From Geomonas subterranea (lineage in GTDB: Bacteria; Desulfobacterota; Desulfuromonadia; Geobacterales; Geobacteraceae), in the NCBI RefSeq assembly GCF_019063845.1, contig NZ_CP077683.1, positions 1,922,001 to 1,986,000 on the forward strand: a DNA stretch of 64,000 nucleotides, read 5' to 3'. Shown here in pieces: positions 1-64,000 of this stretch (position 1 is its first letter; every line of letters begins with the position of its first letter). The notes below the pieces were generated by a model. The model was not told the origin of the DNA and made no database searches. It saw only the letters and a program-made list of their open reading frames with translations. The translations under genes and the position numbers were made by a program.

Positions 1-1565
1 AAGGGGAGCCAGAAGAGACTCAGCTCCTCCTGCCCGCCGTCTCGCTTCAGGCTGACCAGCCCCTTCAGAAATTTCAGGTCCCTCTCCTTTTCGGTGTTGC
101 GGTAGGAGATGAACGGGAAGAGCTCGTAGGCGAGGTCTTCGCCGCGCCTTTCGTGCCAGAACAGGTTCCAGAGCACGCTGGAGGCGGAGTTGCCTGCCCG
201 GTCCCAGCGCCGCTGGTAGATACGCCACAGGGGCGCCCAATCCTTCTCGATCCCCTCCTTGTCCAGGATCGGCTCGATGAGCGCGGGGAAAGAGAGGGAG
301 GAAACCCCCTCGGTGCTCCTGCGGTACAAAAACAGCGGCCACATCGCGGTGCGGCGCCGCTCGTTGCCGTCCTTGGGCCAGTACTCATGGTTGTCGCGGT
401 ACAAAAAGAAGAGCACCCGGTCCTGGTCCTGCCCGAAGCTTTCCGACTTCAGCTCCTCGTGTTTGTACAGGGGCCACAGGTACCAGCTCTTCTCGCCGCC
501 GCTGAAGGTCTCGTGCGAGTAGAACGGGAGGAAGCTGTCGCTGTTTTTCTTCTCGCCGCGCACCTTGGTGATGAACGGCCAGAAGTAGTCCACCTCCTCC
601 TGCTTCCTGCCGCGGTCCTCCGTGTAGCCGAAGAAGGGCCACAGGTAGCTGCGCGAGGTCTTCTTGGGCGAATCGGTGGAGGCGTAGAGCGGGAAGATGA
701 ACTTTTTCCGCGTCGGGTTATCCGTGTTGAGCCCGGTGCTCTCCGATGTGTAAAAGGGCCAGAGCACGAACCGCTTCTCGTAGACCCCGCTCTTGTGCGA
801 CTGACCGTAGAGCGGGAAGACGTCGAACCCCGACTCGTTATCCCCGGAGGTGGTTGCGAAGAAGGGCCAGAGGTAGTGCCTGGTCGTGGTTCCTTTCTTC
901 ACGGTGCTGCCGTAAAGCGGGAACAGCACGAAATGGTATTCGTCGCGCCAGAACCGGTCGTAGATATTGCCGTAAACCGGGAAGAAGGCGTGGTAGCGGC
1001 CGTGCCGCTCAGACTCGCCCGAGATGTAGAACGGAAAGAGCATGGTCGACTTTTCCCGCTCGGGTTCCGGTTCCTGCTTGCGATAGCTCGAGGTCCTATA
1101 GAGCTGCAGTATCTCGAAATTGTCCGCCTCGGGGGTTTTTTGCTGGGTGGCGACCGGATACAGGTAGTAGGACGAGGTGGCCTCCTCCCTGGCGTAACTT
1201 GACCTGTAAAACAGCGGGCGCAGGGCGATATCCCTGTCATCCCCGTGTTTTTGGTACTTGAACAGCGGCCCGAGAATGGCGAGGTTGCTGAAGCCCTCCT
1301 TGGGGCTCTCGCGGTAGTCGATCAGGGGCCACAGGGTGAAGATGGTCCCTTTTTGCTCGCCCGCCTGCGCAGGCTTCTGCACGGCCTGCTGCACCGGCTG
1401 TGACTCAGGCTCCCGCTCGCTCTTCTGTCCGCCGGCCTGCCCGGACACCTGCTCAGGCTGCTGCAGGGACTCGGGCTTCTGCGCGGACTGGGGCTCCGCG
1501 TGGGCCGCGGAGGCCACGAACAGCAGAGCAGACAGCGCGGTTATGGACAACGTGGAACGAGTCAT
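1..1565 (-). CDS. Secreted protein with repeated W/F-P-F/L/Y motifs, 3' end outside window
   Basis: Reading leftward from an ATG at 1565 the frame is open to the window edge (about 521 codons), so the C-terminus is missing. The N-terminus is a signal peptide (MTRSTLSITALSALLFVASAAHA, cleavage after AHA), then a Gln/Glu/Pro-rich linker of about 50 residues. The rest is a series of short irregular repeats, each with a core such as LWPLI, LRPLFYR, LFPFY, FFPVYG, LFPLYG, LWPFF, IFPLY or MWPLF, followed by a polar charged stretch. The alternation of aromatic strand-like segments and polar turns suggests a beta-rich envelope or outer-membrane protein; this is inference. I recognise no named family. 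High third-position GC and the clean signal peptide support it as the real gene here over several shorter overlapping ORFs. Confidence 0.8.
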   Translation of the reverse strand, partial: MTRSTLSITALSALLFVASAAHAEPQSAQKPESLQQPEQVSGQAGGQKSEREPESQPVQQAVQKPAQAGEQKGTIFTLWPLIDYRESPKEGFSNLAILGPLFKYQKHGDDRDIALRPLFYRSSYAREEATSSYYLYPVATQQKTPEADNFEILQLYRTSSYRKQEPEPEREKSTMLFPFYISGESERHGRYHAFFPVYGNIYDRFWRDEYHFVLFPLYGSTVKKGTTTRHYLWPFFATTSGDNESGFDVFPLYGQSHKSGVYEKRFVLWPFYTSESTGLNTDNPTRKKFIFPLYASTDSPKKTSRSYLWPFFGYTEDRGRKQEEVDYFWPFITKVRGEKKNSDSFLPFYSHETFSGGEKSWYLWPLYKHEELKSESFGQDQDRVLFFLYRDNHEYWPKDGNERRRTAMWPLFLYRRSTEGVSSLSFPALIEPILDKEGIEKDWAPLWRIYQRRWDRAGNSASSVLWNLFWHERRGEDLAYELFPFISYRNTEKERDLKFLKGLVSLKRDGGQEELSLFWLP

Positions 1566-1769
1566 GAACCTCTTACAAAACATTTATATTGGGTTGGATT
1601 TTGGATAGTAACTGCTGCAAACAGGCATAGTCAATGAAAATATACTCTGCAAGGCAGGCAATACTTGATCTGGAGGGAAAGTCTCTGGAGAATCGGCCCC
1701 GTCGCAGCCTCGATATCAAGTGCCACGCGAAAGTTATGCCACTTCTTCATGGAATGTCCAGCAATGGAA

Positions 1770-1811
1770 TGAAAAACGAACGAGGCAGGAAACGTAGTCT
1801 CCTGCCTCGTT
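1770..1811 (-). terminator. Rho-independent terminator after leuD
   Basis: A 12-bp perfect stem (1779-1790 with 1800-1811) lies 32 bases past the leuD stop. On the minus strand it is followed by CGTTTTTC. It ends the leuC-leuD transcript. Confidence 0.75.
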
Positions 1812-1842
1812 GCATTCATGATTCAGGTGTTAACGGTGCGGG

Positions 1843-2370
1843 TCAGTACTTGCTGTCCGCGTAGTCAACCCAGCCGCCGGCAAGAACCAGCGCCTTGTCA
1901 AAAGGAGAGATATCGAACTGCATCGACTCCTCGCGCCCCCCCCCCTTTATGGTGAGGGTGCTGTTGGCAACGTCCACCTCGATACTGGCGTCGGCCGAGC
2001 CGGCATAGGTGAAGAGCTGGTCGATCTTCTCGGGAGAAAGCTCGATGGCGGCCATGCCGCAGTTGAACATGTTCTGGCGGAAGATCCTGGCGAAGGACTG
2101 GGCGATGACCACGTTGATGCCGTTGACCTCGAAAACCCAGGGGGCGTGTTCGCGGGAGGAGCCGCAACCGAAGTTGGCGCGGGTCACCACGGCGCCGGCG
2201 CCGTAGGTCTTGTCGCTCTTGGGGTCGAAGCCGGGGAGCTTGAGGTCCTCCAGGAGGTACGGCTTGAGGTCCTCCTTGGTGATCTCGGTCAGGTACTTGG
2301 CCGGGATGATCTCGTCGGTGTTTATGTCGCTACGGTCCAGGAAAAGGGCCGGGCCGCCAAATGTTTTCAT
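1843..2370 (-). CDS. leuD: 3-isopropylmalate dehydratase small subunit
   Basis: The small (swivel-domain) subunit of isopropylmalate isomerase. With LeuC it converts 2-isopropylmalate to 3-isopropylmalate in leucine synthesis, in the cytoplasm. The 175-residue product begins MKTFGGPALFLDRSDINTDEI and carries the family signature NFGCGSSREHAPW near residues 67-79, which closes over the substrate. Length fits the short archaeal/deltaproteobacterial LeuD form (about 165-175 aa), not the 200-aa enterobacterial form. It lies downstream of leuC in the same orientation, separated by 134 bases that hold a repeat-rich spacer, and is followed by a strong terminator. Homoaconitase-type small subunits look alike, but pairing with leuC and the leucine gene context favour LeuD. 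Confidence 0.9.
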   Translation of the reverse strand: MKTFGGPALFLDRSDINTDEIIPAKYLTEITKEDLKPYLLEDLKLPGFDPKSDKTYGAGAVVTRANFGCGSSREHAPWVFEVNGINVVIAQSFARIFRQNMFNCGMAAIELSPEKIDQLFTYAGSADASIEVDVANSTLTIKGGGREESMQFDISPFDKALVLAGGWVDYADSKY

Positions 2371-2429
2371 ATCGGTCTCCTAGTCTAGCGGGGAACTGCC
2401 CGCTCAATGTGGTCGTGTTCAGCCTTGTG

Positions 2430-2504
2430 TCGTCAATTATCAATTGTCATCGATTGAGCGGTTCGGCTTCACCGCCAATTGTCAGTTATCAATTGTCAAT
2501 TGCC
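2430..2504. repeat. AATTGTCA/AATTATCA repeats in the leuD-leuC spacer
   Basis: The 134-base spacer between leuC and leuD contains several near-identical copies of ATCAATTGTCA and related forms around 2434-2503, an AT-rich patch unlike the flanking genes. AATTGTCA-type short repeats recur as direct and inverted copies. No function is evident; it may be an intergenic repeat remnant. Confidence 0.4.
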
Positions 2505-3788
2505 TTACAGGTACTTGCGCGGGTCGGCGAGCTTCCCCTCGATGGCGGAGGCGGCGGCGGTCGCCGGCGACAGGAGATGGACCATCCCCCCCTTGCCCAT
2601 CCGCCCCATGAAGTTGCGGTTGGTGGTGGAGGCGCAGACCTCCCCCTCGGCCAGGACGCCGTTGCTCATCCCCAGGCAGGCGCCGCAGGTCGGGTTGGTG
2701 ACGCAGAAGCCGGCGTCCATGAAGATCTGGATCAGCCCCTCGGCAACCGCGTCCTTGTAGATCTGCGGGGTGGCCGGGGAGAGGATGCCGCGCACGGTCG
2801 GGGCGATCTTCTTTCCCTTCAGGATCTGGGCTGCGACCCTCAGGTCCTCGAGGCGGCCGTTGGTGCAGGAACCGAGGTAGACCTGGTCAACCGGCTGGCC
2901 GGCCATCTCGTCGATGCTCTTCACCTGGTCCGGCTTGTACCCGAAGGTGCAGAGCGGGGTCAGGGTGGAGAGGTCGAGGTCGATCACCTTGTCGTACTCG
3001 GCGTCGGCATCGGAAGCCCACTTGCTGTACTCGGCGACGGCCGCTTCCTTGGAGGCGAAGGAGTCGGAGATGAAGGGCCAGAGGTAGTCGACGGTGACGC
3101 GGTCGGGGGCGCAGATGCCGGAGGTCCCCCCCGCCTCGATGGCCATGTTGCACAGGGTCATCCTGGACTCCATGGTCATGGCGTCGACGATGGGGCCGCC
3201 GAATTCGATGACCCGGTCGGTGGCGCCGTTCACGGTGAGTTCGCCGATGACGCGCAGGATGGCGTCCTTGGCGTACACCCCTTTGGGGAGGGTGCCGTTG
3301 AGGTTGATCCTGATGGTCTTGGGCTCGCGGAATGCGCAGACCCCCTTCAGGATCCCCACCTCGAGGTCGGTGGTGCCGACGCCGGCGGCAAAGGCGCCGA
3401 AGGCGCCGTGGGTGCAGGTGTGCGAGTCGCCCATGATCACGGTGTTGCCGGGACGGATGAAGCCCTTCTCCGGGAAGAGGGCGTGGCAGACGCCGTTGGC
3501 GCCGATGTCGAAGAAGTCCTTGATGTCGTGGCGCCGCGCCCAGTCCCTGAGCATTTTCGCCTGCGTGGCGGTCTTGGAGTCCTTGCTGGGGGTCACGTGA
3601 TCGATAACCGCTTTGATCTTGGTGTTGTCGAAGACCCGGTCCTTGCCGCGCGCCATGAGGTCGGCGATGGCGATCGGAGTGGTGATCTCATGGCACATAA
3701 CCACGTCGATGCCGAGGACTTTGGTTCCTGCAAAAGGCTCATCAACCAGATGGGCCGCGAATATCTTTTGAGCCGTAGTCATACCCAT
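2505..3788 (-). CDS. leuC: 3-isopropylmalate dehydratase large subunit
   Basis: Catalytic 4Fe-4S subunit of isopropylmalate isomerase (leucine pathway). The product is up to 427 residues. Features seen: HxT-type core motif GDSHTCTHGAFGAFAAGVGTTD near residues 120-141, iron-sulfur cysteines in YLGSCTNGR and in PTCGACLG near the C-terminus. The length matches the 420-residue archaeal-type LeuC (HACN/LeuC group) and pairs with the short LeuD downstream. The upstream ATG at 3788 and a second in-frame ATG two codons later are both possible; a purine-rich AAAGGAAG lies about 10 bases ahead of the first. Divergent from the LOG-family gene at 3949, sharing a 160-base AT-rich intergenic region. Confidence 0.92.
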   Translation of the reverse strand: MGMTTAQKIFAAHLVDEPFAGTKVLGIDVVMCHEITTPIAIADLMARGKDRVFDNTKIKAVIDHVTPSKDSKTATQAKMLRDWARRHDIKDFFDIGANGVCHALFPEKGFIRPGNTVIMGDSHTCTHGAFGAFAAGVGTTDLEVGILKGVCAFREPKTIRINLNGTLPKGVYAKDAILRVIGELTVNGATDRVIEFGGPIVDAMTMESRMTLCNMAIEAGGTSGICAPDRVTVDYLWPFISDSFASKEAAVAEYSKWASDADAEYDKVIDLDLSTLTPLCTFGYKPDQVKSIDEMAGQPVDQVYLGSCTNGRLEDLRVAAQILKGKKIAPTVRGILSPATPQIYKDAVAEGLIQIFMDAGFCVTNPTCGACLGMSNGVLAEGEVCASTTNRNFMGRMGKGGMVHLLSPATAAASAIEGKLADPRKYL

Positions 3789-3891
3789 AAATTGCGCTTC
3801 CTTTTAAAGGTGGATTGGTTTTTCACAGGTGCCAAGATAATAAAATAACAGCAACAAATCAAACTAATAATTGTTCAATGTTATTAAACAT

Positions 3892-3919
3892 TTGCCTGTG
3901 GATATACCCGTGCTATAAT
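3892..3919 (+). promoter_or_regulatory. Sigma70-type promoter for the LOG-family gene
   Basis: TTGCCT (3892-3897), 16-base spacer, TATAAT (3914-3919). The start codon follows 30 bases later. Confidence 0.6.
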
Positions 3920-3948
3920 GGCCCCCTCAATCCAACAGGGAGCCTCGT

Positions 3949-4977
3949 ATGCAACTTCGTTTCAACAGGACAAACAATGAAATCGACCGGATGATCGATG
4001 ATCTGATGGAGAAGGCGGGGGGGATACATCATCCCGAGCAGACACGCGAGATGATCGTTGCCGCGCTCAAGGCGGGGCAGGACACCAGCTATCTGGCGGA
4101 TCTGAAGCTTTTGAGCAACACCATGAAGGAGATGCGTTACACCACCACGGTGTTCGCGCCCTACCGCCAGAAGAAGAAGGTCACCATCTTCGGCTCGGCG
4201 CGCACCCTTCCGGAAGAGGAGATGTACAAGAAGTGCATCGCCTTCAGCCGCCTGCTGGCGGACAAGGGATACATGATCATCACCGGCGGTGGCGGCGGGA
4301 TCATGCAGGCCGGCAACGAAGGGGCCGGCAGCGAGGCATCCTTCGCCGCCAACATAAAGCTCCCCTTCGAGCAGAGCGCTAACCCGATCATGCTCAAGAA
4401 CCCGAGGCTGATCACCTACAAGTACTTCTTCAACCGCAAAGTCGCCTTCGTAAAGGAATCCGACGCCATCGCGGTTTTCCCGGGAGGGTTCGGCACGCTG
4501 GACGAGGCGATGGAGGTCTTCACACTAGTGCAGACGGGGAAGACTTCACCCAAACCGCTGGTTCTGGTGGACAACGAGGAAGGGTACTGGGAGCAGTTCT
4601 TCCGCTTCATCAAGGAAAGACTGCTGGTTATGGGGTTCATCTCGGCCGAGGACTTCTCCATCTTCACCGTCACCAAGAGCTACGAGGAGGCGGTCCAGGT
4701 CATCGACGAATTCTACACCAACTATCATTCTATTCGCTTCGTGAACGGCGAGCTCATCATCCGGCTCACCAAGGTTCTCATGCAGGAGCAGATCGAAATG
4801 CTGGAGAACGAATTCCCGGAATTGAGATTAGAAGGGAGCCGCATCGAGCTCATTAGTGCACGCCCGGAGGAGGCCGACGAGCCGGATCTGCTTGATTTGC
4901 CGCGCATCGCCTTCCGCTTCCACCATCAGCACTACGGGCTGCTCATAGCCTTCATTAGGCGGTTAAACACCTTTTAG
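3949..4977 (+). CDS. LOG-family nucleotide 5'-monophosphate nucleosidase (PpnN-like)
   Basis: Rossmann-fold protein of the LOG (lonely guy)/TIGR00730-like superfamily, members of which hydrolyse the N-glycosidic bond of nucleoside monophosphates and are often misannotated as lysine decarboxylase. The 342-residue product has an N-terminal helical extension of about 75 residues, then VTIFGSAR, a glycine loop ITGGGGGIMQAGNEGA (near 111-126) and the family signature PGGFGTLDE (178-186). A C-terminal region of about 90 residues follows the catalytic core, so it is longer than stand-alone LOG proteins (about 190 aa) and closer in plan to PpnN. SD AGGGAGCC lies upstream of the ATG. Monocistronic by appearance. 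Activity on a particular nucleotide is not shown by sequence. Confidence 0.82.
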   Translation: MQLRFNRTNNEIDRMIDDLMEKAGGIHHPEQTREMIVAALKAGQDTSYLADLKLLSNTMKEMRYTTTVFAPYRQKKKVTIFGSARTLPEEEMYKKCIAFSRLLADKGYMIITGGGGGIMQAGNEGAGSEASFAANIKLPFEQSANPIMLKNPRLITYKYFFNRKVAFVKESDAIAVFPGGFGTLDEAMEVFTLVQTGKTSPKPLVLVDNEEGYWEQFFRFIKERLLVMGFISAEDFSIFTVTKSYEEAVQVIDEFYTNYHSIRFVNGELIIRLTKVLMQEQIEMLENEFPELRLEGSRIELISARPEEADEPDLLDLPRIAFRFHHQHYGLLIAFIRRLNTF

Positions 4978-5015
4978 GAGAGGCCGTTAGAAAAAAGTGT
5001 TTTGTAAATATTTTC

Positions 5016-5044
5016 TTGACAAGGTTATTACACGATGTTAATTT
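5016..5044 (+). promoter_or_regulatory. Strong promoter of the cold shock gene
   Basis: TTGACA (5016-5021), 17-base spacer, TAATTT (5039-5044). Transcription would start near 5051, giving a leader of roughly 145 nt before the csp ATG at 5198, as is usual for cspA-type mRNAs that fold as temperature sensors. Confidence 0.65.
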
Positions 5045-5197
5045 TTATTCCAGCAGCTAGTTCTGGAAGTTTGCCGCGCCGAAAAGCCAAAGGGTTACCG
5101 CCACTTTGAGCCATTTCCAGCCCAAGAACCTTCCGGAAATTGCAGCATCAAACGTAGATCCGGCAGAGTTCCGGAGGTTAGAAAAGGAGGCAGGAAA

Positions 5198-5401
5198 ATG
5201 GCACAGGGCAAAGTTAAATGGTTCAACGACGCGAAAGGATTCGGCTTCATCGAGCAGGAGAACGGCGAGGACGTGTTCGTGCACTTCTCCGCGATCACCG
5301 GGGAAGGCTTCAAGTCCCTGGCTGAAGGGGAGGCTGTCTCCTTTGACGTGACCAACGGTCCGAAAGGTCTGCAGGCTGCAAACGTCAAGAAGATTGGCTA
5401 A
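5198..5401 (+). CDS. Cold shock domain protein (CspA family)
   Basis: A 67-residue single-OB-fold RNA/ssDNA chaperone. RNP1 (KGFGFI, near residues 13-18) and RNP2 (DVFVHF, near 26-31) are intact, and the start [18 protein letters not shown] is typical of the family. Such proteins melt mRNA secondary structure and act as antiterminators. SD AAAGGAGG sits just upstream of the ATG. A strong promoter about 150 bases upstream and a terminator 25 bases downstream make this a single-gene unit with a long 5' leader. Whether it is cold-induced cannot be told from sequence. Confidence 0.95.
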
Positions 5402-5420
5402 GCGTTAGCCTCGAGCGTCA

Positions 5421-5458
5421 AAAAAGGCCCCGCCGGGATTCCGGCGGGGCCTTTTTTT
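5421..5458 (+). terminator. Rho-independent terminator after csp
   Basis: An 11-bp perfect GC-rich stem (5426-5436 with 5441-5451), loop GATT, followed by seven Ts. The preceding A run makes it usable on both strands. Confidence 0.9.
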
Positions 5459-5534
5459 GTCGTCACACCCGACACTCAGGTAAACTCTATTGCCTTGCAC
5501 GAGGCGCACGATGCCCCCCCGCTGCGCACACAAG

Positions 5535-5625
5535 ACCTGTAGGGGGAATAATCATTCGCCCGCTTCTTCACAATAACAACACACCACCTGCCCCACGCCC
5601 TTCGGGAGAGGGGCAGGGGTGAGGG
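5535..5625. repeat. Intergenic repeat: GAATAATCATTCGCCC and CCCTTCGGGAGAGGGG elements
   Basis: Two short elements occur here and recur elsewhere in the window: an AATAATCATTCGCCC palindrome-like piece (also at about 29715 and 36480-36533) and a (G/C)-rich 'cccttcgggagaggggcaggggtgaggg' type piece (also near 18795, 29685, 31475, 33640, 37672). They are confined to intergenic DNA or gene ends. Confidence 0.6.
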
Positions 5626-5630
5626 CGGAG

Positions 5631-7493
5631 TCAGGCCGCGGCAGCCTCCCGCGCCCTCCCCTTCAGGTAAAGTGCGCCCCAACGCAGAGAAGCCACCAGC
5701 ACCAACAGTAGCAGCGCCAGTGCCGCCGCCGGATGTTCGACCGCCAGGATCAGCGGCAACAGCAGGCAGCGCACCCCCCCCTTCATCCACTCGTGCCGTG
5801 CGATCACGTCGGCGATCGGCGGGCTGAGCCGGTAGTACGCCGCCACGAAGAGCCGGCCCGGAGCGTTGGTCATGAGGTAGTGGTCGCGAAAGGCCCGAAG
5901 CTCGGCGACCTTCGGGTGCAGGTAGCTCCCGTATGCCGCCGTCGCGATGAAGCACCCTCCCCCGCCGCCTCCGCCGCTGGCAGTGCTTCCGCCAGTGTTT
6001 CCGCCAGTGTTGACGTTCGGTTCGGTGGTAGTCGAGGTACTGCCGTCGGTGCTGAAACTCACCTGATGCCCGTCAACGTTGGTGGTATTGGCAAGCACCA
6101 CTACCACCTCGTCGGTCGCTGGGTTGAGGGAACCGAAGCCGGTGACCGTGTAGGAAGCACCACCGTCATTGGCTGCAACCTCGCTGATAACGCCGCCTGA
6201 CTTTTTCAGCACCGACACCTGTGCACCGGTTGTTTTGGTGAAAGTAAGGAGAAGATTCGTCACGCCGGCCGACGGGACGAACCGGTAAAAGGCGAAGGTA
6301 TAATGCGGCATCGTGACTACGTGGGAAGGGACCGGGTAGCTCCAATAGCTGGCAGCGATGCTGGCGGCCGGAATCCTGTTGAGGTCGGCAACATGGCTTG
6401 ACCAGTTCCTGGCATAAACCTTCTTGGCAAAGCCCAGGAAGTCTGCGGCCAGGGAACTGCCGTACGAGTTCACCAGCACCGAATCGATCACCGGCGGCAT
6501 CTGCAGGTCACCGGCGGAGGTCTTCGGGCTGCTGGTTGGAGAGAGGGTACCGAGTTTTTCCCAGATCGAGCGGACCACCGAGGTGTTCTGGGTGTCGTGC
6601 TGTTCCGCCAGGTGACGGTTGAATATCCAGCGGCCGTACTCGGAGCCGCCGTTGAGAGCTGCATTGAGCGAAATGGTGGAGCCAAGCGGCACATAGTCGG
6701 TGAGGTAGCTGTAGCACTGGTTGACGCCATCGTAGACCTGGTCTTCCATCCAGGTGGAGGTGGCCTCGCCGTACCAGATGTCGAAGTAATAGTTATAGCC
6801 GAACTGGATGGCGTGGTGGAATTCGTGAGCCGCCGTTATCTGAAGCATCTGGTCCGCAGTGTAGAGACCGTTGACGGTGAACATAGAGTCACTGAACGCC
6901 TTGTCGATCTGTATGTAACTTCCGACAGAGACAGCCGGCGCAGTAGGAACCCGGTCTTCAGAGGTAAACCCGTAGGCTTGCTGCGTGGTGAGGTCCTGAA
7001 GGTAGACGTCGTATTTCGATGTTACCGGGGGAGGACGGTATCCCATGGTGGTGACCTCGGCGGCGTAGACCTCCTCGAACACCGCCGCGACCCGCTCCAC
7101 ATGGTCAGGCACGCTGTCGGCATCGAGGTCGGTGAGGTCGGGAGCGTCGGCGCCTGTAGTGGTGTAGTGGACGGTAAAGTGCGCCGAACTGTAGCTCGGA
7201 GAGGACGTGGGGGATGACTGCCCCGACAGCGTCGGCCTTCCGACGTACTTGGCCAGCGTCTTCTGAGTTGCCGGCTGCAGGGAAATGAAGTCGCGCTTCA
7301 AGTTACGGTACAAATCAGTGCGGCAGCGTTCGGCGTGATAGCTCTGAACGCCAAACACGCTCTGCAGGGCCTTGGTCAGTTGGGCCTGCTGCCCGAACTT
7401 CGACAAGTAATAATCATCCAGCGACGAGGCGGAAACGACCGCCGGGAAGAGCAGTGCTAAGAAGAGTAACCCAACAGAGCCAAGTTTTGCCAC
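5631..7493 (-). CDS. Secreted zinc metalloprotease-like protein with CFI-box C-terminal domain
   Basis: A 620-residue exported protein starting at GTG 7493, which overlaps the last base of the upstream gene's TAG, so translation is probably coupled. Signal peptide at 1-22. The central region carries the zincin motif HEFHH (223-227) followed by WYGEATSTWMED, which could supply the third zinc ligand or catalytic Glu; this resembles the MXAN_6640-type putative metalloprotease family. After a beta-sandwich-like stretch and a Thr/Ser/Gly linker with seven glycines comes CFIATAAYGS at 514-523, the hallmark of the CFI-box C-terminal domain. A hydrophobic segment near the end (about 575-600) and a basic tail follow. 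That tail resembles a sorting/anchoring signal. Protease activity and substrate are inferred only. Confidence 0.75.
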   Translation of the reverse strand: MAKLGSVGLLFLALLFPAVVSASSLDDYYLSKFGQQAQLTKALQSVFGVQSYHAERCRTDLYRNLKRDFISLQPATQKTLAKYVGRPTLSGQSSPTSSPSYSSAHFTVHYTTTGADAPDLTDLDADSVPDHVERVAAVFEEVYAAEVTTMGYRPPPVTSKYDVYLQDLTTQQAYGFTSEDRVPTAPAVSVGSYIQIDKAFSDSMFTVNGLYTADQMLQITAAHEFHHAIQFGYNYYFDIWYGEATSTWMEDQVYDGVNQCYSYLTDYVPLGSTISLNAALNGGSEYGRWIFNRHLAEQHDTQNTSVVRSIWEKLGTLSPTSSPKTSAGDLQMPPVIDSVLVNSYGSSLAADFLGFAKKVYARNWSSHVADLNRIPAASIAASYWSYPVPSHVVTMPHYTFAFYRFVPSAGVTNLLLTFTKTTGAQVSVLKKSGGVISEVAANDGGASYTVTGFGSLNPATDEVVVVLANTTNVDGHQVSFSTDGSTSTTTEPNVNTGGNTGGSTASGGGGGGGCFIATAAYGSYLHPKVAELRAFRDHYLMTNAPGRLFVAAYYRLSPPIADVIARHEWMKGGVRCLLLPLILAVEHPAAALALLLLVLVASLRWGALYLKGRAREAAAA

Positions 7494-8008
7494 TAGTCCA
7501 CCATCCTTTTCCCCACGCGCAGTGGGATGAAACTTGTTTTGCCGTTTTCCACCTTCACCTCGACCCGCTGGTTACCGACCTGGTAGCTGCCGGCGGGGAG
7601 CTCCGTCACAAAGTAACCGTCACCGTCGGTTTGTGCCGCTGCCGCCGGTTTCCCGCCAACCAGGATGGGAACCTCGAGCATCGGAACAGGGTGGTACCCC
7701 CCTGCCGGTTTCAGCTTTCCGCCGTAAGACTGCACGTAGCAGACGCCAACCAGGGCCCCCGCACCGTCGGGCAGTTTTGCTTCCCTGATGCGCTCTTCCT
7801 TGGTTTCGACCACCGGAAGGAAACCTTCCCGCACTGCGACAAAGGGCGACAGCGGTGCAGGCTTACCGGCTACGAAAGCGGAACCGTCGAAGTGAAACAA
7901 GGCCCACAGCTCCGCCGGTTTCTTGGCGAAGGCGTGCACTGTCAGAGAGGTCAGGGCTAAAGTCAGAGCGACAAGGCAAAAGCGGATCCCGCTGGACATG
8001 GTTGTCAC
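7493..8008 (-). CDS. Secreted protein of unknown function, upstream partner of the metalloprotease
   Basis: 171 residues with a clear signal peptide (hydrophobic FCLVALTLALTSLTVHA, cleavage after VHA). The mature part includes a stretch from about residue 95 that reads like a carboxypeptidase-regulatory/B-type beta-sandwich (PILVGGKPAAAAQTDGDGYFVTELPAGSYQV), a fold common in periplasmic and surface proteins. Its stop codon shares a base with the GTG start of the metalloprotease gene, so the two are almost certainly made together; it could be a chaperone, inhibitor or surface partner of the protease. I recognise no named family over the full length. Confidence 0.7.
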   Translation of the reverse strand: MTTMSSGIRFCLVALTLALTSLTVHAFAKKPAELWALFHFDGSAFVAGKPAPLSPFVAVREGFLPVVETKEERIREAKLPDGAGALVGVCYVQSYGGKLKPAGGYHPVPMLEVPILVGGKPAAAAQTDGDGYFVTELPAGSYQVGNQRVEVKVENGKTSFIPLRVGKRMVD

Positions 8009-8161
8009 CTGTAATGGATCGGATGGTGAGGCAAAAGATTTAGAGAAATGAAGATTAACATTTCACAGCAGGAAAAACAATTACAGTAAAACGTAAAGAA
8101 GAAATGTAATTGGGGAGGTTTCCTCTCAGGAGGCACGCAGAAAAGCGGGCCTCCTCAGGGT

Positions 8162-9640
8162 TCAGAAAGAGACAGAGAGCTGGATCCTGTGTACACCGCC
8201 GCCGGGGTAATGCCTGACCTTATCCCACGCAGACGAAAAGGGATTGCCCCCATCTCCGGATCCTGTGTCGGGCGTGGACGGCTCCGGCTCCTTGTCGTGG
8301 GCATTGAACGGAATGAATTGACCAAAAGCGTAGCGAAGTTGAAGCTTGTTAAACTGGTAACCGACACCGAAGGCCAAAAACAGCATCTGAATTCTATCAA
8401 CGGCAAGCTCCGTGGTGCCGGCACCCGCCGTACCTAATCCAAGGAACTGGCTGCGCCAGTAGTCTATCTTGGCTGCTGGGCGGATATCCAGATACTGAAG
8501 CCCGGTACTGAATTGGAACCGCTCTCCCCGGTATTCCGCGGAGGCGTGGTACTGGCTGGAATCTATTCGGGCGGAGGCTATGTAGTTGTAATTACCGATC
8601 AGAAGCGATGGCCAGAAATCAACTACAGCGCGTGAATTTGCATAACCGCCGCCATCAAGGTCGAGTTCCATGCGTCGGTAATTGATTTCCGCGCTCCAGC
8701 GCTCCGACACCTGCCATCCGGCGCCCACACGGTACTGCCTCTTCTGTAAGCCGGCCTTGAGTCTCCCCCCTGGATTCCCGTCTGCAGTGAACTCCACATC
8801 CATCAGGTCCGCATCAAGATCAGAATAACTACCTACCAGGTAGTATCCCCCCGGCAGGTCAACTCTTGCCTCACCGTCTCTGTTCCGGGGTTTCTGAACA
8901 TCCTGGTAGTACTTCAGGTGCACCCCCTTGAGGTCCACGGTGCCGCCAATCTGGTTAAGCTCCTGCTGCAGGTGCAGAGGCAGGTTACCATAATGACCCG
9001 ATATGGACACGTCAACATTGGAAGCAAAATCAAGATAGGAGCGCCTGTAGCCAATTTTCAGCCATGGTGCCACGCCTACTTCAAGCTCGCACGGCACTTC
9101 AACCTTGCGTCGATAATCCGAATCTAGCAATGAGATGCCGAAAGACACCCGGTCCCGGATCTTCAACGCGGTTCCCGCTGCGCCCCAGTCAAAATGGTCG
9201 GAGGTATGAAAATGAAGTTCTTCTATCTCACTGTCAGCACGCACAGTCGAAGCACGGTACCCGTAGCCGGCGGCTATGCTCCCCTCCAGGTTGCCGCCCC
9301 AGATGGAGAAGGGAGCGGCACCGGCAAGATCCAGTCGGTCTGAAGTGGCCTTGCTCCCCTCCCAACGGCCGCTGTAGATGTAGGCGGTCGGCTGGTATTC
9401 GTAAGCAGCTTCAACGCGATACTTCCCGTTGCTGTCGAGATACAAAGGGGAGTTGAAATCAAGGGTTTCCTGACGGCTGGGCAACCGTTCCATGCCGCCT
9501 CGCCCCAGCGCGGAGGTGCCGCCATCGATAAGAGTGCCGGCAAGGAGGTCGCTGAAAGCTGACACCGGGGGGGGGGAAGCCAGGAAAATGAAACAAAGGA
9601 GATATACCAGGCGGTGAAGACGGCAGAACTGCAGGGTCAT
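8162..9640 (-). CDS. Outer-membrane beta-barrel candidate
   Basis: 492 residues. An N-terminal hydrophobic signal (LVYLLCFIFLASPPPVSA) is followed by a region of alternating polar/hydrophobic strands rich in aromatic residues and separated by short charged turns. The C-terminus ends in ...HRIQLSVSF: terminal Phe with alternating hydrophobics is the classic Bam-recognised beta-signal of outer-membrane barrels. No specific porin family is recognised. It lies 63 bases downstream of the large lipoprotein gene in the same orientation, with a hairpin between them, so it is probably expressed with but less than the lipoprotein. A transport or surface-assembly role is inference. Confidence 0.65.
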   Translation of the reverse strand: MTLQFCRLHRLVYLLCFIFLASPPPVSAFSDLLAGTLIDGGTSALGRGGMERLPSRQETLDFNSPLYLDSNGKYRVEAAYEYQPTAYIYSGRWEGSKATSDRLDLAGAAPFSIWGGNLEGSIAAGYGYRASTVRADSEIEELHFHTSDHFDWGAAGTALKIRDRVSFGISLLDSDYRRKVEVPCELEVGVAPWLKIGYRRSYLDFASNVDVSISGHYGNLPLHLQQELNQIGGTVDLKGVHLKYYQDVQKPRNRDGEARVDLPGGYYLVGSYSDLDADLMDVEFTADGNPGGRLKAGLQKRQYRVGAGWQVSERWSAEINYRRMELDLDGGGYANSRAVVDFWPSLLIGNYNYIASARIDSSQYHASAEYRGERFQFSTGLQYLDIRPAAKIDYWRSQFLGLGTAGAGTTELAVDRIQMLFLAFGVGYQFNKLQLRYAFGQFIPFNAHDKEPEPSTPDTGSGDGGNPFSSAWDKVRHYPGGGVHRIQLSVSF

Positions 9641-9663
9641 AAGTAGGCCTTCGATTGTGGGAG

Positions 9664-9693
9664 AAACCGGGGTGGCATAGCGCCACCCCGGAA
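9664..9693 (-). terminator. Hairpin between the lipoprotein and barrel genes (possible attenuator)
   Basis: A 10-bp perfect stem (9667-9676 with 9682-9691), 5-base loop, followed on the minus strand by only TTTCTC. The short T tract suggests partial termination or an mRNA processing/stability hairpin instead of a full stop. Confidence 0.5.
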
Positions 9694-9703
9694 CATAGAG
9701 CAG

Positions 9704-12508
9704 TTAAAGGAAACGCAAGGACTTGGCCAGCCCCTTGCTCGGAGTCCCATAGAACTTGATGATCCTGTCGTTCTTGACCTTGTAGAAGTACCCGCCGACA
9801 AATGCTTTGAAACCCATGTCGACATAAGATGCCACCAGTTCTTTGGTGTTAAGGTCAAATTTGTCGCTACCAGCGTAAAGATAACCATTGCTGATGGTGA
9901 GCACGTCTGAACGGTTCGTCGGATGCATTCCAGTAGAGGTATCTTGGCCGTTGCTCACTTTACGGACCTCATACTGATGATTAAAGGTAAAGCCATCCCA
10001 GCTATCCCACCACGTTCCGTAGTAGATGTCTGTGCCATTCGCTGTAACGGCAGTGATCCCATACCAATTCTGTGGAACAATCGTTTGTATCGGGGAACCG
10101 ACGGTGTAAGTGCTTCCATTGACATTGACCGGGGCGAACCCGTAGCTTGCACCAGTCTGGCTCACGCTTTCAGTCACAGTGTACAACTGACCCTGATACC
10201 AGAAAATTAAGCCAAGCCAGGTGCTCCCAGTGGCATAAGTAGACACGTCACCGGTAGCCGGGTTTATCTTCTTAATTTCACAGAGGTTATCCGTCCAATT
10301 ATAATCGACGACGTAAACACTCGTCCCGTCCGTAGCGACACCAGCGGCGTAGTCGTACAGTCGGTGTGACAAAAGCTTCCCACTGGCCATGGGGAGGATG
10401 CCGTTGAATCCGGCGACGTTACTTGCAGCACTATTGCCAGGAAGAATGCCGTTTAGGGTGTAATCAGGAAGGTCGCTGGTCGGGTAGACGTCGCAGACGG
10501 TTAGTTCCATGTAATTCGGATCCCACGGGCTAGGATATTCAGCTGCGACGGGGTCCATATACTTAAGCGAGAGGGAAGCGTTTCTGGGCACATCATAGGC
10601 GAAGGTCGGCAGATTGCTGCGGTCCAGCGGGTTGGTGAAGAACTTAGTGAGATCAACCCGTATGGAGGCCCCGTCAATGGTTATGGTCGAGGGCCCCGCC
10701 AATGCGGTAGTGATATTGTTGAGGGCGTTGGTGAAGTCATCCTTCTGGGTCTGCGTCCAGGTGGCTATATCGACCGCACCGACGCCGTAGGCTCTCCCCT
10801 TGATTTCGTTGAAGGCGAGAATGGACTTTGCCGTCGCCTTCCTCGCATAGTCAAGGCCAGCAGCCATCTTCGCCTTACCATCGCTCTTAAGCACGAACAC
10901 GCCCGAGTTGTTGATCATCGCCAGTGGGTCCTGGGCAATGGTGTCATAGGTGTATCCAGACGGGACGTCAAAGCTGTAGGCTGTGGAGAACTTGAACAGT
11001 ACCTGGATCGCATTGAGCGCTGCATCCAGCGCATAGTATTCGCCGGTACCAAGGACAACGTTCTGCCCGTAGAGCGGATTCCCCTGCATTGCAGCGGTAA
11101 TGGTGAATGAGTTATTGGTTGCCGCCTCAGCCTTTTGCAGCCGCGCAATGATGGTATCGAAGCGAGGGATGATGACATTGTCGATCATCGCCTGCATCTC
11201 GGAGACGCTCGGCGCCGTGCTCGGAACGAGACCCAGTTCCTTGGCAACCGATTTGAACCCGGTTTTTTGCTGCGGCAGCAGTGCGGTCAATTCCTTTATT
11301 ACCGCAAGCGCTTTTACGGCAGCGGGCGCGCTCGCCACGGTGGTCAACGCTGCGGTCTTGGCAGTCCGCTTTGCGGCTGTGAGCTGGCCACCGGTGAAAT
11401 GAAGTGACGTCATGTTGCCAAAGGGAAGCCGGACCGGGCTGGTCCCTTGCATGACCTGGGTTACCGAAGGGTAGACCACTTCCCATTTCGCGGCGATCGC
11501 CTTGAAATCGGCATCGTCCATGATCATCAAGCCGCTGGTGAGGGCGCCACCGACGTTAGCTTCCGCGCTGGAGGAGTCGGCAGCAAGCGCAAGCTCAAAG
11601 CATTTGTTCGCGTTGGCGATGTCCTGTTTGGCGAGATACTGCTTTGCTTGCTGTACGTACATGGCAGCTGTTTCAGTGCCACTTGTAGGGGGAACGTAGG
11701 CGTCGCCGGAAGAGGACGCGATGCTGCCTGCCGAACTGCTCGAGATGTTGCTGAAAACGGCAGGTGCGGTGGGAGCCTCTGCGTTGAAAAGCGGAACCGA
11801 TATCGCGGTGCCGCCGCTCAGAACGCTATCCACGCTGCCGACGCCCGGGGTGCTAACCGCGACGACGACCATGTTGTAAAGGTTGGCATAGCTTACGCTG
11901 GTGTCGGTCAGAGCGTCCCTGCCTCCCTTGACCGCCGCGGAGATGCTGGTCTCAATCAGCGCCGGCTGAATCGTCACCAGGGTAGCGGAAACGCTCCCAA
12001 CCGTCTTACCCGCTGGAAGGGGGTCGCCAAGGACAACAGGGGCCTCGGGAGTCGAGAGTTTCTGCGAAGCGACCACAACAGCGGCGGTGGTGATTGCGTC
12101 GACGGTCTGTCCAGCAACGACACCCGGAACGACAGAATCTTTTTCGATCAGCTTTTTAAGCACCTGGCTGCCACGACGAACCTTAATCACGTAGTCCGTG
12201 TTAACCTTCAACCCCGGAATCGAATAGCTATAGATCCGCTGGTTCTCCGGAAGAGTCGTATCAGCTGTAGGGTTGACTTGAGCAACCTGTTTGCCGTCAA
12301 GGCTATACGCTTCAACGAAAACACCGGCATCGGTTGCAACTGCTGCGACCCGCTTCGCCAATACATTGTCAGCAACGGGAAAATTCGCCGAACCGGTTAC
12401 CGTTGCCGTCGACGAGCCGCCTCCTCCACCACCACAGGCGGCAACAAGTGCGGCCAGAAATACTGTCATCGCGAGATACAAGAACTTTTTACCCCAGCCT
12501 GATCCCAT
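9704..12508 (-). CDS. Large lipoprotein with helical-repeat and beta-propeller-like regions
   Basis: 934 residues. The N-terminus (MGSGWGKKFLYLAMTVFLAALVAACGGGG) has a lipobox AAC followed by six glycines, so it should be lipidated. An AGGAGG SD is positioned 6 bases before the ATG. Residues about 280-325 (AMYVQQAKQYLAKQDIANANKCFELAL...) look like a TPR-type hairpin. The C-terminal 200 residues contain blade-like repeats (GVATDGTSVYVVDY, IKKINPATGDVSTYA, GQLYTVTESVS) typical of a seven-bladed propeller or NHL-like sensor. Between lies a long helical region. Located just upstream of a predicted outer-membrane barrel. No named family recognised; a cell-surface binding role is plausible. Confidence 0.7.
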   Translation of the reverse strand: MGSGWGKKFLYLAMTVFLAALVAACGGGGGGSSTATVTGSANFPVADNVLAKRVAAVATDAGVFVEAYSLDGKQVAQVNPTADTTLPENQRIYSYSIPGLKVNTDYVIKVRRGSQVLKKLIEKDSVVPGVVAGQTVDAITTAAVVVASQKLSTPEAPVVLGDPLPAGKTVGSVSATLVTIQPALIETSISAAVKGGRDALTDTSVSYANLYNMVVVAVSTPGVGSVDSVLSGGTAISVPLFNAEAPTAPAVFSNISSSSAGSIASSSGDAYVPPTSGTETAAMYVQQAKQYLAKQDIANANKCFELALAADSSSAEANVGGALTSGLMIMDDADFKAIAAKWEVVYPSVTQVMQGTSPVRLPFGNMTSLHFTGGQLTAAKRTAKTAALTTVASAPAAVKALAVIKELTALLPQQKTGFKSVAKELGLVPSTAPSVSEMQAMIDNVIIPRFDTIIARLQKAEAATNNSFTITAAMQGNPLYGQNVVLGTGEYYALDAALNAIQVLFKFSTAYSFDVPSGYTYDTIAQDPLAMINNSGVFVLKSDGKAKMAAGLDYARKATAKSILAFNEIKGRAYGVGAVDIATWTQTQKDDFTNALNNITTALAGPSTITIDGASIRVDLTKFFTNPLDRSNLPTFAYDVPRNASLSLKYMDPVAAEYPSPWDPNYMELTVCDVYPTSDLPDYTLNGILPGNSAASNVAGFNGILPMASGKLLSHRLYDYAAGVATDGTSVYVVDYNWTDNLCEIKKINPATGDVSTYATGSTWLGLIFWYQGQLYTVTESVSQTGASYGFAPVNVNGSTYTVGSPIQTIVPQNWYGITAVTANGTDIYYGTWWDSWDGFTFNHQYEVRKVSNGQDTSTGMHPTNRSDVLTISNGYLYAGSDKFDLNTKELVASYVDMGFKAFVGGYFYKVKNDRIIKFYGTPSKGLAKSLRFL

Positions 12509-12700
12509 TTAACTCCTCCTTTTAACCAAATTTATTGAACCAGTTAAAATGATTCAATCTCATAGAAATTACACAACCTGGCTAAGAAGGCAATGACATT
12601 TAATATTATATAATTCCAAATCTTTAATGGACAATTAACCACAAACTGGAGACACAAATACTCCTCAACAACAAAGAATAGTCAGTTAAGAAACGTAAAA

Positions 12701-12742
12701 AGCCCCGTTGCAGCGAAGAACTGCTGCAACGGGGCTTAACAT
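12701..12742 (-). terminator. Rho-independent terminator after leuA
   Basis: A 14-bp perfect stem (12701-12714 with 12723-12736) followed on the minus strand by TTTTTACG, 30 bases past the leuA stop. Confidence 0.9.
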
Positions 12743-12763
12743 CTGAGCTAGGTACGTTTAGAG

Positions 12764-14311
<1,548 letters not shown>

Positions 14312-14413
14312 TTGCGCTTCCCCCTTGTGTGGTTATGCTGCTTCGTTAGCCTGCCCTCCCCCGCCTGCTAATTAAAGCAGATGAGGTGGCAAAGACCAGC
14401 AGGCCGAAATAAA

Positions 14414-14692
14414 AAAAGCCTCCGCCCCAGTAAGGGGCGAAGGCTTTTGAAAGCTTCCGCGGTACCACCCTCGTTCATCCGTCTAAAGACGGACCTCTTG
14501 CGCCCTTCACGCGGGCTGACGGCTGCAGCTAGGACCCGGCCGTCTCCCTGTCAGGAATAGAACGACCGTTCTTCACTGCGACGGCTCCAAGGCGAGTTCA
14601 CCTGCTTCCTCACCGGTTTGCACCAACCACCGGCTCTCTGTAGGGGAAGGGAAAGGCTACTACTCCTCATCACTGCCTTTAGTTTTGGGGAG
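14414..14692 (-). promoter_or_regulatory. Leucine T-box riboswitch upstream of leuA
   Basis: The minus strand holds the T-box signature AGGGTGGTACCGCGGAAGC (antiterminator bulge UGGUACC at about 14461-14467) followed by a 15-bp terminator stem (14414-14428 with 14434-14448) and a seven-T run. Stem I shows GAGAGCCGGTGGTTGGTG and the specifier context GAA-CTC-GCC followed by TTGGAGCC; the specifier at 14594-14596 is CUC, a leucine codon. Uncharged tRNA-Leu would stabilise antitermination and allow leuA transcription. T-boxes in front of leuA are known in Deltaproteobacteria. Confidence 0.93.
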
Positions 14693-14721
14693 ATAATAAA
14701 AAAGGGACCGACGGCTGTCAA
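14693..14721 (-). promoter_or_regulatory. Promoter of the leuA T-box transcript
   Basis: Read on the minus strand: TTGACA (complement of 14716-14721), 17-base spacer, TATTAT (complement of 14693-14698). Near-consensus; the T-box begins just downstream. Confidence 0.8.
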
Positions 14722-14754
14722 GCGCTTTTTGTTTTATTTCGGTAAAGCGGGTAC

Positions 14755-14785
14755 TAAAACGGCGTTGTCGCCATGACAACGCCGT
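14755..14785 (-). terminator. Terminator after pssA
   Basis: An 11-bp stem (14759-14769 with 14775-14785) followed on the minus strand by TTTTAG. It separates pssA from the leuA promoter. Confidence 0.7.
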
Positions 14786-14880
14786 GTTCTTTTGGGCAGG
14801 TGAAACTGCAATTTGACGCGCCGGCACAACCGGCCGTTCCGGTTAACGTGGAACCTGGAACCTGGAACCTAGAACGTGCT

Positions 14881-15669
14881 TTAATGGTTCTTCCTCATCT
14901 CCTCGTGGCCGCGGTGCATGGCGCGTTCGAGACGGCGACGGCGCGGATAGGTGATCACGAAGCCGATGGGGCCGGAAAGGATGTAGCAGATGAAGATGGT
15001 GAAGAGCATGATCACCGGCTCGGCTGCGATGACGATCAAAAGGAGCACCGCCAGCACCAGGAGGGCGAAGGGCTGCCTCTTGATCAGGCTCGGGTCCTTG
15101 AAGGAGTAGTACTTGACGTTGCAAACCATGAGCAGGGCCAGGAAGTAGATCAACACCAAAATCGCGAGCTTGTTGTACGAGGCGGGCCACCCCATGTGGT
15201 AGAAGAAGAGCACCGTGGCCGAGACCATGCTGGCAGCGGCCGGCGTCGGGAGTCCGACGAAGCGTTTGCTCTCCACCGTTTCCACCTGTACGTTGAAGCG
15301 CGCGAGCCTCAGCGCCGCGCAGGCCAGGAACAGGAAGCCTGCCAGCCATCCGAGCCGTCCGAAAGGTTTCAAGGCCCAGCAGTACATGAGGAGCCCCGGC
15401 GCGGCGCCGAAGGAGACCACGTCGGCCAGGGAGTCGAACTCGACGCCGAACTTGCTCGCGGTGCCGGTCAGGCGTGCCACCTTGCCGTCGAGACCGTCGA
15501 AGATGGAGGAGGCCAGGATCCAGAGCGCGGCGGTCCGGTAGTCGCCGTTCACGGTGGACACCATGCAGTAAAAGCCGGCGAACAGGCTCCCGGCGGTGAA
15601 CAGGTTGGGGAGGATGTAGATCCCCTTGCGCATCCCTTCCCTTTCTACTTTCGGTCTCTCTTCGCTCAC
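14881..15669 (-). CDS. pssA: CDP-diacylglycerol-serine O-phosphatidyltransferase
   Basis: Membrane enzyme making phosphatidylserine from CDP-diacylglycerol and serine. 262 residues. The CDP-alcohol phosphotransferase signature is complete: FDGLDGKVARLTGTASKFGVEFDSLADVVSFG near residues 58-89, i.e. D(G)xxDGxxAR...G...D...D. Several transmembrane helices follow (for example ILVLIYFLALLMVC and LLVLAVLLLIVIAAEPVIMLF). The start overlaps the end of psd by four bases, so the two phosphatidylethanolamine-forming enzymes are translationally coupled. Confidence 0.93.
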   Translation of the reverse strand: MSEERPKVEREGMRKGIYILPNLFTAGSLFAGFYCMVSTVNGDYRTAALWILASSIFDGLDGKVARLTGTASKFGVEFDSLADVVSFGAAPGLLMYCWALKPFGRLGWLAGFLFLACAALRLARFNVQVETVESKRFVGLPTPAAASMVSATVLFFYHMGWPASYNKLAILVLIYFLALLMVCNVKYYSFKDPSLIKRQPFALLVLAVLLLIVIAAEPVIMLFTIFICYILSGPIGFVITYPRRRRLERAMHRGHEEMRKNH

Positions 15670-16325
15670 GGCAGTATCCCCAGCACGGTTTCACCGGCAA
15701 CCGTTTTCTGTCCCATCACCACGTCGATGCCGGTACCCAGCGGCAGGTAGACGTCGAGCCGCGACCCGAAGCGGATCAGGCCGTACCTGCGCCCGCGGGT
15801 CAGCCGGTCACCGGCCTTGGCGTAGCAGACGATCCGCCGCGCGATGAGCCCCGCCACCTGTACAACCACCATCCTGAGGCCTTTATCGGTCTCGAGCACC
15901 AGCCCCTGCTGCTCGTTCTCGAACGTCGCGCGCTCGTCGCGCACGTCGTAGAATTTCCCCTTGGTGTAGAAATCGTCCACGACCTTGGCGGTGAGCGGCG
16001 CGCGGTTCACGTGCACGTTGAAGACGGACATGAAGATGCTGATTTTCTCCATTTCGGCGCCGGTGTGCGGTTCGGTCACCTTCCCCAGGAAGATCACCTC
16101 GCCGTCGGCGGGAGCCACCACGACGTTCTCACCGGGAGGGGTAACGCGCTCGGGGTTTCTGAAGAAGAAAACGGAGAACAGGGAGAGCAGCGCGAAAAGC
16201 GCAGCGGGGAAGAAAAAGCCGAAATGCAGGAACTGACCAAGCAGCGCCAGCAGGGCCGCGACGGCGGCGAAACCGGCAATGAACGGGTACCCCTCGACAG
16301 CGACCGGGGTATTTGTGTTGCGCAT
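15666..16325 (-). CDS. psd: Phosphatidylserine decarboxylase proenzyme (short form)
   Basis: Decarboxylates phosphatidylserine to phosphatidylethanolamine; cleaves itself to form a pyruvoyl group. 219 residues, the short (PSD-A) type. N-terminal hydrophobic segment (FAAVAALLALLGQFLHFGFFFPAALFALLSLF) anchors it in the inner membrane. The self-cleavage site is within IRFGSRLDVYLP near residue 180 (Gly-Ser), and the catalytic histidine environment FNVHVNRAP is present. Immediately upstream of and overlapping pssA. A terminator-like hairpin lies between it and ilvN. Confidence 0.92.
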   Translation of the reverse strand: MRNTNTPVAVEGYPFIAGFAAVAALLALLGQFLHFGFFFPAALFALLSLFSVFFFRNPERVTPPGENVVVAPADGEVIFLGKVTEPHTGAEMEKISIFMSVFNVHVNRAPLTAKVVDDFYTKGKFYDVRDERATFENEQQGLVLETDKGLRMVVVQVAGLIARRIVCYAKAGDRLTRGRRYGLIRFGSRLDVYLPLGTGIDVVMGQKTVAGETVLGILP

Positions 16326-16384
16326 CTGGTACCTCTTGAAAAGTATTCGTGCCGGAGCCGGCTGACCCCTGCGGGACCGGACAG

Positions 16385-16446
16385 AAAAAGGCCGTTTCCG
16401 GACTGCCCGCGCACCAATGCGGGAGTATGCCCGAAAACGGCCTTAC
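16385..16446 (-). terminator. Terminator-like hairpin between ilvN and psd
   Basis: Minus-strand arms AAGGCCGTTTTCGG and CCGGAAACGGCCTTTTTC (about 16431-16444 and 16386-16401) pair with one or two mismatches around an inner hairpin, ending in five Ts. It should at least reduce read-through into psd. Confidence 0.7.
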
Positions 16447-16465
16447 ATGCAATGAAAAGAAGCTA

Positions 16466-16957
16466 TTACCCCTTCCAGGCCTTCGCGCCGCGCCCGATCA
16501 CCACCGGACCGGTGCTGACCAGCTCCTTGAGCCCCAGGGGGCGCAGAAGCTCGACCATGGCGCTCACCTTGGCGGGGGCGCCGGTCGCTTCCAGCGTGTA
16601 GGACTTCGGCGTGACGTCGATGACCTTGGCGCGGAAGATGTCCGCGATCCTCAGAACCTCGGCGCGGCTTTGCTCCTCGGCGGAGACCTTGACCAGCACC
16701 ATCTCGCGCTCGATGGCGTGCTCCGGCTCGAAGTCGATGACCTTGATCACGTCGATCAGCTTGTTGAGCTGCTTGGTGATCTGCTCGATGATCTGCTCGT
16801 CGCCCCGGGTCACCAGGGTGATGCGGGAGAGCGCCTCGTCGTTGGTGGGAGCCACGGTGAGCGAATCTATGTTGAAGCCGCGCCCGGAAAAAAGTCCGAC
16901 CACGCGGGAGAGAACGCCGAACTCGTTCTCGACCAGAACAGCAATGGTATGTCTCAT
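16466..16957 (-). CDS. ilvN: Acetolactate synthase regulatory subunit
   Basis: Small subunit (163 residues; IlvH/IlvN family) that activates the catalytic subunit and gives valine feedback inhibition. An N-terminal ACT domain is clear: HTIAVLVENEFGVLSRVVGLFSGRGFNIDSLTVAPT (residues 3-38); the C-terminal ACT-like domain follows from about residue 80. It starts 26 bases after ilvB, an operon arrangement usual for the pair. Confidence 0.95.
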   Translation of the reverse strand: MRHTIAVLVENEFGVLSRVVGLFSGRGFNIDSLTVAPTNDEALSRITLVTRGDEQIIEQITKQLNKLIDVIKVIDFEPEHAIEREMVLVKVSAEEQSRAEVLRIADIFRAKVIDVTPKSYTLEATGAPAKVSAMVELLRPLGLKELVSTGPVVIGRGAKAWKG

Positions 16958-16983
16958 GTTACCCTCCTAAGGCAGTTGGCAAA

Positions 16984-18684
16984 TTAGCTGGCAAGCACCA
17001 TCTCGGTCAGCGAGGCGCCGGCCGGGACCATCGGCAGCACCTTCTCCTCGCGTGCGACCTTGAACTCCATCAGAACGGGTCCCTTGGTTGCGAACCCTTT
17101 CTTGATGACCTCGTCCACCTCTTCCACCTTGGTGGCCTGCAGGCCGGTGGCCCCGAAGGCCTCGGCGAGCTTGATGAAGTCGATCGGAAGTTCCATGCAG
17201 GTCGAGGAGTAGCGCTTGTCGAAGAAGAGCTCCTGCCACTGGCGTACCATGCCCAGGAAGTTGTTGTTCAGAATGACGATCTTTACGTTGAGACGGTTCT
17301 GCACGATGGTGGCGAGTTCCTGCATGTTCATCTGGAAACCGCCGTCGCCGCAGACCACCATGACCTGGCGGTCCGGGAAGCCGGCCTGCGCCCCCATGGC
17401 GGCGGGGAGGCCGAAGCCCATGGTGCCGAGGCCGCCGGAGGAGAGAAGCGTCCTCGGGGTGGTGAAACCGAAGAACTGCGCGGTCCACATCTGGTGCTGC
17501 CCGACGTCGGTGGCCACGATGGCATCCGGGTCGGAAAGGGCGCGCAGCCTCTGGATCACGTACTGCGGCTTGATCACCGAGGTGGCCTGTTTGTAGGTCA
17601 TCGGGTGCTTCTGCTTCCATTCGTCGATCTCGGCGATCCAGGGGGCGAGTGCCGCCTGGCAGGCCTTCGCGTCCGGACCGATCTCGTCGGCCACCTTCAG
17701 CATCTTCACGAGGACGTCGCGCACGTCGCCGACGATGGGGAGGTCGACGCGGACGTTCTTCTTGATGGAGGTCGGATCGACGTCGACGTGAACTATCTTC
17801 GCGTGGGGAGCGAAGGAGGCGATCTTGCCGGTGACGCGGTCATCGAACCTCGCGCCGATGGCGATCAGCATGTCGCAGTGGGACACGGCCATGTTGGCGT
17901 AGTAGGTGCCGTGCATGCCGAGAAGCCCCAGGGAATGCGGGTCGTTTTCCGGGTAGGAGCCAAGCCCCATGAGGGTGGTGGTGACCGGGATCCCCAGGCG
18001 CTTGGCAAGCGCGACCAGTTCCGCCGCCGCGTTGCCGAGGATGACGCCCCCCCCCACGTAGATCACCGGCTTCTTCGCCTGCATGATCATGGTGACCGCC
18101 TTCTCTATCTGCTTCGGGTGCCCCTCGACGGTCGGCTTGTAGCCGCGGATCTCCACGCTCTCGGGGTAGTGGAACTCGGTCTGGGCGATCTGGACGTCCT
18201 TGGGGAGGTCGACCAGGACCGGGCCGGGACGGCCGGTGCGGGCGATGTAGAACGCCTTCTTCATGATGGTGGCGAGATCCTTGACGTCCTTCACCAGGAA
18301 GTTGTGCTTGGTGCAGGGACGGGTGATGCCGATGATGTCGGCTTCCTGGAAGGCGTCGTTGCCGATGAGGGCGGTGGGGACCTGCCCGGTGATGATCACC
18401 ATCGGGATGGAGTCCATGTAGGCGGTGGCGATACCGGTGATGGTGTTGGTGGCGCCGGGCCCCGAGGTGGCGATGGCGACGCCGACCTTGCCGGTGGCGC
18501 GTGCATAGCCGTCGGCGGCGTGGACGCCGGCCTGCTCGTGCCTGGGCAGGATGTGCCTGATCTCCTTGAACGAGAAGAGCTCGTCGTAGAGGTTGATGAC
18601 CGTCCCCCCGGGATAGCCGAAGATCGTGTCGACCCCCTCCCGTTTGAGGCACTCCAGCAGGATGCGTGCTCCGTTCAGCTTCAT
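16984..18684 (-). CDS. ilvB: Acetolactate synthase catalytic subunit
   Basis: ThDP- and FAD-dependent enzyme forming acetolactate or acetohydroxybutyrate, the first common step of valine/leucine/isoleucine synthesis. I start it at ATG 18684 (MKLNGARILLECLKREGVDTIFGYPGG), which has GGGGGAAC upstream; an in-frame ATG 24 codons earlier would add a non-conserved tail. 566 residues. Catalytic Glu lies in HILPRHEQAGVHAADGYAR; the ThDP-binding GDGGFQMNMQELATIVQNRLNVKIVILNNN motif is near residues 425-455. Followed by ilvN and preceded by ilvD, with a repeat-containing gap between ilvD and ilvB. Confidence 0.95.
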   Translation of the reverse strand: MKLNGARILLECLKREGVDTIFGYPGGTVINLYDELFSFKEIRHILPRHEQAGVHAADGYARATGKVGVAIATSGPGATNTITGIATAYMDSIPMVIITGQVPTALIGNDAFQEADIIGITRPCTKHNFLVKDVKDLATIMKKAFYIARTGRPGPVLVDLPKDVQIAQTEFHYPESVEIRGYKPTVEGHPKQIEKAVTMIMQAKKPVIYVGGGVILGNAAAELVALAKRLGIPVTTTLMGLGSYPENDPHSLGLLGMHGTYYANMAVSHCDMLIAIGARFDDRVTGKIASFAPHAKIVHVDVDPTSIKKNVRVDLPIVGDVRDVLVKMLKVADEIGPDAKACQAALAPWIAEIDEWKQKHPMTYKQATSVIKPQYVIQRLRALSDPDAIVATDVGQHQMWTAQFFGFTTPRTLLSSGGLGTMGFGLPAAMGAQAGFPDRQVMVVCGDGGFQMNMQELATIVQNRLNVKIVILNNNFLGMVRQWQELFFDKRYSSTCMELPIDFIKLAEAFGATGLQATKVEEVDEVIKKGFATKGPVLMEFKVAREEKVLPMVPAGASLTEMVLAS

Positions 18685-18789
18685 ATTGTTCCCCCCATGC
18701 GCGGCAGAAAAGCTGCCGCTATTGATCGACCCCGCGCTCGGTAAGCGCCGGATCACTAGTAATGAAGACTTCCCCTGAGGCCGACCCTC

Positions 18790-18839
18790 CCCGGTGAAAG
18801 GAGGGCCTCCCTCTGCCCCTTGGTAAAGGGGGTCGGGGT
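18790..18839. repeat. Intergenic GC-rich repeat between ilvD and ilvB
   Basis: CCCTCCCCGG... and CTGCCCCTTGGTAAAGGGG pieces belong to the same intergenic repeat class seen near 5590, 29685, 31475, 33640 and 37672. Confidence 0.45.
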
Positions 18840-18840
18840 T

Positions 18841-20501
18841 TTATTCAGCGGTGGTAATGGCGCCGGTGTGGGCGGAGGTTACCACCTTCGCATAGCGGGC
18901 GAGCCAACCCTTCTTGATCTTGGGCTCGGGTGCCACCCAGCGGGCGCGCCGGTTGGCGAGTTCCTCGTCGCTCACGAGAAGCTTCAGGGAACGGGACGGA
19001 ATGTCGAGTTCGATCTGGTCTCCGTCTTCCACGAGTGCGATGGGACCACCTACCGCCGCCTCCGGAGAGATGTGACCGATGCAGGGACCGCGGGTGCCGC
19101 CGGAGAAGCGGCCGTCGGTGATGAGCGCGACCGAGTCCCCAAGGCCAAGCCCCATGATGGCGGCGGTGGGAGCCAGCATCTCCCTCATCCCCGGCCCCCC
19201 CTTGGGCCCCTCGTAGCGGATCACCACCACGTCGCCGCTTTTGATGCGCCCTTCCATGATGGCGGCCATGGCGATGTCTTCCGAGTCGAAGCAGCGCGCG
19301 ATGCCGGTAAACTGCATCATCTTCTCCCCCACGCCGGACTGCTTGACCACGGCGCCCTCGGGAGCGATGTTGCCGAAGAGGACGGCGATGCCCCCTCCTT
19401 TTTGACCGGCGCGTCCACCGGGCGGATCACGCTCTCGTCAACCCCTTTCAGGCTCGCCACGATCTCCTTGGTGGAAAGCCCCATGAGGGTCGGGCAGTCG
19501 TGAATCTTGTCACCCAGCTGCTTCATGACGCCGGCCACGCCGCCGGCGGCGTCGAGGTCCTCCATGAAGTGCTCCCCCGCCGGGTTCATGGAGGCGATCT
19601 GCGGAGTCGTTTTGGAAAGGATGTCGAAGGTCTCAAGCGGCAATTCCACCCCCGCCTCGTGGGCGATGGCGAGGAGGTGCAGCACGGTGTTGGAGGAGCC
19701 CCCCAGCGCCAGGTCGACGCGGATCGCGTTCTCGAACGCCTCGCGGGTCATGATGGAGCGCGGGGTGACGTTGTCACGCACGAGGTCCACGATGCGCTCG
19801 CCGGAGGCGAAGGCGATGCGGCGCTTGAGCGCGGAGACGGCGAGTGCCGTGCCGCAGCGCGGCAGGCTCATCCCCATGGTCTCGGTGAGGATGGCCATGG
19901 TGTTGGCGGTGAAGAGCCCCTGGCAGGACCCCATCCCCGGGCAGGCGTTCTCCTCGCAGCGGGCGAGTTCCTGGTCGTCGATGACGCCGGCCTTGTAGCG
20001 GGCCATCGCCTCGAAGGTGTCGGTGACGAAGGAGTATTTCCTGCCGGCGTCGCCGCGGCCGCTCATCATGGGACCTGCGGTGACCACGATGCACGGGATG
20101 TCCAGGCGGGCTGCCGCCATGAGCATGCCCGGGGTGATCTTGTCGCAGTTGGTCAAGAGCACCAGGCCGTCCAGGCGATGCGCCTCGGCCACGGACTCGA
20201 CCATGTCCGCGATCAGCTCGCGGGTGGGAAGGGAGTAGTGCATCCCCTTGTGCCCCATGGAAATGCCGTCGCAGACGCCGGGAATACCGAAGAAGAAGGA
20301 GTAGCCGCCGCCGGTGTGGACCCCTTTTTCGATGAAGCGCTCGAGGTCGCGCATCCCCACGTGTCCCGGGATGAGATCGGTGAAGCTGGTGGCGATGCCG
20401 ATGAAGGGTTTCCCCATCTCGCTTTGCGGCAGGCCGGTTCCTTTCAAAAGGGCGCGATGCGGGGTGCGCTCCAGCCCTTGTGTGATCATGTCGCTACGCA
20501 T
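18841..20501 (-). pseudogene. ilvD: Dihydroxy-acid dehydratase, frameshifted
   Basis: Fe-S dehydratase of the valine/isoleucine/leucine pathway. Two frames make one IlvD: the N-terminal part (20501 down to about 19395) includes [34 protein letters not shown] and [10 protein letters not shown]; the rest (about 19395 down to 18841) includes GKxx-type [25 protein letters not shown]. They join at VKK(E/G)[21 protein letters not shown], where one G seems missing from the run at 19391-19395 (CCCCC on the plus strand). Restoring it gives 553 residues, the normal family length. All catalytic motifs are kept, so this is either a sequencing/assembly indel or a very recent mutation. It heads ilvD-ilvB-ilvN. 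Confidence 0.9.
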
Positions 20502-20610
20502 GCAGTTCTCCCTGCGCCGGCGGGAACCTTGTTCAGGATCGCCAAACCGGCTGTTGGTGTTACCAAAAGCTTAGTGGTTGAGAGCAGTTACCGGAAAAGA
20601 CAGGAATGGA

Positions 20611-20639
20611 CACGATAATACATTAAAACATCGCTGTCA
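20611..20639 (-). promoter_or_regulatory. Candidate promoter for ilvD
   Basis: On the minus strand TTGACA (complement of about 20634-20639), 17 bases, TATCGT; a TATTAT three bases closer is an alternative -10. It lies in the only gap between tsaB and ilvD. Confidence 0.45.
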
Positions 20640-20655
20640 ACTGACTAAAACGGCG

Positions 20656-21348
20656 TTAAAGAGACTCGCGCTTTCTCTTGGCGATCTCCGCCTCGGAGGC
20701 GCGCAGGTAGGTCGGGTTCAGGTGGGCAAGCGGTGTGAATTTCCCTTCCCGGGCGGCTTCGCGGGCGATGACCGCGCCGGCGCAGGCGCGCGGCAGGTTG
20801 GCGTGCCAGGGGGGGAAGATGGCGAGTTCTCCAAGGGTGTCCCGGATCAGGTCGCGGTAACGAACGGCGCCGTCGCCGACGAAGATGGTGCGATGTGTGA
20901 CCCGGGACAGGAAGTCCCGCGGGGAAAGCACCGTGTCGGGGAGCACCGCGTCCGGCAGGGCGCCGCAGCGGTACAGTGCGCCGTAGACCTCCCCCTTGCG
21001 GGCGTCGAACATGGGGGCCACCTGTTCCGAGCTGTAGGGAAGGTTCATGGCCAGCATGGCCAGCGAGGAAAAGCCGACCACCGGCTTGCCGGTGGCAAGG
21101 GCAAGCCCCTTTATCGTGGCGATACCGACGCGAACCCCGGTGAACGATCCGGGCCCCAGGGAAACGGCGAAGCAGTCGAGGGCATCGGGGGTGAGCCGGG
21201 CGGCCTTCAACAGCCCGGAGACGGAGTCCATGAGGCGTCCCGAGTTGCTGCGGTCTTCGCCCAAGAGGCATTCGCCCAAAAGCGTCGCGTCGTCGCTCAG
21301 GGAAACCGAGGAGCAGTTGCTGGAGGTGTCGACGGTGAGTATCTTCAC
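20656..21348 (-). CDS. tsaB: tRNA threonylcarbamoyladenosine biosynthesis protein TsaB
   Basis: Partner of TsaD in adding t6A at position 37 of ANN-decoding tRNAs. 230 residues of the ASKHA fold: MKILTVDTSSNCSSVSLSDD at the N-terminus and the conserved SLGPGSFTGVRVGIATIKGLALATGKPVVGFSSL near residues 63-97. Last gene of the leftward rpsB-to-tsaB cluster, four bases after rseP. Confidence 0.93.
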   Translation of the reverse strand: MKILTVDTSSNCSSVSLSDDATLLGECLLGEDRSNSGRLMDSVSGLLKAARLTPDALDCFAVSLGPGSFTGVRVGIATIKGLALATGKPVVGFSSLAMLAMNLPYSSEQVAPMFDARKGEVYGALYRCGALPDAVLPDTVLSPRDFLSRVTHRTIFVGDGAVRYRDLIRDTLGELAIFPPWHANLPRACAGAVIAREAAREGKFTPLAHLNPTYLRASEAEIAKRKRESL

Positions 21349-21352
21349 GGGG

Positions 21353-22420
21353 TCACGCCTTGCTCGCGATCATGCGGGCGATGTCGTTGTAAAACGCCAG
21401 CATCATGAGGCTGATCAAAAGGACGAGCCCCACCTGCTGCGCGATCTCGCGGGTCCTCTTGCTGAGCGGCTTACCGGTCACCAGCTCGATGAGGTAGAAG
21501 GCCAGGTGCCCGCCGTCGAGAATCGGCACCGGCAGGAGGTTCAAGACCCCCAGGTTCACCGACAGCAGCGCCACGAAGGCGAGAAAACTCACCCCGCCAG
21601 CCGCCGCCTGCTCCCCGGCCATCTTGACGATCATGATGGGGCCGCCGATGTTGTCCAGCGGAATGGCCCGCTCCACCAGGCGTACCAGGGAAAGCACGGT
21701 CAACTCGATGACGTTCCAGCACTGGGCGCTCCCCTTGACGATGGCCTCGCCGGGGGGGAAATGGTCGGTGACGGTCTCGCCGGCGGCGACCACGCCGATC
21801 ACGGGACGGGTAACCTTTTCGCCCAGGAGGTTCTTGCTGGTGGTCGTTTCCGGCACCATGGTGAAGGTGAGCAGCGAGCTGCCGCGCTGCACCTCGAGCT
21901 GCACCGGCACCGCCTTGCCGTCGAAGATGATCTTGGCGAATTCGTCCCAGCGGGTAACGGGCCTGCCGTTCACGCTCCTGATGGCGTCGCCTGTCTTTAT
22001 GCCGGCCCGGGCCGCCGGCTTGTCCGGGAGCACCTCGCCCACCTTGGTGGTGACGGCGGGAACGCCCAGGAACATGTAGATGACTATGAAGATGACGTAT
22101 GCGAAAAGAAGGTTGAAGACCGGCCCGGCCGCGACGATCAGGATGCGCTGCAGCACCGGCTTGTCGGAGAAGGAGCGCATGCGATCCTCCTCGGAGAGTT
22201 CGACGTCCTCCCCCTCCCCGACCATCTTCACGTAGCCGCCCAGGGGGAGCGCCGAGAGGAGGTACTCGGTCTCCCCGACCTGCTTGCTGATCACCTTGGG
22301 GCCGAACCCCAGGGAGAATTTCTCCACCCCGACCTTGAAGGTCTTGGCGAACAGGAAGTGACCCAGCTCATGTATGAAGATCAGCGCCCCGAGGGCAATG
22401 ATGGCGAAGATTATGCTCAT
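21353..22420 (-). CDS. rseP: Site-2 intramembrane zinc metalloprotease RseP
   Basis: Regulated intramembrane protease that cleaves anti-sigma factors and clears signal-peptide remnants. 355 residues. HELGH (residues 18-22) in the first transmembrane helix binds zinc, and the second ligand motif NLLPVPILDGG is near 295-305. A PDZ domain lies around 110-200 (VLPDKPAARAGIKTGDAIRSVNGRPV). Only one PDZ is evident, unlike the two of E. coli RseP. Between dxr and tsaB. Confidence 0.93.
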   Translation of the reverse strand: MSIIFAIIALGALIFIHELGHFLFAKTFKVGVEKFSLGFGPKVISKQVGETEYLLSALPLGGYVKMVGEGEDVELSEEDRMRSFSDKPVLQRILIVAAGPVFNLLFAYVIFIVIYMFLGVPAVTTKVGEVLPDKPAARAGIKTGDAIRSVNGRPVTRWDEFAKIIFDGKAVPVQLEVQRGSSLLTFTMVPETTTSKNLLGEKVTRPVIGVVAAGETVTDHFPPGEAIVKGSAQCWNVIELTVLSLVRLVERAIPLDNIGGPIMIVKMAGEQAAAGGVSFLAFVALLSVNLGVLNLLPVPILDGGHLAFYLIELVTGKPLSKRTREIAQQVGLVLLISLMMLAFYNDIARMIASKA

Positions 22421-22501
22421 GTGGTCCCTCTGTCGGTATGGCCGGGTACACCCCGGCGCCCCGGCCCGGCGGCGTAAGGCGACGGACGAGGCGGTAAAAG
22501 G

Positions 22502-23659
22502 TTAATTGGTGCTGCCGAGGACTTCCCTCGCGGTCCTTCTCCCCCAGCGATCGGCTTCCAGCACCTCTTCAATGGAGTGCAGGGAGCGGGGGGTGTGCAG
22601 GTCCATCACCCTGGCGATGGTATCCGGGATGGCCATGAAGCCGATCCGGCCCGCCAAAAAGCTCTCCACGGCGATCTCGTTGGCCGCGTTCATCACGGCG
22701 GGCATGCTCTCCCCGGCCTGCAGCGCGTCGTAGGCGAGCTTCAGCGCGGGGAAACGGTCCGTATCCGGCTTCAGGAAGGTGAGCCCCGAGAGCGCGGTGA
22801 GGTCGAGCGGCTTTACCCCGCAGGCGACACGCCCGGGATAGGTGAGCGCATAGGCGATGGGGCCTTTCATGTCGGGGACGCCGAGCTGGGCCATGACGCT
22901 GCCGTCTATGTACTCGACCATGGAGTGGACGATGCTCTGGGGATGGATGTTCACCGCGATCCGCTCGACCGGGATGTCGAAGAGCCAGCGCGCCTCGATC
23001 ACCTCCAGCCCCTTGTTCATCATGCTGGCGGAGTCCACGGTGATCTTCTTCCCCATGCTCCAGTTCGGGTGGTTCAGCGCATCGGCCACCGTGGCGCCGG
23101 CGAGCTTCTCCTTGCCCCAGTTGAGAAAGGGCCCCCCCGAGGCGGTCAGGATCACCCGGTGGATATCCTGACAGCGGTGCCCCGCCATCGACTGGAACAC
23201 CGCGCAGTGCTCGCTGTCGACCGGGTAGAGCCGGACGTCCTTCTCCCGCACCATCTCCATGATCAGGTGCCCGGCGGTGACCAGGGTCTCCTTGTTGGCG
23301 AGCGCCACGTCCTTGCCGGCCATGATGGCCGCCGCAGTGGGGACCAGACCTGCGGCGCCCACGATGGCCGCCACGACCATGGTGGTCTCGGCGGCGGTCG
23401 CGGCCGCGATGAGTCCTTCCACACCGTGCATGATCTGGGGTTTTTTGCCGGCCAGGGAGCGGCTCAGCGCCTTCGCCTTGTCGGCGGTAAGCACCGAGAC
23501 GAGGTCAGGCTGGAACATCTCGATCTGCTGCTTCAAAAGCTCCAGGTTCGACCCCGCGGTGAGCGCCACCACACGGAACTTGTCCGGGTGCGCGGCGACG
23601 ACCTCGAGGGTGCTCACCCCGATCGATCCTGTCGAGCCCAAAACGGTAAGATTTTTCAT
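22502..23659 (-). CDS. dxr: 1-deoxy-D-xylulose 5-phosphate reductoisomerase
   Basis: Second step of the non-mevalonate isoprenoid pathway. I start at ATG 23659 ([20 protein letters not shown]) with GAGGG upstream; a TTG seven codons earlier is less likely. 385 residues. Seen: NADPH-binding [30 protein letters not shown] (metal/substrate Asp-Glu), ASGGPF and [22 protein letters not shown]. Located between cdsA and rseP, the common bacterial order. Confidence 0.95.
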
Positions 23660-23771
23660 TTTCCCTCGCAGATGTCTCAAGTCAAGTGGCGCGGCGGGCT
23701 AACTAGCGGTTTTTTTTGTCGGTTCACGCCGGCAAGTTGACCGGTGCAGACGGCAGGCACAGCCTCCGCCG

Positions 23772-24560
23772 CTAAAACAGGAAACAGGCGTAGTAGTAAG
23801 CTGCCGGAGCGGCGAACAAAATGGAGTCCAGACGGTCCAGGACCCCCCCGTGGCCGGGGATGATGGTGCCGGAGTCCTTCACCCCGCAGCTGCGCTTGAT
23901 GAGCGATTCGAACAGGTCGCCCAACTGCCCCAGCACGCCCAGAAGGAGAGCGGCGGCGAAGCAGTCGCCAATGCCCAGCTCCGGGAAGAAGGTGAACCTG
24001 GCGATCACGGCGCCGATGACGCTTCCGGACAACCCTCCCAGAGCACCTTCCACGCTCTTTTTCGGGCTCACCGCCGGATACAGGCGATGTTTCCCCAGCG
24101 AGGAGCCGACATAGTAGGCGGCGCTGTCGCCGGCCATGACGATCACCATGATCAGGAAGAGCCAGGAAACGCCATTGGGGAGCATCCTGATCAGCACCAG
24201 GTGCCCCATCAAAAGCGGCACGTAGAGAAATCCCATCAGCACCAGGGCGACGTCAGGCGCGGACTGCTTGATGTCCTGGAGCCGGAACAGGGCGACCAGG
24301 GAGAAGGCGAGCACCAGGGCGGTGAGCGTCAAAAGCGGCAGCAAAGGGGTGGAAGAGAACACCGCGAATACGGCGCAGGCCCCGGCGACGGTGGCGGCCC
24401 GTCCCTCCCCGCGCCGCTGCGGCAGCGCCATGCGGTAGAACTCGTCCAACCCCAAAAGGGCCAGCAGGAACACCAGCAGCGCGAACTGGAATGCCGATGC
24501 CTTCAGTATGAAAACGATCACGAGGGGCAGCAGGACCGCTGCTGTAGCTAGTCGTTTGAT
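23772..24560 (-). CDS. cdsA: Phosphatidate cytidylyltransferase, probable AUC start
   Basis: Integral membrane enzyme making CDP-diacylglycerol. The C-terminal signature is present: KDSGTIIPGHGGVLDRLDSILFAAPAAYY near residues 230-258, with conserved K(K)SVEGALGG. A GTG at 24521 would truncate the first transmembrane helix. Upstream, in frame, the codons read ATC AAA CGA CTA GCT ... (IKRLATAAVLLPLVIVFI), and an AAGGAG SD sits exactly 6 bases before the ATC. No ATG, GTG or TTG exists between there and the in-frame uppS stop. I therefore place the start at ATC 24560 (262 residues, usual length); a misread ATG is the alternative. Confidence 0.85.
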   Translation of the reverse strand: MKRLATAAVLLPLVIVFILKASAFQFALLVFLLALLGLDEFYRMALPQRRGEGRAATVAGACAVFAVFSSTPLLPLLTLTALVLAFSLVALFRLQDIKQSAPDVALVLMGFLYVPLLMGHLVLIRMLPNGVSWLFLIMVIVMAGDSAAYYVGSSLGKHRLYPAVSPKKSVEGALGGLSGSVIGAVIARFTFFPELGIGDCFAAALLLGVLGQLGDLFESLIKRSCGVKDSGTIIPGHGGVLDRLDSILFAAPAAYYYACFLF

Positions 24561-24593
24561 GGCGGACTCCTTCGGGGCGACCCCGGAATTGGA

Positions 24594-25340
<747 letters not shown>

Positions 25341-25354
25341 GAGCATCCTGAAAA

Positions 25355-25386
25355 CAAAAAATCCCCTTTGGATCGGGGGTTTCACG
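25355..25386 (-). terminator. Weak hairpin with T run between frr and uppS
   Basis: On the minus strand CCCC and GGGG arms around a 9-base loop are followed by ATTTTTTG. The stem is short, so partial termination at most. Confidence 0.4.
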
Positions 25387-25456
25387 TGAGGGAGCGGTGG
25401 CGGCGGGACGGGTACGCTCGAGGGGAGCGCGAGCTCCCCCCTGAGCTGTCGGTCCC

Positions 25457-26014
25457 TTAGACCTCCATTACCTCTTTTTCCTTGTGGGCCAGCACCTCGT
25501 CGCACTTGGCGACGTACTTGTTGGTGGAGTCCTGGACGTCCTTCTCGGCGCGCTTCAGCTCGTCCTCGGAGATCTGCTTGTCCTTCTCGAGCTTTTTCAG
25601 CTTGTCAATGGCGTCGCGACGGATGTTCCTGAGCGCAACCTTGGCCTCCTCGGCGTCACGCTTCAACTGCTTGGCGATGTCCTTCCTGCGCTCCTCGGTG
25701 AGCGGCGGGAGGACCAGGCGAATCAGCTTGCCGTCGTTGGCCGGGGTGAGGCCGAGGTTGGCGTTCATGATCGCCTTCTCGATGGGGCCGATCATCTTGC
25801 TGTCCCAGGGCTGGATGGTGATGGTGCGCGCCTCCGGGATGGCGAGGGAGGCCACCTGGTTCAGCGGCGAGAGCGTCCCGTAGGAGTCCACCTTGATGTC
25901 GTCCAGAAGCGCAGTGCTGGCGCGACCGGTGCGGACCTTCTGGTACTCCTTCCTGAGCGATTCTATGGTCTTGTCCATGTGGACGTTCATGTCGGCGAAG
26001 ACATCCTTGATCAT
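25457..26014 (-). CDS. frr: Ribosome recycling factor
   Basis: Splits post-termination ribosomes together with EF-G. 185 residues, standard length. Conserved MDKTIESLRKEYQKVRTGRAS at the N-terminus, VEVDSYGT-like VDSYGTLSPLNQVASLAIPEART, and the PPLTEERRKDIAKQLKRDAEEAKVALRNIRRDA helix bundle. One base separates it from pyrH. Confidence 0.97.
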   Translation of the reverse strand: MIKDVFADMNVHMDKTIESLRKEYQKVRTGRASTALLDDIKVDSYGTLSPLNQVASLAIPEARTITIQPWDSKMIGPIEKAIMNANLGLTPANDGKLIRLVLPPLTEERRKDIAKQLKRDAEEAKVALRNIRRDAIDKLKKLEKDKQISEDELKRAEKDVQDSTNKYVAKCDEVLAHKEKEVMEV

Positions 26015-26015
26015 G

Positions 26016-26888
<873 letters not shown>

Positions 26889-26914
26889 TCATGGCCGGCT
26901 CCGTTTGGAACGTT

Positions 26915-27565
26915 TTACACGCCGGCCGCCGCGGCGACCTCTGCCGCGAAATCATTCTCCTTCTTGGCGAGCCCTTCGCCCAGCACGAACTTGGCGAAGC
27001 GGCGGATGCTCATGTTCTCGCCGATGGAAGCGATGGTCTCGTTGAGGACGGTCTGGATGGTCTTGTCCGGGTCCTTCACGTAGGCCTGCTCGAGGAGGCA
27101 GATGTCGCCGAAGAACTTGTTGATCTGGCCTTCGAGGATCTTCTCGATGATGGCCGCCGGCTTGCCGCTCTCCTTGGCCTTCTCGCGGTAGATCGCCTTC
27201 TCGCGCTCGATGAGCTCTTCCGGCACTTCCTCGCGACGTACGTACAGCGGGGAGGCAGCGGCGATGTGCATCGCGATGTCCTTCACGAAAGCCTGGAAGT
27301 TCTCGTTTTTGGCGACGAAGTCGGTCTCACAGTTGACCTCGACCAGGACGCCGATCTTGCCGCCGGCGTGGATGTAGGAACCGACCAGGCCCTCGGTCGC
27401 GGCGCGGCCAGCCTTCTTGGAGGCGGCAGCCAGACCCTTGGTACGCAGGTAGTCGATCGCCTTCTCGTGATCGCCGTTGGTTTCGGTCAGGGCCTTCTTG
27501 CAGTCCATGAGGCCGGCGCCGGTTACTTTCCTGAGTTCGTTTACCTGTGCAGCTGTAATGCTCAC
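26915..27565 (-). CDS. tsf: Elongation factor Ts
   Basis: Guanine nucleotide exchange factor for EF-Tu. I choose GTG 27565 ([26 protein letters not shown]) because GGAGGA is placed 5 bases before it; a GTG six codons upstream is also in frame. 216 residues, the short form found in many non-enteric bacteria. The EF-Tu contact motif (residues about 80-86) reads CETDFVA. A 27-base inverted-repeat-poor gap separates it from rpsB; its downstream gap to pyrH is 176 bases. Confidence 0.95.
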
Positions 27566-27658
27566 GTTATCCTCCACAGTCACCCGCGCCTTCCGGCGCG
27601 GGTTTCTTAGTCATTGTGTTTATGAAAGGTGGTGCGGTTGCCGCGGACTGGGAGGCGA

Positions 27659-28426
<768 letters not shown>

Positions 28427-28534
28427 TTTTCTTTCTCCTTTTGGTTTTCCCTCCGCCACCCATTAATGCCGGAACCCGTTTTGCGGGCACCACCGGCACG
28501 GCTGCAATGGCGTGCGAATTTTAAACAGCGAACT

Positions 28535-28564
28535 TATATAGCACAGGGGAGAAGCGAAGGCAAG
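28535..28564 (-). promoter_or_regulatory. Candidate promoter of the rpsB cluster
   Basis: On the minus strand TTGCCT, 17-base spacer, TATATA (about 28535-28540), some 110 bases before rpsB. The rest of 28460-28762 holds no gene that I can support. Confidence 0.5.
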
Positions 28565-28762
28565 GCGAAATCCATGTCACGCAAAGCCCCAAAGGTACAA
28601 AGCGGACCGGTTCACAGGGATAAAACCGGATAAAAGGGATGCTCGGAAAACAAGCCACTGGTCGTGAGAATCCCGATGCCCTGCGTCTCTTCCTTTCATC
28701 CCTTTTCAGTTGGCTTTGTCTTTGCCTTTGGGCTCCGCGGCTTCGCGTTGAATGTTTTAGAG

Positions 28763-29650
28763 TCAGGCCATTGACCGTTCCTCCGCCAGTTGCCAGAACG
28801 CCTTCACACTCGGCCGCTGCAGAGTCCTCTTGCTGGTGCAGAGTCCGACCTCGTACGGTTTCAAAACCGGAGCGTTGTCCAAAACAACGACTTCCTCCCG
28901 GAACGGGCTCCGCTCCAGCACCAGTTGCGGCACGATGCCGACGCCGCACCCGAGGCGCACCATGGCGATGATCGCCTCGTTACCGGAAACCTCCGATGTG
29001 ATGTTGGGGGTGATGCGGTGCTCCTTGAGCCATTGGTCGAGGCGCCTGCGCGAAAGCCCCGTCTGCGGCAGCACCAAAGGGGCGCGGGAGAGATCCAGGC
29101 GCCCTCCCTTGACCGGAACCTCGACGACGCCGGAGTGTCTGGGCGCTATGAAGATAAGCGGGATGGTCACGATAGGTAGAAACTGTATGTTCGAGCGCGG
29201 CCCATCCGGGAACGCCGCAACCGCCAGATCGATCTCGCCGCTTTGCACCTGCGTAACCGCCTGCTCCGCCGCGCCCGTCCTCAGCTCCAGCTGCACCTCC
29301 GGGTACTTCTCCCGGTACGACTCCAGCAGCTCCGGAAGGAGGCTGTACACCGCAGTGATGGAGGCGTAGATGGAAAGGGATCCCGCCACGGCCTGCTCGT
29401 TCCTCATCGAGGAGCGGAGGCTTTGCCATTCGTTAAGGCAAAGTCGCGCGTAGGCCTTCAGGCGCTCCCCCGCCGGCGAGAGCGTCACGGTGCGGTTGTC
29501 GCGCAGGAAAAGCGGGTGTTCCAGTTCCTCCTCCATGCGCTGGATGGTGCGCGTAAGGGCCGACGGGCTCAAGTTGCACGCCTGGCTCGCCCGTCCGAAG
29601 TGCCTCAACTCCGCCACCGTAAGAAATATTTCGAGTTCCCGCAGATCCAT
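28763..29650 (-). CDS. ilvY: LysR-type activator of ilvC (IlvY)
   Basis: 295 residues. N-terminal winged HTH (MDLRELEIFLTVAELRHFGRASQACNLSPSALTRTIQRMEEEL) followed by a periplasmic-binding-protein-like effector domain. It is divergent from ilvC with a 280-base spacer, the arrangement of ilvY/ilvC in enterobacteria, where IlvY binds acetolactate or acetohydroxybutyrate and activates ilvC. The effector-domain start GSLSIYASITAVYSLLPELL also resembles E. coli IlvY. Confidence in the LysR call is very high, and in the IlvY assignment high because of synteny. Confidence 0.9.
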   Translation of the reverse strand: MDLRELEIFLTVAELRHFGRASQACNLSPSALTRTIQRMEEELEHPLFLRDNRTVTLSPAGERLKAYARLCLNEWQSLRSSMRNEQAVAGSLSIYASITAVYSLLPELLESYREKYPEVQLELRTGAAEQAVTQVQSGEIDLAVAAFPDGPRSNIQFLPIVTIPLIFIAPRHSGVVEVPVKGGRLDLSRAPLVLPQTGLSRRRLDQWLKEHRITPNITSEVSGNEAIIAMVRLGCGVGIVPQLVLERSPFREEVVVLDNAPVLKPYEVGLCTSKRTLQRPSVKAFWQLAEERSMA

Positions 29651-29671
29651 GTGAACCTCTATCTACTATAG

Positions 29672-29728
29672 TGCACCGGTTCCCCCTCGCCCTCCGGTAG
29701 AGGGTCGGGGTGAGGGCGAATAATCATC
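29672..29728. repeat. Intergenic repeat in the ilvY-ilvC region
   Basis: GGTTCCCCCTCGCCCTCCGG...GGTCGGGGTGAGGGCGAATAATCATCC, a copy combining both intergenic repeat elements described at 5535-5625. It lies upstream of the likely ilvC promoter. Confidence 0.5.
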
Positions 29729-29803
29729 CACCCGTTCGCCGCGCCGCGTACAACGCCGCACCGGACCACGCTACCCGCATCGCAGCGGGCACCCAGCATC
29801 ACG

Positions 29804-29880
29804 TTGCGTTGCGCGCAATACAATATGCACAACAAATCAATTTACGCAATGTGAAATTTGGTATACATTCGCCACACTTT
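29804..29880 (+). promoter_or_regulatory. Candidate IlvY operator/ilvC promoter region
   Basis: Between ilvY and ilvC lie the palindrome TTGCGCGCAA (about 29809-29818) and, 25 bases on, TTTACGCAATGTG, then GGTATACATTCG that could supply a -10 (TATACA). Tandem TTGCG/CGCAA half-sites are what a LysR tetramer would need. Confidence 0.45.
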
Positions 29881-29931
29881 CATAAACTAACCGCCACTAA
29901 CCACACCACACTATATATTCAGGAGGGAAAG

Positions 29932-31404
29932 ATGGGACAGAACTACTTCAACACCCTGCCGCTGCGTCGCCAGCTTCAGGAACTGGGCACCTGCCGCTTC
30001 ATGGACGCTTCCGAGTTCTCCAACGGCTGCGAGTACGTCAAAGGCAAGAAGATCGTCATCGTGGGCTGCGGCGCGCAGGGGCTCAACCAGGGCCTCAACA
30101 TGCGTGACAGCGGGCTGGACGTCTCCTACACCCTTCGCAAAGAGGCCATCGAGCAGAAGCGTCAGTCCTACCAGAACGCCGTGGACAACGGCTTCAAGGT
30201 CGGCTCCTACGAGGAACTCCTTCCCACCGCCGATATCGTCATGAACCTCGCCCCGGACAAGCAGCACAGCAACGTCGTGGCGACCGTCATCCCCTTCATG
30301 AAGCAGGGCGCCGTGTTCAGCTACGCCCACGGCTTCAACATCGTCGAGGAAGGGACCCAGATCCGCAAGGACCTGACCGTCGTCATGATCGCACCGAAGT
30401 GCCCCGGCTCCGAGGTGCGCGCCGAGTACAAGCGCGGCTTCGGCGTCCCCACCCTGATCGCGGTGCACGGAGAGAACGATCCCAACGGCGACGGCCTTGA
30501 GATCGCGAAAGCCATCGCCTCCGCACAGGGCGGCGACCGCGCCGGCGTGCTCGAGTCCTCCTTCGTCGCCGAGGTCAAGTCCGACCTCATGGGCGAGCAG
30601 ACCATCCTCTGCGGGATGCTGCAGGCAGGCGCGCTTCTTTGCTTCGACAAGATGACCGAAAATGGCATCGCCGCCCCCTACGCCGTCAAACTGATCCAGT
30701 ACGGCTGGGAGACCATCACCGAAGCGCTCAAGCACGGCGGCATCACCAACATGATGGACCGTCTCTCGAACCCCGCCAAGCTGGTTGCGTACAAACTCGC
30801 CTCCGAGCTCAAGGACATCATGCGCCCGCTGTTCCAGAAGCACATGGACGACATCATGAGCGGCGAGTTCTCCAGGACCATGATGGAAGACTGGGCCAAC
30901 GATGACGTGAAGCTTCTCACCTGGCGGGAACAGACCGGCCAGACCGCTTTCGAGAAGACCGAGGCTGCCGGCGAGATCTCCGAGCAGGAATACTTCGACA
31001 AGGCGATCCTCATGGTCGCCATGGTCAAGGCCGGTGTCGAGCTCGCCTTCGAGACCATGGTTCAGACCGGCATAGAGCCGGAGAGCGCCTACTACGAGTC
31101 CCTGCACGAGACCCCGCTCATCGCTAACACCATCGCCAGGAAGAAGCTGTACGAGATGAACCGCGTCATCTCCGACACCGCCGAGTACGGCTGCTACCTC
31201 TTCTCCCATGCCTGCGTACCGCTTTTGAAGGACTTCATGGCCGCCGTCGGCACCGACGTGATCGGCAAAGGGCTCGACGTCAAGGACAACAGCGTCGACA
31301 ACCAGCTTCTGGTTGCCGTCAACGCCGACATCCGCAACCACCTCGTGGAAGAAGTCGGCGCCGAGCTGCGCGCGGCCATGAAGGGTATGCAGAAAATCGT
31401 GTAA
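29932..31404 (+). CDS. ilvC: Ketol-acid reductoisomerase, class II
   Basis: NADPH- and Mg-dependent second step of branched-chain amino acid synthesis. Start at ATG 29932 ([32 protein letters not shown]) with AGGAGG 5 bases upstream. 490 residues, the long duplicated class II form typical of enterobacteria and plants, not the 330-residue class I form. Seen: Rossmann loop [18 protein letters not shown] (near 40-57), [20 protein letters not shown], and metal-ligand region [13 protein letters not shown]. The end has DPxx-type helices repeated, as expected for class II. Confidence 0.96.
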
Positions 31405-31427
31405 GGACCACGGCAGGAAACGTCAGA

Positions 31428-31462
31428 ACAAAAAAGGCGCTCTTTCGAGCGCCTTTTTTGTT
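31428..31462 (+). terminator. Terminator after ilvC, bidirectional
   Basis: A stem of seven GC-rich base pairs (GGCGCTC/GAGCGCC) extended by A/T pairs, with A6 before and T6 after. Confidence 0.88.
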
Positions 31463-31467
31463 GTCGC

Positions 31468-31543
31468 TTATTCCCCTCCCCGTGGGAGAGGGGGGCGAAG
31501 GCCCCCTCACACCACCCCTCTACCCGAGGGAGAGGGGGAGTCT
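31468..31543. repeat. GC-rich intergenic repeat overlapping a gene end
   Basis: CCCCTCCCCGTGGGAGAGGGGGGCGAAGGCCCCCTCACACCACCCCTCTACCCGAGGGAGAGGGGG-type DNA forms nested hairpins. It encodes the last residues ([10 protein letters not shown]) of the hydrolase gene, so this copy seems to have extended that reading frame. Confidence 0.5.
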
Positions 31544-32412
31544 TCGCCGAGGTTCAGGTGCTGCACCTCCGAAGTGACCGCCGGCGGCGCATGGGTCGCC
31601 TCCAGGATGGTGCTCAGAAGGTAGACCATGGGCTTGATCACGTTCTCGTCGCTCCAGTAGGCGGAGTGGTTGGCCGGGTTCCAGGAGGTCAGGATGTTGC
31701 CGACACTCACCTCGATGTCCTCGGAAACCGCCGCCGAGTAGCTGGGGCTAAGCGGTTTCAGCGGCCAGCCAAGCACATCGTCGGAATCGTAGAGGTTCAG
31801 CCACTTCGCCTTCTTCCTGAGCGGCTCCGCGAGAGCCGCAGGGGGAAACTCGACACAGGCAAGGTTCTCCTTGTCGACGGCAAAAAGCGGGATGTTGCTT
31901 CCGAGCGTAACCAGGCCGGTCAGCGTTTCCATCCTCTCGAAGGGGGTGCTCCCGTAGCGCTCCTGGTCGTACCCCTTCTGCCTGTCCCATATGTAATTGG
32001 ACATGAATACCGACCCCACCGAATGCGCCACCACGATGAGCGGTTTGTCCTGGTCGCCAAGCTTCGCCCTCAATTGCTGAAGCCCCTGGTGCACCACCCC
32101 GTGCACCCTGTGGTAGAGGCTGTCGGGCCGGTTGCCCGAGGCGTGGTAGGAGCTCATGGTGCCGAAGGCGTTCAGGAAGAACTTGCGCAGCTTGGCCCAG
32201 TTCAGGTCGTTGTTCGCCGCCAGGTCGACCCAGATCTGGTGCTCCCTGGCCGATAAGAGCGGGGCCCAATAAACGCCCTGCCATGCGATCTCGTCCCGGT
32301 TCAGGCCGCGCCCCGAAATCCTTTCACGAAGCTCGTAGACCATATCGTGAGCGAAGTCATCGGCCAACGTCCCCATCCCGTGCACGAGCAGCACACCCAC
32401 TTTCTTGTTCAT
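31507..32412 (-). CDS. Alpha/beta-hydrolase-like protein
   Basis: 301 residues from ATG 32412 (MNKKVGVLLVHGMGTLADDF). VGVLLVHGMG is the usual strand-loop of alpha/beta hydrolases with the oxyanion region; VVAHSVGSVFMSNYI (near 135-150) is the nucleophile elbow in an AHSVGS form of GxSxG. A candidate acid is in LYDSDDVLGWPL, and NHSAYWSDE near residue 265 may supply the catalytic His. Substrate unknown; such proteins in bacteria are often called lipase or esterase-like. The extreme C-terminus is encoded by an intergenic repeat and is probably not functional. Confidence 0.7.
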   Translation of the reverse strand: MNKKVGVLLVHGMGTLADDFAHDMVYELRERISGRGLNRDEIAWQGVYWAPLLSAREHQIWVDLAANNDLNWAKLRKFFLNAFGTMSSYHASGNRPDSLYHRVHGVVHQGLQQLRAKLGDQDKPLIVVAHSVGSVFMSNYIWDRQKGYDQERYGSTPFERMETLTGLVTLGSNIPLFAVDKENLACVEFPPAALAEPLRKKAKWLNLYDSDDVLGWPLKPLSPSYSAAVSEDIEVSVGNILTSWNPANHSAYWSDENVIKPMVYLLSTILEATHAPPAVTSEVQHLNLGEDSPSPSGRGVV

Positions 32413-32755
32413 GTAAGCCCCCTTTCGCGTCCATCCATTGGAACAGGCGCCCCGCGCAATCCCGCGCCGGCGCTGCTTCCGCCCCTGCGGGACCACCCCC
32501 CAACGGACGCGTCGCCCTAGCCTTTAATGTGACCACACAAATATAGCGGGTTAATCTCAGGGCGCAACCCTTCCCGTGCACTCAACGCAAAGACACGGAG
32601 GCGCAATGAAGGTCATGGCCAAAGTTCAATGTACGGGTTCCCCGTGCTCAGCTTTGCCCTTTTGCGTGGGAAACAGGCGTAGCAAGAACCGCCGCCAAAA
32701 GAGAGGCCGTTTGGGAGCGTTTCGTGCGGGGCCGGCGCTGTTTTGGAGAAAAATC
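32413..32755. other. Gene-free stretch between the hydrolase and the OB-fold gene
   Basis: About 340 bases with no supportable gene. It contains the divergent promoters: on the minus strand TATATT near 32535, and on the plus strand the promoter listed at 32756-32784. Confidence 0.5.
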
Positions 32756-32791
32756 TTGTCATTCGGGCGGGAAAAAAGTAGTCTGCCCGAA
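32756..32791 (+). promoter_or_regulatory. Promoter with overlapping dyad for the OB-fold gene
   Basis: TTGTCA (32756-32761), 17-base spacer, TAGTCT (32779-32784). Arms TTCGGGC (about 32762-32768) and GCCCGAA (about 32784-32790) form a 7-bp inverted repeat spanning the spacer and -10, so a repressor site is possible. Confidence 0.45.
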
Positions 32792-32819
32792 GCAAAGGAT
32801 CCCCTCAAGGAGTCTATAA

Positions 32820-33599
32820 ATGACACGATTGGTAAAACTTCTCTCTCTGTTGATCCTCTTCGCCGTACTGGCCGCACAGCAGGCCGGTGCCGCCGACACC
32901 AAACCCAAGGCGATCCCTCTCTCCGGAAAGGTACTGGAGACGATGGACGGCGGCGGCTACACCTATGTGAACCTGCAGAACGGTCCGGAAAAGGTGTGGG
33001 TTGCCATCCCGCTTACCAAGGTGAAGGTCGGGCAGCAGTTGTCGCTCATGCCTGGCTTCGAGATGAAGAACTTCACCAGCAAAGGACTGAACCGTAAGTT
33101 CGACAAGGTCATCTTCTCCGGTGGTCTCGCCAACGCTGAAAAGATCCAAATGAGCCCGTCCGCCATCAAGGCCGTGCACCAGGGTGTCCCGGGTGCGCAG
33201 GGTGCCGCGCAGGGAACTGCGGCGCCCAAGGCTGCGCCTGCCGCGGCGCCGGCACCTGCTCCGGTGTCCAAGAGCCAGAAGGTGACCAAGGCCAAGGGGC
33301 CCAACGCCTACACCATCGCCGAGATCTATGCCAAGAGCAAGAAACTCGAGAAGAAGCCGGTCGTGGTTCGCGGACGCGTGGTCAGGGTTTCGCAAAAGAT
33401 CATGAAGAGAAACTGGATACATCTCGTGGACGGGACCGGATCGAAGGCCAAAAAGACCGACGACCTGGTGATCACTTCGCAGGACCTCCCCAGGGAAGGG
33501 GATGTGGTTACCGTTTCCGGCACCCTCTACAACAACCTCGACTTCGGCTCCGGCTACCGCTACAACGTCCTCGTGCAGGACGCGAAATTCAAGAAATAA
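32820..33599 (+). CDS. Periplasmic two-domain OB-fold protein (NrfJ-like N-terminal domain)
   Basis: 259 residues with a signal peptide (LLSLLILFAVLAAQQAGA). Residues about 32-105 (GKVLETMDGGGYTYVNLQNG...VWVAIPLTKVKVGQQLSLMPGFEMKNFTSKGLNRKFDKVIFSGGL) match the pattern of NrfJ-type periplasmic proteins found near nitrite reductases. An Ala/Pro-rich linker of about 45 residues follows. The C-terminal domain (VVVRGRVVRVSQKIMKRNWIHLVDGTG...DLVITSQDLPREGDVVTVSGTL) is a second OB-like fold of the kind annotated as nucleic acid-binding, though a periplasmic place makes that unlikely. No nrf genes are near. AAGGAG precedes the ATG. Function unknown. Confidence 0.75.
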   Translation: MTRLVKLLSLLILFAVLAAQQAGAADTKPKAIPLSGKVLETMDGGGYTYVNLQNGPEKVWVAIPLTKVKVGQQLSLMPGFEMKNFTSKGLNRKFDKVIFSGGLANAEKIQMSPSAIKAVHQGVPGAQGAAQGTAAPKAAPAAAPAPAPVSKSQKVTKAKGPNAYTIAEIYAKSKKLEKKPVVVRGRVVRVSQKIMKRNWIHLVDGTGSKAKKTDDLVITSQDLPREGDVVTVSGTLYNNLDFGSGYRYNVLVQDAKFKK

Positions 33600-33629
33600 G
33601 CGCGACGCCCAGCCCTGCGACGTCTCTGG

Positions 33630-33672
33630 TTTCCCCCTCCCCCTGCGGGAGGGGGAAGTTGCCACACAGGAC
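33630..33672. repeat. GC-rich hairpin repeat
   Basis: TTTCCCCCTCCCCCTGCGGG and its complement AGGGGGA fold into a near-perfect hairpin, another copy of the intergenic class. It could act as terminator for the OB-fold gene on the plus strand. Confidence 0.45.
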
Positions 33673-33732
33673 GGACGGGAGCTGATGTGATCCCCGGCAA
33701 CCCCCCTCCGGGAACGACCCTCCGCGACTCCC

Positions 33733-34122
33733 CTACCCTCTCCTGCTCCTCACTTCCTCGTTGAACTTCCGCATGTTGACGCTCAACTCCCCGGTGAGCG
33801 TGAAGTAATCGTCTATCGCCCTTCCCAGCAGGAACTCCGCCTCATGCCTCACGTCCATGTGCACGTATAAATCGGTCTCGTGCGCCCCGCCATGTTCCTC
33901 TTTTGCCCGCGCCTTGGCCGGCCGCAACAGCTCCAGAACAGACCTGAAGGGGCTCTGCTTCGCACCGGTCTCACGCAGCCGCAACAACTGGCCGAACATC
34001 TCCTCGGCGGCCCCGGCAAGGGTAATCACGCTGAAGAGATCCTTCTGCGCGAAGTAGAGCAAGAGCGCAGTCTCCAAGTGCCGCGAGGCGATCTCCTGCT
34101 TGTGGTGTTTCTCGATGTTCAC
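33733..34122 (-). CDS. Small helical protein of unknown function
   Basis: 129 residues from GTG 34122 (MNIEKHHKQEIASRHLETALLLYFAQKDLFSVITLAGAAEEMFGQLLR), with AGGGGGAG upstream. The longer frame from 34194 would read through the terminator hairpin at 34158-34192 and is rejected. Predicted all-helical; an ALLLYF...GAAEEMFGQLL pattern recalls HEPN-like or four-helix proteins but I cannot assign it. An HE-D motif occurs (VRHEAEFLLGRAIDDYF). Lies downstream of the rplI operon. Confidence 0.6.
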   Translation of the reverse strand: MNIEKHHKQEIASRHLETALLLYFAQKDLFSVITLAGAAEEMFGQLLRLRETGAKQSPFRSVLELLRPAKARAKEEHGGAHETDLYVHMDVRHEAEFLLGRAIDDYFTLTGELSVNMRKFNEEVRSRRG

Positions 34123-34154
34123 GGCTCCCCCTGTGGCGTCGATGACGTCGCCGA

Positions 34155-34195
34155 ACGTAAAAGGGCCGCGCTCCCCGGGGAGGCGGCCCTTCATT
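34155..34195 (-). terminator. Terminator of the rpsF-rplI operon
   Basis: Minus-strand arms AAGGGCCGCC...CCCC/GGGG...GCGGCCCTTTT (about 34158-34192) form a strong stem followed by TTTTACG, 35 bases past rplI. Confidence 0.82.
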
Positions 34196-34226
34196 ATTAC
34201 AGAAACTACCGGTTTTGCAGCAAAGC

Positions 34227-34670
34227 TTAAGCCTTGGTGACCACGACTTTCAGGGTGGCGACCACTTCCGGGTGGAGTTTCACGGCAGCGGTGAACTCGC
34301 CCAGGTGCTTGATCGGCTCGTCGAGCACGATGCGCTTGCGGTCGATTTCAACGCCGTTGGCTTTGAGCTGCTCGGCCAGTTCCATGTTGGTGACGGCGCC
34401 GAAAAGCTTGTCGTCCGCACCGGCCTGGTGAGCGATGGAAAGGGTCAGCCCCTCGATTTTGGCAGCGACGAGCTTGGCCGCTTCGAGGACCTTGTTCTTC
34501 TTGTATTCGAGGTGACGCTTGGCGTGCTCGAGGGCCTTGGCGTTCTTCTCGGTAGCTTCGATGGCGAAGCCTTTCGGGAGCAGGTAGTTCCTGGCGTACC
34601 CCGGTGCTACCTTGACGATGTCGCCGATGTGGCCGAGATGTTCTACGTTTTCTTTGAGAATGACCTTCAT
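34227..34670 (-). CDS. rplI: 50S ribosomal protein L9
   Basis: 147 residues, standard L9. N-terminal MKVILKENVEHLGHIGDIVKVAPGYARNYLLPKGFAIEATEKN is the L9 signature; long connecting helix and C-terminal domain follow. Last gene of rpsF-rpsR-DUF2232-rplI. Confidence 0.97.
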   Translation of the reverse strand: MKVILKENVEHLGHIGDIVKVAPGYARNYLLPKGFAIEATEKNAKALEHAKRHLEYKKNKVLEAAKLVAAKIEGLTLSIAHQAGADDKLFGAVTNMELAEQLKANGVEIDRKRIVLDEPIKHLGEFTAAVKLHPEVVATLKVVVTKA

Positions 34671-34693
34671 GTGTTGCCTCCTAGCCTGGTTAG

Positions 34694-35647
34694 TTACAGG
34701 TTTTCCTGTTTATTGGGGGACCTGAAGTCCGCCCAGAGATCAAATACGCCCAGCGCCGCCACCGCCAGCACCATCATGGGCTGGAAGATCAGGAGCAGGC
34801 TCGCCAAAAGTCTGATGAACACCGGAACCTGGAGTTTCCGGAAGAAAAAGCTGATGATCGCAAACCCCTGCGCCGAGTAGACCGCCCCGAGGACGATCAG
34901 CACGTTCAGGGAGGCAAGGTGCACGATGTTTTCCGGCACCAGGGTGCCGAAACCGGCAACGATCAAGAGCCAGATCAGCGGCTCCGGATTCTTGTACTTC
35001 CTGAAGTCCCCTACGAACAACGGCATGCGCAGGCGCGCCGCTATCCCGGCAAGGAGCATCAGGTTCATGCTGGCGATCATCCCGTAGGCCACGGTTACCA
35101 GGGCCGGGTAGATGGTGACCACCAGCTGCCCGGCCTGGTGCATCGAGTCCTGCAGCGCCTTGAGCTCGTCCCCCTTGACTCCCGCCTTCTGGTAGATCTG
35201 CGAGGTCTGGTTGATGCTCGTCTGCACGCCCTTGCTGATCTTCGCGTGCAGGTCGGCGCCCGTTGCCATTCCGTAGACCACGGCGGCGAGCAGCAGGACC
35301 GAGATGGTGACCGCCACCGAATAGATGACGGAGCGTGCCCCCCCCTTGTTCCGGATAAGGAACTCGGGAAGCGCCAGGGAGAGCACACCTGCCTGCAAGA
35401 GGTAGATGGCCGCCGCGGCGGGATCGCCGACGCCGAGGAGAATGGCGCAGCTGGCAAGGACTATCGCCAGCCCGGTCCCCCTCCCCTGCTTGACCGCGTA
35501 GAACGCGGCCGGTGCCGAGGCGAAGAGGCCGGGGATGGTGCCTACAACGGGAAGGTAGACGAAAGCAAGGAAGAGCGTCACCGTAGTGACGCTCCCCTTG
35601 ATCACATCGAAAGTCTTCCCCTGCAGCGGGTTCACCGTCAGCGGCAC
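34694..35647 (-). CDS. DUF2232 (YybS-like) membrane protein
   Basis: 317 residues with about eight hydrophobic helices (for example VTTVTLFLAFVYLPVVGTIPGLFA and LIWLLIVAGFGTLV). The GTG start at 35647 touches the rpsR stop, so it is coupled to the ribosomal genes. Placement of a DUF2232/YybS protein between rpsR and rplI is shared with Bacillus, where yybS lies near rpsF-ssb-rpsR and rplI. Function is unknown; the fold resembles small-molecule transport components. Confidence 0.78.
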   Translation of the reverse strand: MPLTVNPLQGKTFDVIKGSVTTVTLFLAFVYLPVVGTIPGLFASAPAAFYAVKQGRGTGLAIVLASCAILLGVGDPAAAAIYLLQAGVLSLALPEFLIRNKGGARSVIYSVAVTISVLLLAAVVYGMATGADLHAKISKGVQTSINQTSQIYQKAGVKGDELKALQDSMHQAGQLVVTIYPALVTVAYGMIASMNLMLLAGIAARLRMPLFVGDFRKYKNPEPLIWLLIVAGFGTLVPENIVHLASLNVLIVLGAVYSAQGFAIISFFFRKLQVPVFIRLLASLLLIFQPMMVLAVAALGVFDLWADFRSPNKQENL

Positions 35648-35926
35648 CTAGGCGGTTGCGTGGCTGCCGGCAATCGGAAGCAGCGCGATGTTCCTGGCGC
35701 GCTTGATCGCCTCGGTGATTTCCCTCTGGTGCTTGGAGCAGTTGCCGGAAATGCGGCGCGGGATGATCTTGCCGCGCTCCGAAACGAAGTAACGGAGGGT
35801 GCGGGGATCTTTGTAATCGATGGAAACCTGCTTGTCTGCGCAGAAGCGGCAGACCTTACGACGCTGGAACGGACGCTTCTTCCTCGGCCCGCTGCTGGTT
35901 CTCTGGGGTGCTCTCTCGTCAGCCAT
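35648..35926 (-). CDS. rpsR: 30S ribosomal protein S18
   Basis: 92 residues. [66 protein letters not shown] is full S18. The N-terminal tail has Arg/Pro repeats. Three bases separate it from rpsF. Cys residues CRFC may bind zinc. Confidence 0.96.
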
Positions 35927-35929
35927 CTC

Positions 35930-36331
35930 TTATACCTCCACCGTAGTAGTCGTTTCGGCCGGAGCCTCGGTAGCAGCTTCAGCCACTTCCTCGGTCCCTT
36001 CCTCGGCGGTCTTGACCGGAGCTGCCGCCGGGGCGACGACTTCCGTCTCAAGCTTCACGCTCTGGTACCTGATCACCTTGTCGTCAAGACGCAGACGGCG
36101 CTCCAGCTCAGCGATCAGCGGGGCATCGGCGTCGAAACGGAGGTAAAAGTAACGGCCACGCGGGTTCTTGTTGATCGGGTAAGCGAGCTTCCTGGTACCC
36201 CAGTCTTCAAGCCTCTTGAAATCGCCGTTCATGCTGGCGATCACGTCCTGCACCTTGGTGGAAAGAGCTTTGATCTCTTCGTCACCGAGGTCCGGCTGGA
36301 CGATGTAAATCGTCTCGTACATCCTGCTCAT
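35930..36331 (-). CDS. rpsF: 30S ribosomal protein S6 with acidic C-terminal extension
   Basis: 133 residues. The S6 core (MYETIYIVQPDLGDEEIKALSTKVQDVIASMNGDFKRLEDWGTRKLAYPINKNPRGRYFYLRFDADAP) covers about 100 residues and is followed by an Ala/Glu/Thr/Val-rich tail, as seen in Geobacter S6. First gene of the operon. Confidence 0.95.
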   Translation of the reverse strand: MSRMYETIYIVQPDLGDEEIKALSTKVQDVIASMNGDFKRLEDWGTRKLAYPINKNPRGRYFYLRFDADAPLIAELERRLRLDDKVIRYQSVKLETEVVAPAAAPVKTAEEGTEEVAEAATEAPAETTTTVEV

Positions 36332-36416
36332 TGTTAAGCCTCCTCACGGTTAATTTAGCCCCGGTCCGACCCGGAGCAAGGAGATACGGCCCTTGGGCCG
36401 TTCTGGTGAACGGTAC

Positions 36417-36445
36417 TTATTACTACACTTATGAAAATTTGACAA
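36417..36445 (-). promoter_or_regulatory. Promoter of the rpsF operon
   Basis: On the minus strand TTGTCA (complement of 36440-36445), 17-base spacer, TAATAA (complement of 36417-36422), 86 bases before rpsF. Confidence 0.65.
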
Positions 36446-36464
36446 GCAAAAGATCCAGAGGCGG

Positions 36465-36536
36465 GCGGATATTTATTCGCCCCTACAGTGGAGAGATGCT
36501 CTGTCGTTGTAGGGGCGAATAATCATTCGCCCTAAC
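36465..36536. repeat. Intergenic repeat: two inverted GGCGAATAATCATTCGCC-type copies
   Basis: GGGCGGATATTTATTCGCCCCTACA at 36461-36485 and TGTAGGGGCGAATAATCATTCGCCCTA at about 36508-36534 form an inverted pair with identical TGTAGGGGCGAATAA arms. The same element occurs near 5540 and 29715. Confidence 0.6.
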
Positions 36537-36544
36537 CGTGGCAA

Positions 36545-37638
36545 CTATACGTTAAACCTGAAATGCATGACATCACCGTCCTGCACCACGTATTCCTTCC
36601 CTTCCAGGCGCATCAGACCCTTTTCCTTGGCGCCGCTCTCGCCGCCGGAGGCGATGTAATCGTTGTAGGCAATCACCTCTGCGCGGATGAACCCCTTCTC
36701 GAAGTCGGAATGGATCACGCCGGCGGCGCCGGGTGCCTTGGTCCCCTTGGTGATGGTCCAGGCGCGCACTTCCTTGACGCCCGCAGTGAAGTAGGTGATG
36801 AGCCCGAGCAGCTCGTAGCCGGAACGGATCAGGCGGTCCAGGCCCGATTCGGCAAGCCCCATCTCCTCGAGGAATGCCTGCTTCTCCTCGCCCGCGAGTT
36901 CGGAAATCTCTGCCTCGATGGAGCCACAGATGAAGACCACGCCGTTACCTTCCTTGGCGGCCAACTGGCGCACTTCCTCGACATAGGGTGCTTCCCCTCC
37001 ATGTCGTCCTCGGCCACGTTGGCGACGTAGAGAACAGGCTTCGCGGTCATGAGATGCATGTCGCGCAGGATGAGGCGCTCGTCCTCGCTCTCGGCCAGGT
37101 CGCGCGGCGAGAGCCCCTTTTCCAGGGTCGACTTTACCTTCTGGCAGAACTCGACGTCTTCCTTGGCCTTCTTGTCGCCGCTTCTCGCCTGCTTCTCGGT
37201 GCGCAGGATACGCTTCTCCACGGTATCGAGGTCAGCCAGCGCCAGTTCGGTCTGGATCACCTCGATGTCGCGCACCGGTGAGACGCTGCCGCTCACGTGG
37301 ACCACGTTCTCGTTGTCGAAGCAGCGCACGACGTGCAGGATCGCGTCGACAGAACGGATGTGCCCGAGAAACTTGTTGCCCAGCCCCTCCCCCTGGCTTG
37401 CCCCCTTCACGAGGCCAGCGATGTCCAGGAACTCTATGGTGGTCGGCTGCATCCGTTCCGGATGCACGATCTCGGCGAGCTTATCCATGCGCGGATCGGG
37501 AACCGACACGATACCGACGTTGGGATCGATGGTGCAGAAGGGGTAGTTGGCGGACTCGGCACCGGCCGAGGTGAGCGCGTTGAAGATGGTGGACTTCCCC
37601 ACGTTGGGGAGACCGACTATGCCGCAGTTGAAACCCAT
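36545..37638 (-). pseudogene. ychF: Redox-regulated ATPase YchF (Obg family), frameshifted
   Basis: Universally conserved ribosome-associated ATPase. The N-terminal frame (37638 to about 36998) has P-loop [15 protein letters not shown]2/G3 [17 protein letters not shown] and the atypical G4 site near [10 protein letters not shown]. The second frame supplies [28 protein letters not shown]... and the TGS-like C-terminal domain ending [10 protein letters not shown]. They join if one G is restored in the run at 36994-36997 (CCCC on the plus strand), giving [17 protein letters not shown] and 364 residues, exactly the family length. An indel error is likely since the gene is otherwise intact. End of the prs-rplY-pth-ychF cluster. 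Confidence 0.9.
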
Positions 37639-37667
37639 GTGTGTTTCCTTTTATTGTGACGGCGGCC

Positions 37668-37713
37668 GCAGCCCCCTCACCCCTGCCCCTCTCCCGAAGG
37701 GCGAGGGGGTCTT
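37668..37713. repeat. GC-rich intergenic hairpin repeat between pth and ychF
   Basis: CCCCCTCACCCCTGCCCCTC TCCCGAAGGGCGAGGGGG-type sequence, same class as the copies at 5590 and 31475. Confidence 0.5.
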
Positions 37714-37749
37714 TATCTATCTTAGTCTTAACCCCGACCTGCTTTGCCG

Positions 37750-38316
37750 TTACTTCGCGTTGAAGATGCTCATTGCCTTGGGCATCCCTTCCTTGATCGC
37801 CATTTCCATGGCGTCCAGGGAGGTATCCAGCACTTCCAGCAGCTCGTTCATCTCCTCTTTGGCGAAGTTGGTCAGGACGAAGTTCACCACGTCGCCGTGC
37901 AGCGGCCGGCCGATGCCGACGCGCACGCGGGCAAAGGCGTTGGAGCCGAGTTCCTGCCCGAGCGAACGCAGGCCGTTGTGGCCTCCGTGACCGCCCCCTT
38001 CCTTGAGTCGCACCTTTCCAAACGGGATATCGAGGTCGTCGTGGATCACGATGAGATCAGACAGGGACAGCTTGTAGAAGCGGAGCGCCTCGGCCACCGA
38101 GCGTCCTGACAGGTTCATGAAGGTCTGCGGCTTGAGGAGATAGACGCGCTCGCCCGCCCAGCTGCCGTCACCGGCAAGGCCGGAAAAGGCCTTCCTGGTG
38201 ACGGCGATGCCGGACTGGCTTGCCAAGCGGTCTAAAACCATGAAACCCGCGTTGTGGCGGGTCCATGTGTACTTGGGCCCGGGGTTGCCGAGCCCTACGA
38301 TCAGTTTTGCTGCCAT
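37750..38316 (-). CDS. pth: Peptidyl-tRNA hydrolase
   Basis: Releases tRNA from drop-off peptidyl-tRNAs. 188 residues with LIVGLGNPGPKYTWTRHNAGFMVLDRL (catalytic His in RHNAGF, residues about 20-25), KPQTFMNLSGRSV and DDLDIPFGKVRLKEGGGHGGHNGLRS. Twelve bases after rplY. Confidence 0.96.
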   Translation of the reverse strand: MAAKLIVGLGNPGPKYTWTRHNAGFMVLDRLASQSGIAVTRKAFSGLAGDGSWAGERVYLLKPQTFMNLSGRSVAEALRFYKLSLSDLIVIHDDLDIPFGKVRLKEGGGHGGHNGLRSLGQELGSNAFARVRVGIGRPLHGDVVNFVLTNFAKEEMNELLEVLDTSLDAMEMAIKEGMPKAMSIFNAK

Positions 38317-38328
38317 ATGAGTCCTGGA

Positions 38329-38916
38329 CTAGGCGGCGGCCTCTTCCTCGGTAGCAGCCTTGCGGCCGAGGATGCTGACCACCGGAGCCTTCGGGTCGCT
38401 CAGGATGGCGGTGCCCACCGGGGCGCTGATGTCGCCCACGTGGATGGAGTGGCCGATAGCGAGGTCGACGACGTCGACGTTGATGTGCGCCGGAATGTGA
38501 ACCGGGAGGCACTCGACCTCGACGGTGTGCATGGCGAAATCGAGGAAACCGCCCGCCTTGACGCCGGCGGGGGTGCCGATCAGGTTCAGCTTGACCTGCA
38601 CCTTCACCTTGTCGGCGAGGTTGATCTTGTGCAGGTCGACGTGACGCGCGTGGTTCTTCAGGGAGTCACGCAGCAGGTCGGCGACGATGACGTTGGCGCC
38701 TTCCAGCGCGGGTACGCCCTGCAGGGTCAGGATGTGGTTGCGGCCGCCTTCGCCGGCGATGGCTTCGGTGAGTTCCTTCAGGCCCAGGGAAATGCAGACC
38801 GGCTCAATCCCCTTGCCGTACACGACGGCCGGGACGCGGCCAGCGGCGCGCAGACGACGGCAGATACCCTTACCGGTTTTTTCTCTCAGTTCAACGTTCA
38901 GCACCTGCTTACTCAT
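38329..38916 (-). CDS. rplY: 50S ribosomal protein L25/general stress protein Ctc
   Basis: 195 residues, the long Ctc type: N-terminal L25 5S rRNA-binding domain ([39 protein letters not shown]) plus a C-terminal beta-rich domain (about 100-185) and an Ala/Glu tail. Between prs and pth. Confidence 0.95.
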
Positions 38917-38973
38917 ACATCCTCCGATGTCAATCTTGGTATTTGATCTTCCAATGACAGATTTATTTTAGTA

Positions 38974-39924
<951 letters not shown>

Positions 39925-40164
39925 CAATGCACCGGCCCTCTTTGATTTTTCTTTTATAGATTGGCTGCGCGTGCACCTGTCGCTACGGCAGGGGCAGCCT
40001 GCGTCCAAAACCCAGGAAACGCTACTTAATACAATAGTTGCCCCGTGAAGTCAATCGAAAAGCTATCACTAGACGCCCCATCCGTCCTTGCCAAGCCCCC
40101 CTCTTTCGATACCGGCGCCGATTCGGCGCACCCGCCCCGGAAAAACCTGCGGTGCAACCGGTTG

Positions 40165-40193
40165 TTGACAAAAAACACTACAGTTAGTATGGA
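40165..40193 (+). promoter_or_regulatory. Promoter of the PilZ gene
   Basis: TTGACA (40165-40170), 17-base spacer, TATGGA (40188-40193), 58 bases before the ATG. Confidence 0.6.
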
Positions 40194-40250
40194 TCTAGAC
40201 GATAAGAAACCTGCCGAACAACACAGAATGTGTGCGAGGAGGATCGCGAG

Positions 40251-40664
40251 ATGGAACAGCGGCGTTTTCACCGGGTCAATTACAGTGCACCCGGCGAACT
40301 GGTTCACCATGACATTAAATATCGTTGCCGCCTGGAAAACGTCAGCCTGCGGGGAGCCCTCATCAGCGCCGACGAATGCCTCATGGTGCCTTTAAACGAA
40401 TCCTGCCGTCTCACGGTGCCACTTGCAGCGGGCGGGGAACCGTTGACGATCACGGTAAGCGTGGTGCACTGCTTCTTCTCGATGGTTGGTGTCAAGTTCA
40501 CCGGGTTTGCCGGCAACTCGGAGGCGAGACTGTTCGAACTGCTGCAGCAACTCACCAAGGAACCGGACACGCTCATGCAGGAGTGGGAAACCTTGCACAA
40601 GGATAGTGCAGCTTCGAACGATGAGGGGGCAACTCTCCCCGAGCCGGTTCTGGCGATCGTCTGA
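40251..40664 (+). CDS. PilZ domain protein
   Basis: 137 residues from ATG 40251 (MEQRRFHRVNYSAPGEL), with GGAGG upstream. The c-di-GMP-binding signature of PilZ is complete: RRFHR at residues 4-8 (RxxxR) and ENVSLRGAL near 29-37 (D/NxSxxG). The rest is a six-stranded barrel-like stretch ending in a helix. A single-domain effector that would read c-di-GMP, possibly for motility or matrix. It is near two cyclic dinucleotide-type riboswitches, which is suggestive but no proof of a joint circuit. Confidence 0.88.
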   Translation: MEQRRFHRVNYSAPGELVHHDIKYRCRLENVSLRGALISADECLMVPLNESCRLTVPLAAGGEPLTITVSVVHCFFSMVGVKFTGFAGNSEARLFELLQQLTKEPDTLMQEWETLHKDSAASNDEGATLPEPVLAIV

Positions 40665-40685
40665 TCGCCGCCGCACCGCCCAGGA

Positions 40686-41057
40686 TCAGTGTTTTTTAGA
40701 AGTATTTTTGGAGCATTGCGGAACGCGGCGTTCGTAAGGGAGGCAGCTGTTTATGCTGAGCACTTCTTCTGCGAGCGCGAGGCTCTTGTACCGTAAGGAA
40801 ACCTGCTCCAGTTTATCCTTCAAGCGCAACAGTACGTCGATGCTCTCGGTCTTGGCGTACTCGTTGTACAACTGCATCACGTCCCTGAACACCGCATCCA
40901 GCGATTCATCCAGCGTGTGAGTGGCACCGGCGTCCGGCGCCTCTGCCTGGTCCCCTTCCCTGGTCCAGCTCTGACGAACCTCGTCCTTGAACCGCCCCAG
41001 TGCGATCCGGTCGATCTTGTACTTGGCATTCCCGATTTCAAGGATGCTTCTAACCAT
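40686..41057 (-). CDS. Unknown protein
   Basis: 123 residues (MVRSILEIGNAKYKIDRIALGRFKDEVRQSWTREG...). Predicted mostly helical with a possible coiled coil around residues 55-95 (FRDVMQLYNEYAKTESIDVLLRLKDKLEQVSLRYKSL). The C-terminus has two cysteines and a Lys-rich end. Tail-to-tail with the PilZ gene. I recognise no family; the codon pattern fits neighbouring genes. Confidence 0.6.
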   Translation of the reverse strand: MVRSILEIGNAKYKIDRIALGRFKDEVRQSWTREGDQAEAPDAGATHTLDESLDAVFRDVMQLYNEYAKTESIDVLLRLKDKLEQVSLRYKSLALAEEVLSINSCLPYERRVPQCSKNTSKKH

Positions 41058-41214
41058 GCCCTCTCCCGATACAACTCAAAATCATTAAAAACAGCAGGGC
41101 GCACGATCGCCCCTATGCAGTATGACTTCGGCAACTGCACGGAAAACTTTAGTGTTTTTGACACTGGTATCGTTTGAAAAGAGAGTAAGATGACCGGACG
41201 CTTAAAAAGCTTCC

Positions 41215-41243
41215 TTGACAGGGTTTAAGGCTTGAGCTATCGT
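41215..41243 (+). promoter_or_regulatory. Promoter of the first riboswitch unit
   Basis: TTGACA (41215-41220), 17-base spacer, TATCGT (41238-41243), about 30 bases before the aptamer. Confidence 0.65.
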
Positions 41244-41267
41244 TCCACCAAATTTTCACCACCCACA

Positions 41268-41386
41268 TACGATAGTCGATAATACTAAACCATCCGCGAG
41301 GATGGGACGGAAAGCCTACTGGGTCTCACCGAGACAGCCGGGTCGCCGAAATATCAATCAGATATTCGGTCCCGGCTTTTTTATTG
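41268..41386 (+). promoter_or_regulatory. GEMM-I cyclic dinucleotide riboswitch with terminator
   Basis: Aptamer core AAACCATCCGCGAGGATGGGACGG AAAGCCTAC, then GGGTCTCACCGAGACAGCCGGGTCGCC, matches the GEMM-I plan (GNRA-like P2 loop and tetraloop receptor side). A terminator (AGCCGGG...CCCGGCTTTTTTA, about 41335-41382) shares sequence with the aptamer's 3' side, so ligand should act by transcription control. The residue that aligns with G20 of the Vibrio aptamer seems to be A, as in the GEMM-Ib class that binds 3',3'-cGAMP in Geobacter. First of two in this window. Confidence 0.88.
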
Positions 41387-41465
41387 CCCGAAATCCAGCC
41401 ACCGTCTCCGTCCCGATCCCACTATGAGTGGAGGAGAGATGGCTGATACACCAGGAGGAAGTGAT

Positions 41466-41747
41466 ATGAGCATCAGATCGTTACTGAGCACCTTGGCGGC
41501 AGGAGCGGCTTTGTCCATTCTCGGCGTCGCAACCACACCGGCGCAGGCAGGTTCCCTCGGCGTCAACATCAACCTGAACGGATATCTGCCCGCCCCTCCG
41601 GGCGTGCACATCTATTACGATTCCGGCCGCCCTTACTACGTCGAAAACCACCAGAGGGTTTACCTGAAAAAGGAAAAGGAGCACCACGAAAAGGAGCATC
41701 ACGACAACGGCAAGAAGAAAGGGCACAAAAAACATCACAAGGACTAG
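41466..41747 (+). CDS. Small secreted protein with His/Lys-rich tail
   Basis: 93 residues from ATG 41466 (SD AGGAGG). Signal peptide SIRSLLSTLAAGAALSILGVATTPAQA. The mature part has a PAPPGVHIYYDSGRPYYVENHQRVYL stretch, reminiscent of short Tyr/Pro-rich periplasmic proteins, then a tail of repeated KEHHEKEHHDNGKKKGHKKHHKD. Nine or more His in 30 residues suggest metal or heme-related binding (inference). First gene downstream of the GEMM riboswitch, 30 bases before the DUF4382 gene. Confidence 0.72.
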   Translation: MSIRSLLSTLAAGAALSILGVATTPAQAGSLGVNINLNGYLPAPPGVHIYYDSGRPYYVENHQRVYLKKEKEHHEKEHHDNGKKKGHKKHHKD

Positions 41748-41777
41748 GAACTTCGAGGGTAAAAGGAGGTTAGCATC

Positions 41778-42743
41778 ATGCGAAACACGACTATTGCCTT
41801 TAGATCCGTCATTATCGCCATTGGCGCCATTGCCGCCATCATGATCTATCTCGGAGGCTGCGGTGGCGGCGGTGGCGTTAGCGCCAGCACCGGGACCTTG
41901 AAACTCGCCATCACCGACAAGGCAAGCGACGACTTCAAGAATGTCGTGGTCTGCGTCAAGGAAATCAGGGTGGTCCCTGCCGGGCACGAGACCGCCAGCG
42001 ACGACGATCCCGCCCTTCCCGTTCTGGCCAGGTTCACTCCAAAGGAAGGGACATTCGATATCATGGCCCTGCAATTCATCCAGACGCCCCTGGGCGAGGT
42101 GGTGCTGCCAGCCGGGACCTACAGCCAGATCCGCCTGGTCCTCTACCCGAACCCGAAGGGAAACCAAGCCCCGGTCAACTACCTCACCCTCAACAGCGAT
42201 ACCGGTACGAAGATACCGCTGACGACCCCGAGCGGGCAGCAGTCCGGGCTCAAGGTCCGCGGCCCGATCGAGGTGAAGGCCGGCGTGATCAATGCGTTCA
42301 TGATAGACTTCGACCCGAACACCGCCGTTGTTAAAACCGGCAATGGCAACAATAACGGCAACAACAACGAGTACATCCTCAAGCCGACAGGCATCAGGCT
42401 GATCCACATGGCCGACATCCTGACCCAGTTCGGCTCAATCATCGGCAATGTCAGCAACGCCCTCCAGAACTGGAGCAGCGCGACCGTTTCGATCAAGCGC
42501 CGCGGCGCCATCAACGACACCACGCCCATCGCCTCCGGCCAGATCTTCGCCACCTACACCAGTGGCAAATGGCAGGCCCCGTTCTCGGCCTTCGTGCCAC
42601 CAAGCGACCCGAACGACCTGACATCTGGCTACAAGGCCTTCATAAATGCCAATGGCTTCGTGCTCTACTCCTCGGCGACGGTGCCGGTGGTGCAGGGGCA
42701 GGCCAGGGATCTGGGACAAATCGTCCTCGTCCCGCAGCAATAG
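41778..42743 (+). CDS. DUF4382 lipoprotein
   Basis: 321 residues. A signal and lipobox (MIYLGGC-GGGGG) predict lipidation. Residues about 38-185 (GTLKLAITDKASDDFKNVVVCVKEIRVVPAG...PAGTYSQIRLVLYPN) match the DUF4382 pattern of beta-sandwich exported proteins. The C-terminal part (SIIGNVSNALQNWSSATVSIKRRGA...) resembles a carboxypeptidase-regulatory-like beta domain. A NNGNNNGNNN linker lies between. Shares the riboswitch unit with the His-rich protein. Function not known. Confidence 0.8.
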   Translation: MRNTTIAFRSVIIAIGAIAAIMIYLGGCGGGGGVSASTGTLKLAITDKASDDFKNVVVCVKEIRVVPAGHETASDDDPALPVLARFTPKEGTFDIMALQFIQTPLGEVVLPAGTYSQIRLVLYPNPKGNQAPVNYLTLNSDTGTKIPLTTPSGQQSGLKVRGPIEVKAGVINAFMIDFDPNTAVVKTGNGNNNGNNNEYILKPTGIRLIHMADILTQFGSIIGNVSNALQNWSSATVSIKRRGAINDTTPIASGQIFATYTSGKWQAPFSAFVPPSDPNDLTSGYKAFINANGFVLYSSATVPVVQGQARDLGQIVLVPQQ

Positions 42744-42814
42744 CTTCGCCATCAAGACCCGGTCCTCCCCCCTGGGGAGGACCGGTTGCATTAATCGTGA
42801 GGAGATGAAGTGGT

Positions 42815-43216
42815 ATGCCTATAATTGAATGGAAGGACTGTTATGTGGTCGGCATACAGGAGATCGATCAACACCACCAGAGCCTGGTGCAGTATCTCAA
42901 CAAAACCTATGACCACTTTCGCGACGGGCACCAACTGGACCCCTCCGTGCTGGAGATCCTGATCGACTACTCCATGCAGCATTTCGGCTGTGAAGAGCGC
43001 TGGATGGAAAACTCCTCCTACCCGAAGCTTGGGCCGCACAAGGAGGAGCACAGGCAATTCCGCACCAAAATTACCCAACTGAAGAAAAAACAGGAGCTCG
43101 ACACGAAGTGTTCCGTCGAGCTGCTCTGGTTTCTCTGCAACTGGGTCACCCACCACATACGGGAAACCGATGCGGACTTCGGCAGGTACCTGAACTCCCA
43201 GTCCCGGCGCCGTTGA
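42815..43216 (+). CDS. Bacteriohemerythrin
   Basis: 133 residues, single domain. The diiron-site pattern is seen: IQEIDQHHQSLVQYLN (His near 20), YSMQHFGCEERWM (HxxxE), HKEEHRQF, and NWVTHHIRETD near the C-terminus (HxxxxD). Binds O2 reversibly; in these anaerobes it is thought to sense or store O2, or feed signals. It has no fused signalling domain here. GAGGAGATGAAGTGGT precedes the ATG. Confidence 0.92.
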   Translation: MPIIEWKDCYVVGIQEIDQHHQSLVQYLNKTYDHFRDGHQLDPSVLEILIDYSMQHFGCEERWMENSSYPKLGPHKEEHRQFRTKITQLKKKQELDTKCSVELLWFLCNWVTHHIRETDADFGRYLNSQSRRR

Positions 43217-43267
43217 GGGGACCCGCGAACCGGCACATAAACCTGGAGGCGGCCAGCCTCGAGGGCA

Positions 43268-43382
43268 TCGATAAGCGATAATACTCAACCATCCGCGAGG
43301 ATGGGGCGGAAAGCCTACAGGGTCTCACCGAGACAGCCGGGTTGCCGAACTATCAACTGATAGTCGGCCCCGGCTTTTTTTG
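43268..43382 (+). promoter_or_regulatory. Second GEMM-I cyclic dinucleotide riboswitch with terminator
   Basis: Near-copy of the riboswitch at 41268: CATCCGCGAGGATGGGGCGG, AAAGCCTAC, GGGTCTCACCGAGACAGCCGGG. Terminator arms GCCGGG...CCCGGC with a T7 run end near 43381. It precedes the SYLF gene by 150 bases. Confidence 0.88.
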
Positions 43383-43530
43383 CACCACACCTGCAATATA
43401 GGGAATATTATATTTTTAAATCAACCGCGGCGCCCGAACACGTATCCTCCCCTTTTGTGAAGGGGAGACAGAGGGGATTTTCGTTGGTTGGATCCATAAT
43501 CTGCATGGACGCAAAGGAGGACAAGAGCAT

Positions 43531-44196
43531 ATGAAAACGATGAAACTATTGGCAGCAGCAGTCGCGACTGTCGCAATGATCATTTCCGTCACGCCGGCCT
43601 ATGCCGGGAAGGAGTCGAGGAAGATTGAGGACTGCGTCGAGGTGGTCAAGGCAATCAAGGCCATCCCCGAGGATGGGATCCCCCCGATGCTGCTGAAGAA
43701 CGCGCAGGGGATCATGATCATTCCTGAAGTGCTCAAGGTCGGGTTCGTGGTCGGCGGCAGGTACGGAACCGGCATCCTGACCGTGCGCGACGAAAAAGGT
43801 AACTGGACCGACCCCGTCTTCGTGAAGATCGCCGGCGGGAGCCTGGGATGGCAGATAGGCGCCGAATCTACAGATCTGATCCTGGTCTTCAAAACGAAAA
43901 AAGGCGTTGACGGCGTCCTCAGGGGCAAGTTCACTCTTGGTGCCGACGCCTCCGTAGCCGCGGGCCCGGTCGGCCGAAGCGCCGAAGGGGCTACCGACGT
44001 CACCCTGAAAAGCGAGATCCTTTCCTATTCGCGCAGCCGCGGTCTCTTCGCCGGGATCGCCCTCAACGGCGCCGCACTGATGATCGACGACGATGCCAAC
44101 GGCGCGTACTACGGCAACCTCGACCCAAGGACCATAGCGGCCGGCCAGGCCGGCAAGCGCTCCCCGGAAGTAAAGCAGCTGCTTGACCTGCTGTAA
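43531..44196 (+). CDS. SYLF (YSC84-like) domain lipid-binding protein
   Basis: 221 residues with a signal peptide (LLAAAVATVAMIISVTPAYA). The SYLF domain covers the mature protein: ILLKNAQGIMIIPEVLKVGFVVGGRYGTGILTVRDEKGNWTDPVFVKIAGGSLGWQIGAESTDLILVF. In other organisms this domain binds phosphoinositides; in bacteria it is a periplasmic protein of unknown use. Downstream of the second GEMM riboswitch and followed by a terminator, so a single-gene riboswitch unit. Confidence 0.88.
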   Translation: MKTMKLLAAAVATVAMIISVTPAYAGKESRKIEDCVEVVKAIKAIPEDGIPPMLLKNAQGIMIIPEVLKVGFVVGGRYGTGILTVRDEKGNWTDPVFVKIAGGSLGWQIGAESTDLILVFKTKKGVDGVLRGKFTLGADASVAAGPVGRSAEGATDVTLKSEILSYSRSRGLFAGIALNGAALMIDDDANGAYYGNLDPRTIAAGQAGKRSPEVKQLLDLL

Positions 44197-44218
44197 TCCC
44201 CCCCCCACCAGACCTGAA

Positions 44219-44257
44219 CGCCGCCCATTGCCCTCGTGGCGGGGCGGCTTTTTTATG
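44219..44257 (+). terminator. Terminator after the SYLF gene
   Basis: GCCGCCC (about 44221-44227) pairs with GGGCGGC, followed by TTTTTTA; an inner CCTC...hairpin extends it. Confidence 0.75.
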
Positions 44258-44469
44258 TTGCGCGCTAAGCCGGCAACACTCTCATGAATTCAAATTTCTT
44301 CCAGGCTAATCCCGCTGTACCCACAAATATATTAACCGCGTTACGCCCCATTAAGCTAATGAAGGGCTCGCGAGGGCTTCAGCCGCTTGCAAACCGCCAA
44401 AACGTGCCTTAGACTTCGTGAAATTATGCTAATGCTGACTGCGGCCTGCCGGAGAAGAGGAGAATAGCC

Positions 44470-44838
44470 ATGTCCTACATCACTATATCAGCAGACATTA
44501 CAGGTAAAGACTCCACCTGCCTTAGCAACGCTCGCCGCTGTACTCGAGGATTGGAGACATTGGAACTGTACAAGAACGGCCCCTTCCCTGTTGATGTCGT
44601 GCAACAAGCAGTAAACGTGTATGATTCAGCGTACGAAGAGGGTAAATCCGGTAATCGTTCCCAGATCCAAAGGCGTAAAAACGCGCGCAAAGTGGTCACA
44701 GAAATGTTCAAGAAAATCGTCTCGTTCTTAAAGTCGGTAGCGACAGAAGAGGACATTCCCGCTCTAATGCAAGCCGGGTTCAATGCCCATGTTCCGGTGT
44801 ACCGTAGGAAGGCAGCATCCGCCCCTGTGCCAGGTTAA
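44470..44838 (+). CDS. Unknown protein
   Basis: 122 residues (MSYITISADITGKDSTCLSNARRCTRGLETLELYKNGPFPVDVVQQAVNVYDSAYEEGK...). An AGAGGAG SD is 10 bases before the ATG. Helical; a basic segment NRSQIQRRKNARKVVTEMFKKIVSFLKSVA lies at 62-91. No family recognised. 270 bases after the SYLF gene's stop, with an intergenic stretch that has no other gene I can support. Confidence 0.65.
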   Translation: MSYITISADITGKDSTCLSNARRCTRGLETLELYKNGPFPVDVVQQAVNVYDSAYEEGKSGNRSQIQRRKNARKVVTEMFKKIVSFLKSVATEEDIPALMQAGFNAHVPVYRRKAASAPVPG

Positions 44839-44896
44839 AAAAAAGTCCGCATTATCTTCGTCAGGCCCAAGCAGCAAAAGCAGGTTATATGAAATA

Positions 44897-44942
44897 CCCC
44901 CCCGAGGAACCGGCCTATGGCTTAGCTCCCGGGGGCTTCCTT
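44897..44942 (+). terminator. Hairpin downstream of the unknown gene
   Basis: CCCCCCGAG (about 44899-44907) pairs with CTCCCGGGGG (44928-44937). The T tract is poor (CTTCCTTTCC), so a weak terminator or structured tail. Confidence 0.4.
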
Positions 44943-45049
44943 TCCCGCCGCTGCGTCAAGTTCTCTACAAATACGCCCCCGGTGTCCCCCGCCTCTCCTT
45001 TTCTATTTTGAAATGCCTCACGATAGTGAGGCGTACCCATCCCAACTGA

Positions 45050-45435
45050 ATTGATGACCATCGCAACAATGTTGATGACCATCGCAACAATGTTGATGAC
45101 CATCGCAACAATGTTGATGACCATCGCAACAATGTTGATACCCATCACAACAATGTTGATACCCATCGCAACAATGTTGATGACCATCGCAACAATGTTG
45201 ATGACCATCGCAACGATGTTGATGACCATCCCAACGATGTTGATGGTCGTCCCAACAGTGTTGATGACCGTCGCAACAATGTTGATGCCCATCCCAACAA
45301 TGTTGATGCCCATCCCAACAATGTTGACACCCATCCCAACAATGTTGATACCCATCACAACAATGTTGATACCCATCAACAACAATGTTGATACCCATCA
45401 ACAACAATGTTGATACCTATCGCAACGGTTTCCCC
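45050..45435. repeat. 21-bp tandem repeat array, about 18 units
   Basis: The unit reads GATGACCATCGCAACAATGTT with variants at GACC/ACCC/GCCC and at CGC/CCC/CAC. Each unit contains CAACAATGTTG, a 5-bp inverted repeat around one base. Two units near the right end are 22 bp. Frames on both strands are open (products rich in MTIATML on plus, NIVAMVI on minus) simply because 21 is a multiple of three; no RBS or gene-like context supports them as coding. Confidence 0.85.
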
Positions 45436-45636
45436 CGTGCTGATGGTTGGGGGCGTGTAAATGATTTTGTGTAAATGCCCTCGAACAGAGATTCCTGACG
45501 GCCCGACCAGGGTAGTGCTACAGATCCTGCTACAGCTGCTACGCCCAGCCGGTAGCCAGGGGGACTTTCTAGGTAGGGCGATTGATCTGCCAGCCGAACT
45601 GGAGACGGGTCCTGAACTTCAGTCTGTACGCGTACG
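45436..45636. other. Short gene-free stretch
   Basis: Between the tandem array and the tRNA terminator I see no convincing gene, promoter or RNA. Confidence 0.4.
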
Positions 45637-45637
45637 A

Positions 45638-45675
45638 AAAAAGGGTTAGCTCTGTGAGCTAACCCTTTTTCTTAT
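45638..45675 (-). terminator. Terminator downstream of tRNA-Gln copy A
   Basis: AAAAAGGGTTAGCTC pairs with GAGCTAACCCTTTTT (about 45640-45671); bidirectional. On the minus strand it begins right after the tRNA 3' end, so this side keeps the native tRNA 3' flank. Confidence 0.88.
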
Positions 45676-45676
45676 G

Positions 45677-45751
45677 TGGCTGGGGCGCCAGGGATCGAAC
45701 CTGGGAATGACGGGATCAAAACCCGTTGCCTTACCGCTTGGCGACGCCCCA
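45677..45751 (-). tRNA. tRNA-Gln(UUG), copy A at the island's left end
   Basis: 75 bases, encoded 3' CCA, acceptor TGGGGCG/CGCCCCA, anticodon loop TTTTGAT with anticodon UUG, T loop GGTTCGATCC. Identical to copy B at 58127-58201 over the whole gene plus three bases on the 5' side. Its 5' flank is island DNA, so its expression depends on an island-borne promoter. Confidence 0.95.
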
Positions 45752-45754
45752 ATA
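45677..45754. repeat. Island attachment repeat, left copy (att)
   Basis: 78-bp direct repeat identical to 58127-58204, spanning the tRNA-Gln gene plus ATA. Marks the left boundary of the island. Confidence 0.85.
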
Positions 45755-45820
45755 GATTCGAGTCCTTGCAGCCCGAAGTCCTTTTCAACCACACACCAAG
45801 TTGGCCTTTAATTACAAATC

Positions 45821-45852
45821 TGTGTAGCAAATTGTGTAGCAAAGTGTAGTCA
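45821..45852. promoter_or_regulatory. Candidate integrase arm-binding sites, left
   Basis: TGTGTAGCAAATTGTGTAGC plus a third GTGTAG: three tandem copies of (T)GTGTAGCAAA-like sequence about 70 bases inside the island. The same word occurs next to the integrase at 58056-58078. Confidence 0.5.
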
Positions 45853-45977
45853 CACCGTAGCAGACGGCAGGGTAACAGTCAACCCCATATCAGGTTAAAT
45901 GACTAGAACTACAGTTACAAAATCAAAGGCTGAAGGCCACCGAAACCTAATTCCCTGGCTTTTCATCTTCAAAGGTG

Positions 45978-46019
45978 TTAGGTTATTAATCCTTAACAAC
46001 CGAACGATATTTAACCTAA
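45978..46019. promoter_or_regulatory. Inverted repeat upstream of the defence-like operon
   Basis: TTAGGTTA (45978-45985) and TAACCTAA (46012-46019) flank an AT-rich stretch that includes possible -10 elements (TATTTA). Candidate operator for the three-gene operon starting at 46061. Confidence 0.35.
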
Positions 46020-46060
46020 TCAGCAGCGCAAAGATAATTCTTTTCAAGAGGTGATTGTAA

Positions 46061-46849
46061 ATGCCATGTCCTGAAGTTGTTCTACTGGTAGAGGGAGATT
46101 TTGACGCGAAAATTGTGAAGAGCCTTTTCACTGCAGCTAATTTCCCACTTAATAAGATAGAAATACACTGCGCAAAGGGCAAACATAACATTAAAAAATT
46201 ATACTATGAACTATCTTTCAATTCGAGAAAAAAATTTGCTGTCTTAGTTGATCTCGATTATCACAGCAACTTTGAACCTGAAGAAATGGCGAGGAATGAT
46301 CTTCACTTAGATGAAGCAGTCAGTGTGTTCTGCGCGGTCCCGACAATTGAAGCCTGGCTATTTGCTGATATTGACGCCGCCAGGAAAAAGGTTAGAAATA
46401 AAAAGAGAGGCGAGGAATTACTTAATAGAATTCCGTTGCCCGACGAAATACCATACCCAAGGCATCTAGCGCAAAATTTGTTCACATTGAATGAAAAGTT
46501 TGAAATGATGGCATGCGATATTGATTTAAATGTAGCTACATCTAGGTCACCATCGTTGAGAAAGTTTATTGAAGGTATAGGCAATCTTCTAGGTTTAGAG
46601 GTAATGCCATTGCTAGGTAAATGTTTTGAAAGAAGCGTGGGACGAGACCTATTTTGTAATCTACTTGATGAAGTCGCGCCTCCAGATGCAATCATTTACA
46701 AAACATTAGACGGAAAACAAATAACTGCCAACGAAATGGTAAGAAATGTGAGAGAGGGTACGGAATTAGGCTATCAATATTCGTCCGATCTACTTAGGGT
46801 TGCACGAGATTTTATTGCTCGTGAAGCCAGAAGAGGCGACCGTAAATGA
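46061..46849 (+). CDS. TOPRIM-like protein (DUF4276/DUF4435-type), defence candidate
   Basis: 262 residues, visibly AT-richer than the chromosome. The N-terminus VVLLVEGDFDAKIVKSLF (Glu11) and FAVLVDLDYHSN (Asp64, Asp66) form the E...DxD pattern of TOPRIM nuclease/primase folds. VPTIEAWLFAD at 93-103 is the IEAWLLAD-like motif common in DUF4276-type proteins of defence loci. C-terminal part helical. GAGGTG lies 8 bases before the ATG. First gene of a three-gene operon; its stop overlaps the next ATG (ATGA). A role as nuclease or nucleotide-processing effector is inference. Confidence 0.68.
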   Translation: MPCPEVVLLVEGDFDAKIVKSLFTAANFPLNKIEIHCAKGKHNIKKLYYELSFNSRKKFAVLVDLDYHSNFEPEEMARNDLHLDEAVSVFCAVPTIEAWLFADIDAARKKVRNKKRGEELLNRIPLPDEIPYPRHLAQNLFTLNEKFEMMACDIDLNVATSRSPSLRKFIEGIGNLLGLEVMPLLGKCFERSVGRDLFCNLLDEVAPPDAIIYKTLDGKQITANEMVRNVREGTELGYQYSSDLLRVARDFIAREARRGDRK

Positions 46850-47481
46850 TAATTTTTTCCACCAACTTTGATGAACAAACGCTTGCTTGCCACAACATGA
46901 TACAAAATCTAAATGTCGGCAGTGCAAAAATATTGAGTGCTGGAGATGCTGTCAAGATCACTCTTGAAACTGAACTTAGTGCCGCACCAGGTAATATTTT
47001 TGCCATGACGCATGGTAGGACAAATGCTTTAATAGGCAACGATTCAAATCCAGCCATTGACCTACAAAATTCTGTGATTTTAAAAGACCTAACTATTTTC
47101 GCGTTTGCCTGTCATACCTCTGCTATTTTAGGAAAAGAAGTTTCTGGCATTGGGGGAACCTGGTTTGGGTACATTGGTCCAATTGGGTGTCCAGACTCGA
47201 AAGGTGATGGGCTTGAGATATTCAAGCCAATTTTCCAGTTCATCTATGACAATTATCAGCATGTCAGATCAGTAGCACAATGCAATCAGTTCATTTCCGA
47301 TTTAAAAACGCTATGTGATCTTGCAGAAGAGCAGGTCGATGCTATTTTATTCACATCTGAAGATGTTGGGTTATCGTCGTTTTTATGCTTAAAAAATACA
47401 TGGGAACGGTTAAGGGTATGGATAGCTAACGAAGCAACCTCTATCGCACATCCGAATGCGACAGAACCCTTAGTTTTTTGA
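46846..47481 (+). CDS. Caspase/CHAT-like cysteine protease candidate
   Basis: 211 residues. IFAMTHGRTNALIGND places a His-Gly pair at residues 56-57 at the end of a hydrophobic strand; ILKDLTIFAFACHTSAILGKEVS places Cys89 after the next such strand, followed by GGTWFGYIGPIGCP. A His-Gly and an A-C-x-(T/S) cysteine about 33 residues apart on adjacent strands is the arrangement of caspase-like and CHAT peptidases. The remaining 110 residues are helical. It overlaps the TOPRIM-like gene by four bases and is followed by the SIR2-like gene. Assignment is from motif pattern only; no overall family was recognised. Confidence 0.5.
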   Translation: MIIFSTNFDEQTLACHNMIQNLNVGSAKILSAGDAVKITLETELSAAPGNIFAMTHGRTNALIGNDSNPAIDLQNSVILKDLTIFAFACHTSAILGKEVSGIGGTWFGYIGPIGCPDSKGDGLEIFKPIFQFIYDNYQHVRSVAQCNQFISDLKTLCDLAEEQVDAILFTSEDVGLSSFLCLKNTWERLRVWIANEATSIAHPNATEPLVF

Positions 47482-47531
47482 TTGTAAATTTAGGGACATC
47501 ATGTTGCCACTAGAGTGGGAAGGAACTAATT

Positions 47532-48557
47532 GTGAAGCAAAAGGTTGTTGATGACAGGCTACTACACTGGGATGAGCTAAAAAATGATGATTGGAGTGCT
47601 ATCTTATTGGGGAATGGTTTTAGCATAAACATTTGGCCAGACTTTAATTACCATTCGTTGTTTGAACTAGCAGAATCCGAAGATATTGATTTCCCATTGA
47701 AGGCAACTGCAGTTGAATTGTTCCAAAAGAAGGATACTACTAATTTTGAACAAATTTTAAACCTATTGTTAGGTGCAATACTCGCTGATGAAGTTATTGA
47801 AGGTAATCAGAGATTAAAACTTAGAAGACTTTACAAAGGCATTCAAAAATCGCTCATTAGCGCAGTACAAAAGTCTCACGTATCATCAGACAGAGTCAAT
47901 ACTGAACATATATCTACTGAGATGTCAAAATACGACACAGTATTTACTACAAATTATGATCTAATTCCATACTGGTCAATAATGGATCACAATACCAGTA
48001 AGTTCAGAGACTATTTCTGGGGCCAAGGAAGTTCGTTTGATGAAAACAACACTAACCTCTGGAGCAAATGCACAAGGATACTTTATCTACACGGTGCATT
48101 GCACATTTTAGAGGAACTGGAAGGTGAAACAGTTTGGAAAAATACAGCAAACGAGTTAAACCTCCTTGATCAGTTTCCGGAGACGTTCAGTTCTTTACAA
48201 CGACCATTGTTTATAACTGAAGGTGATGCAAAACAGAAACTGGCAAGAATATACAGCTCCGGATATCTCAAATTTGCCTATGATGAGCTTAGAGGACATG
48301 ATGAATCATTGGTGATACTTGGCCACTCACTTGATCTGGATTATGACAAACACCTTATTGATGCTATTGCTGAATGGGACAAGCAAAGAGTTGCGATTAG
48401 CGTGTGGCCAGGAATGCCTAGTCCCGACATAATAGAATTCAAGTCACGAATAAACAAACATTTAAGTAAGCACAAACTGCTCTATTTTGATTCAACCTCC
48501 CACCCACTAGGCATCGAAAGCCTCAATTACCGAAATAAACATCACAGTATGATCTGA
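47532..48557 (+). CDS. SIR2-like (DUF4917) protein, possible NAD-depleting effector
   Basis: 341 residues from GTG 47532 (AAGGAAC upstream). Seen: ILLGNGFSINIW (25-35; GxG-type nucleotide loop), TVFTTNYDLIPYW (137-148), RILYLHGALHI (182-192, the His of SIR2-type active sites) and VILGHSLDLDYDKHLIDAI (261-279). These are the DUF4917/SIR2_2-like motifs. Bacterial SIR2-domain defence proteins degrade NAD upon phage infection; that activity is plausible here but not shown. It ends the three-gene operon and converges on the reverse transcriptase gene with 27 bases between stops. Confidence 0.75.
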   Translation: MKQKVVDDRLLHWDELKNDDWSAILLGNGFSINIWPDFNYHSLFELAESEDIDFPLKATAVELFQKKDTTNFEQILNLLLGAILADEVIEGNQRLKLRRLYKGIQKSLISAVQKSHVSSDRVNTEHISTEMSKYDTVFTTNYDLIPYWSIMDHNTSKFRDYFWGQGSSFDENNTNLWSKCTRILYLHGALHILEELEGETVWKNTANELNLLDQFPETFSSLQRPLFITEGDAKQKLARIYSSGYLKFAYDELRGHDESLVILGHSLDLDYDKHLIDAIAEWDKQRVAISVWPGMPSPDIIEFKSRINKHLSKHKLLYFDSTSHPLGIESLNYRNKHHSMI

Positions 48558-48584
48558 GCCATACGATGGTATCGATGTTGGGGA

Positions 48585-49652
48585 TCAGTCCCATGGTATA
48601 GATTCATCCAGATGATCAACCGGCCGCCAAATCGACGGCAAAATTGGAGTTAGTTTTTTCCTAATTTCTTGGTTTCCATTGTTCAACTTTATCCTGCTTG
48701 AACCAAATTTAGGACCCAAAAGTTTTCGTCTAGTTTTTGTTGCCATCACGCGTTGCAACTTAAAACGTTCTTCTATTTGTCCTGCGGCGCAGAGTTTACC
48801 TATGAGCTTGTCATAAAGGGAATCAATAAGAAGCGGTTCCTCTGTCTCTGCTATTTGCAACGTTAATTTGTGAATGGATTGGTGCATTCTATTACAAACT
48901 TTCACAATGCATCCATCAACGATAACACCCGTGATTTCCTTTACCTGGCCAGCTCTAAAATGCTTGTCTTTATGCGATCTCATTCCAAACTTGTTAATCA
49001 TTGGCTTTACACGGTCATAAATCCACTTCTTGGATATTCTATCACCTGAAAAGGTCAAATCATCTACATAGCAGGTAAAAGTTACACCTGCTTCTTGGCT
49101 AAGATCGTGAAGAGCGTCAAACATTTCTTTACAAGACAGATATGCAAGAACCTGGCTGAGTGAACTGCCAGTGGGTATGTGGTCGTCGCAAGTTGTAATA
49201 TTTGCAAGGATGGCTGATATATCAGGTTCACACTTCATCGTTTCGCGGAAGAAGGTGACGACCTTTGCTCTAGTGACTGAAGGGTAAAACTTTTTGATAT
49301 CGAGAGTATAGGCTTCTTTCCTGTCGCGATGCGCACGTGCATTAGATAAGTAGGAACAGCCTTTGACTCCAGAGTGTAAATAACTAGGTAGGTGTATTTT
49401 CTTCAACAATCTAAAAAGACGATTATGTATGGGCAGTAAAACGCGAGATGGCACTTCAACAGGGCGAAGTTTCCCCTTACTCATAATTGGAAATTTACGG
49501 TAAGGAGAATCAGTCCGCATAATGGATTTCAGGTCCGAAAGCGAACCCAGATTAAGAAGGGAAATCAGCTTCTTTTTGCTGCGTAATTTGTACAACGGCG
49601 ACTGAGTTATGTCGTATTTAATGTCATAGTTTTTTTGCGCCAAAGTGATCAT
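48585..49652 (-). CDS. Retron-type reverse transcriptase
   Basis: About 355 residues (start at ATG 49652; a TTG three codons upstream is also possible; both overlap the HTH gene). Motifs: LRPVEVPSR (RT0/1), SNARAH (retron NAxxH), LDIKKFYPSV (catalytic Asp), PTGSSLSQVLAYL, CYVDDLTFSG (YxDD core) and EITGVIVDG (retron VTG-like). NAxxH plus VTG-like residues separate retron RTs from group II intron, Abi and DGR RTs. C-terminal 110 residues form the thumb and RNA-binding part. Coupled to the upstream Cro-type HTH gene by overlap. Confidence 0.85.
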   Translation of the reverse strand: MITLAQKNYDIKYDITQSPLYKLRSKKKLISLLNLGSLSDLKSIMRTDSPYRKFPIMSKGKLRPVEVPSRVLLPIHNRLFRLLKKIHLPSYLHSGVKGCSYLSNARAHRDRKEAYTLDIKKFYPSVTRAKVVTFFRETMKCEPDISAILANITTCDDHIPTGSSLSQVLAYLSCKEMFDALHDLSQEAGVTFTCYVDDLTFSGDRISKKWIYDRVKPMINKFGMRSHKDKHFRAGQVKEITGVIVDGCIVKVCNRMHQSIHKLTLQIAETEEPLLIDSLYDKLIGKLCAAGQIEERFKLQRVMATKTRRKLLGPKFGSSRIKLNNGNQEIRKKLTPILPSIWRPVDHLDESIPWD

Positions 49653-49935
49653 CCTTAGCAACTACCCATTCCATGATCTGTTTAAGTTTAGACGCAAAGC
49701 TTAAACGAAATCTTCCTGAGATGGTGTTGTCTTCGAGATTTTCAGAAAACAACATGAGTGATGACATTGGAATATTGAAGAATTTCGAGTATTTATTTAA
49801 TAACTCTATAGTCACTTCTTTTTTACCGGTTTCAATTTCTGATAAATAGGAATTGGAAACACCTAAATCGCTTGCGAGGTGACCTTGCTTAATATTGTGA
49901 TACTGTCTTATAAGTTTTAATGCCTGGCCGTTCAT
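49624..49935 (-). CDS. Cro/C1-type HTH protein in the retron-like operon
   Basis: 103 residues. LIRQYHNIKQGHLASDLGVSNSYLSEIETGKKEVTIELLNKYSKFF is a full XRE HTH (residues 8-53); the C-terminal half is helical. AAAGGA lies 8 bases before the ATG. It overlaps the RT gene by about 30-40 bases and starts 39 bases after the 46-residue ORF. In known retrons a small HTH partner can be the regulator or part of the effector; its target here may be the promoter at 50381-50409. Confidence 0.8.
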   Translation of the reverse strand: MNGQALKLIRQYHNIKQGHLASDLGVSNSYLSEIETGKKEVTIELLNKYSKFFNIPMSSLMLFSENLEDNTISGRFRLSFASKLKQIMEWVVAKDDHFGAKKL

Positions 49936-49974
49936 ATCAAATCCTTTAATTATAAAAAGTAATAGGGGTAATGA

Positions 49975-50115
49975 TCATTTGTCATCATGGTGCTCAAGCA
50001 ACTTACAGATTAGGTACCCCAACCGTAAGACCATCTTGAGTAATGATGGGTTCCTCAGAACCATTCTTAGGAACTTAGTGATCTCCTGCCACAGACTGTC
50101 AAGCCATTTTATCAT
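49975..50115 (-). CDS. Small 46-residue cationic amphipathic ORF in the retron-like operon
   Basis: Starts at ATG 50115 with a strong AGGAGGTG SD 5 bases upstream and ends at TGA 49977-49975. The product begins MIKWLDSLWQEITKFLR and ends LICKLLEHHDDK; the middle (LRMVLRNPSLLKMVLRLGYL) is an amphipathic helix rich in Leu with spaced Arg/Lys. It lies between the structured leader and the HTH-RT pair, all on one strand. Such short cationic/hydrophobic peptides are typical toxins, but this is inference. Its SD is inside a stem formed by the leader (see the leader entry). Confidence 0.6.
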   Translation of the reverse strand: MIKWLDSLWQEITKFLRMVLRNPSLLKMVLRLGYLICKLLEHHDDK

Positions 50116-50122
50116 TTTTCAC

Positions 50123-50374
50123 CTCCTGTAGTAAGCATTGCTTGTCGCAATACTCCTCGCCGTTACAGGAGACAGAGTTCTGTGGTAGTTTTTACCCCTA
50201 CTATTTGCCTCTTCGCGTCGCCGCGAAGAGGCTCTCCCATCAACCACTCAGGGTCATCCGACTGACATCCGGGTGCCATGCATGGCCGCAGGAAAAGGCA
50301 GAGGGCTTACTTAATCCTCCTCGGGGGGCAATACCCCCAGTATTCTAAGGCGAGTAATCTCCGTTCTTGACAGT
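50123..50374 (-). ncRNA. Structured leader, candidate retron msr-msd RNA
   Basis: A roughly 220-nt gene-free stretch between a strong promoter and the 46-residue ORF. On the minus strand it has: a possible a1/a2 pair (CTCGCC of 50349-50359 with GGCGAG of about 50149-50161); GGGGG-TATTG-CCCCC; GAGG/CCTC; the palindrome GCCATGCATGGC; a perfect 11-bp stem GCCTCTTCGCG/CGCGAAGAGGC with loop GCGA (about 50206-50233); and CTCCTGTA/TACAGGAG (50164-50171 with 50123-50130), which pairs with the SD of the small ORF. Position, length and structure fit an msr-msd RNA, but the exact borders and priming G are not determined. Confidence 0.5.
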
Positions 50375-50380
50375 GGCTGG

Positions 50381-50409
50381 ACTATACAAAACATTTAGCT
50401 CGAAGTCAA
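50381..50409 (-). promoter_or_regulatory. Promoter of the retron-like operon
   Basis: On the minus strand TTGACT (complement of 50404-50409), 17-base spacer, TATAGT (complement of 50381-50386). Start expected near 50374. Confidence 0.75.
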
Positions 50410-50411
50410 TT

Positions 50412-50440
50412 AAAATTCGCTGGTAGCGAATTTTTTTTTA
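50412..50440 (+). terminator. Terminator-like palindrome upstream of the retron promoter
   Basis: AAAATTCGCT-GGT-AGCGAATTTT followed on the plus strand by more Ts (nine in all). On the plus strand it could end an RNA antisense to the leader; on the minus strand it could insulate the operon from the resolvase gene. Confidence 0.6.
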
Positions 50441-50441
50441 G

Positions 50442-50816
50442 TCGGCCCTGTAGTTGACTTTTGACAACGGGAGTTGCACTCGGGATTGAGTCATCTGACT
50501 CATGTAGGACGGGGAAATGGTCTGCAGAGTGAGCGAACCCTAAACTTATTTAAGGCTAAAAAACTCCTTTCGCGGATGAACTGGCGGGTACCCATTTTCG
50601 TACTTCAATCCCATTTAAACCCCGCCCCGACCTCCCGATGATCATTTTTGGAGCCTAGAGCGATAATGTTATTCAGTTCTTCGGCTCGCTGATCCTACTT
50701 CACGCATCTCTTGCTGCCATGTACTATCGCGAGCCAATCAAATACCTGGTTGTTCAACCTATCGTGCATCACGCTCTTGTTGTACGTGCTGCACCTGCGG
50801 CTGTGAACAGGGAACC
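50442..50816. other. Gene-free stretch between the retron-like operon and the resolvase
   Basis: About 375 bases with no gene I can support. It has a small hairpin (ATGAGTCAGATGACTCAA complement, near 50485-50503) and direct TTGACTTTTGACAACG repeats near 50453, which could be recombination or promoter elements. Confidence 0.4.
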
Positions 50817-51374
50817 TCAGTCAGGCAAGTACCGATACAAGGTATCACGGCTGATTCCCAACGCCTTAGCAACCTGCGCCTTCGGCTCGCCTGCTGCAAC
50901 CCTGCTGGCGATCTCTGTTATACGTTCTGGGGTCATCTCCTGCTTCCGTCCCTTGTAAGCACCCGCTGCCTTCGCAAGCTGAACCCCTTCCTTTTGCCTT
51001 TCCTTGATGATAGAACGCTCGAACTGTGCGAAGGCTGCAAGCATGTTAAGCATAAGCTCGCTGAAGTGGTTGTTCTCTTCGCTGGTGAAGCACAGGTTCT
51101 CCTTCACAAACTTGACTGTCACACCGCGACCTACCATGTCCTTAACAAGAGCGCGAAGATCGTCAATGTTGCGGCCTAGGCGGTCCAGGGAGTGTACAAG
51201 AACTGTGTCGTGCTCCCTTACGTATTCGAGCATGGCCTGCAGCTGGGGGCGGTTAGTGTCCTTCCCTGACAGCTTATCCTCAAACACCTTGTCCATCTTC
51301 AGGCCGTCAAGCTGACGCTCAGTGTTCTGCAGGATCGAACTCACCCGACGATAACCAATCACCTTTCCGCTCAT
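50817..51374 (-). CDS. Serine recombinase, resolvase/invertase (Hin/Tn3) family
   Basis: 185 residues. N-terminal resolvase domain: IGYRRVSSILQNTERQLDGL with catalytic Ser near residue 12, HSLDRLGRNIDDL (arginine site RxxR) and FAQFERSIIKERQKEG. C-terminal HTH of about 45 residues (MTPERITEIASRVAAGEPKAQVAKALGISRDTLYRYL). Typical plasmid or transposon resolvase length. Divergent from a larger serine recombinase with 285 bases between; this gap may contain the res/crossover site. Confidence 0.92.
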   Translation of the reverse strand: MSGKVIGYRRVSSILQNTERQLDGLKMDKVFEDKLSGKDTNRPQLQAMLEYVREHDTVLVHSLDRLGRNIDDLRALVKDMVGRGVTVKFVKENLCFTSEENNHFSELMLNMLAAFAQFERSIIKERQKEGVQLAKAAGAYKGRKQEMTPERITEIASRVAAGEPKAQVAKALGISRDTLYRYLPD

Positions 51375-51659
51375 GCTCCCTCCCTGTTGTGTGACGCACT
51401 GTACGATTTACATCTAACATGTAGCCACTTCGGCGTCAATCACATTTTTCGTACATGCAAATCTGACGCAAAATGTGTCCGACAACAGTGTACGCCTGAG
51501 GTATACCCTAATCAGACAGGCATGTAACTGCAAAAGTTTCCACCCCTGCAAAACCTTCCACAAGTAGTTAATATCAAACGAAAAAAGCTATACACCCGGT
51601 TGGGGATATGGTATGACGACCTCCTCTTAGCAGATAGCATATCTCATGGAGGTACAGCT
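51375..51659. promoter_or_regulatory. Divergent region between two serine recombinases
   Basis: Contains direct and inverted TGTACG/CGTACA-type words (for example GTGACGCACTGTACG near 51393 and TTTTTCGTACATGCAAATCTGACGC near 51446) and ACGCAAAATGTGTCCGACAACAGTGTACG, consistent with resolvase-binding subsites. Confidence 0.4.
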
Positions 51660-52691
51660 ATGATTGTACGGGTAGTGGTAGAGAGTGATGAGGCTTCTGA
51701 TAAAGCAGTTGGGCCGAAGACAATAGATAAATTTCCTGATAACGGTGATGGCAAGTCGGTAAGAAAGGCTGCGTTGGCAGTCCTGATCGAGAAGGGGCAG
51801 GTTCCTGCCGATGCAAAGATCGGTTGGCTCACTAATCGGGGAAGGCGTAAGGGGTGTAGCCCTGAAGCCCATTTATTTTTGGATGCTATCAACAATGCCG
51901 GATGTCGTGCTTACAGTTATTATAAAAAGTTTGGAAAGCAAAGCCCCAAAAGGGGACAAGGAGGCGAACAGCCACATTTGTTTGTCTCATACTTGCGGGT
52001 ATCAACACGCGAGCAGTGGGCTGCAAAAGTGGGACTTGAACGACAAAGGTCCAGAAACATTGCCTACATCAAAATGTGCGGTGGTAAACTGCTCAAGGAA
52101 TATACAGAGGCTGCAAGCGGTCGAAAAAAAGATCGTCCTGAGGTCATGGAAGCGATAAGACATTGTGAAGCCACAGGCGCGACATTGATTGTCGAAACTG
52201 TAGACAGGCTAGCGCGTAACGTCCACTTCGTCACTGGAGTTCAGGAATCTAATTTTCCGCTCATTATCGCCACAGAGCCGAATGCTACCCCCGAGAGAAT
52301 TGTAGAACTCGCAATCTATGCGCAGTACAAAGCAGATCAGCAAAATCAAATAACTAGAGATTCCCTTGCCATATCACGAAAACCGAAGGGAGTAAAAGGC
52401 ACAGAAAACCTGTGGAAGAATCCTGAGGCTGTCACCAAGGGGCGTATGCGTGGTGCGGCAGCAATGAAGTCAAAAGCTGATAAGAATACTATGATGATAA
52501 TGCCTTACCTGCAAAGGTATCAGGACGAGGGCACTTCTACTTTTACCGCTATGGCAATGAGGTTGAATGCTGACCAGGTATTAACCGCCAGAGGAAAGCG
52601 AGGAGGTTGGACTGGGCAGGCCGTGAAAAATTTATTAGCACGGGCCGATGCTCTTGCTCCACAAGGCAGGGGAGACGGGAAATTGAGGTAG
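51660..52691 (+). CDS. Large serine recombinase-like protein with novel N-terminal extension
   Basis: 343 residues from ATG 51660 (SD GGAGG). A recombinase catalytic domain begins at about residue 108: FVSYLRVSTREQWAAKVGLERQR (catalytic Ser in RVST), VDRLARNVHFV. The C-terminal part LNADQVLTARGKRGGWTGQAVKNLLAR is the 'recombinase' DNA-binding motif. Ahead of it lie about 105 residues with no recognised domain. Too short for a full phiC31-type integrase (over 450 aa) and lacking a zinc ribbon with coiled coil. It may act with the neighbouring resolvase. Confidence 0.75.
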   Translation: MIVRVVVESDEASDKAVGPKTIDKFPDNGDGKSVRKAALAVLIEKGQVPADAKIGWLTNRGRRKGCSPEAHLFLDAINNAGCRAYSYYKKFGKQSPKRGQGGEQPHLFVSYLRVSTREQWAAKVGLERQRSRNIAYIKMCGGKLLKEYTEAASGRKKDRPEVMEAIRHCEATGATLIVETVDRLARNVHFVTGVQESNFPLIIATEPNATPERIVELAIYAQYKADQQNQITRDSLAISRKPKGVKGTENLWKNPEAVTKGRMRGAAAMKSKADKNTMMIMPYLQRYQDEGTSTFTAMAMRLNADQVLTARGKRGGWTGQAVKNLLARADALAPQGRGDGKLR

Positions 52692-52769
52692 GATCAGCTA
52701 ACCTTCCTGTCTAGCCGACCCACATTTGCTCGTGTAGGATTGCAACGAACTTGCTACTTCCTCCGGTTC

Positions 52770-53306
52770 TTAAGGTTCGATGTCATCACGACCCAACAAG
52801 GGGGTAATGTCCGCAGACGTTGGCCAGTTATTTGGAGATTGATAGTGATGGGGGTTATCCAATGGCTTTCGTGGAGTAACCTGGGGAAGAAATATTGGAG
52901 CCGTTATCGGTACTACCACAATGCTGCACCTTGGCTTCCGCCTTTCGTTCCATTTTCGGTAGAGGGTGATCGTATCTTTAACGCCGTACCATTTGCCAGT
53001 TCGCCTGTCCTCCAGTAAATCTCCACGGATAGGAATCTGCTCGCTAAGTGAAATGACCATTTTGTCGCCATCAGGATACGCCTTTAGGTAAACGCCAGAC
53101 AGGTGATTAAAAAACCGAGGGCGTCCTTGAACTGTAACTGCATGTGCCATTATTATTGAGTTCTCCTTTGGTATGAGCAATTGTGTGTTGAGAGCGCAGG
53201 CATCCTCTTGGGGGGAATCCAGGAGGATGTCTGAGTGGAGCATCTGAGAATAAGTCGCCTCCGAGGTGATGAAATCTGCAGGGAAGGAACGGTTCTGAGG
53301 AGCCAT
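52770..53306 (-). CDS. Unknown island protein
   Basis: 178 residues as the longest frame; an internal Met (HAVTVQGRPRFF context, start 53150) with an AAGGAG upstream would give a shorter 126-residue form. The C-terminal part has beta-strand character and a proline-rich tail. No family recognised. Together with the next gene it precedes the primase module on the same strand. Confidence 0.5.
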   Translation of the reverse strand: MAPQNRSFPADFITSEATYSQMLHSDILLDSPQEDACALNTQLLIPKENSIIMAHAVTVQGRPRFFNHLSGVYLKAYPDGDKMVISLSEQIPIRGDLLEDRRTGKWYGVKDTITLYRKWNERRKPRCSIVVVPITAPIFLPQVTPRKPLDNPHHYQSPNNWPTSADITPLLGRDDIEP

Positions 53307-53364
53307 CTTTGAGGGCTACGACAAGGGCCGGTTGACAAATACAACCAGCCCTTGCTGTTTCGCA

Positions 53365-54246
53365 TTATGCGGCCCTCCTCCTCGAAAGGTCGGAAGTGAC
53401 AACGCTCCAAAAATCAACAACGGCCTCGGAAAACCCCTCAATCCATATACATCCAGAGTCTGGAAATGTTTCTACTGCAGGCACACCAAGCATTTGTGCG
53501 TACTGCGCTAAAAGTATTCTGTCAGCCTCTCGATGGAAGGTTCCGCCGTAACCGTCCTCAGCAGGGTTCAGAATCGGGTTAGAGCCTACAATTGCAATTT
53601 CGTCCCATGAGGCTGTGCTTTTCCATAGGTGGCCGGCAGAATAACCATCCTCAAAGGCATTGTAGTAGCCTCCCGCTAAGGCTTCCTGCTCTATATGCTC
53701 ATATTTTATTTCGGCCAAATGTGCATACGCGCGGTGCAACTCCCCGGTGCGCAAGTAATTCATAGCCTTATCTACATGTGAGCCAATAGACTCGGTGCGG
53801 CTGGCAGTATAATCACCTACGAAGCTTCCATCATCTCCGACATATACAGAGGCATCGCCAATACCATTACGTTTCTCTGGTGCCTGTATGGCCCCTCCCG
53901 GCTGAATCATCTGTAAAGGTATTAAACCGTCGAGTTCACGCTTGAGGAGATCACAGGCATTAAAGCAGTCATCCCAGTGAAGCATGCCAATACGGCATTT
54001 CCGTCGGAACTCGTTACCTGGTTCCTCTATGCTAATTGTAACTCGGCTGAACTGACCAAATTGTGGGCCTGGTTCGTAGAGTCTGATGTCTTCAGGGTCT
54101 TGGGTCCTTGCGCTGACACTTCGGATCTTGCTATTAAAGTCTTTACAGGCTCTCTCGGCATCGTGTGAATCGCGGATGATTCTGGACATTCTGAATACTC
54201 GGTAGCCCTTTTCTACGCATTTTACCTCTAATTTCAGTGGTTCCAT
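53365..54246 (-). CDS. Unknown island protein
   Basis: About 293 residues from ATG 54246 (MEPLKLEVKCVEKGYRVFRM), AAGGAG 14 bases upstream; a longer frame to 54372 is possible. Contains a HLAEIKYEHIEQEALAGGYYNAFEDGYSAGHLWKS stretch and a Cys-Trp-rich C-terminus. Mixed alpha/beta. No family recognised. Downstream of the D5 primase gene, as is common for accessory proteins of P4-like satellites. Confidence 0.5.
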   Translation of the reverse strand: MEPLKLEVKCVEKGYRVFRMSRIIRDSHDAERACKDFNSKIRSVSARTQDPEDIRLYEPGPQFGQFSRVTISIEEPGNEFRRKCRIGMLHWDDCFNACDLLKRELDGLIPLQMIQPGGAIQAPEKRNGIGDASVYVGDDGSFVGDYTASRTESIGSHVDKAMNYLRTGELHRAYAHLAEIKYEHIEQEALAGGYYNAFEDGYSAGHLWKSTASWDEIAIVGSNPILNPAEDGYGGTFHREADRILLAQYAQMLGVPAVETFPDSGCIWIEGFSEAVVDFWSVVTSDLSRRRAA

Positions 54247-54448
54247 TGTTCTTGTTGCTCTCCTTGTTGTTGGCTCTTTGGCCTCTGTTGAATTTGCGGG
54301 AAGTTGGTCCCGTTCCAATGCTGCATCAGTAGTCCGAATGAAGGGATGTAGGGTGATGTACCTTTTCCCCAACTCTTGTCCAGAATTTCTGTATTTAAGA
54401 TAGGTAATTTAAAAACCCTACATCACCCTGCACCCTACATCGGCTGTG

Positions 54449-55846
54449 TTAGTCGAACTCATCAAGCAATCCAAGGCCAGTGATGAGAACCCCGTCAGCT
54501 CTACGTTTCTTCTTGAACCCTTTATCGCTCAGGGCATGACCAAAAGCTTTTAGGTTCATCTGGTTATCTTCGCTATCTCGCGCCCACTGCTGGTACGCTC
54601 CATACAGGCTCCCCGTCTTGGTCTGGCAACCGTCTTTCCTCACACAACAATCAGCGATAAACCGCTCAACCTGATCATTTTCAACGAGGTACGCATTTGT
54701 TGCGGTTTCAACGGATTTGGGAACTCCCAGTCCCTCTCTCTGCCACGCATAATAACCATCGACCATCCATCGTAAAATGCCGGAGGCTTCACCCATCAAC
54801 TTTCGCTGGAGGTCATGATCAACCTTCTCAGGGGGAATGGTGTAGTTGAAAGGAATAAGCCTTATGCGCCGCCAGATGCCCAGGTCAGTCCCGGCAATTT
54901 GTGGTTTGTAGTTAGTCGCAAAGAACAGCTTAAACGTGGGCAGGATCTCAATCTGATTCTTCTGGTAAAGGCCGCGAGCAGAGATAACCTCACCGCCCGT
55001 CAGTTGCTTCACCAGTGACTCTGCCAACTGCTGTCCTTTCTCACCTTCTGATGCGGTTACGAATCTTGCCCCACGTAAGGCCATCAGGTCGCTTCTTGGT
55101 GACCCACCGTCATTGTTCCGCCTTACCATTAAGGTTTCAGGCTGAATCTGGGTAGTGTAATCACCAAGAATTTGTTTGATCGTATTAAGGAAGGTGCTCT
55201 TCCCATTACGACCAGCCCCCCAGAGAATAAACATGCACTGCTCAGATGTATCGCCGCTGAGAGAGTAACCAACAGCCTTCTGTACCCAGTGAATGAGTTG
55301 CTCATCGTTGCCGAATATCTGCAGGAGAAATTCATCCCAGTAGTCGCAGGTTGCCGAAGGGTGGTATTCAACAGGGACGAGCTTCGTTTGTAAATCTGTT
55401 CGGCTATGTTTTATAAAACGCTCTGCACTGAGGTCTATGGTTCCATTTGCAACATTGAGCAGAAAAGGGTCTCTGTCTAAAAAAGTCGAAGAAACGGAAA
55501 CTCTTTTGTCTATCTGCGCCAACCGGACCATTTCACGGATTTTACCTCCAGAATGGCTGGTTTTTGCCCACCTCAGAATTTCCTGAATCTTATCGGGCGA
55601 GGATTCCTGTGCTGTCTCCAGATAGATACTCCGTACTGTAGTCAGCGCCATGGATTCTACTTCTTTGATGCCATCAGGCTGCCATCTGTCTCCCTTCCAA
55701 ACGAGCCAGCACCCCAGATCGTGGCAGTACAAAAGGTTTTTCCCGTGGTGGTGAAGGAACCTGTCGGCGTTACCTACGTCAGTCAGACTGAATTTGGGAG
55801 TTGCTGCATGGACCTCGTTCTTTGTTTCTGATTCTGGTAATGCCAT
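54449..55846 (-). CDS. Phage/plasmid D5-type primase-helicase
   Basis: 465 residues from ATG 55846 (MALPESETKNEVHAATPKF); AAGGAGG upstream. SF3-type ATPase: Walker A WGAGRNGKSTF near residue 220, LRGARFVTASEGEKGQQLAESLVKQLTGGEVISARGLYQ (D5-like C-terminal signature), FATNYKPQIAGTDLGIWRRIRLIPF. DUF5906/D5_N region before it. A replication initiator helicase typical of satellite phages and integrative elements, so the island could replicate. An operator palindrome lies at its promoter. Confidence 0.9.
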   Translation of the reverse strand: MALPESETKNEVHAATPKFSLTDVGNADRFLHHHGKNLLYCHDLGCWLVWKGDRWQPDGIKEVESMALTTVRSIYLETAQESSPDKIQEILRWAKTSHSGGKIREMVRLAQIDKRVSVSSTFLDRDPFLLNVANGTIDLSAERFIKHSRTDLQTKLVPVEYHPSATCDYWDEFLLQIFGNDEQLIHWVQKAVGYSLSGDTSEQCMFILWGAGRNGKSTFLNTIKQILGDYTTQIQPETLMVRRNNDGGSPRSDLMALRGARFVTASEGEKGQQLAESLVKQLTGGEVISARGLYQKNQIEILPTFKLFFATNYKPQIAGTDLGIWRRIRLIPFNYTIPPEKVDHDLQRKLMGEASGILRWMVDGYYAWQREGLGVPKSVETATNAYLVENDQVERFIADCCVRKDGCQTKTGSLYGAYQQWARDSEDNQMNLKAFGHALSDKGFKKKRRADGVLITGLGLLDEFD

Positions 55847-55883
55847 ATTGGTAATTTGCCTCCTTTTGTTGCACAGGCGGAAT

Positions 55884-55903
55884 ATATTGCACATGTGCAA
55901 TAT
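55884..55903. promoter_or_regulatory. Palindromic operator O1 (primase promoter)
   Basis: ATATTGCACATGTGCAATAT, a perfect 20-bp palindrome, 38 bases ahead of the primase start. The same core (TATTGCACATGTGCAATA) is at 56365-56382. Confidence 0.8.
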
Positions 55904-55949
55904 TATTGATAAAAGAGAAGCCAGCAACCCGCTAGCTGGCTTTAAATCA

Positions 55950-56312
55950 TTAAATGCTTAGAGCTGCTTCGATCTTATTTCGGACCTCGATTCCTTTAGG
56001 CGTTAGAAATACCATAAGCGTCCTTCTATTGTTTATGTCGCTGCGTCTTTCAATGAGGTTGTGACCTATCATTCGCCCTCCTCCCACGCAAGGATTCTCA
56101 GGATGGTCCGCTGAATAGTAGCTTAGTGCCAAGGTGTTTCTAGTTAAACTTGAGGGACTCATGTTGAGTCTCTTTCTTAACTCAGTCATCGAAATTTCAC
56201 CACATTCTGCCACCTCAAGAAATATTAATATCTGCTGTATAGGAATTTCCGCATAAACCTCATTTAGCACATTCATTGCATTTCGGAATCTCTGTAAACC
56301 AGTCTTGCTCAT
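55950..56312 (-). CDS. Winged-helix regulator (MarR-like)
   Basis: 120 residues. PIQQILIFLEVAECGEISMTELRKRLNMSPSSLTRNTLALSYY is a winged HTH with recognition helix SPSSLTRNT; HNLIERRSDINNRRTLMVFLTPKG is the wing, and a C-terminal helix may dimerise. A Cys-Gly rich loop (NPCVGGGRMIG) lies between. It is transcribed leftward toward the primase. The 18-bp palindrome in its own promoter and the 20-bp copy at the primase promoter suggest it represses both. Confidence 0.8.
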   Translation of the reverse strand: MSKTGLQRFRNAMNVLNEVYAEIPIQQILIFLEVAECGEISMTELRKRLNMSPSSLTRNTLALSYYSADHPENPCVGGGRMIGHNLIERRSDINNRRTLMVFLTPKGIEVRNKIEAALSI

Positions 56313-56364
56313 AAGTGCCAGCCCTTAAATTAGATTTTATTTCGCGTTTTCCAATGGGAAACAA

Positions 56365-56391
56365 TATTGCACATGTGCAATAGATTGTCAA
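56365..56391 (-). promoter_or_regulatory. Palindromic operator O2 inside the regulator's promoter
   Basis: TATTGCACATGTGCAATA (56365-56382) sits directly downstream of TTGACA (complement of about 56386-56391), and the spacer between -35 and the likely -10 (AATATT) is the operator itself. That is the layout of an autorepressed promoter. Confidence 0.8.
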
Positions 56392-56399
56392 TGCGGAAT

Positions 56400-56684
56400 T
56401 CAAGAGGGTAATAGTAAGGCAGGACGGTATACTTAAATAGGTTTCCAATACGGATGAGGAAGTCGGTGAGTACCCCCTTCGTGGGGAGGCGGTTTGGGCT
56501 TGCATGCCAAAATGCCAGATGACACCCCACATAAAACAGGAACCAACTCGGTGTCAACCAAATTACCCCCTGATGTTTTGAGCAGTTTTTTGTAGAGCTA
56601 GTCTGGCATTGGGCTAGACATACAATCTATCCCCTGATGTCGTCCAAACCGGCAGGGATTTGAAGGAAAGATTAACGCTGTCAA
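56400..56684. other. Short intergenic region between regulator and integrase
   Basis: About 285 bases. I see no convincing gene; a few open frames overlap the operator and lack SD sites. Confidence 0.4.
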
Positions 56685-58034
56685 TCAAGCCAGGCTACAA
56701 ACTGCTGGAGTCGTACATTTTTCCAGACAATAGTCGAGCTTGCAGATTGCCTCTAGTAATCCCTGAGCCCTGTAGCGTTTTCCGTATCTCCCTGTGGTAA
56801 TGCTGCTATTTGCATGACCCATCAATTCCGATATAAGGTTTTCTTGTACGCCTTGCTGTTTCAGGGTGTCGGCAAAGGTATGCCTCAAACTGTGGAAGGT
56901 CTTAAGTGGGTCTGTGGTCACATGCTTTCGATTGAATCGCTGATACCACTTCCCGAAAGAGTTACTGTATCCGTTAACCTTGCACCACTTCAAATTCCCC
57001 CACAGCCGACTCCCTTCCCGGCATTTCCCCACATGGTCGAGGAACCCCATATTGATCAAGACAGGATGAACAGGTAGCATACGCTTACTCGACAAGTTCT
57101 TTACTTTCTTGTCCTTGCAATCGTTGACGTCGAAACACCATATCCCATCGACCTGGATGATGTCCTCTCGGTACAACTGGCAAGCCTCATCGAGCCTCAT
57201 CCCCGACAGCATACAGATCATGGGAACGTACAGCCTCTCTGGTTTGCTGCTATCTCTGGGGAGATTCCTTAATATTGCCCTCAGGTCCTTGAGATCATAG
57301 GCTTTCCGTTCCTCATCAGGTCTTCTGTGCTGCTTAATGTTCATCTCTGAAGCGGGGTTGTCCGTTCGGTATCCCTCCTTGATGCAGTAACTCATAATGG
57401 AGTAGAGCCTGGAGAGGTGCTTGTTCACTGAGGTGATGCTCATGGGCGTGGCCAACAGTTCACCGGAATCAATCCGCTGTAGAATTTCAAGAGGCGATTG
57501 TTCGGGATAGGTCTTGGAGACATTGGGAGGTAGCTTCAGCAACTGTTCTCTGAAGTCGCGCACCCTCCCCCTGTCAATCGACGCCACGGGTACATCCCCC
57601 ATAAGGCCAAGGATAAGCCGGAAGACTCCCTTATTCTCCATCCTGGTCTTCGGTGTCCACTCCAGTTCCTTGTCCTTCAAGAATGTGGTCACTACAGTGG
57701 CAAGCGTGGCTCCTTCAGACGGTGAGGGTGAGACCTCCATAGTAGCCTTCTGAGCCGCCCTATCGACAGCCCGAGACACTCCCCTACCTTTTCGGCCCAA
57801 GAGATTACAAAGGGACTCCTGAGCCTGCAGAGAGGTAATGAACTTTGACCGTAGCAGGATCACAGTCTGGCTAATCCCTTGAAGGTAGGGCAGAGCTGCT
57901 GCCTTAGCTTTTCTGAGATCGGTAGTTTTGAGTGACCGTGTGATTTCTGTTTGGGGAATGATACCGAGAAGGTCGAGAGGAGTTCTTACTCTGAGGTGAT
58001 AATGACCGTTTCTGCTGATGAGGTAGCTGGACAT
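56685..58034 (-). CDS. Tyrosine recombinase (site-specific integrase)
   Basis: 449 residues. N-terminal DUF6538-type segment (MSSYLISRNGHYHLRVRTPLDLLGIIPQTEITRSLKT), SAM-like core-binding region, and catalytic domain with R (LSGMRLDEACQLY), HSLRHTFADTLKQQG (H-x-x-R) and GHANSSITTGRYGK with the Tyr nucleophile. Transcribed toward lower coordinates from beside tRNA-Gln copy B, the normal place for an integrase acting on a tRNA gene. GTGTAGC motifs in its promoter may be its own arm sites. Confidence 0.94.
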   Translation of the reverse strand: MSSYLISRNGHYHLRVRTPLDLLGIIPQTEITRSLKTTDLRKAKAAALPYLQGISQTVILLRSKFITSLQAQESLCNLLGRKGRGVSRAVDRAAQKATMEVSPSPSEGATLATVVTTFLKDKELEWTPKTRMENKGVFRLILGLMGDVPVASIDRGRVRDFREQLLKLPPNVSKTYPEQSPLEILQRIDSGELLATPMSITSVNKHLSRLYSIMSYCIKEGYRTDNPASEMNIKQHRRPDEERKAYDLKDLRAILRNLPRDSSKPERLYVPMICMLSGMRLDEACQLYREDIIQVDGIWCFDVNDCKDKKVKNLSSKRMLPVHPVLINMGFLDHVGKCREGSRLWGNLKWCKVNGYSNSFGKWYQRFNRKHVTTDPLKTFHSLRHTFADTLKQQGVQENLISELMGHANSSITTGRYGKRYRAQGLLEAICKLDYCLEKCTTPAVCSLA

Positions 58035-58055
58035 AGAAAAGCCTCGACCCTTTTG

Positions 58056-58078
58056 TGTGTAGCAAAATGCGCTACACA
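58056..58078. promoter_or_regulatory. Candidate integrase arm-binding site, right
   Basis: TGTGTAGC-N7-GCTACACA, 22 bases ahead of the integrase start. The half-site repeats the GTGTAGCAAA words at the left end (45821-45852). Confidence 0.5.
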
Positions 58079-58126
58079 GAGAGGATCAAGGCTTTAAACT
58101 ACTGAATTAACAGCAGTATTTGGTAT

Positions 58127-58201
58127 TGGCTGGGGCGCCAGGGATCGAACCTGGGAATGACGGGATCAAAACCCGTTGCCTTACCGCTTGGCGACGCCCC
58201 A
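58127..58201 (-). tRNA. tRNA-Gln(UUG), copy B at the island's right end
   Basis: Identical to copy A. It keeps its native 5' flank: ispE ends 16 bases upstream, so the tRNA may be co-transcribed with ispE. Its 3' flank is island DNA (integrase promoter side). Confidence 0.95.
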
Positions 58202-58204
58202 ATA
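58127..58204. repeat. Island attachment repeat, right copy (att)
   Basis: 78-bp direct repeat identical to 45677-45754; right boundary of the island. Confidence 0.85.
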
Positions 58205-58217
58205 TTCTGTTTTTTTC

Positions 58218-59060
58218 CTACAGCGTCGGTACCGCTACCGCGAACCACCCTCGCGCTGCCGCTATCTCCGCCGCGGCTCTCCGGGCGGCTTCCTCGTCTT
58301 CGAAGATCCCGAAGACGGTGGCGCCGCTCCCTGACATCAAGGATCCGGCCGCTCCGGCGGTCAGGAGCATCTCCTTCAACTCGTTAAGCAGTGGATGCTT
58401 CCCGCAGGTGACGGGTTCGAGGTCGTTGGACAAAAGCCCGGCTACTTCTGCCGCGGTGCCGTATGAACCGCGAATTATAGTGTCGGTGCCCTTCTCTGTC
58501 AATATTAAATTTTGGTAGACCCAGGCAGTGGAAACATGGATGCCGGGATTGACCAGGACCACCCACAGCCCCGGCATCGACTCCATGGCGGTGAGCTTGT
58601 CGCCAATTCCTTCCGCCAGCGCGGTTTTCTTGAAAATAAAAAAGGGGACGTCGGCACCGAGCTTCACCCCTATCTCCATGAGACGCTCGTCGGAAAGCCC
58701 CAGTCCCAGGAGCTGGTTCACTCCCATGAGCACGGTGGCGGCGTCGCTGCTCCCCCCGCCCAGACCGGCCGCCACGGGAATCCGCTTGTCGATGGCGATG
58801 TCGATACCGGTCTCTTTACCGGAGAGCTTCAAAAGCGCATCGGCCGCGCGCCAGGCGATGTTGCCGGGGCCGTCGGGCACCCCCACCTTACCGCAGGTGA
58901 CCCGGATCCCGGGAGTTCCGCTCAGGGCGATGCTGATCTCGTCGCACAGGCCGACCCGTTGCATGACCATGCGCAGCTCATGATAGCCGTCGGGCCTCTT
59001 CCCCAGCACGTCCAGCCGGTAGTTTACCTTGGCGGGCGCCAGTAGTTTCAGTTTTTCCAC
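58218..59060 (-). CDS. ispE: 4-diphosphocytidyl-2-C-methyl-D-erythritol kinase
   Basis: GHMP kinase of the isoprenoid pathway. GTG start at 59060 ([29 protein letters not shown]) with AAGGAG 6 bases upstream; the longer frame is less likely. 280 residues. [24 protein letters not shown] (near 90-113) is the GHMP ATP loop; [30 protein letters not shown] near the end completes the fold. Followed by tRNA-Gln. Confidence 0.95.
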
Positions 59061-59094
59061 GACAAACTCCTTCAGCCCCGTCACGGGACAGGAT

Positions 59095-60291
59095 TTATTG
59101 ATCCTTCATCACTTCGCTCAGAACGCAGGTGGCGTAAGCGCCGCGGGGCAGGGAGAAATCAAAGATCAGGTCGCTGCCATCCTGCCGCACCGAGGCCGCC
59201 GAAAGCGGCACCCGAAGCGGGCGGCGCTCCCCTTCCATGCGCAGCCCCCCGGAAAGGTTGAAACTTTCCGGCACCAGTCCCTCGGCGGCCAGGATGCCGG
59301 CTTCCAGCTCACCCTGCGCCCCCTTGGCTTCCATCATGGAACAACCGAACATGGGACCGGTCGCGGAAATCTCGAAGGCCTGGACGCGCGGCGCCTCGGC
59401 GGCGGCATCCTGAACCAGGAAACAGGCGCCGTTGTCATGTTTGAACGCGACGTCCCCCTCCTCGAGCTGGTCCAGCCGCTCCAGCCTCTGCTCCAGAACC
59501 AGGTCAAAGAGGGAGGACTGGAACGCGGACAGGTACAGTCTTTTCATGCGCGGCTGGACCGCGTGAAAAGCCTTCTCGTACGCGTCGGGACGCTGCTGCA
59601 GCCTGCCAAGCAGTTCGCGCTCGGTCCGGAAATGGCCCGGGAAAATGGCGAGACTTCCCGCCAGGTCCCCCTGCCGGTATGCCTCGATCGCCTCCCGCCA
59701 GCGCTCGTCAGTCACCTGCGCGGGGTCTCCGATAAGGGTGTCGACGGCGGCCTTGAAGTCGCGGCGCAGCATGGCGGCACCAATTGCGTGGCTGTTCCCC
59801 TGCACGCCGTAGCGCTGTACACCGAAACGGTTGGGGACCCCCCTGCCGGCAAGAACGGCGAGTACCGCCTCGGCCTGGGCCAGCGCCCCAGGTGCCACAT
59901 CGCGGACCCTGATCTCGAAGCGGTTCCCCTTCAGGTGCCCAAGCCTCAGCTTGTTGCCGTGCAAGAGCGCGGAGAGCACCTTGAGGCCGGGGATATCCAG
60001 CGCGCGAACCTTGTCGGGCGCGACACGGGGGATAGAGAGGGTCTGGCGGGTGATGCCGATGGCGTCCTTCATGCCGGCGTAACCGAAGTCACGTTCCTGC
60101 ACCCCCAGCGCTTTCGAGAGGCGGCGCACCGCTTCAAGGGTGGTGATGCCGCGCTTCTCGATGACGACGTAGCAATGCTCCCCCTGTCCGCTGGGAAGGT
60201 ACGCGGGGATCTCCTCGACGATGAACTCCTCGGGGGAGTTCTTTATGGTGCCGCCTGTACCAGGTACCCCGGCGGTTAAGTATCTCTGCAC
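59095..60291 (-). CDS. truD: tRNA pseudouridine(13) synthase
   Basis: 398 residues from GTG 60291 ([28 protein letters not shown] 5 bases upstream). The catalytic Asp lies in [16 protein letters not shown] near residue 72; [18 protein letters not shown] and the C-terminal [21 protein letters not shown] are TruD signatures. 34 bases before ispE, probably one operon. Confidence 0.94.
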
Positions 60292-60603
60292 CGTTCCTCC
60301 AACCATACGTTTTATGAACCGGCATCATACCCAGTAGGGCACCCCGTTTCAACTTGTTTTGTCACCACGGCGAGATCGTCTTGCCTGCTCTTGACCACAT
60401 CCCGCGCCAGACCATGGAAACCTTTCCACGACCGCTACAGATGTTAACTTTCAAAGTGCGTATTCCTGGACTGCTGATACTGAACCACTGTTTACCCAAA
60501 GCAAACTTTTTTTCAACCAGAAGCATGATCCACTAAGCAAATGCCGTTGCCGCTGATATACTGGTTCGGGAGCAGCTATAACGATGCAAAAGGGGAATGA
60601 AGC
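60292..60603. other. Intergenic region between truD and the glutamate dehydrogenase
   Basis: About 310 bases with divergent promoters; I see no gene. Confidence 0.5.
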
Positions 60604-63567
60604 ATGACCAGCAAGGCCAGTGTCAGAAGAAACGCCGTTAATGAGCTTTCCGAAAACCGCAAATGGCTGAGAGAGCAGATCAACCCATACTTCTTCACGT
60701 CCATGCAGGACGAGCCGGAAGCGCTGGCGCTTCTGGAACGCGAGCTCCGTTCCCTAAAGGCCAACAGGCGCCTGATCCTGGCTGATCGGGACAAGAGCCT
60801 GATCCTCGCGAGGGTCAACGAACCGGGTTCCCTGTACGATTCGCTGCGGCACTTCCAGGACCGGGAAATCTCCTACGCCATGATCACCCACTCCGACGGC
60901 CCCATGCCCGGCATGAACCAGGCACTGGAGATACAACGCTTCGAGTTCGACCGAAAGACCAATGAAGACATAAAGGCCTGGAAGGATGTGCAGCTCCCCA
61001 AAGGGGTGATCCGCAAGATCGCCGGCGAGATGCGCGCGACGTATCCGGAATTCGACATGAAGGAGCTCGACCGCCTGCTCAAGATCCTCTGGCTCAACAA
61101 CGAGAGTTACCTGAAGGTGGCCTCGCCGCTGCGCGTGGCCCAGGTGCTGCAGCTGCAGCAGAAGGCGAGCCGAAGCGGCGGGCTGTACCTGCACGTCGAG
61201 CCGACACCGGACGTGAAGATATCCAGGGTTCATTTCGCGGTGGCGAACCCTCCGCAGAAGGAGTTCCTCCTGCAGCTCATGGAGGTGTTCAACCGGCTCG
61301 ACCTGGGCGTCAACCGTGCCTACTGCCTCACCATCTCCAACGGCGTCCACCCCTACTTCCTGGGCACCTTCCTGGTGAACCGGCGTTCCGGCGAGGTGCT
61401 GGAACCGGGTTCGGAACTTTACAGCAGGCTGCAGCAGGAGCTCTACAACACCCAGATCGTCTCCACCAAGAGCTACACCTACCGCGAGTTCGTGACCAGC
61501 AACGTGATGACCGGCGAGGAGGCATCCCTGGTGAACGCCTTCATCGCCTTCTGCCACACCAATCTCGCCCACAACCAGCCGGACCGTTTCGGGCTGGACG
61601 ACGTGCAGACCGCTTTCCACGCGCATCCCGAGATGTCGCTGCAGCTCGTGAAGCTGTTCAGGGCCCGCTTCGATCCCGCCATCACCGAGAGCCATCCGCT
61701 CTACGGCTCCATCCTGGAAGAAACGGTGCGGGCGGTGAACGACTACAACACCGGTCATCGCTACCTCGACGAGGTGCGCCGCGCCATCTACCGCTGCTGC
61801 CTCCTCTTCATCACCCACACGCTGAAGACCAACTTTTTCGTGCTGGAGAAGCAGGCTCTCGCGTTCCGGCTCAACCCGACCTACCTCACCGAGCTGGGCC
61901 CCGCCTTCACCGCGGACCTGCCGCAGGCGCTCCCCTTCCGCGTCACCTTCTTCTTCAGCCGCTTCGGGTTCGGCTACCACATCGGCTTCTCCGACATCGC
62001 GCGCGGCGGCTGGCGCACCGTCATCGCCCGCAACATGGATGACTTCATCACCAATTCGAACACCATCTTCAGGGAGAACTTCGTGCTGGCGCACACCCAG
62101 CACCTGAAGAACAAGGACATCTACGAGGGGGGCTCGAAGCTGGTGCTGATCCTCGACTCCTCTGACCTGCAGCGCGGCAGCGAGCGCCAGATGGAGAACT
62201 GGCGGCTGTACAAGCTGCAGCACGGCGTCGTGAACGCCTTTTTGGACATCTTCGTGACCGATCACGGGGTGGCCAGATCACCCGCCGTGGTGGATTACTA
62301 CCGCGAGGATGAGCCTATCGAACTGGGGCCGGACGAGAACATGCACGACTCCATGATCGAGAACATCGCCCGCATCTCCAAGCGGCGCGGCTACATCCTC
62401 GGCATCGGCATCATGTCCAGCAAGGAGGTGGGGATCAACCACAAGGAGTACGGTGTCACCTCGACCGGTGTGGTGAAGTTCGCCGAGATCACCATGGCGG
62501 AGGTGGGGATCGACATCTATCGCGATCCCTTCAGCGTCAAGTTCACCGGCGGTCCCAACGGAGACGTGGCGGGCAACGCCATGCGCATCCTGCTGGAGCG
62601 CGCCCCGCAGGTGGCGATCAAGCTGATCCTGGACGGCACCGCGGCGCTATGCGACCCGGAAGGGGCGGACCGCAAGGAACTGGGGCGGATCGTGCTGCGG
62701 CAGGATCTCGATGCCTTCGACCCCCAGGCGCTGCACCCGGGGGGGTTCCTTTTGTACAGAAGCGGCAGCCGTCGCGACGGCCTGCGTGAACTGTACCGGA
62801 AAGTGAGCAAAACCGCGGAGGGGCTTAGGGAGGAATGGATCTCCACCGATGAATTCTCCAAGGTCTACGCAAGCCTCCCCTTCACGGTCAAGGCCGAACT
62901 TTTCATCCCGGCGGGGGGGCGCCCCGAGAGCATCGACAAGGACAACTGGCAAAGCTACCTCCTTCCCAACGGCACCCCTTCGACGGGAGCTATCGTGGAG
63001 GGAGCCAATTCCTTCATCACCCCCGAGGCGCGCGTGCAGCTCCAGAAGAAGGGGGTCATCATCATGCGTGACGCCTCGGCCAACAAGTGCGGGGTCATCT
63101 CCTCATCCTACGAGATCATCGCCAACCTGCTCCTTACCGAGACGGAGTTCATGGCGCACAAGGAGCGCTACGTGCAGGACGTCTTGGAGATACTGGAGCA
63201 GCGCGCGGCGGACGAGGCGCGGCTCATCCTGAAGCGGCGCCGCGAGCAGCCGGGACTTTTGTGCACAGAAATTTCTGACGCCTTGAGCGGCGAGATCAAC
63301 GAGCAGTACGCGACCATCTACCGCTTCTTCCAGAACCGGCCGCAGCTGTGCCTGCAGCCCATCTACAGGAAGGCGATCCTCTCGCACCTGCCCAAGATGC
63401 TCAGGGAGGAACCGAAGTACGCAAGGCGCATCAAGAACCTGCCGCAGAAGTACCTGTTCGCCATCCTGGCCGCCGAGATCGGTTCATCGCTTGTCTACCG
63501 TGGCGACCGTGAGGCAGACTTCGAGGCGACCCTCAAGGGGCACCTGGTGCGGATGTTCGGGGAGTAA
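60604..63567 (+). CDS. NAD-specific glutamate dehydrogenase-like protein, large form
   Basis: 987 residues, the intermediate (about 115-kDa) class of NAD-type Glu/Leu/Phe/Val dehydrogenase. N-terminal ~450 residues are a regulatory region; the catalytic part begins around LPFRVTFFFSRFGFGYHIGFSDIARGGWRTVIARNMDDFITNSNTIFRENFVLAHTQHLKNKDIYEGGSKLVLIL. The GGSK motif holds the catalytic Lys. NAD-binding Rossmann region follows around MSSKEVGINHKEYGVTSTGVVKF and FTGGPNGDVAGNAM. The AAAGGGG SD precedes the ATG. Monocistronic with a terminator. It should link glutamate and 2-oxoglutarate; which direction is favoured is not known. Confidence 0.85.
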   Translation: MTSKASVRRNAVNELSENRKWLREQINPYFFTSMQDEPEALALLERELRSLKANRRLILADRDKSLILARVNEPGSLYDSLRHFQDREISYAMITHSDGPMPGMNQALEIQRFEFDRKTNEDIKAWKDVQLPKGVIRKIAGEMRATYPEFDMKELDRLLKILWLNNESYLKVASPLRVAQVLQLQQKASRSGGLYLHVEPTPDVKISRVHFAVANPPQKEFLLQLMEVFNRLDLGVNRAYCLTISNGVHPYFLGTFLVNRRSGEVLEPGSELYSRLQQELYNTQIVSTKSYTYREFVTSNVMTGEEASLVNAFIAFCHTNLAHNQPDRFGLDDVQTAFHAHPEMSLQLVKLFRARFDPAITESHPLYGSILEETVRAVNDYNTGHRYLDEVRRAIYRCCLLFITHTLKTNFFVLEKQALAFRLNPTYLTELGPAFTADLPQALPFRVTFFFSRFGFGYHIGFSDIARGGWRTVIARNMDDFITNSNTIFRENFVLAHTQHLKNKDIYEGGSKLVLILDSSDLQRGSERQMENWRLYKLQHGVVNAFLDIFVTDHGVARSPAVVDYYREDEPIELGPDENMHDSMIENIARISKRRGYILGIGIMSSKEVGINHKEYGVTSTGVVKFAEITMAEVGIDIYRDPFSVKFTGGPNGDVAGNAMRILLERAPQVAIKLILDGTAALCDPEGADRKELGRIVLRQDLDAFDPQALHPGGFLLYRSGSRRDGLRELYRKVSKTAEGLREEWISTDEFSKVYASLPFTVKAELFIPAGGRPESIDKDNWQSYLLPNGTPSTGAIVEGANSFITPEARVQLQKKGVIIMRDASANKCGVISSSYEIIANLLLTETEFMAHKERYVQDVLEILEQRAADEARLILKRRREQPGLLCTEISDALSGEINEQYATIYRFFQNRPQLCLQPIYRKAILSHLPKMLREEPKYARRIKNLPQKYLFAILAAEIGSSLVYRGDREADFEATLKGHLVRMFGE

Positions 63568-63569
63568 AA

Positions 63570-63612
63570 GCACAAAGAGGGGGGCGTGATGATCACGCCC
63601 CCCTCTTTTACC
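63570..63612 (+). terminator. Terminator after the glutamate dehydrogenase
   Basis: AAAGAGGGGGGCGTGAT pairs with its perfect complement (63574-63608); TTTT ends the stem. Also usable for trmB on the minus strand. Confidence 0.85.
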
Positions 63613-63687
63613 TAATGCGACGGAAAGCAGTTCCCCCCCCCGTCTCCCAGGCGTACGTCGGAAGAACATTACAGTTCCCCCCTCCTG

Positions 63688-64000
63688 CTACTTCACTTTG
63701 TAGTGCATGAAGTAAATCTGCTTCCCCTCGGCCATGAACTTGCGCATGTACTTGGAGAGGTGGTAGCCGGGGAACTCGTGGCGGTAGAGATCGGGGCCGA
63801 ACTGGTTCTCCAGGTCGGCAACCTCGGGGAGCGCGTTGGCGACATCGATACCGTAGTCGTCGAAGTCGGTGGCGAAGAAGAAGTCGGCACCGGGAACCAT
63901 GTAGTCCAGCAGGAACTCGATGAACTCCCGGTTCACCAGGCGCCGCTTGCGATGCCGCTTCTTGGGCCAGGGATCGGGGCAGTTGATGTAGATGGCGGAG
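63688..64000 (-). CDS. trmB: tRNA (guanine-N7-)-methyltransferase, 5' part outside window
   Basis: Adds m7G46 to tRNA. Only the last 104 residues are in the window; the frame stays open to the right edge. [23 protein letters not shown] at the right edge is the TrmB signature ([13 protein letters not shown]), followed by F(I/L)xxxxxLLxxGGxxxxxTD-like [13 protein letters not shown]. The end FMHYKVK is usual for Geobacter TrmB. Confidence 0.93.

What the first reader, a model, noticed from the sequence alone, without database searches (positions are those of the whole stretch)
50123..50171. Leader stem that hides the Shine-Dalgarno of the 46-residue ORF
CTCCTGTA (transcript 5' side) pairs perfectly with TACAGGAG, which contains the AGGAGG of the small ORF; an inner ATTGC/GCAAT hairpin caps it. 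Translation would be off until the leader is refolded, processed or reverse transcribed. If the 3' arm is part of msd, cDNA synthesis or its loss could switch the peptide on, a direct way to link retron sensing to toxin production.
Basis: partly seen in the sequence, partly recalled or inferred. Interest (0 to 1): 0.75.

Follow-up and report, generated by a model that had tools for sequence, protein, structure and literature searches.

The report
Retron RNA overlapping toxin-like peptide gene
The hairpin over the start signal of this tiny gene is real and is one part of a conserved retron RNA that runs into the gene itself, which suggests that a bacterial reverse transcriptase may keep a toxin-like peptide silent by folding up, and perhaps copying, the start of its message.

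Summary
The stem is confirmed: CTCCTGTA (50171-50164, minus strand) pairs with TACAGGAG (50130-50123) over the Shine-Dalgarno of the 46-residue ORF; 56 of 20000 shuffled leaders give such a stem. The locus is a type VI retron. In relatives an uncatalogued small basic/hydrophobic ORF precedes the HTH gene in 106 of 112 loci, and six inspected loci without an HTH gene keep a small ORF before the RT. Over 62 non-redundant loci the leader has conserved helices. One is this stem. Two end inside the small ORF: the transcript's 5' end (a1) pairs with about nt +7..+27 (a2), and a segment before the stem (b1) with about +17..+40 (b2), in pseudoknot order in 32 of 33 loci where both are clear. Cognate pairing beats 5000 of 5000 permutations for all three, also in 14 hold-out loci for b1:b2 and the stem. 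So the ORF's Shine-Dalgarno, start codon and first ~12 codons belong to the retron RNA. Most likely this fold, and inferred reverse transcription of it, keeps a toxin-like peptide off. Toxicity, msDNA and RT dependence are untested; at this locus nested folding predicts only a weak block (about 4 kcal/mol).

The parts
50416..50430 (-). operator-like palindrome TTCGCTNNNAGCGAA just upstream of the -35 box, probable site of the HTH protein
   Evidence: exact match; a slightly looser form of the pattern found exactly upstream of 46 of 62 relatives, mono-nucleotide shuffles mean 0.02, maximum 1; binding by the HTH protein is inferred
50381..50409 (-). sigma-70-like promoter TTGACT-17-TATAGT
   Evidence: 10 of 12 consensus matches (the scan found 2 sites against 1.2 expected in shuffles, so weak alone); helped by its conserved place after the operator and before a1
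50366..50374 (-). a1: ACTGTCAAG at the inferred transcript 5' end
   Evidence: 9 perfect pairs with a2, ensemble probability 0.64-0.95; family test
50301..50354 (-). msr-like segment: CTCGCC (50354-50349, weakly conserved pairing with GGCGAG 50161-50156) followed by small hairpins
   Evidence: z-map cells of 4.3 for a hairpin here and 4.3 for the long-range pairing; long-range pairing 39 of 52 against 27.4 permuted, 1 of 5000 permutations as high; its probability in the nested fold of this locus is 0.07-0.08
50207..50232 (-). HP3: perfect G+C-rich hairpin in the leader, sequence variable in relatives
   Evidence: z 12.2
50179..50185 (-). b1: CCACAGA, pairs with TCTGTGG inside the ORF
   Evidence: chosen by position next to a2 as in relatives; the script's longest run here is instead GTCTCCTG 50173-50166 with CAGGAGAT 50088-50081, which would compete with the stem; probability of CCACAGA:TCTGTGG in the nested ensemble 0.03 (nested folding cannot show it together with a1:a2)
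50123..50171 (-). HP4: the reported stem; outer arms 50171-50164 and 50130-50123, inner arms 50155-50147 and 50141-50133
50122..50127 (-). Shine-Dalgarno AGGAGG of the small ORF
   Evidence: sequence, 5-7 nt before ATG
49975..50115 (-). 46-residue ORF, net charge +3, hydrophobic second half; toxin-like peptide
   Evidence: matching ORF in 106 of 112 HTH-bearing loci by script; no Pfam, NCBIfam or PADLOC match, only weak PHROGs matches
50095..50103 (-). a2: CTTGACAGT, ORF nt +13..+21
50089..50095 (-). b2: TCTGTGG, ORF nt +21..+27
   Evidence: assignment at this locus uncertain, see b1
49624..49935 (-). HTH (Xre-like) gene of type VI retrons
   Evidence: PADLOC HTH_VI E 8e-36; Pfam HTH_3 E 1.4e-10
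48585..49661 (-). retron reverse transcriptase
   Evidence: PADLOC RT_VI E 5.5e-82; Pfam RVT_1 E 1.2e-8; NAxxH, YxDD and ITG motifs

Best explanation
This is a type VI retron whose noncoding RNA and whose peptide message are one overlapping RNA. The transcript starts at a promoter next to an operator, folds its 5' end (a1) onto codons 5-7 of the small ORF (a2), pairs a segment before the reported stem (b1) with the next codons (b2), and hides the Shine-Dalgarno in the reported hairpin. Most likely this fold keeps the peptide from being made, and it is the same fold that the reverse transcriptase uses: by analogy with other retrons copying would start just before a2 and run back over ATG, Shine-Dalgarno and hairpin, so that each copying event, with RNase H, would destroy the start of the message and leave a cDNA antisense to it. 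The HTH protein represses the operon. When a phage upsets RT, RNA fold or cDNA, the basic hydrophobic peptide is translated and harms the cell. Shown by computation: the type VI genes, the conserved small ORF, the conserved helices reaching into it, the operator. Inferred: repression of translation, msDNA and its start point, RT as antitoxin, toxicity, phage trigger.
For: Type VI genes. Small ORF before the HTH gene in 106 of 112 loci by script; three of the other six have one in another frame by eye. Six inspected loci without an HTH gene keep a small ORF before the RT, so the ORF is the steadier partner there. Systematic map of 667 window pairs: the four highest helices are HP3 12.2, b1:b2 11.7, a1:a2 10.9, HP4 10.5; no cell at or below -3.5. 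Runs of 7 or more pairs: b1:b2 53 of 62 against 18.2 permuted, a1:a2 29 of 52 against 6.3, HP4 50 of 62 against 17.2; hold-outs b1:b2 10 of 14 against 3.3, HP4 10 of 14 against 3.9; two of the three control windows named for b1 and b2 and the one for a1 are flat (13 against 13.2, 9 against 10.9, 10 against 7.1). Holds with permutation within G+C bins and with 38 loci whose ORFs are under 45% identical. On a MAFFT alignment of 10 loci b1:b2 pairs in 90 of 90 cells, 5 of 9 pairs change on both sides, 0 of 500 shuffles as high. a1 begins near 41 nt after the operator end, where the promoter predicts the transcript start, in most listed loci. Folding the window transcript alone gives a1:a2 (0.64-0.95) and the stem. 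Opening the ribosome site costs more with the cognate leader in 52 of 62 loci (9.67 against 7.51 kcal/mol, p 1.2e-9). In retrons the complementary ends flank the msd and RNase H removes the template (passages of PMC6868368; PMC8989520).
Against: At this locus the opening cost is only 3.8-4.1 kcal/mol and lower than with foreign leaders. The best b1 run here would compete with the reported stem. Unrestricted scans for a1:a2 showed little (8% and 11% of loci in the top 5%; median rank 21.5 and 20 of 61); the signal needs windows set from the operator, which I first chose after seeing examples by eye. a1:a2 was not tested as a count on hold-outs. The canonical TAGC priming site is not evident. 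The Enterococcus locus shows no b1:b2. Some ORF-internal cells of the map also score 4-5 and are unexplained. No experiment.
Confidence: 0.55

Rival explanations
1. The fold blocks the peptide in cis, like the inert messages of type I toxins, but the RT does not copy this segment; the msd lies elsewhere, for example at HP3.
For: The block needs only the RNA; type I toxin messages are often born inactive through intramolecular structure (abstract and introduction of PMC11228461). HP3 is the strongest helix of the leader and looks like an msd hairpin.
Against: The a1:a2 stem, which in known retrons defines the msd end (PMC6868368 passages), closes inside the ORF.
Confidence: 0.22
2. The pseudoknot switches translation on rather than off: it melts or displaces the stem over the Shine-Dalgarno, and RT or cDNA binding to a1 or a2 closes it.
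For: In timP the pseudoknotted conformer is the active one (PMC11228461 abstract). At this locus b1 candidates overlap the 5' arm of the stem, so b1:b2 and the stem may exclude each other.
Against: a2 and b2 lie in codons that an initiating ribosome must cover; over the family the cognate leader raises the opening cost.
Confidence: 0.12
3. The ORF is not a toxin; ribosomes passing over a2 and b2 decide whether the ncRNA can fold for reverse transcription, so translation controls the retron and the peptide is a cofactor or a leader peptide.
For: a2 and b2 are coding; the peptide's first half varies while the second half keeps its hydrophobic pattern.
Against: The peptide's length, charge and hydrophobic part are kept across loci (61 of 62 with positive net charge, median +8), more than a mere leader peptide needs.
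Confidence: 0.09
4. The stem and pairings are chance or by-products of shared composition.
For: G+C alone lifts the scores somewhat (mean z of the map 0.66; permuted counts rise when permuted within G+C bins).
Against: 0 of 5000 permutations within G+C bins for each of the three helices; covariation on an alignment; hold-outs.
Confidence: 0.02

Closest known systems
Type VI retrons (RT plus HTH; class name as in PADLOC, classification of Mestre et al. 2020 recalled, paper not held)
   Same: RT_VI and HTH_VI matched; HTH gene directly before the RT
   Different: The PADLOC models that matched cover RT and HTH only; here a small ORF and an ncRNA overlapping that ORF are proposed as further parts
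Other retrons such as Eco1, Eco2, Eco8, Sen2
   Same: RT motifs, structured leader with complementary ends, toxin-antitoxin logic (passages of PMC6868368 and PMC12409349)
   Different: In those the RT-msDNA complex restrains an effector protein (PMC12409349 and PMC12948488 passages); here the restraint is proposed to act on the effector's message
Type I toxin-antitoxin systems, e.g. timP/timR, hok/sok, tisB/istR1
   Same: Small basic or hydrophobic peptide, structured leader, hidden ribosome site, pseudoknot in timP and tisB (abstracts)
   Different: There the antitoxin is an antisense RNA; here no antisense RNA was sought, and a reverse transcriptase sits in the operon
DRT2
   Same: A defence RT linked to a small toxic ORF (abstracts)
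   Different: DRT2 makes the gene by repeated copying; here the ORF is already in the genome and copying would remove its start from the message

Membership tests
retron | RT with NAxxH in region X, YxDD core and a VTG triplet opening region Y | tested here: met
   NARAH, YVDD and ITG in the window RT; N, A, H, Y, D, D, T, G invariant in 8 of 8 aligned RTs. ITG is the V to I variant also known from RT-Vch2 (PMC6868368 passages)
retron | 5' and 3' ends of the msr-msd RNA complementary over about 8-30 bases | tested here: met
   9 perfect pairs a1:a2 in the window; family test. Met by computation only
retron | priming guanosine in TAGC or a known variant at the end of the a1 stem | tested here: inconclusive
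   looked at by eye in the leaders: a GGAGAT-like motif follows a1, no TAGC stands out; no count was made
retron | production of branched msDNA | not testable with these tools
   needs the organism or a clone
type VI retron | RT_VI with an HTH_VI gene | tested here: met
   E 5.5e-82 and 8e-36, each the best match of its protein
type I toxin-antitoxin system | small hydrophobic, membrane-active toxin | tested here: inconclusive
   46 aa, net +3, best 17-residue hydropathy 1.46; toxicity not testable here
type I toxin-antitoxin system | antisense RNA antitoxin | not tested
   no transcriptome; no antisense promoter analysis was made

The most novel reading that the evidence does not exclude
Type VI retrons make an antisense-DNA antitoxin: the RT primes on the paired 5' end of the toxin message, copies its ATG and Shine-Dalgarno into msDNA, RNase H removes the message's start, and the msDNA also pairs with further toxin messages. 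A phage that inhibits the RT, RNase H or the msDNA thereby turns translation of the toxin on.
Probability: 0.33. Interest if true: 0.95.

Novelty: new variant of a known kind. Interest (0 to 1): 0.78.

Why it matters
Known retrons restrain an effector protein with msDNA. Here the RNA that would template the msDNA and the start of a toxin-like message appear to be the same stretch, conserved across many proteobacterial and some cyanobacterial loci. If borne out, it would give type VI retrons an effector, explain why the RNA reads into a gene, and make reverse transcription a direct form of translational control. It also makes a simple test possible: map the 5' end of the msDNA.

Tried and rejected
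Unrestricted duplex scans between leader and ORF start gave little; kept here as results against. HTH_VI as a family query rings in 378 of 395 genomes and in 14 of 14 controls, so it does not find type VI retrons. The first genome-contig scan with the single RT found nothing; the second with alignment A1 gave 154 relatives of which the best 80 were kept. Two further viral scans gave one weak locus and none. Rfam: no match near any gathering score. Alignment A2 (12 alphaproteobacterial-type loci) placed b1 of L073, L088 and L090 one column off, so the pair count was made on A3 without those three and with L091 added; those three have perfect 10-bp helices by the script. b1:b2 against coding nt +10..+38 was first run as a control and turned out to be the signal. 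I considered that the 85-nt orphan element at HP3 marks cDNA insertion; rejected as unsupported, since a genus relative without a matching RT also has part of it next to a terminator. Operator counts used mono-nucleotide shuffles, not dinucleotide ones.

Full report
What was checked. The reported stem is in the sequence at the stated place. Its 3' arm contains most of the Shine-Dalgarno of a 46-residue ORF on the minus strand. Shuffled leaders that keep the Shine-Dalgarno region give such an 8-bp stem in 56 of 20000 cases. RNAfold of the predicted transcript, from the inferred 5' end through the ORF, contains the stem (probability 0.58-0.71) and an inner hairpin (0.86-1.0).

What the locus is. 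The RT matches PADLOC RT_VI (E 5.5e-82) and the gene before it HTH_VI (E 8e-36), so this is a type VI retron. The RT carries NARAH, YVDD and ITG. A sigma-70-like promoter, TTGACT-17-TATAGT at 50409-50381, follows a palindrome TTCGCTNNNAGCGAA at 50430-50416. In its genus only one other of the 18 other genomes searched has an RT match, and a remote one (30% identity).

Relatives. I collected type VI-like RTs from plasmids (seven fetched), a phylum sample (17 of 395 genomes at E at or below 1e-45), GTDB contigs (154 relatives, best 80 kept) and IMG/VR (32 loci). An HTH model built from the window and the seven plasmid loci found an HTH gene in 112 of 137 loci. A scored search for a small ORF just before it was accepted in 106 of 112; I dropped L036, L037, L044, L065, L067 and L071. 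By eye L065, L067 and L071 have such an ORF in another frame, and L036, L037 and L044 have longer ones. Among the loci without an HTH hit, L060, L061, L062, L064, L080 and L106 keep a small ORF directly before the RT, and L085 and L105 have a small ORF and a divergent HTH-like gene. After removing similar leaders 62 loci remained.

The peptide. In these 62 loci it has 45-65 residues (median 56), net charge above zero in 61 of 62 (median +8) and a hydrophobic stretch (best 17-residue hydropathy median 1.59, range 0.58-2.23; window 1.46). The window peptide had no match in PADLOC, Pfam or NCBIfam and only weak PHROGs matches (E 0.069 and 0.27); five relatives had no NCBIfam match and only Pfam matches far below cut-off. 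A toxin role is an inference from this make-up and from its place in a defence operon.

The RNA. Reading leaders by eye I noticed that the first bases of the window transcript, ACTGTCAAG, are complementary to codons 5-7 of the ORF, CTTGACAGT, and that other loci show different letters in the same relation. Two unrestricted scans did not bring this out. With the 5' segment placed by the operator, cognate pairs of 52 loci scored above permuted pairs (z 5.2, 0 of 20000 permutations), while five control windows gave z 0.7, 1.2, 2.0, 1.0 and 1.3. For the reported stem z was 9.3. A window meant as a control, leader against coding nt +10..+38, gave z 10.8 and revealed a second helix, b1:b2.

Because these windows were found by looking, I then scored all 667 pairs of 24-nt windows in two frames. 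The highest cells are HP3 (12.2), b1:b2 (11.7), a1:a2 (10.9) and the reported stem, HP4 (10.5); cells of 4.3 mark a hairpin after a1 and a pairing of the segment after a1 with the 5' side of HP4; 32 cells reach 3.5 and none goes to -3.5. Several ORF-internal cells score 4 to 5.4 and I have no explanation for them.

Counts of consecutive pairs say the same: 7 or more in 53 of 62 for b1:b2 (permuted mean 18.2), 29 of 52 for a1:a2 (6.3) and 50 of 62 for HP4 (17.2); in 14 loci not used for discovery, 10 of 14 for b1:b2 (3.3) and 10 of 14 for HP4 (3.9); 0 of 5000 permutations reach any of these five means. Controls were flat (13 of 62 against 13.2, 9 of 62 against 10.9, 10 of 52 against 7.1). a1:a2 was not counted on the hold-outs; one search lists pairings for those with an operator, some clear (L186, L182) and some poor (L180). 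Permuting within G+C bins and keeping only 38 loci with ORFs under 45% identical leaves 30 of 38, 19 of 32 and 32 of 38, again 0 of 5000. On a MAFFT alignment of 10 loci, b1:b2 is paired in 90 of 90 cells, 5 of 9 pairs change on both sides, and no shuffle of 500 reaches that; sliding the partner drops pairing to 30-64%.

Arrangement. a1:a2 of 6 or more pairs is found in 42 of 52 loci and b1:b2 of 7 or more in 51 of 62 (a scoring that ranks by strength); where both are clear, a2 lies directly before b2 in 32 of 33. a1 comes before b1, so the two helices cross: a pseudoknot that ties codons about 3-13 of the ORF to the leader. The Shine-Dalgarno and the ATG lie between HP4 and a2. Covering of the Shine-Dalgarno itself by a strong helix is above chance but not general: 23 of 62 with 8 or more pairs, against 4.7.

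Mechanism. Replacing a locus's leader by foreign ones lowers the cost of opening the ribosome site in 52 of 62 loci (9.67 against 7.51 kcal/mol). The window is among the exceptions, at 4.1 against 5.4, or 3.8 in the full transcript; a nested model leaves out the pseudoknot, so this is a weak point rather than a refutation. In described retrons the 5' and 3' ends of the RNA pair over about 8-30 bases, priming starts at or next to that stem and RNase H removes the template (passages of PMC6868368; PMC8989520). If type VI retrons prime the same way, the template begins just before a2, in codon 4, and includes ATG, Shine-Dalgarno and HP4. That step is inferred. A cis-only block and an activating pseudoknot, as in timP (abstract and introduction of PMC11228461), remain possible.

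Known or new. Eight full-text searches listed no paper that, by title or abstract, describes a small ORF or an ORF-overlapping ncRNA in type VI retrons; among the 40 papers listed of 137 the phrase 'type VI retron' occurs in none. The paper that defined the types (Mestre et al. 2020, recalled) is not held, so I cannot say that it is silent. I saw passages only of PMC12548924, PMC8934634, PMC12948488, PMC12409349, PMC8989520 and PMC6868368.

Noticed in passing
window 50204-50288 (minus strand); L002; L173: An 85-nt stretch covering HP3 and the sequence before it recurs at 94% elsewhere in the same genome, and 65 nt of it at 95% in a genus relative that has no RT match, next to a terminator-like hairpin.
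   Followed up: partly
window 46061-48557 (+): Convergent genes facing the RT: one with weak DUF4276/OLD-like TOPRIM matches (46061-46849), an unmatched one (46846-47481) and a DUF4917 protein that matches PADLOC candidate PDC-S21 (47532-48557, E 3.1e-94); possibly a defence cluster.
   Followed up: no
window 50817-51374 (-) and 51600-52691 (+): Two serine-recombinase-like genes beside the retron, suggesting a mobile island.
   Followed up: no
window 44915-45413: ORFs in several frames read as short tandem repeats, i.e. a DNA repeat array.
   Followed up: no
L054 3360-4319; L187 3246-4211: A TIR-domain gene directly follows the RT in the Microvirga and Pseudosulfitobacter plasmids.
   Followed up: no
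L176, L177, L178, L179, L180: The same small ORF - HTH - RT order in P2-like, Mu-like and other phages.
   Followed up: partly
L060, L061, L062, L064, L080, L106: Type VI-like RTs with a small ORF directly before them and no HTH gene; L060 to L064 are the closest RT matches to the window in the scan.
   Followed up: partly
small ORFs of the 62 loci, nt +24..+160: ORF-internal cells of the pairing map score 4-5.4 without an explanation.
   Followed up: no
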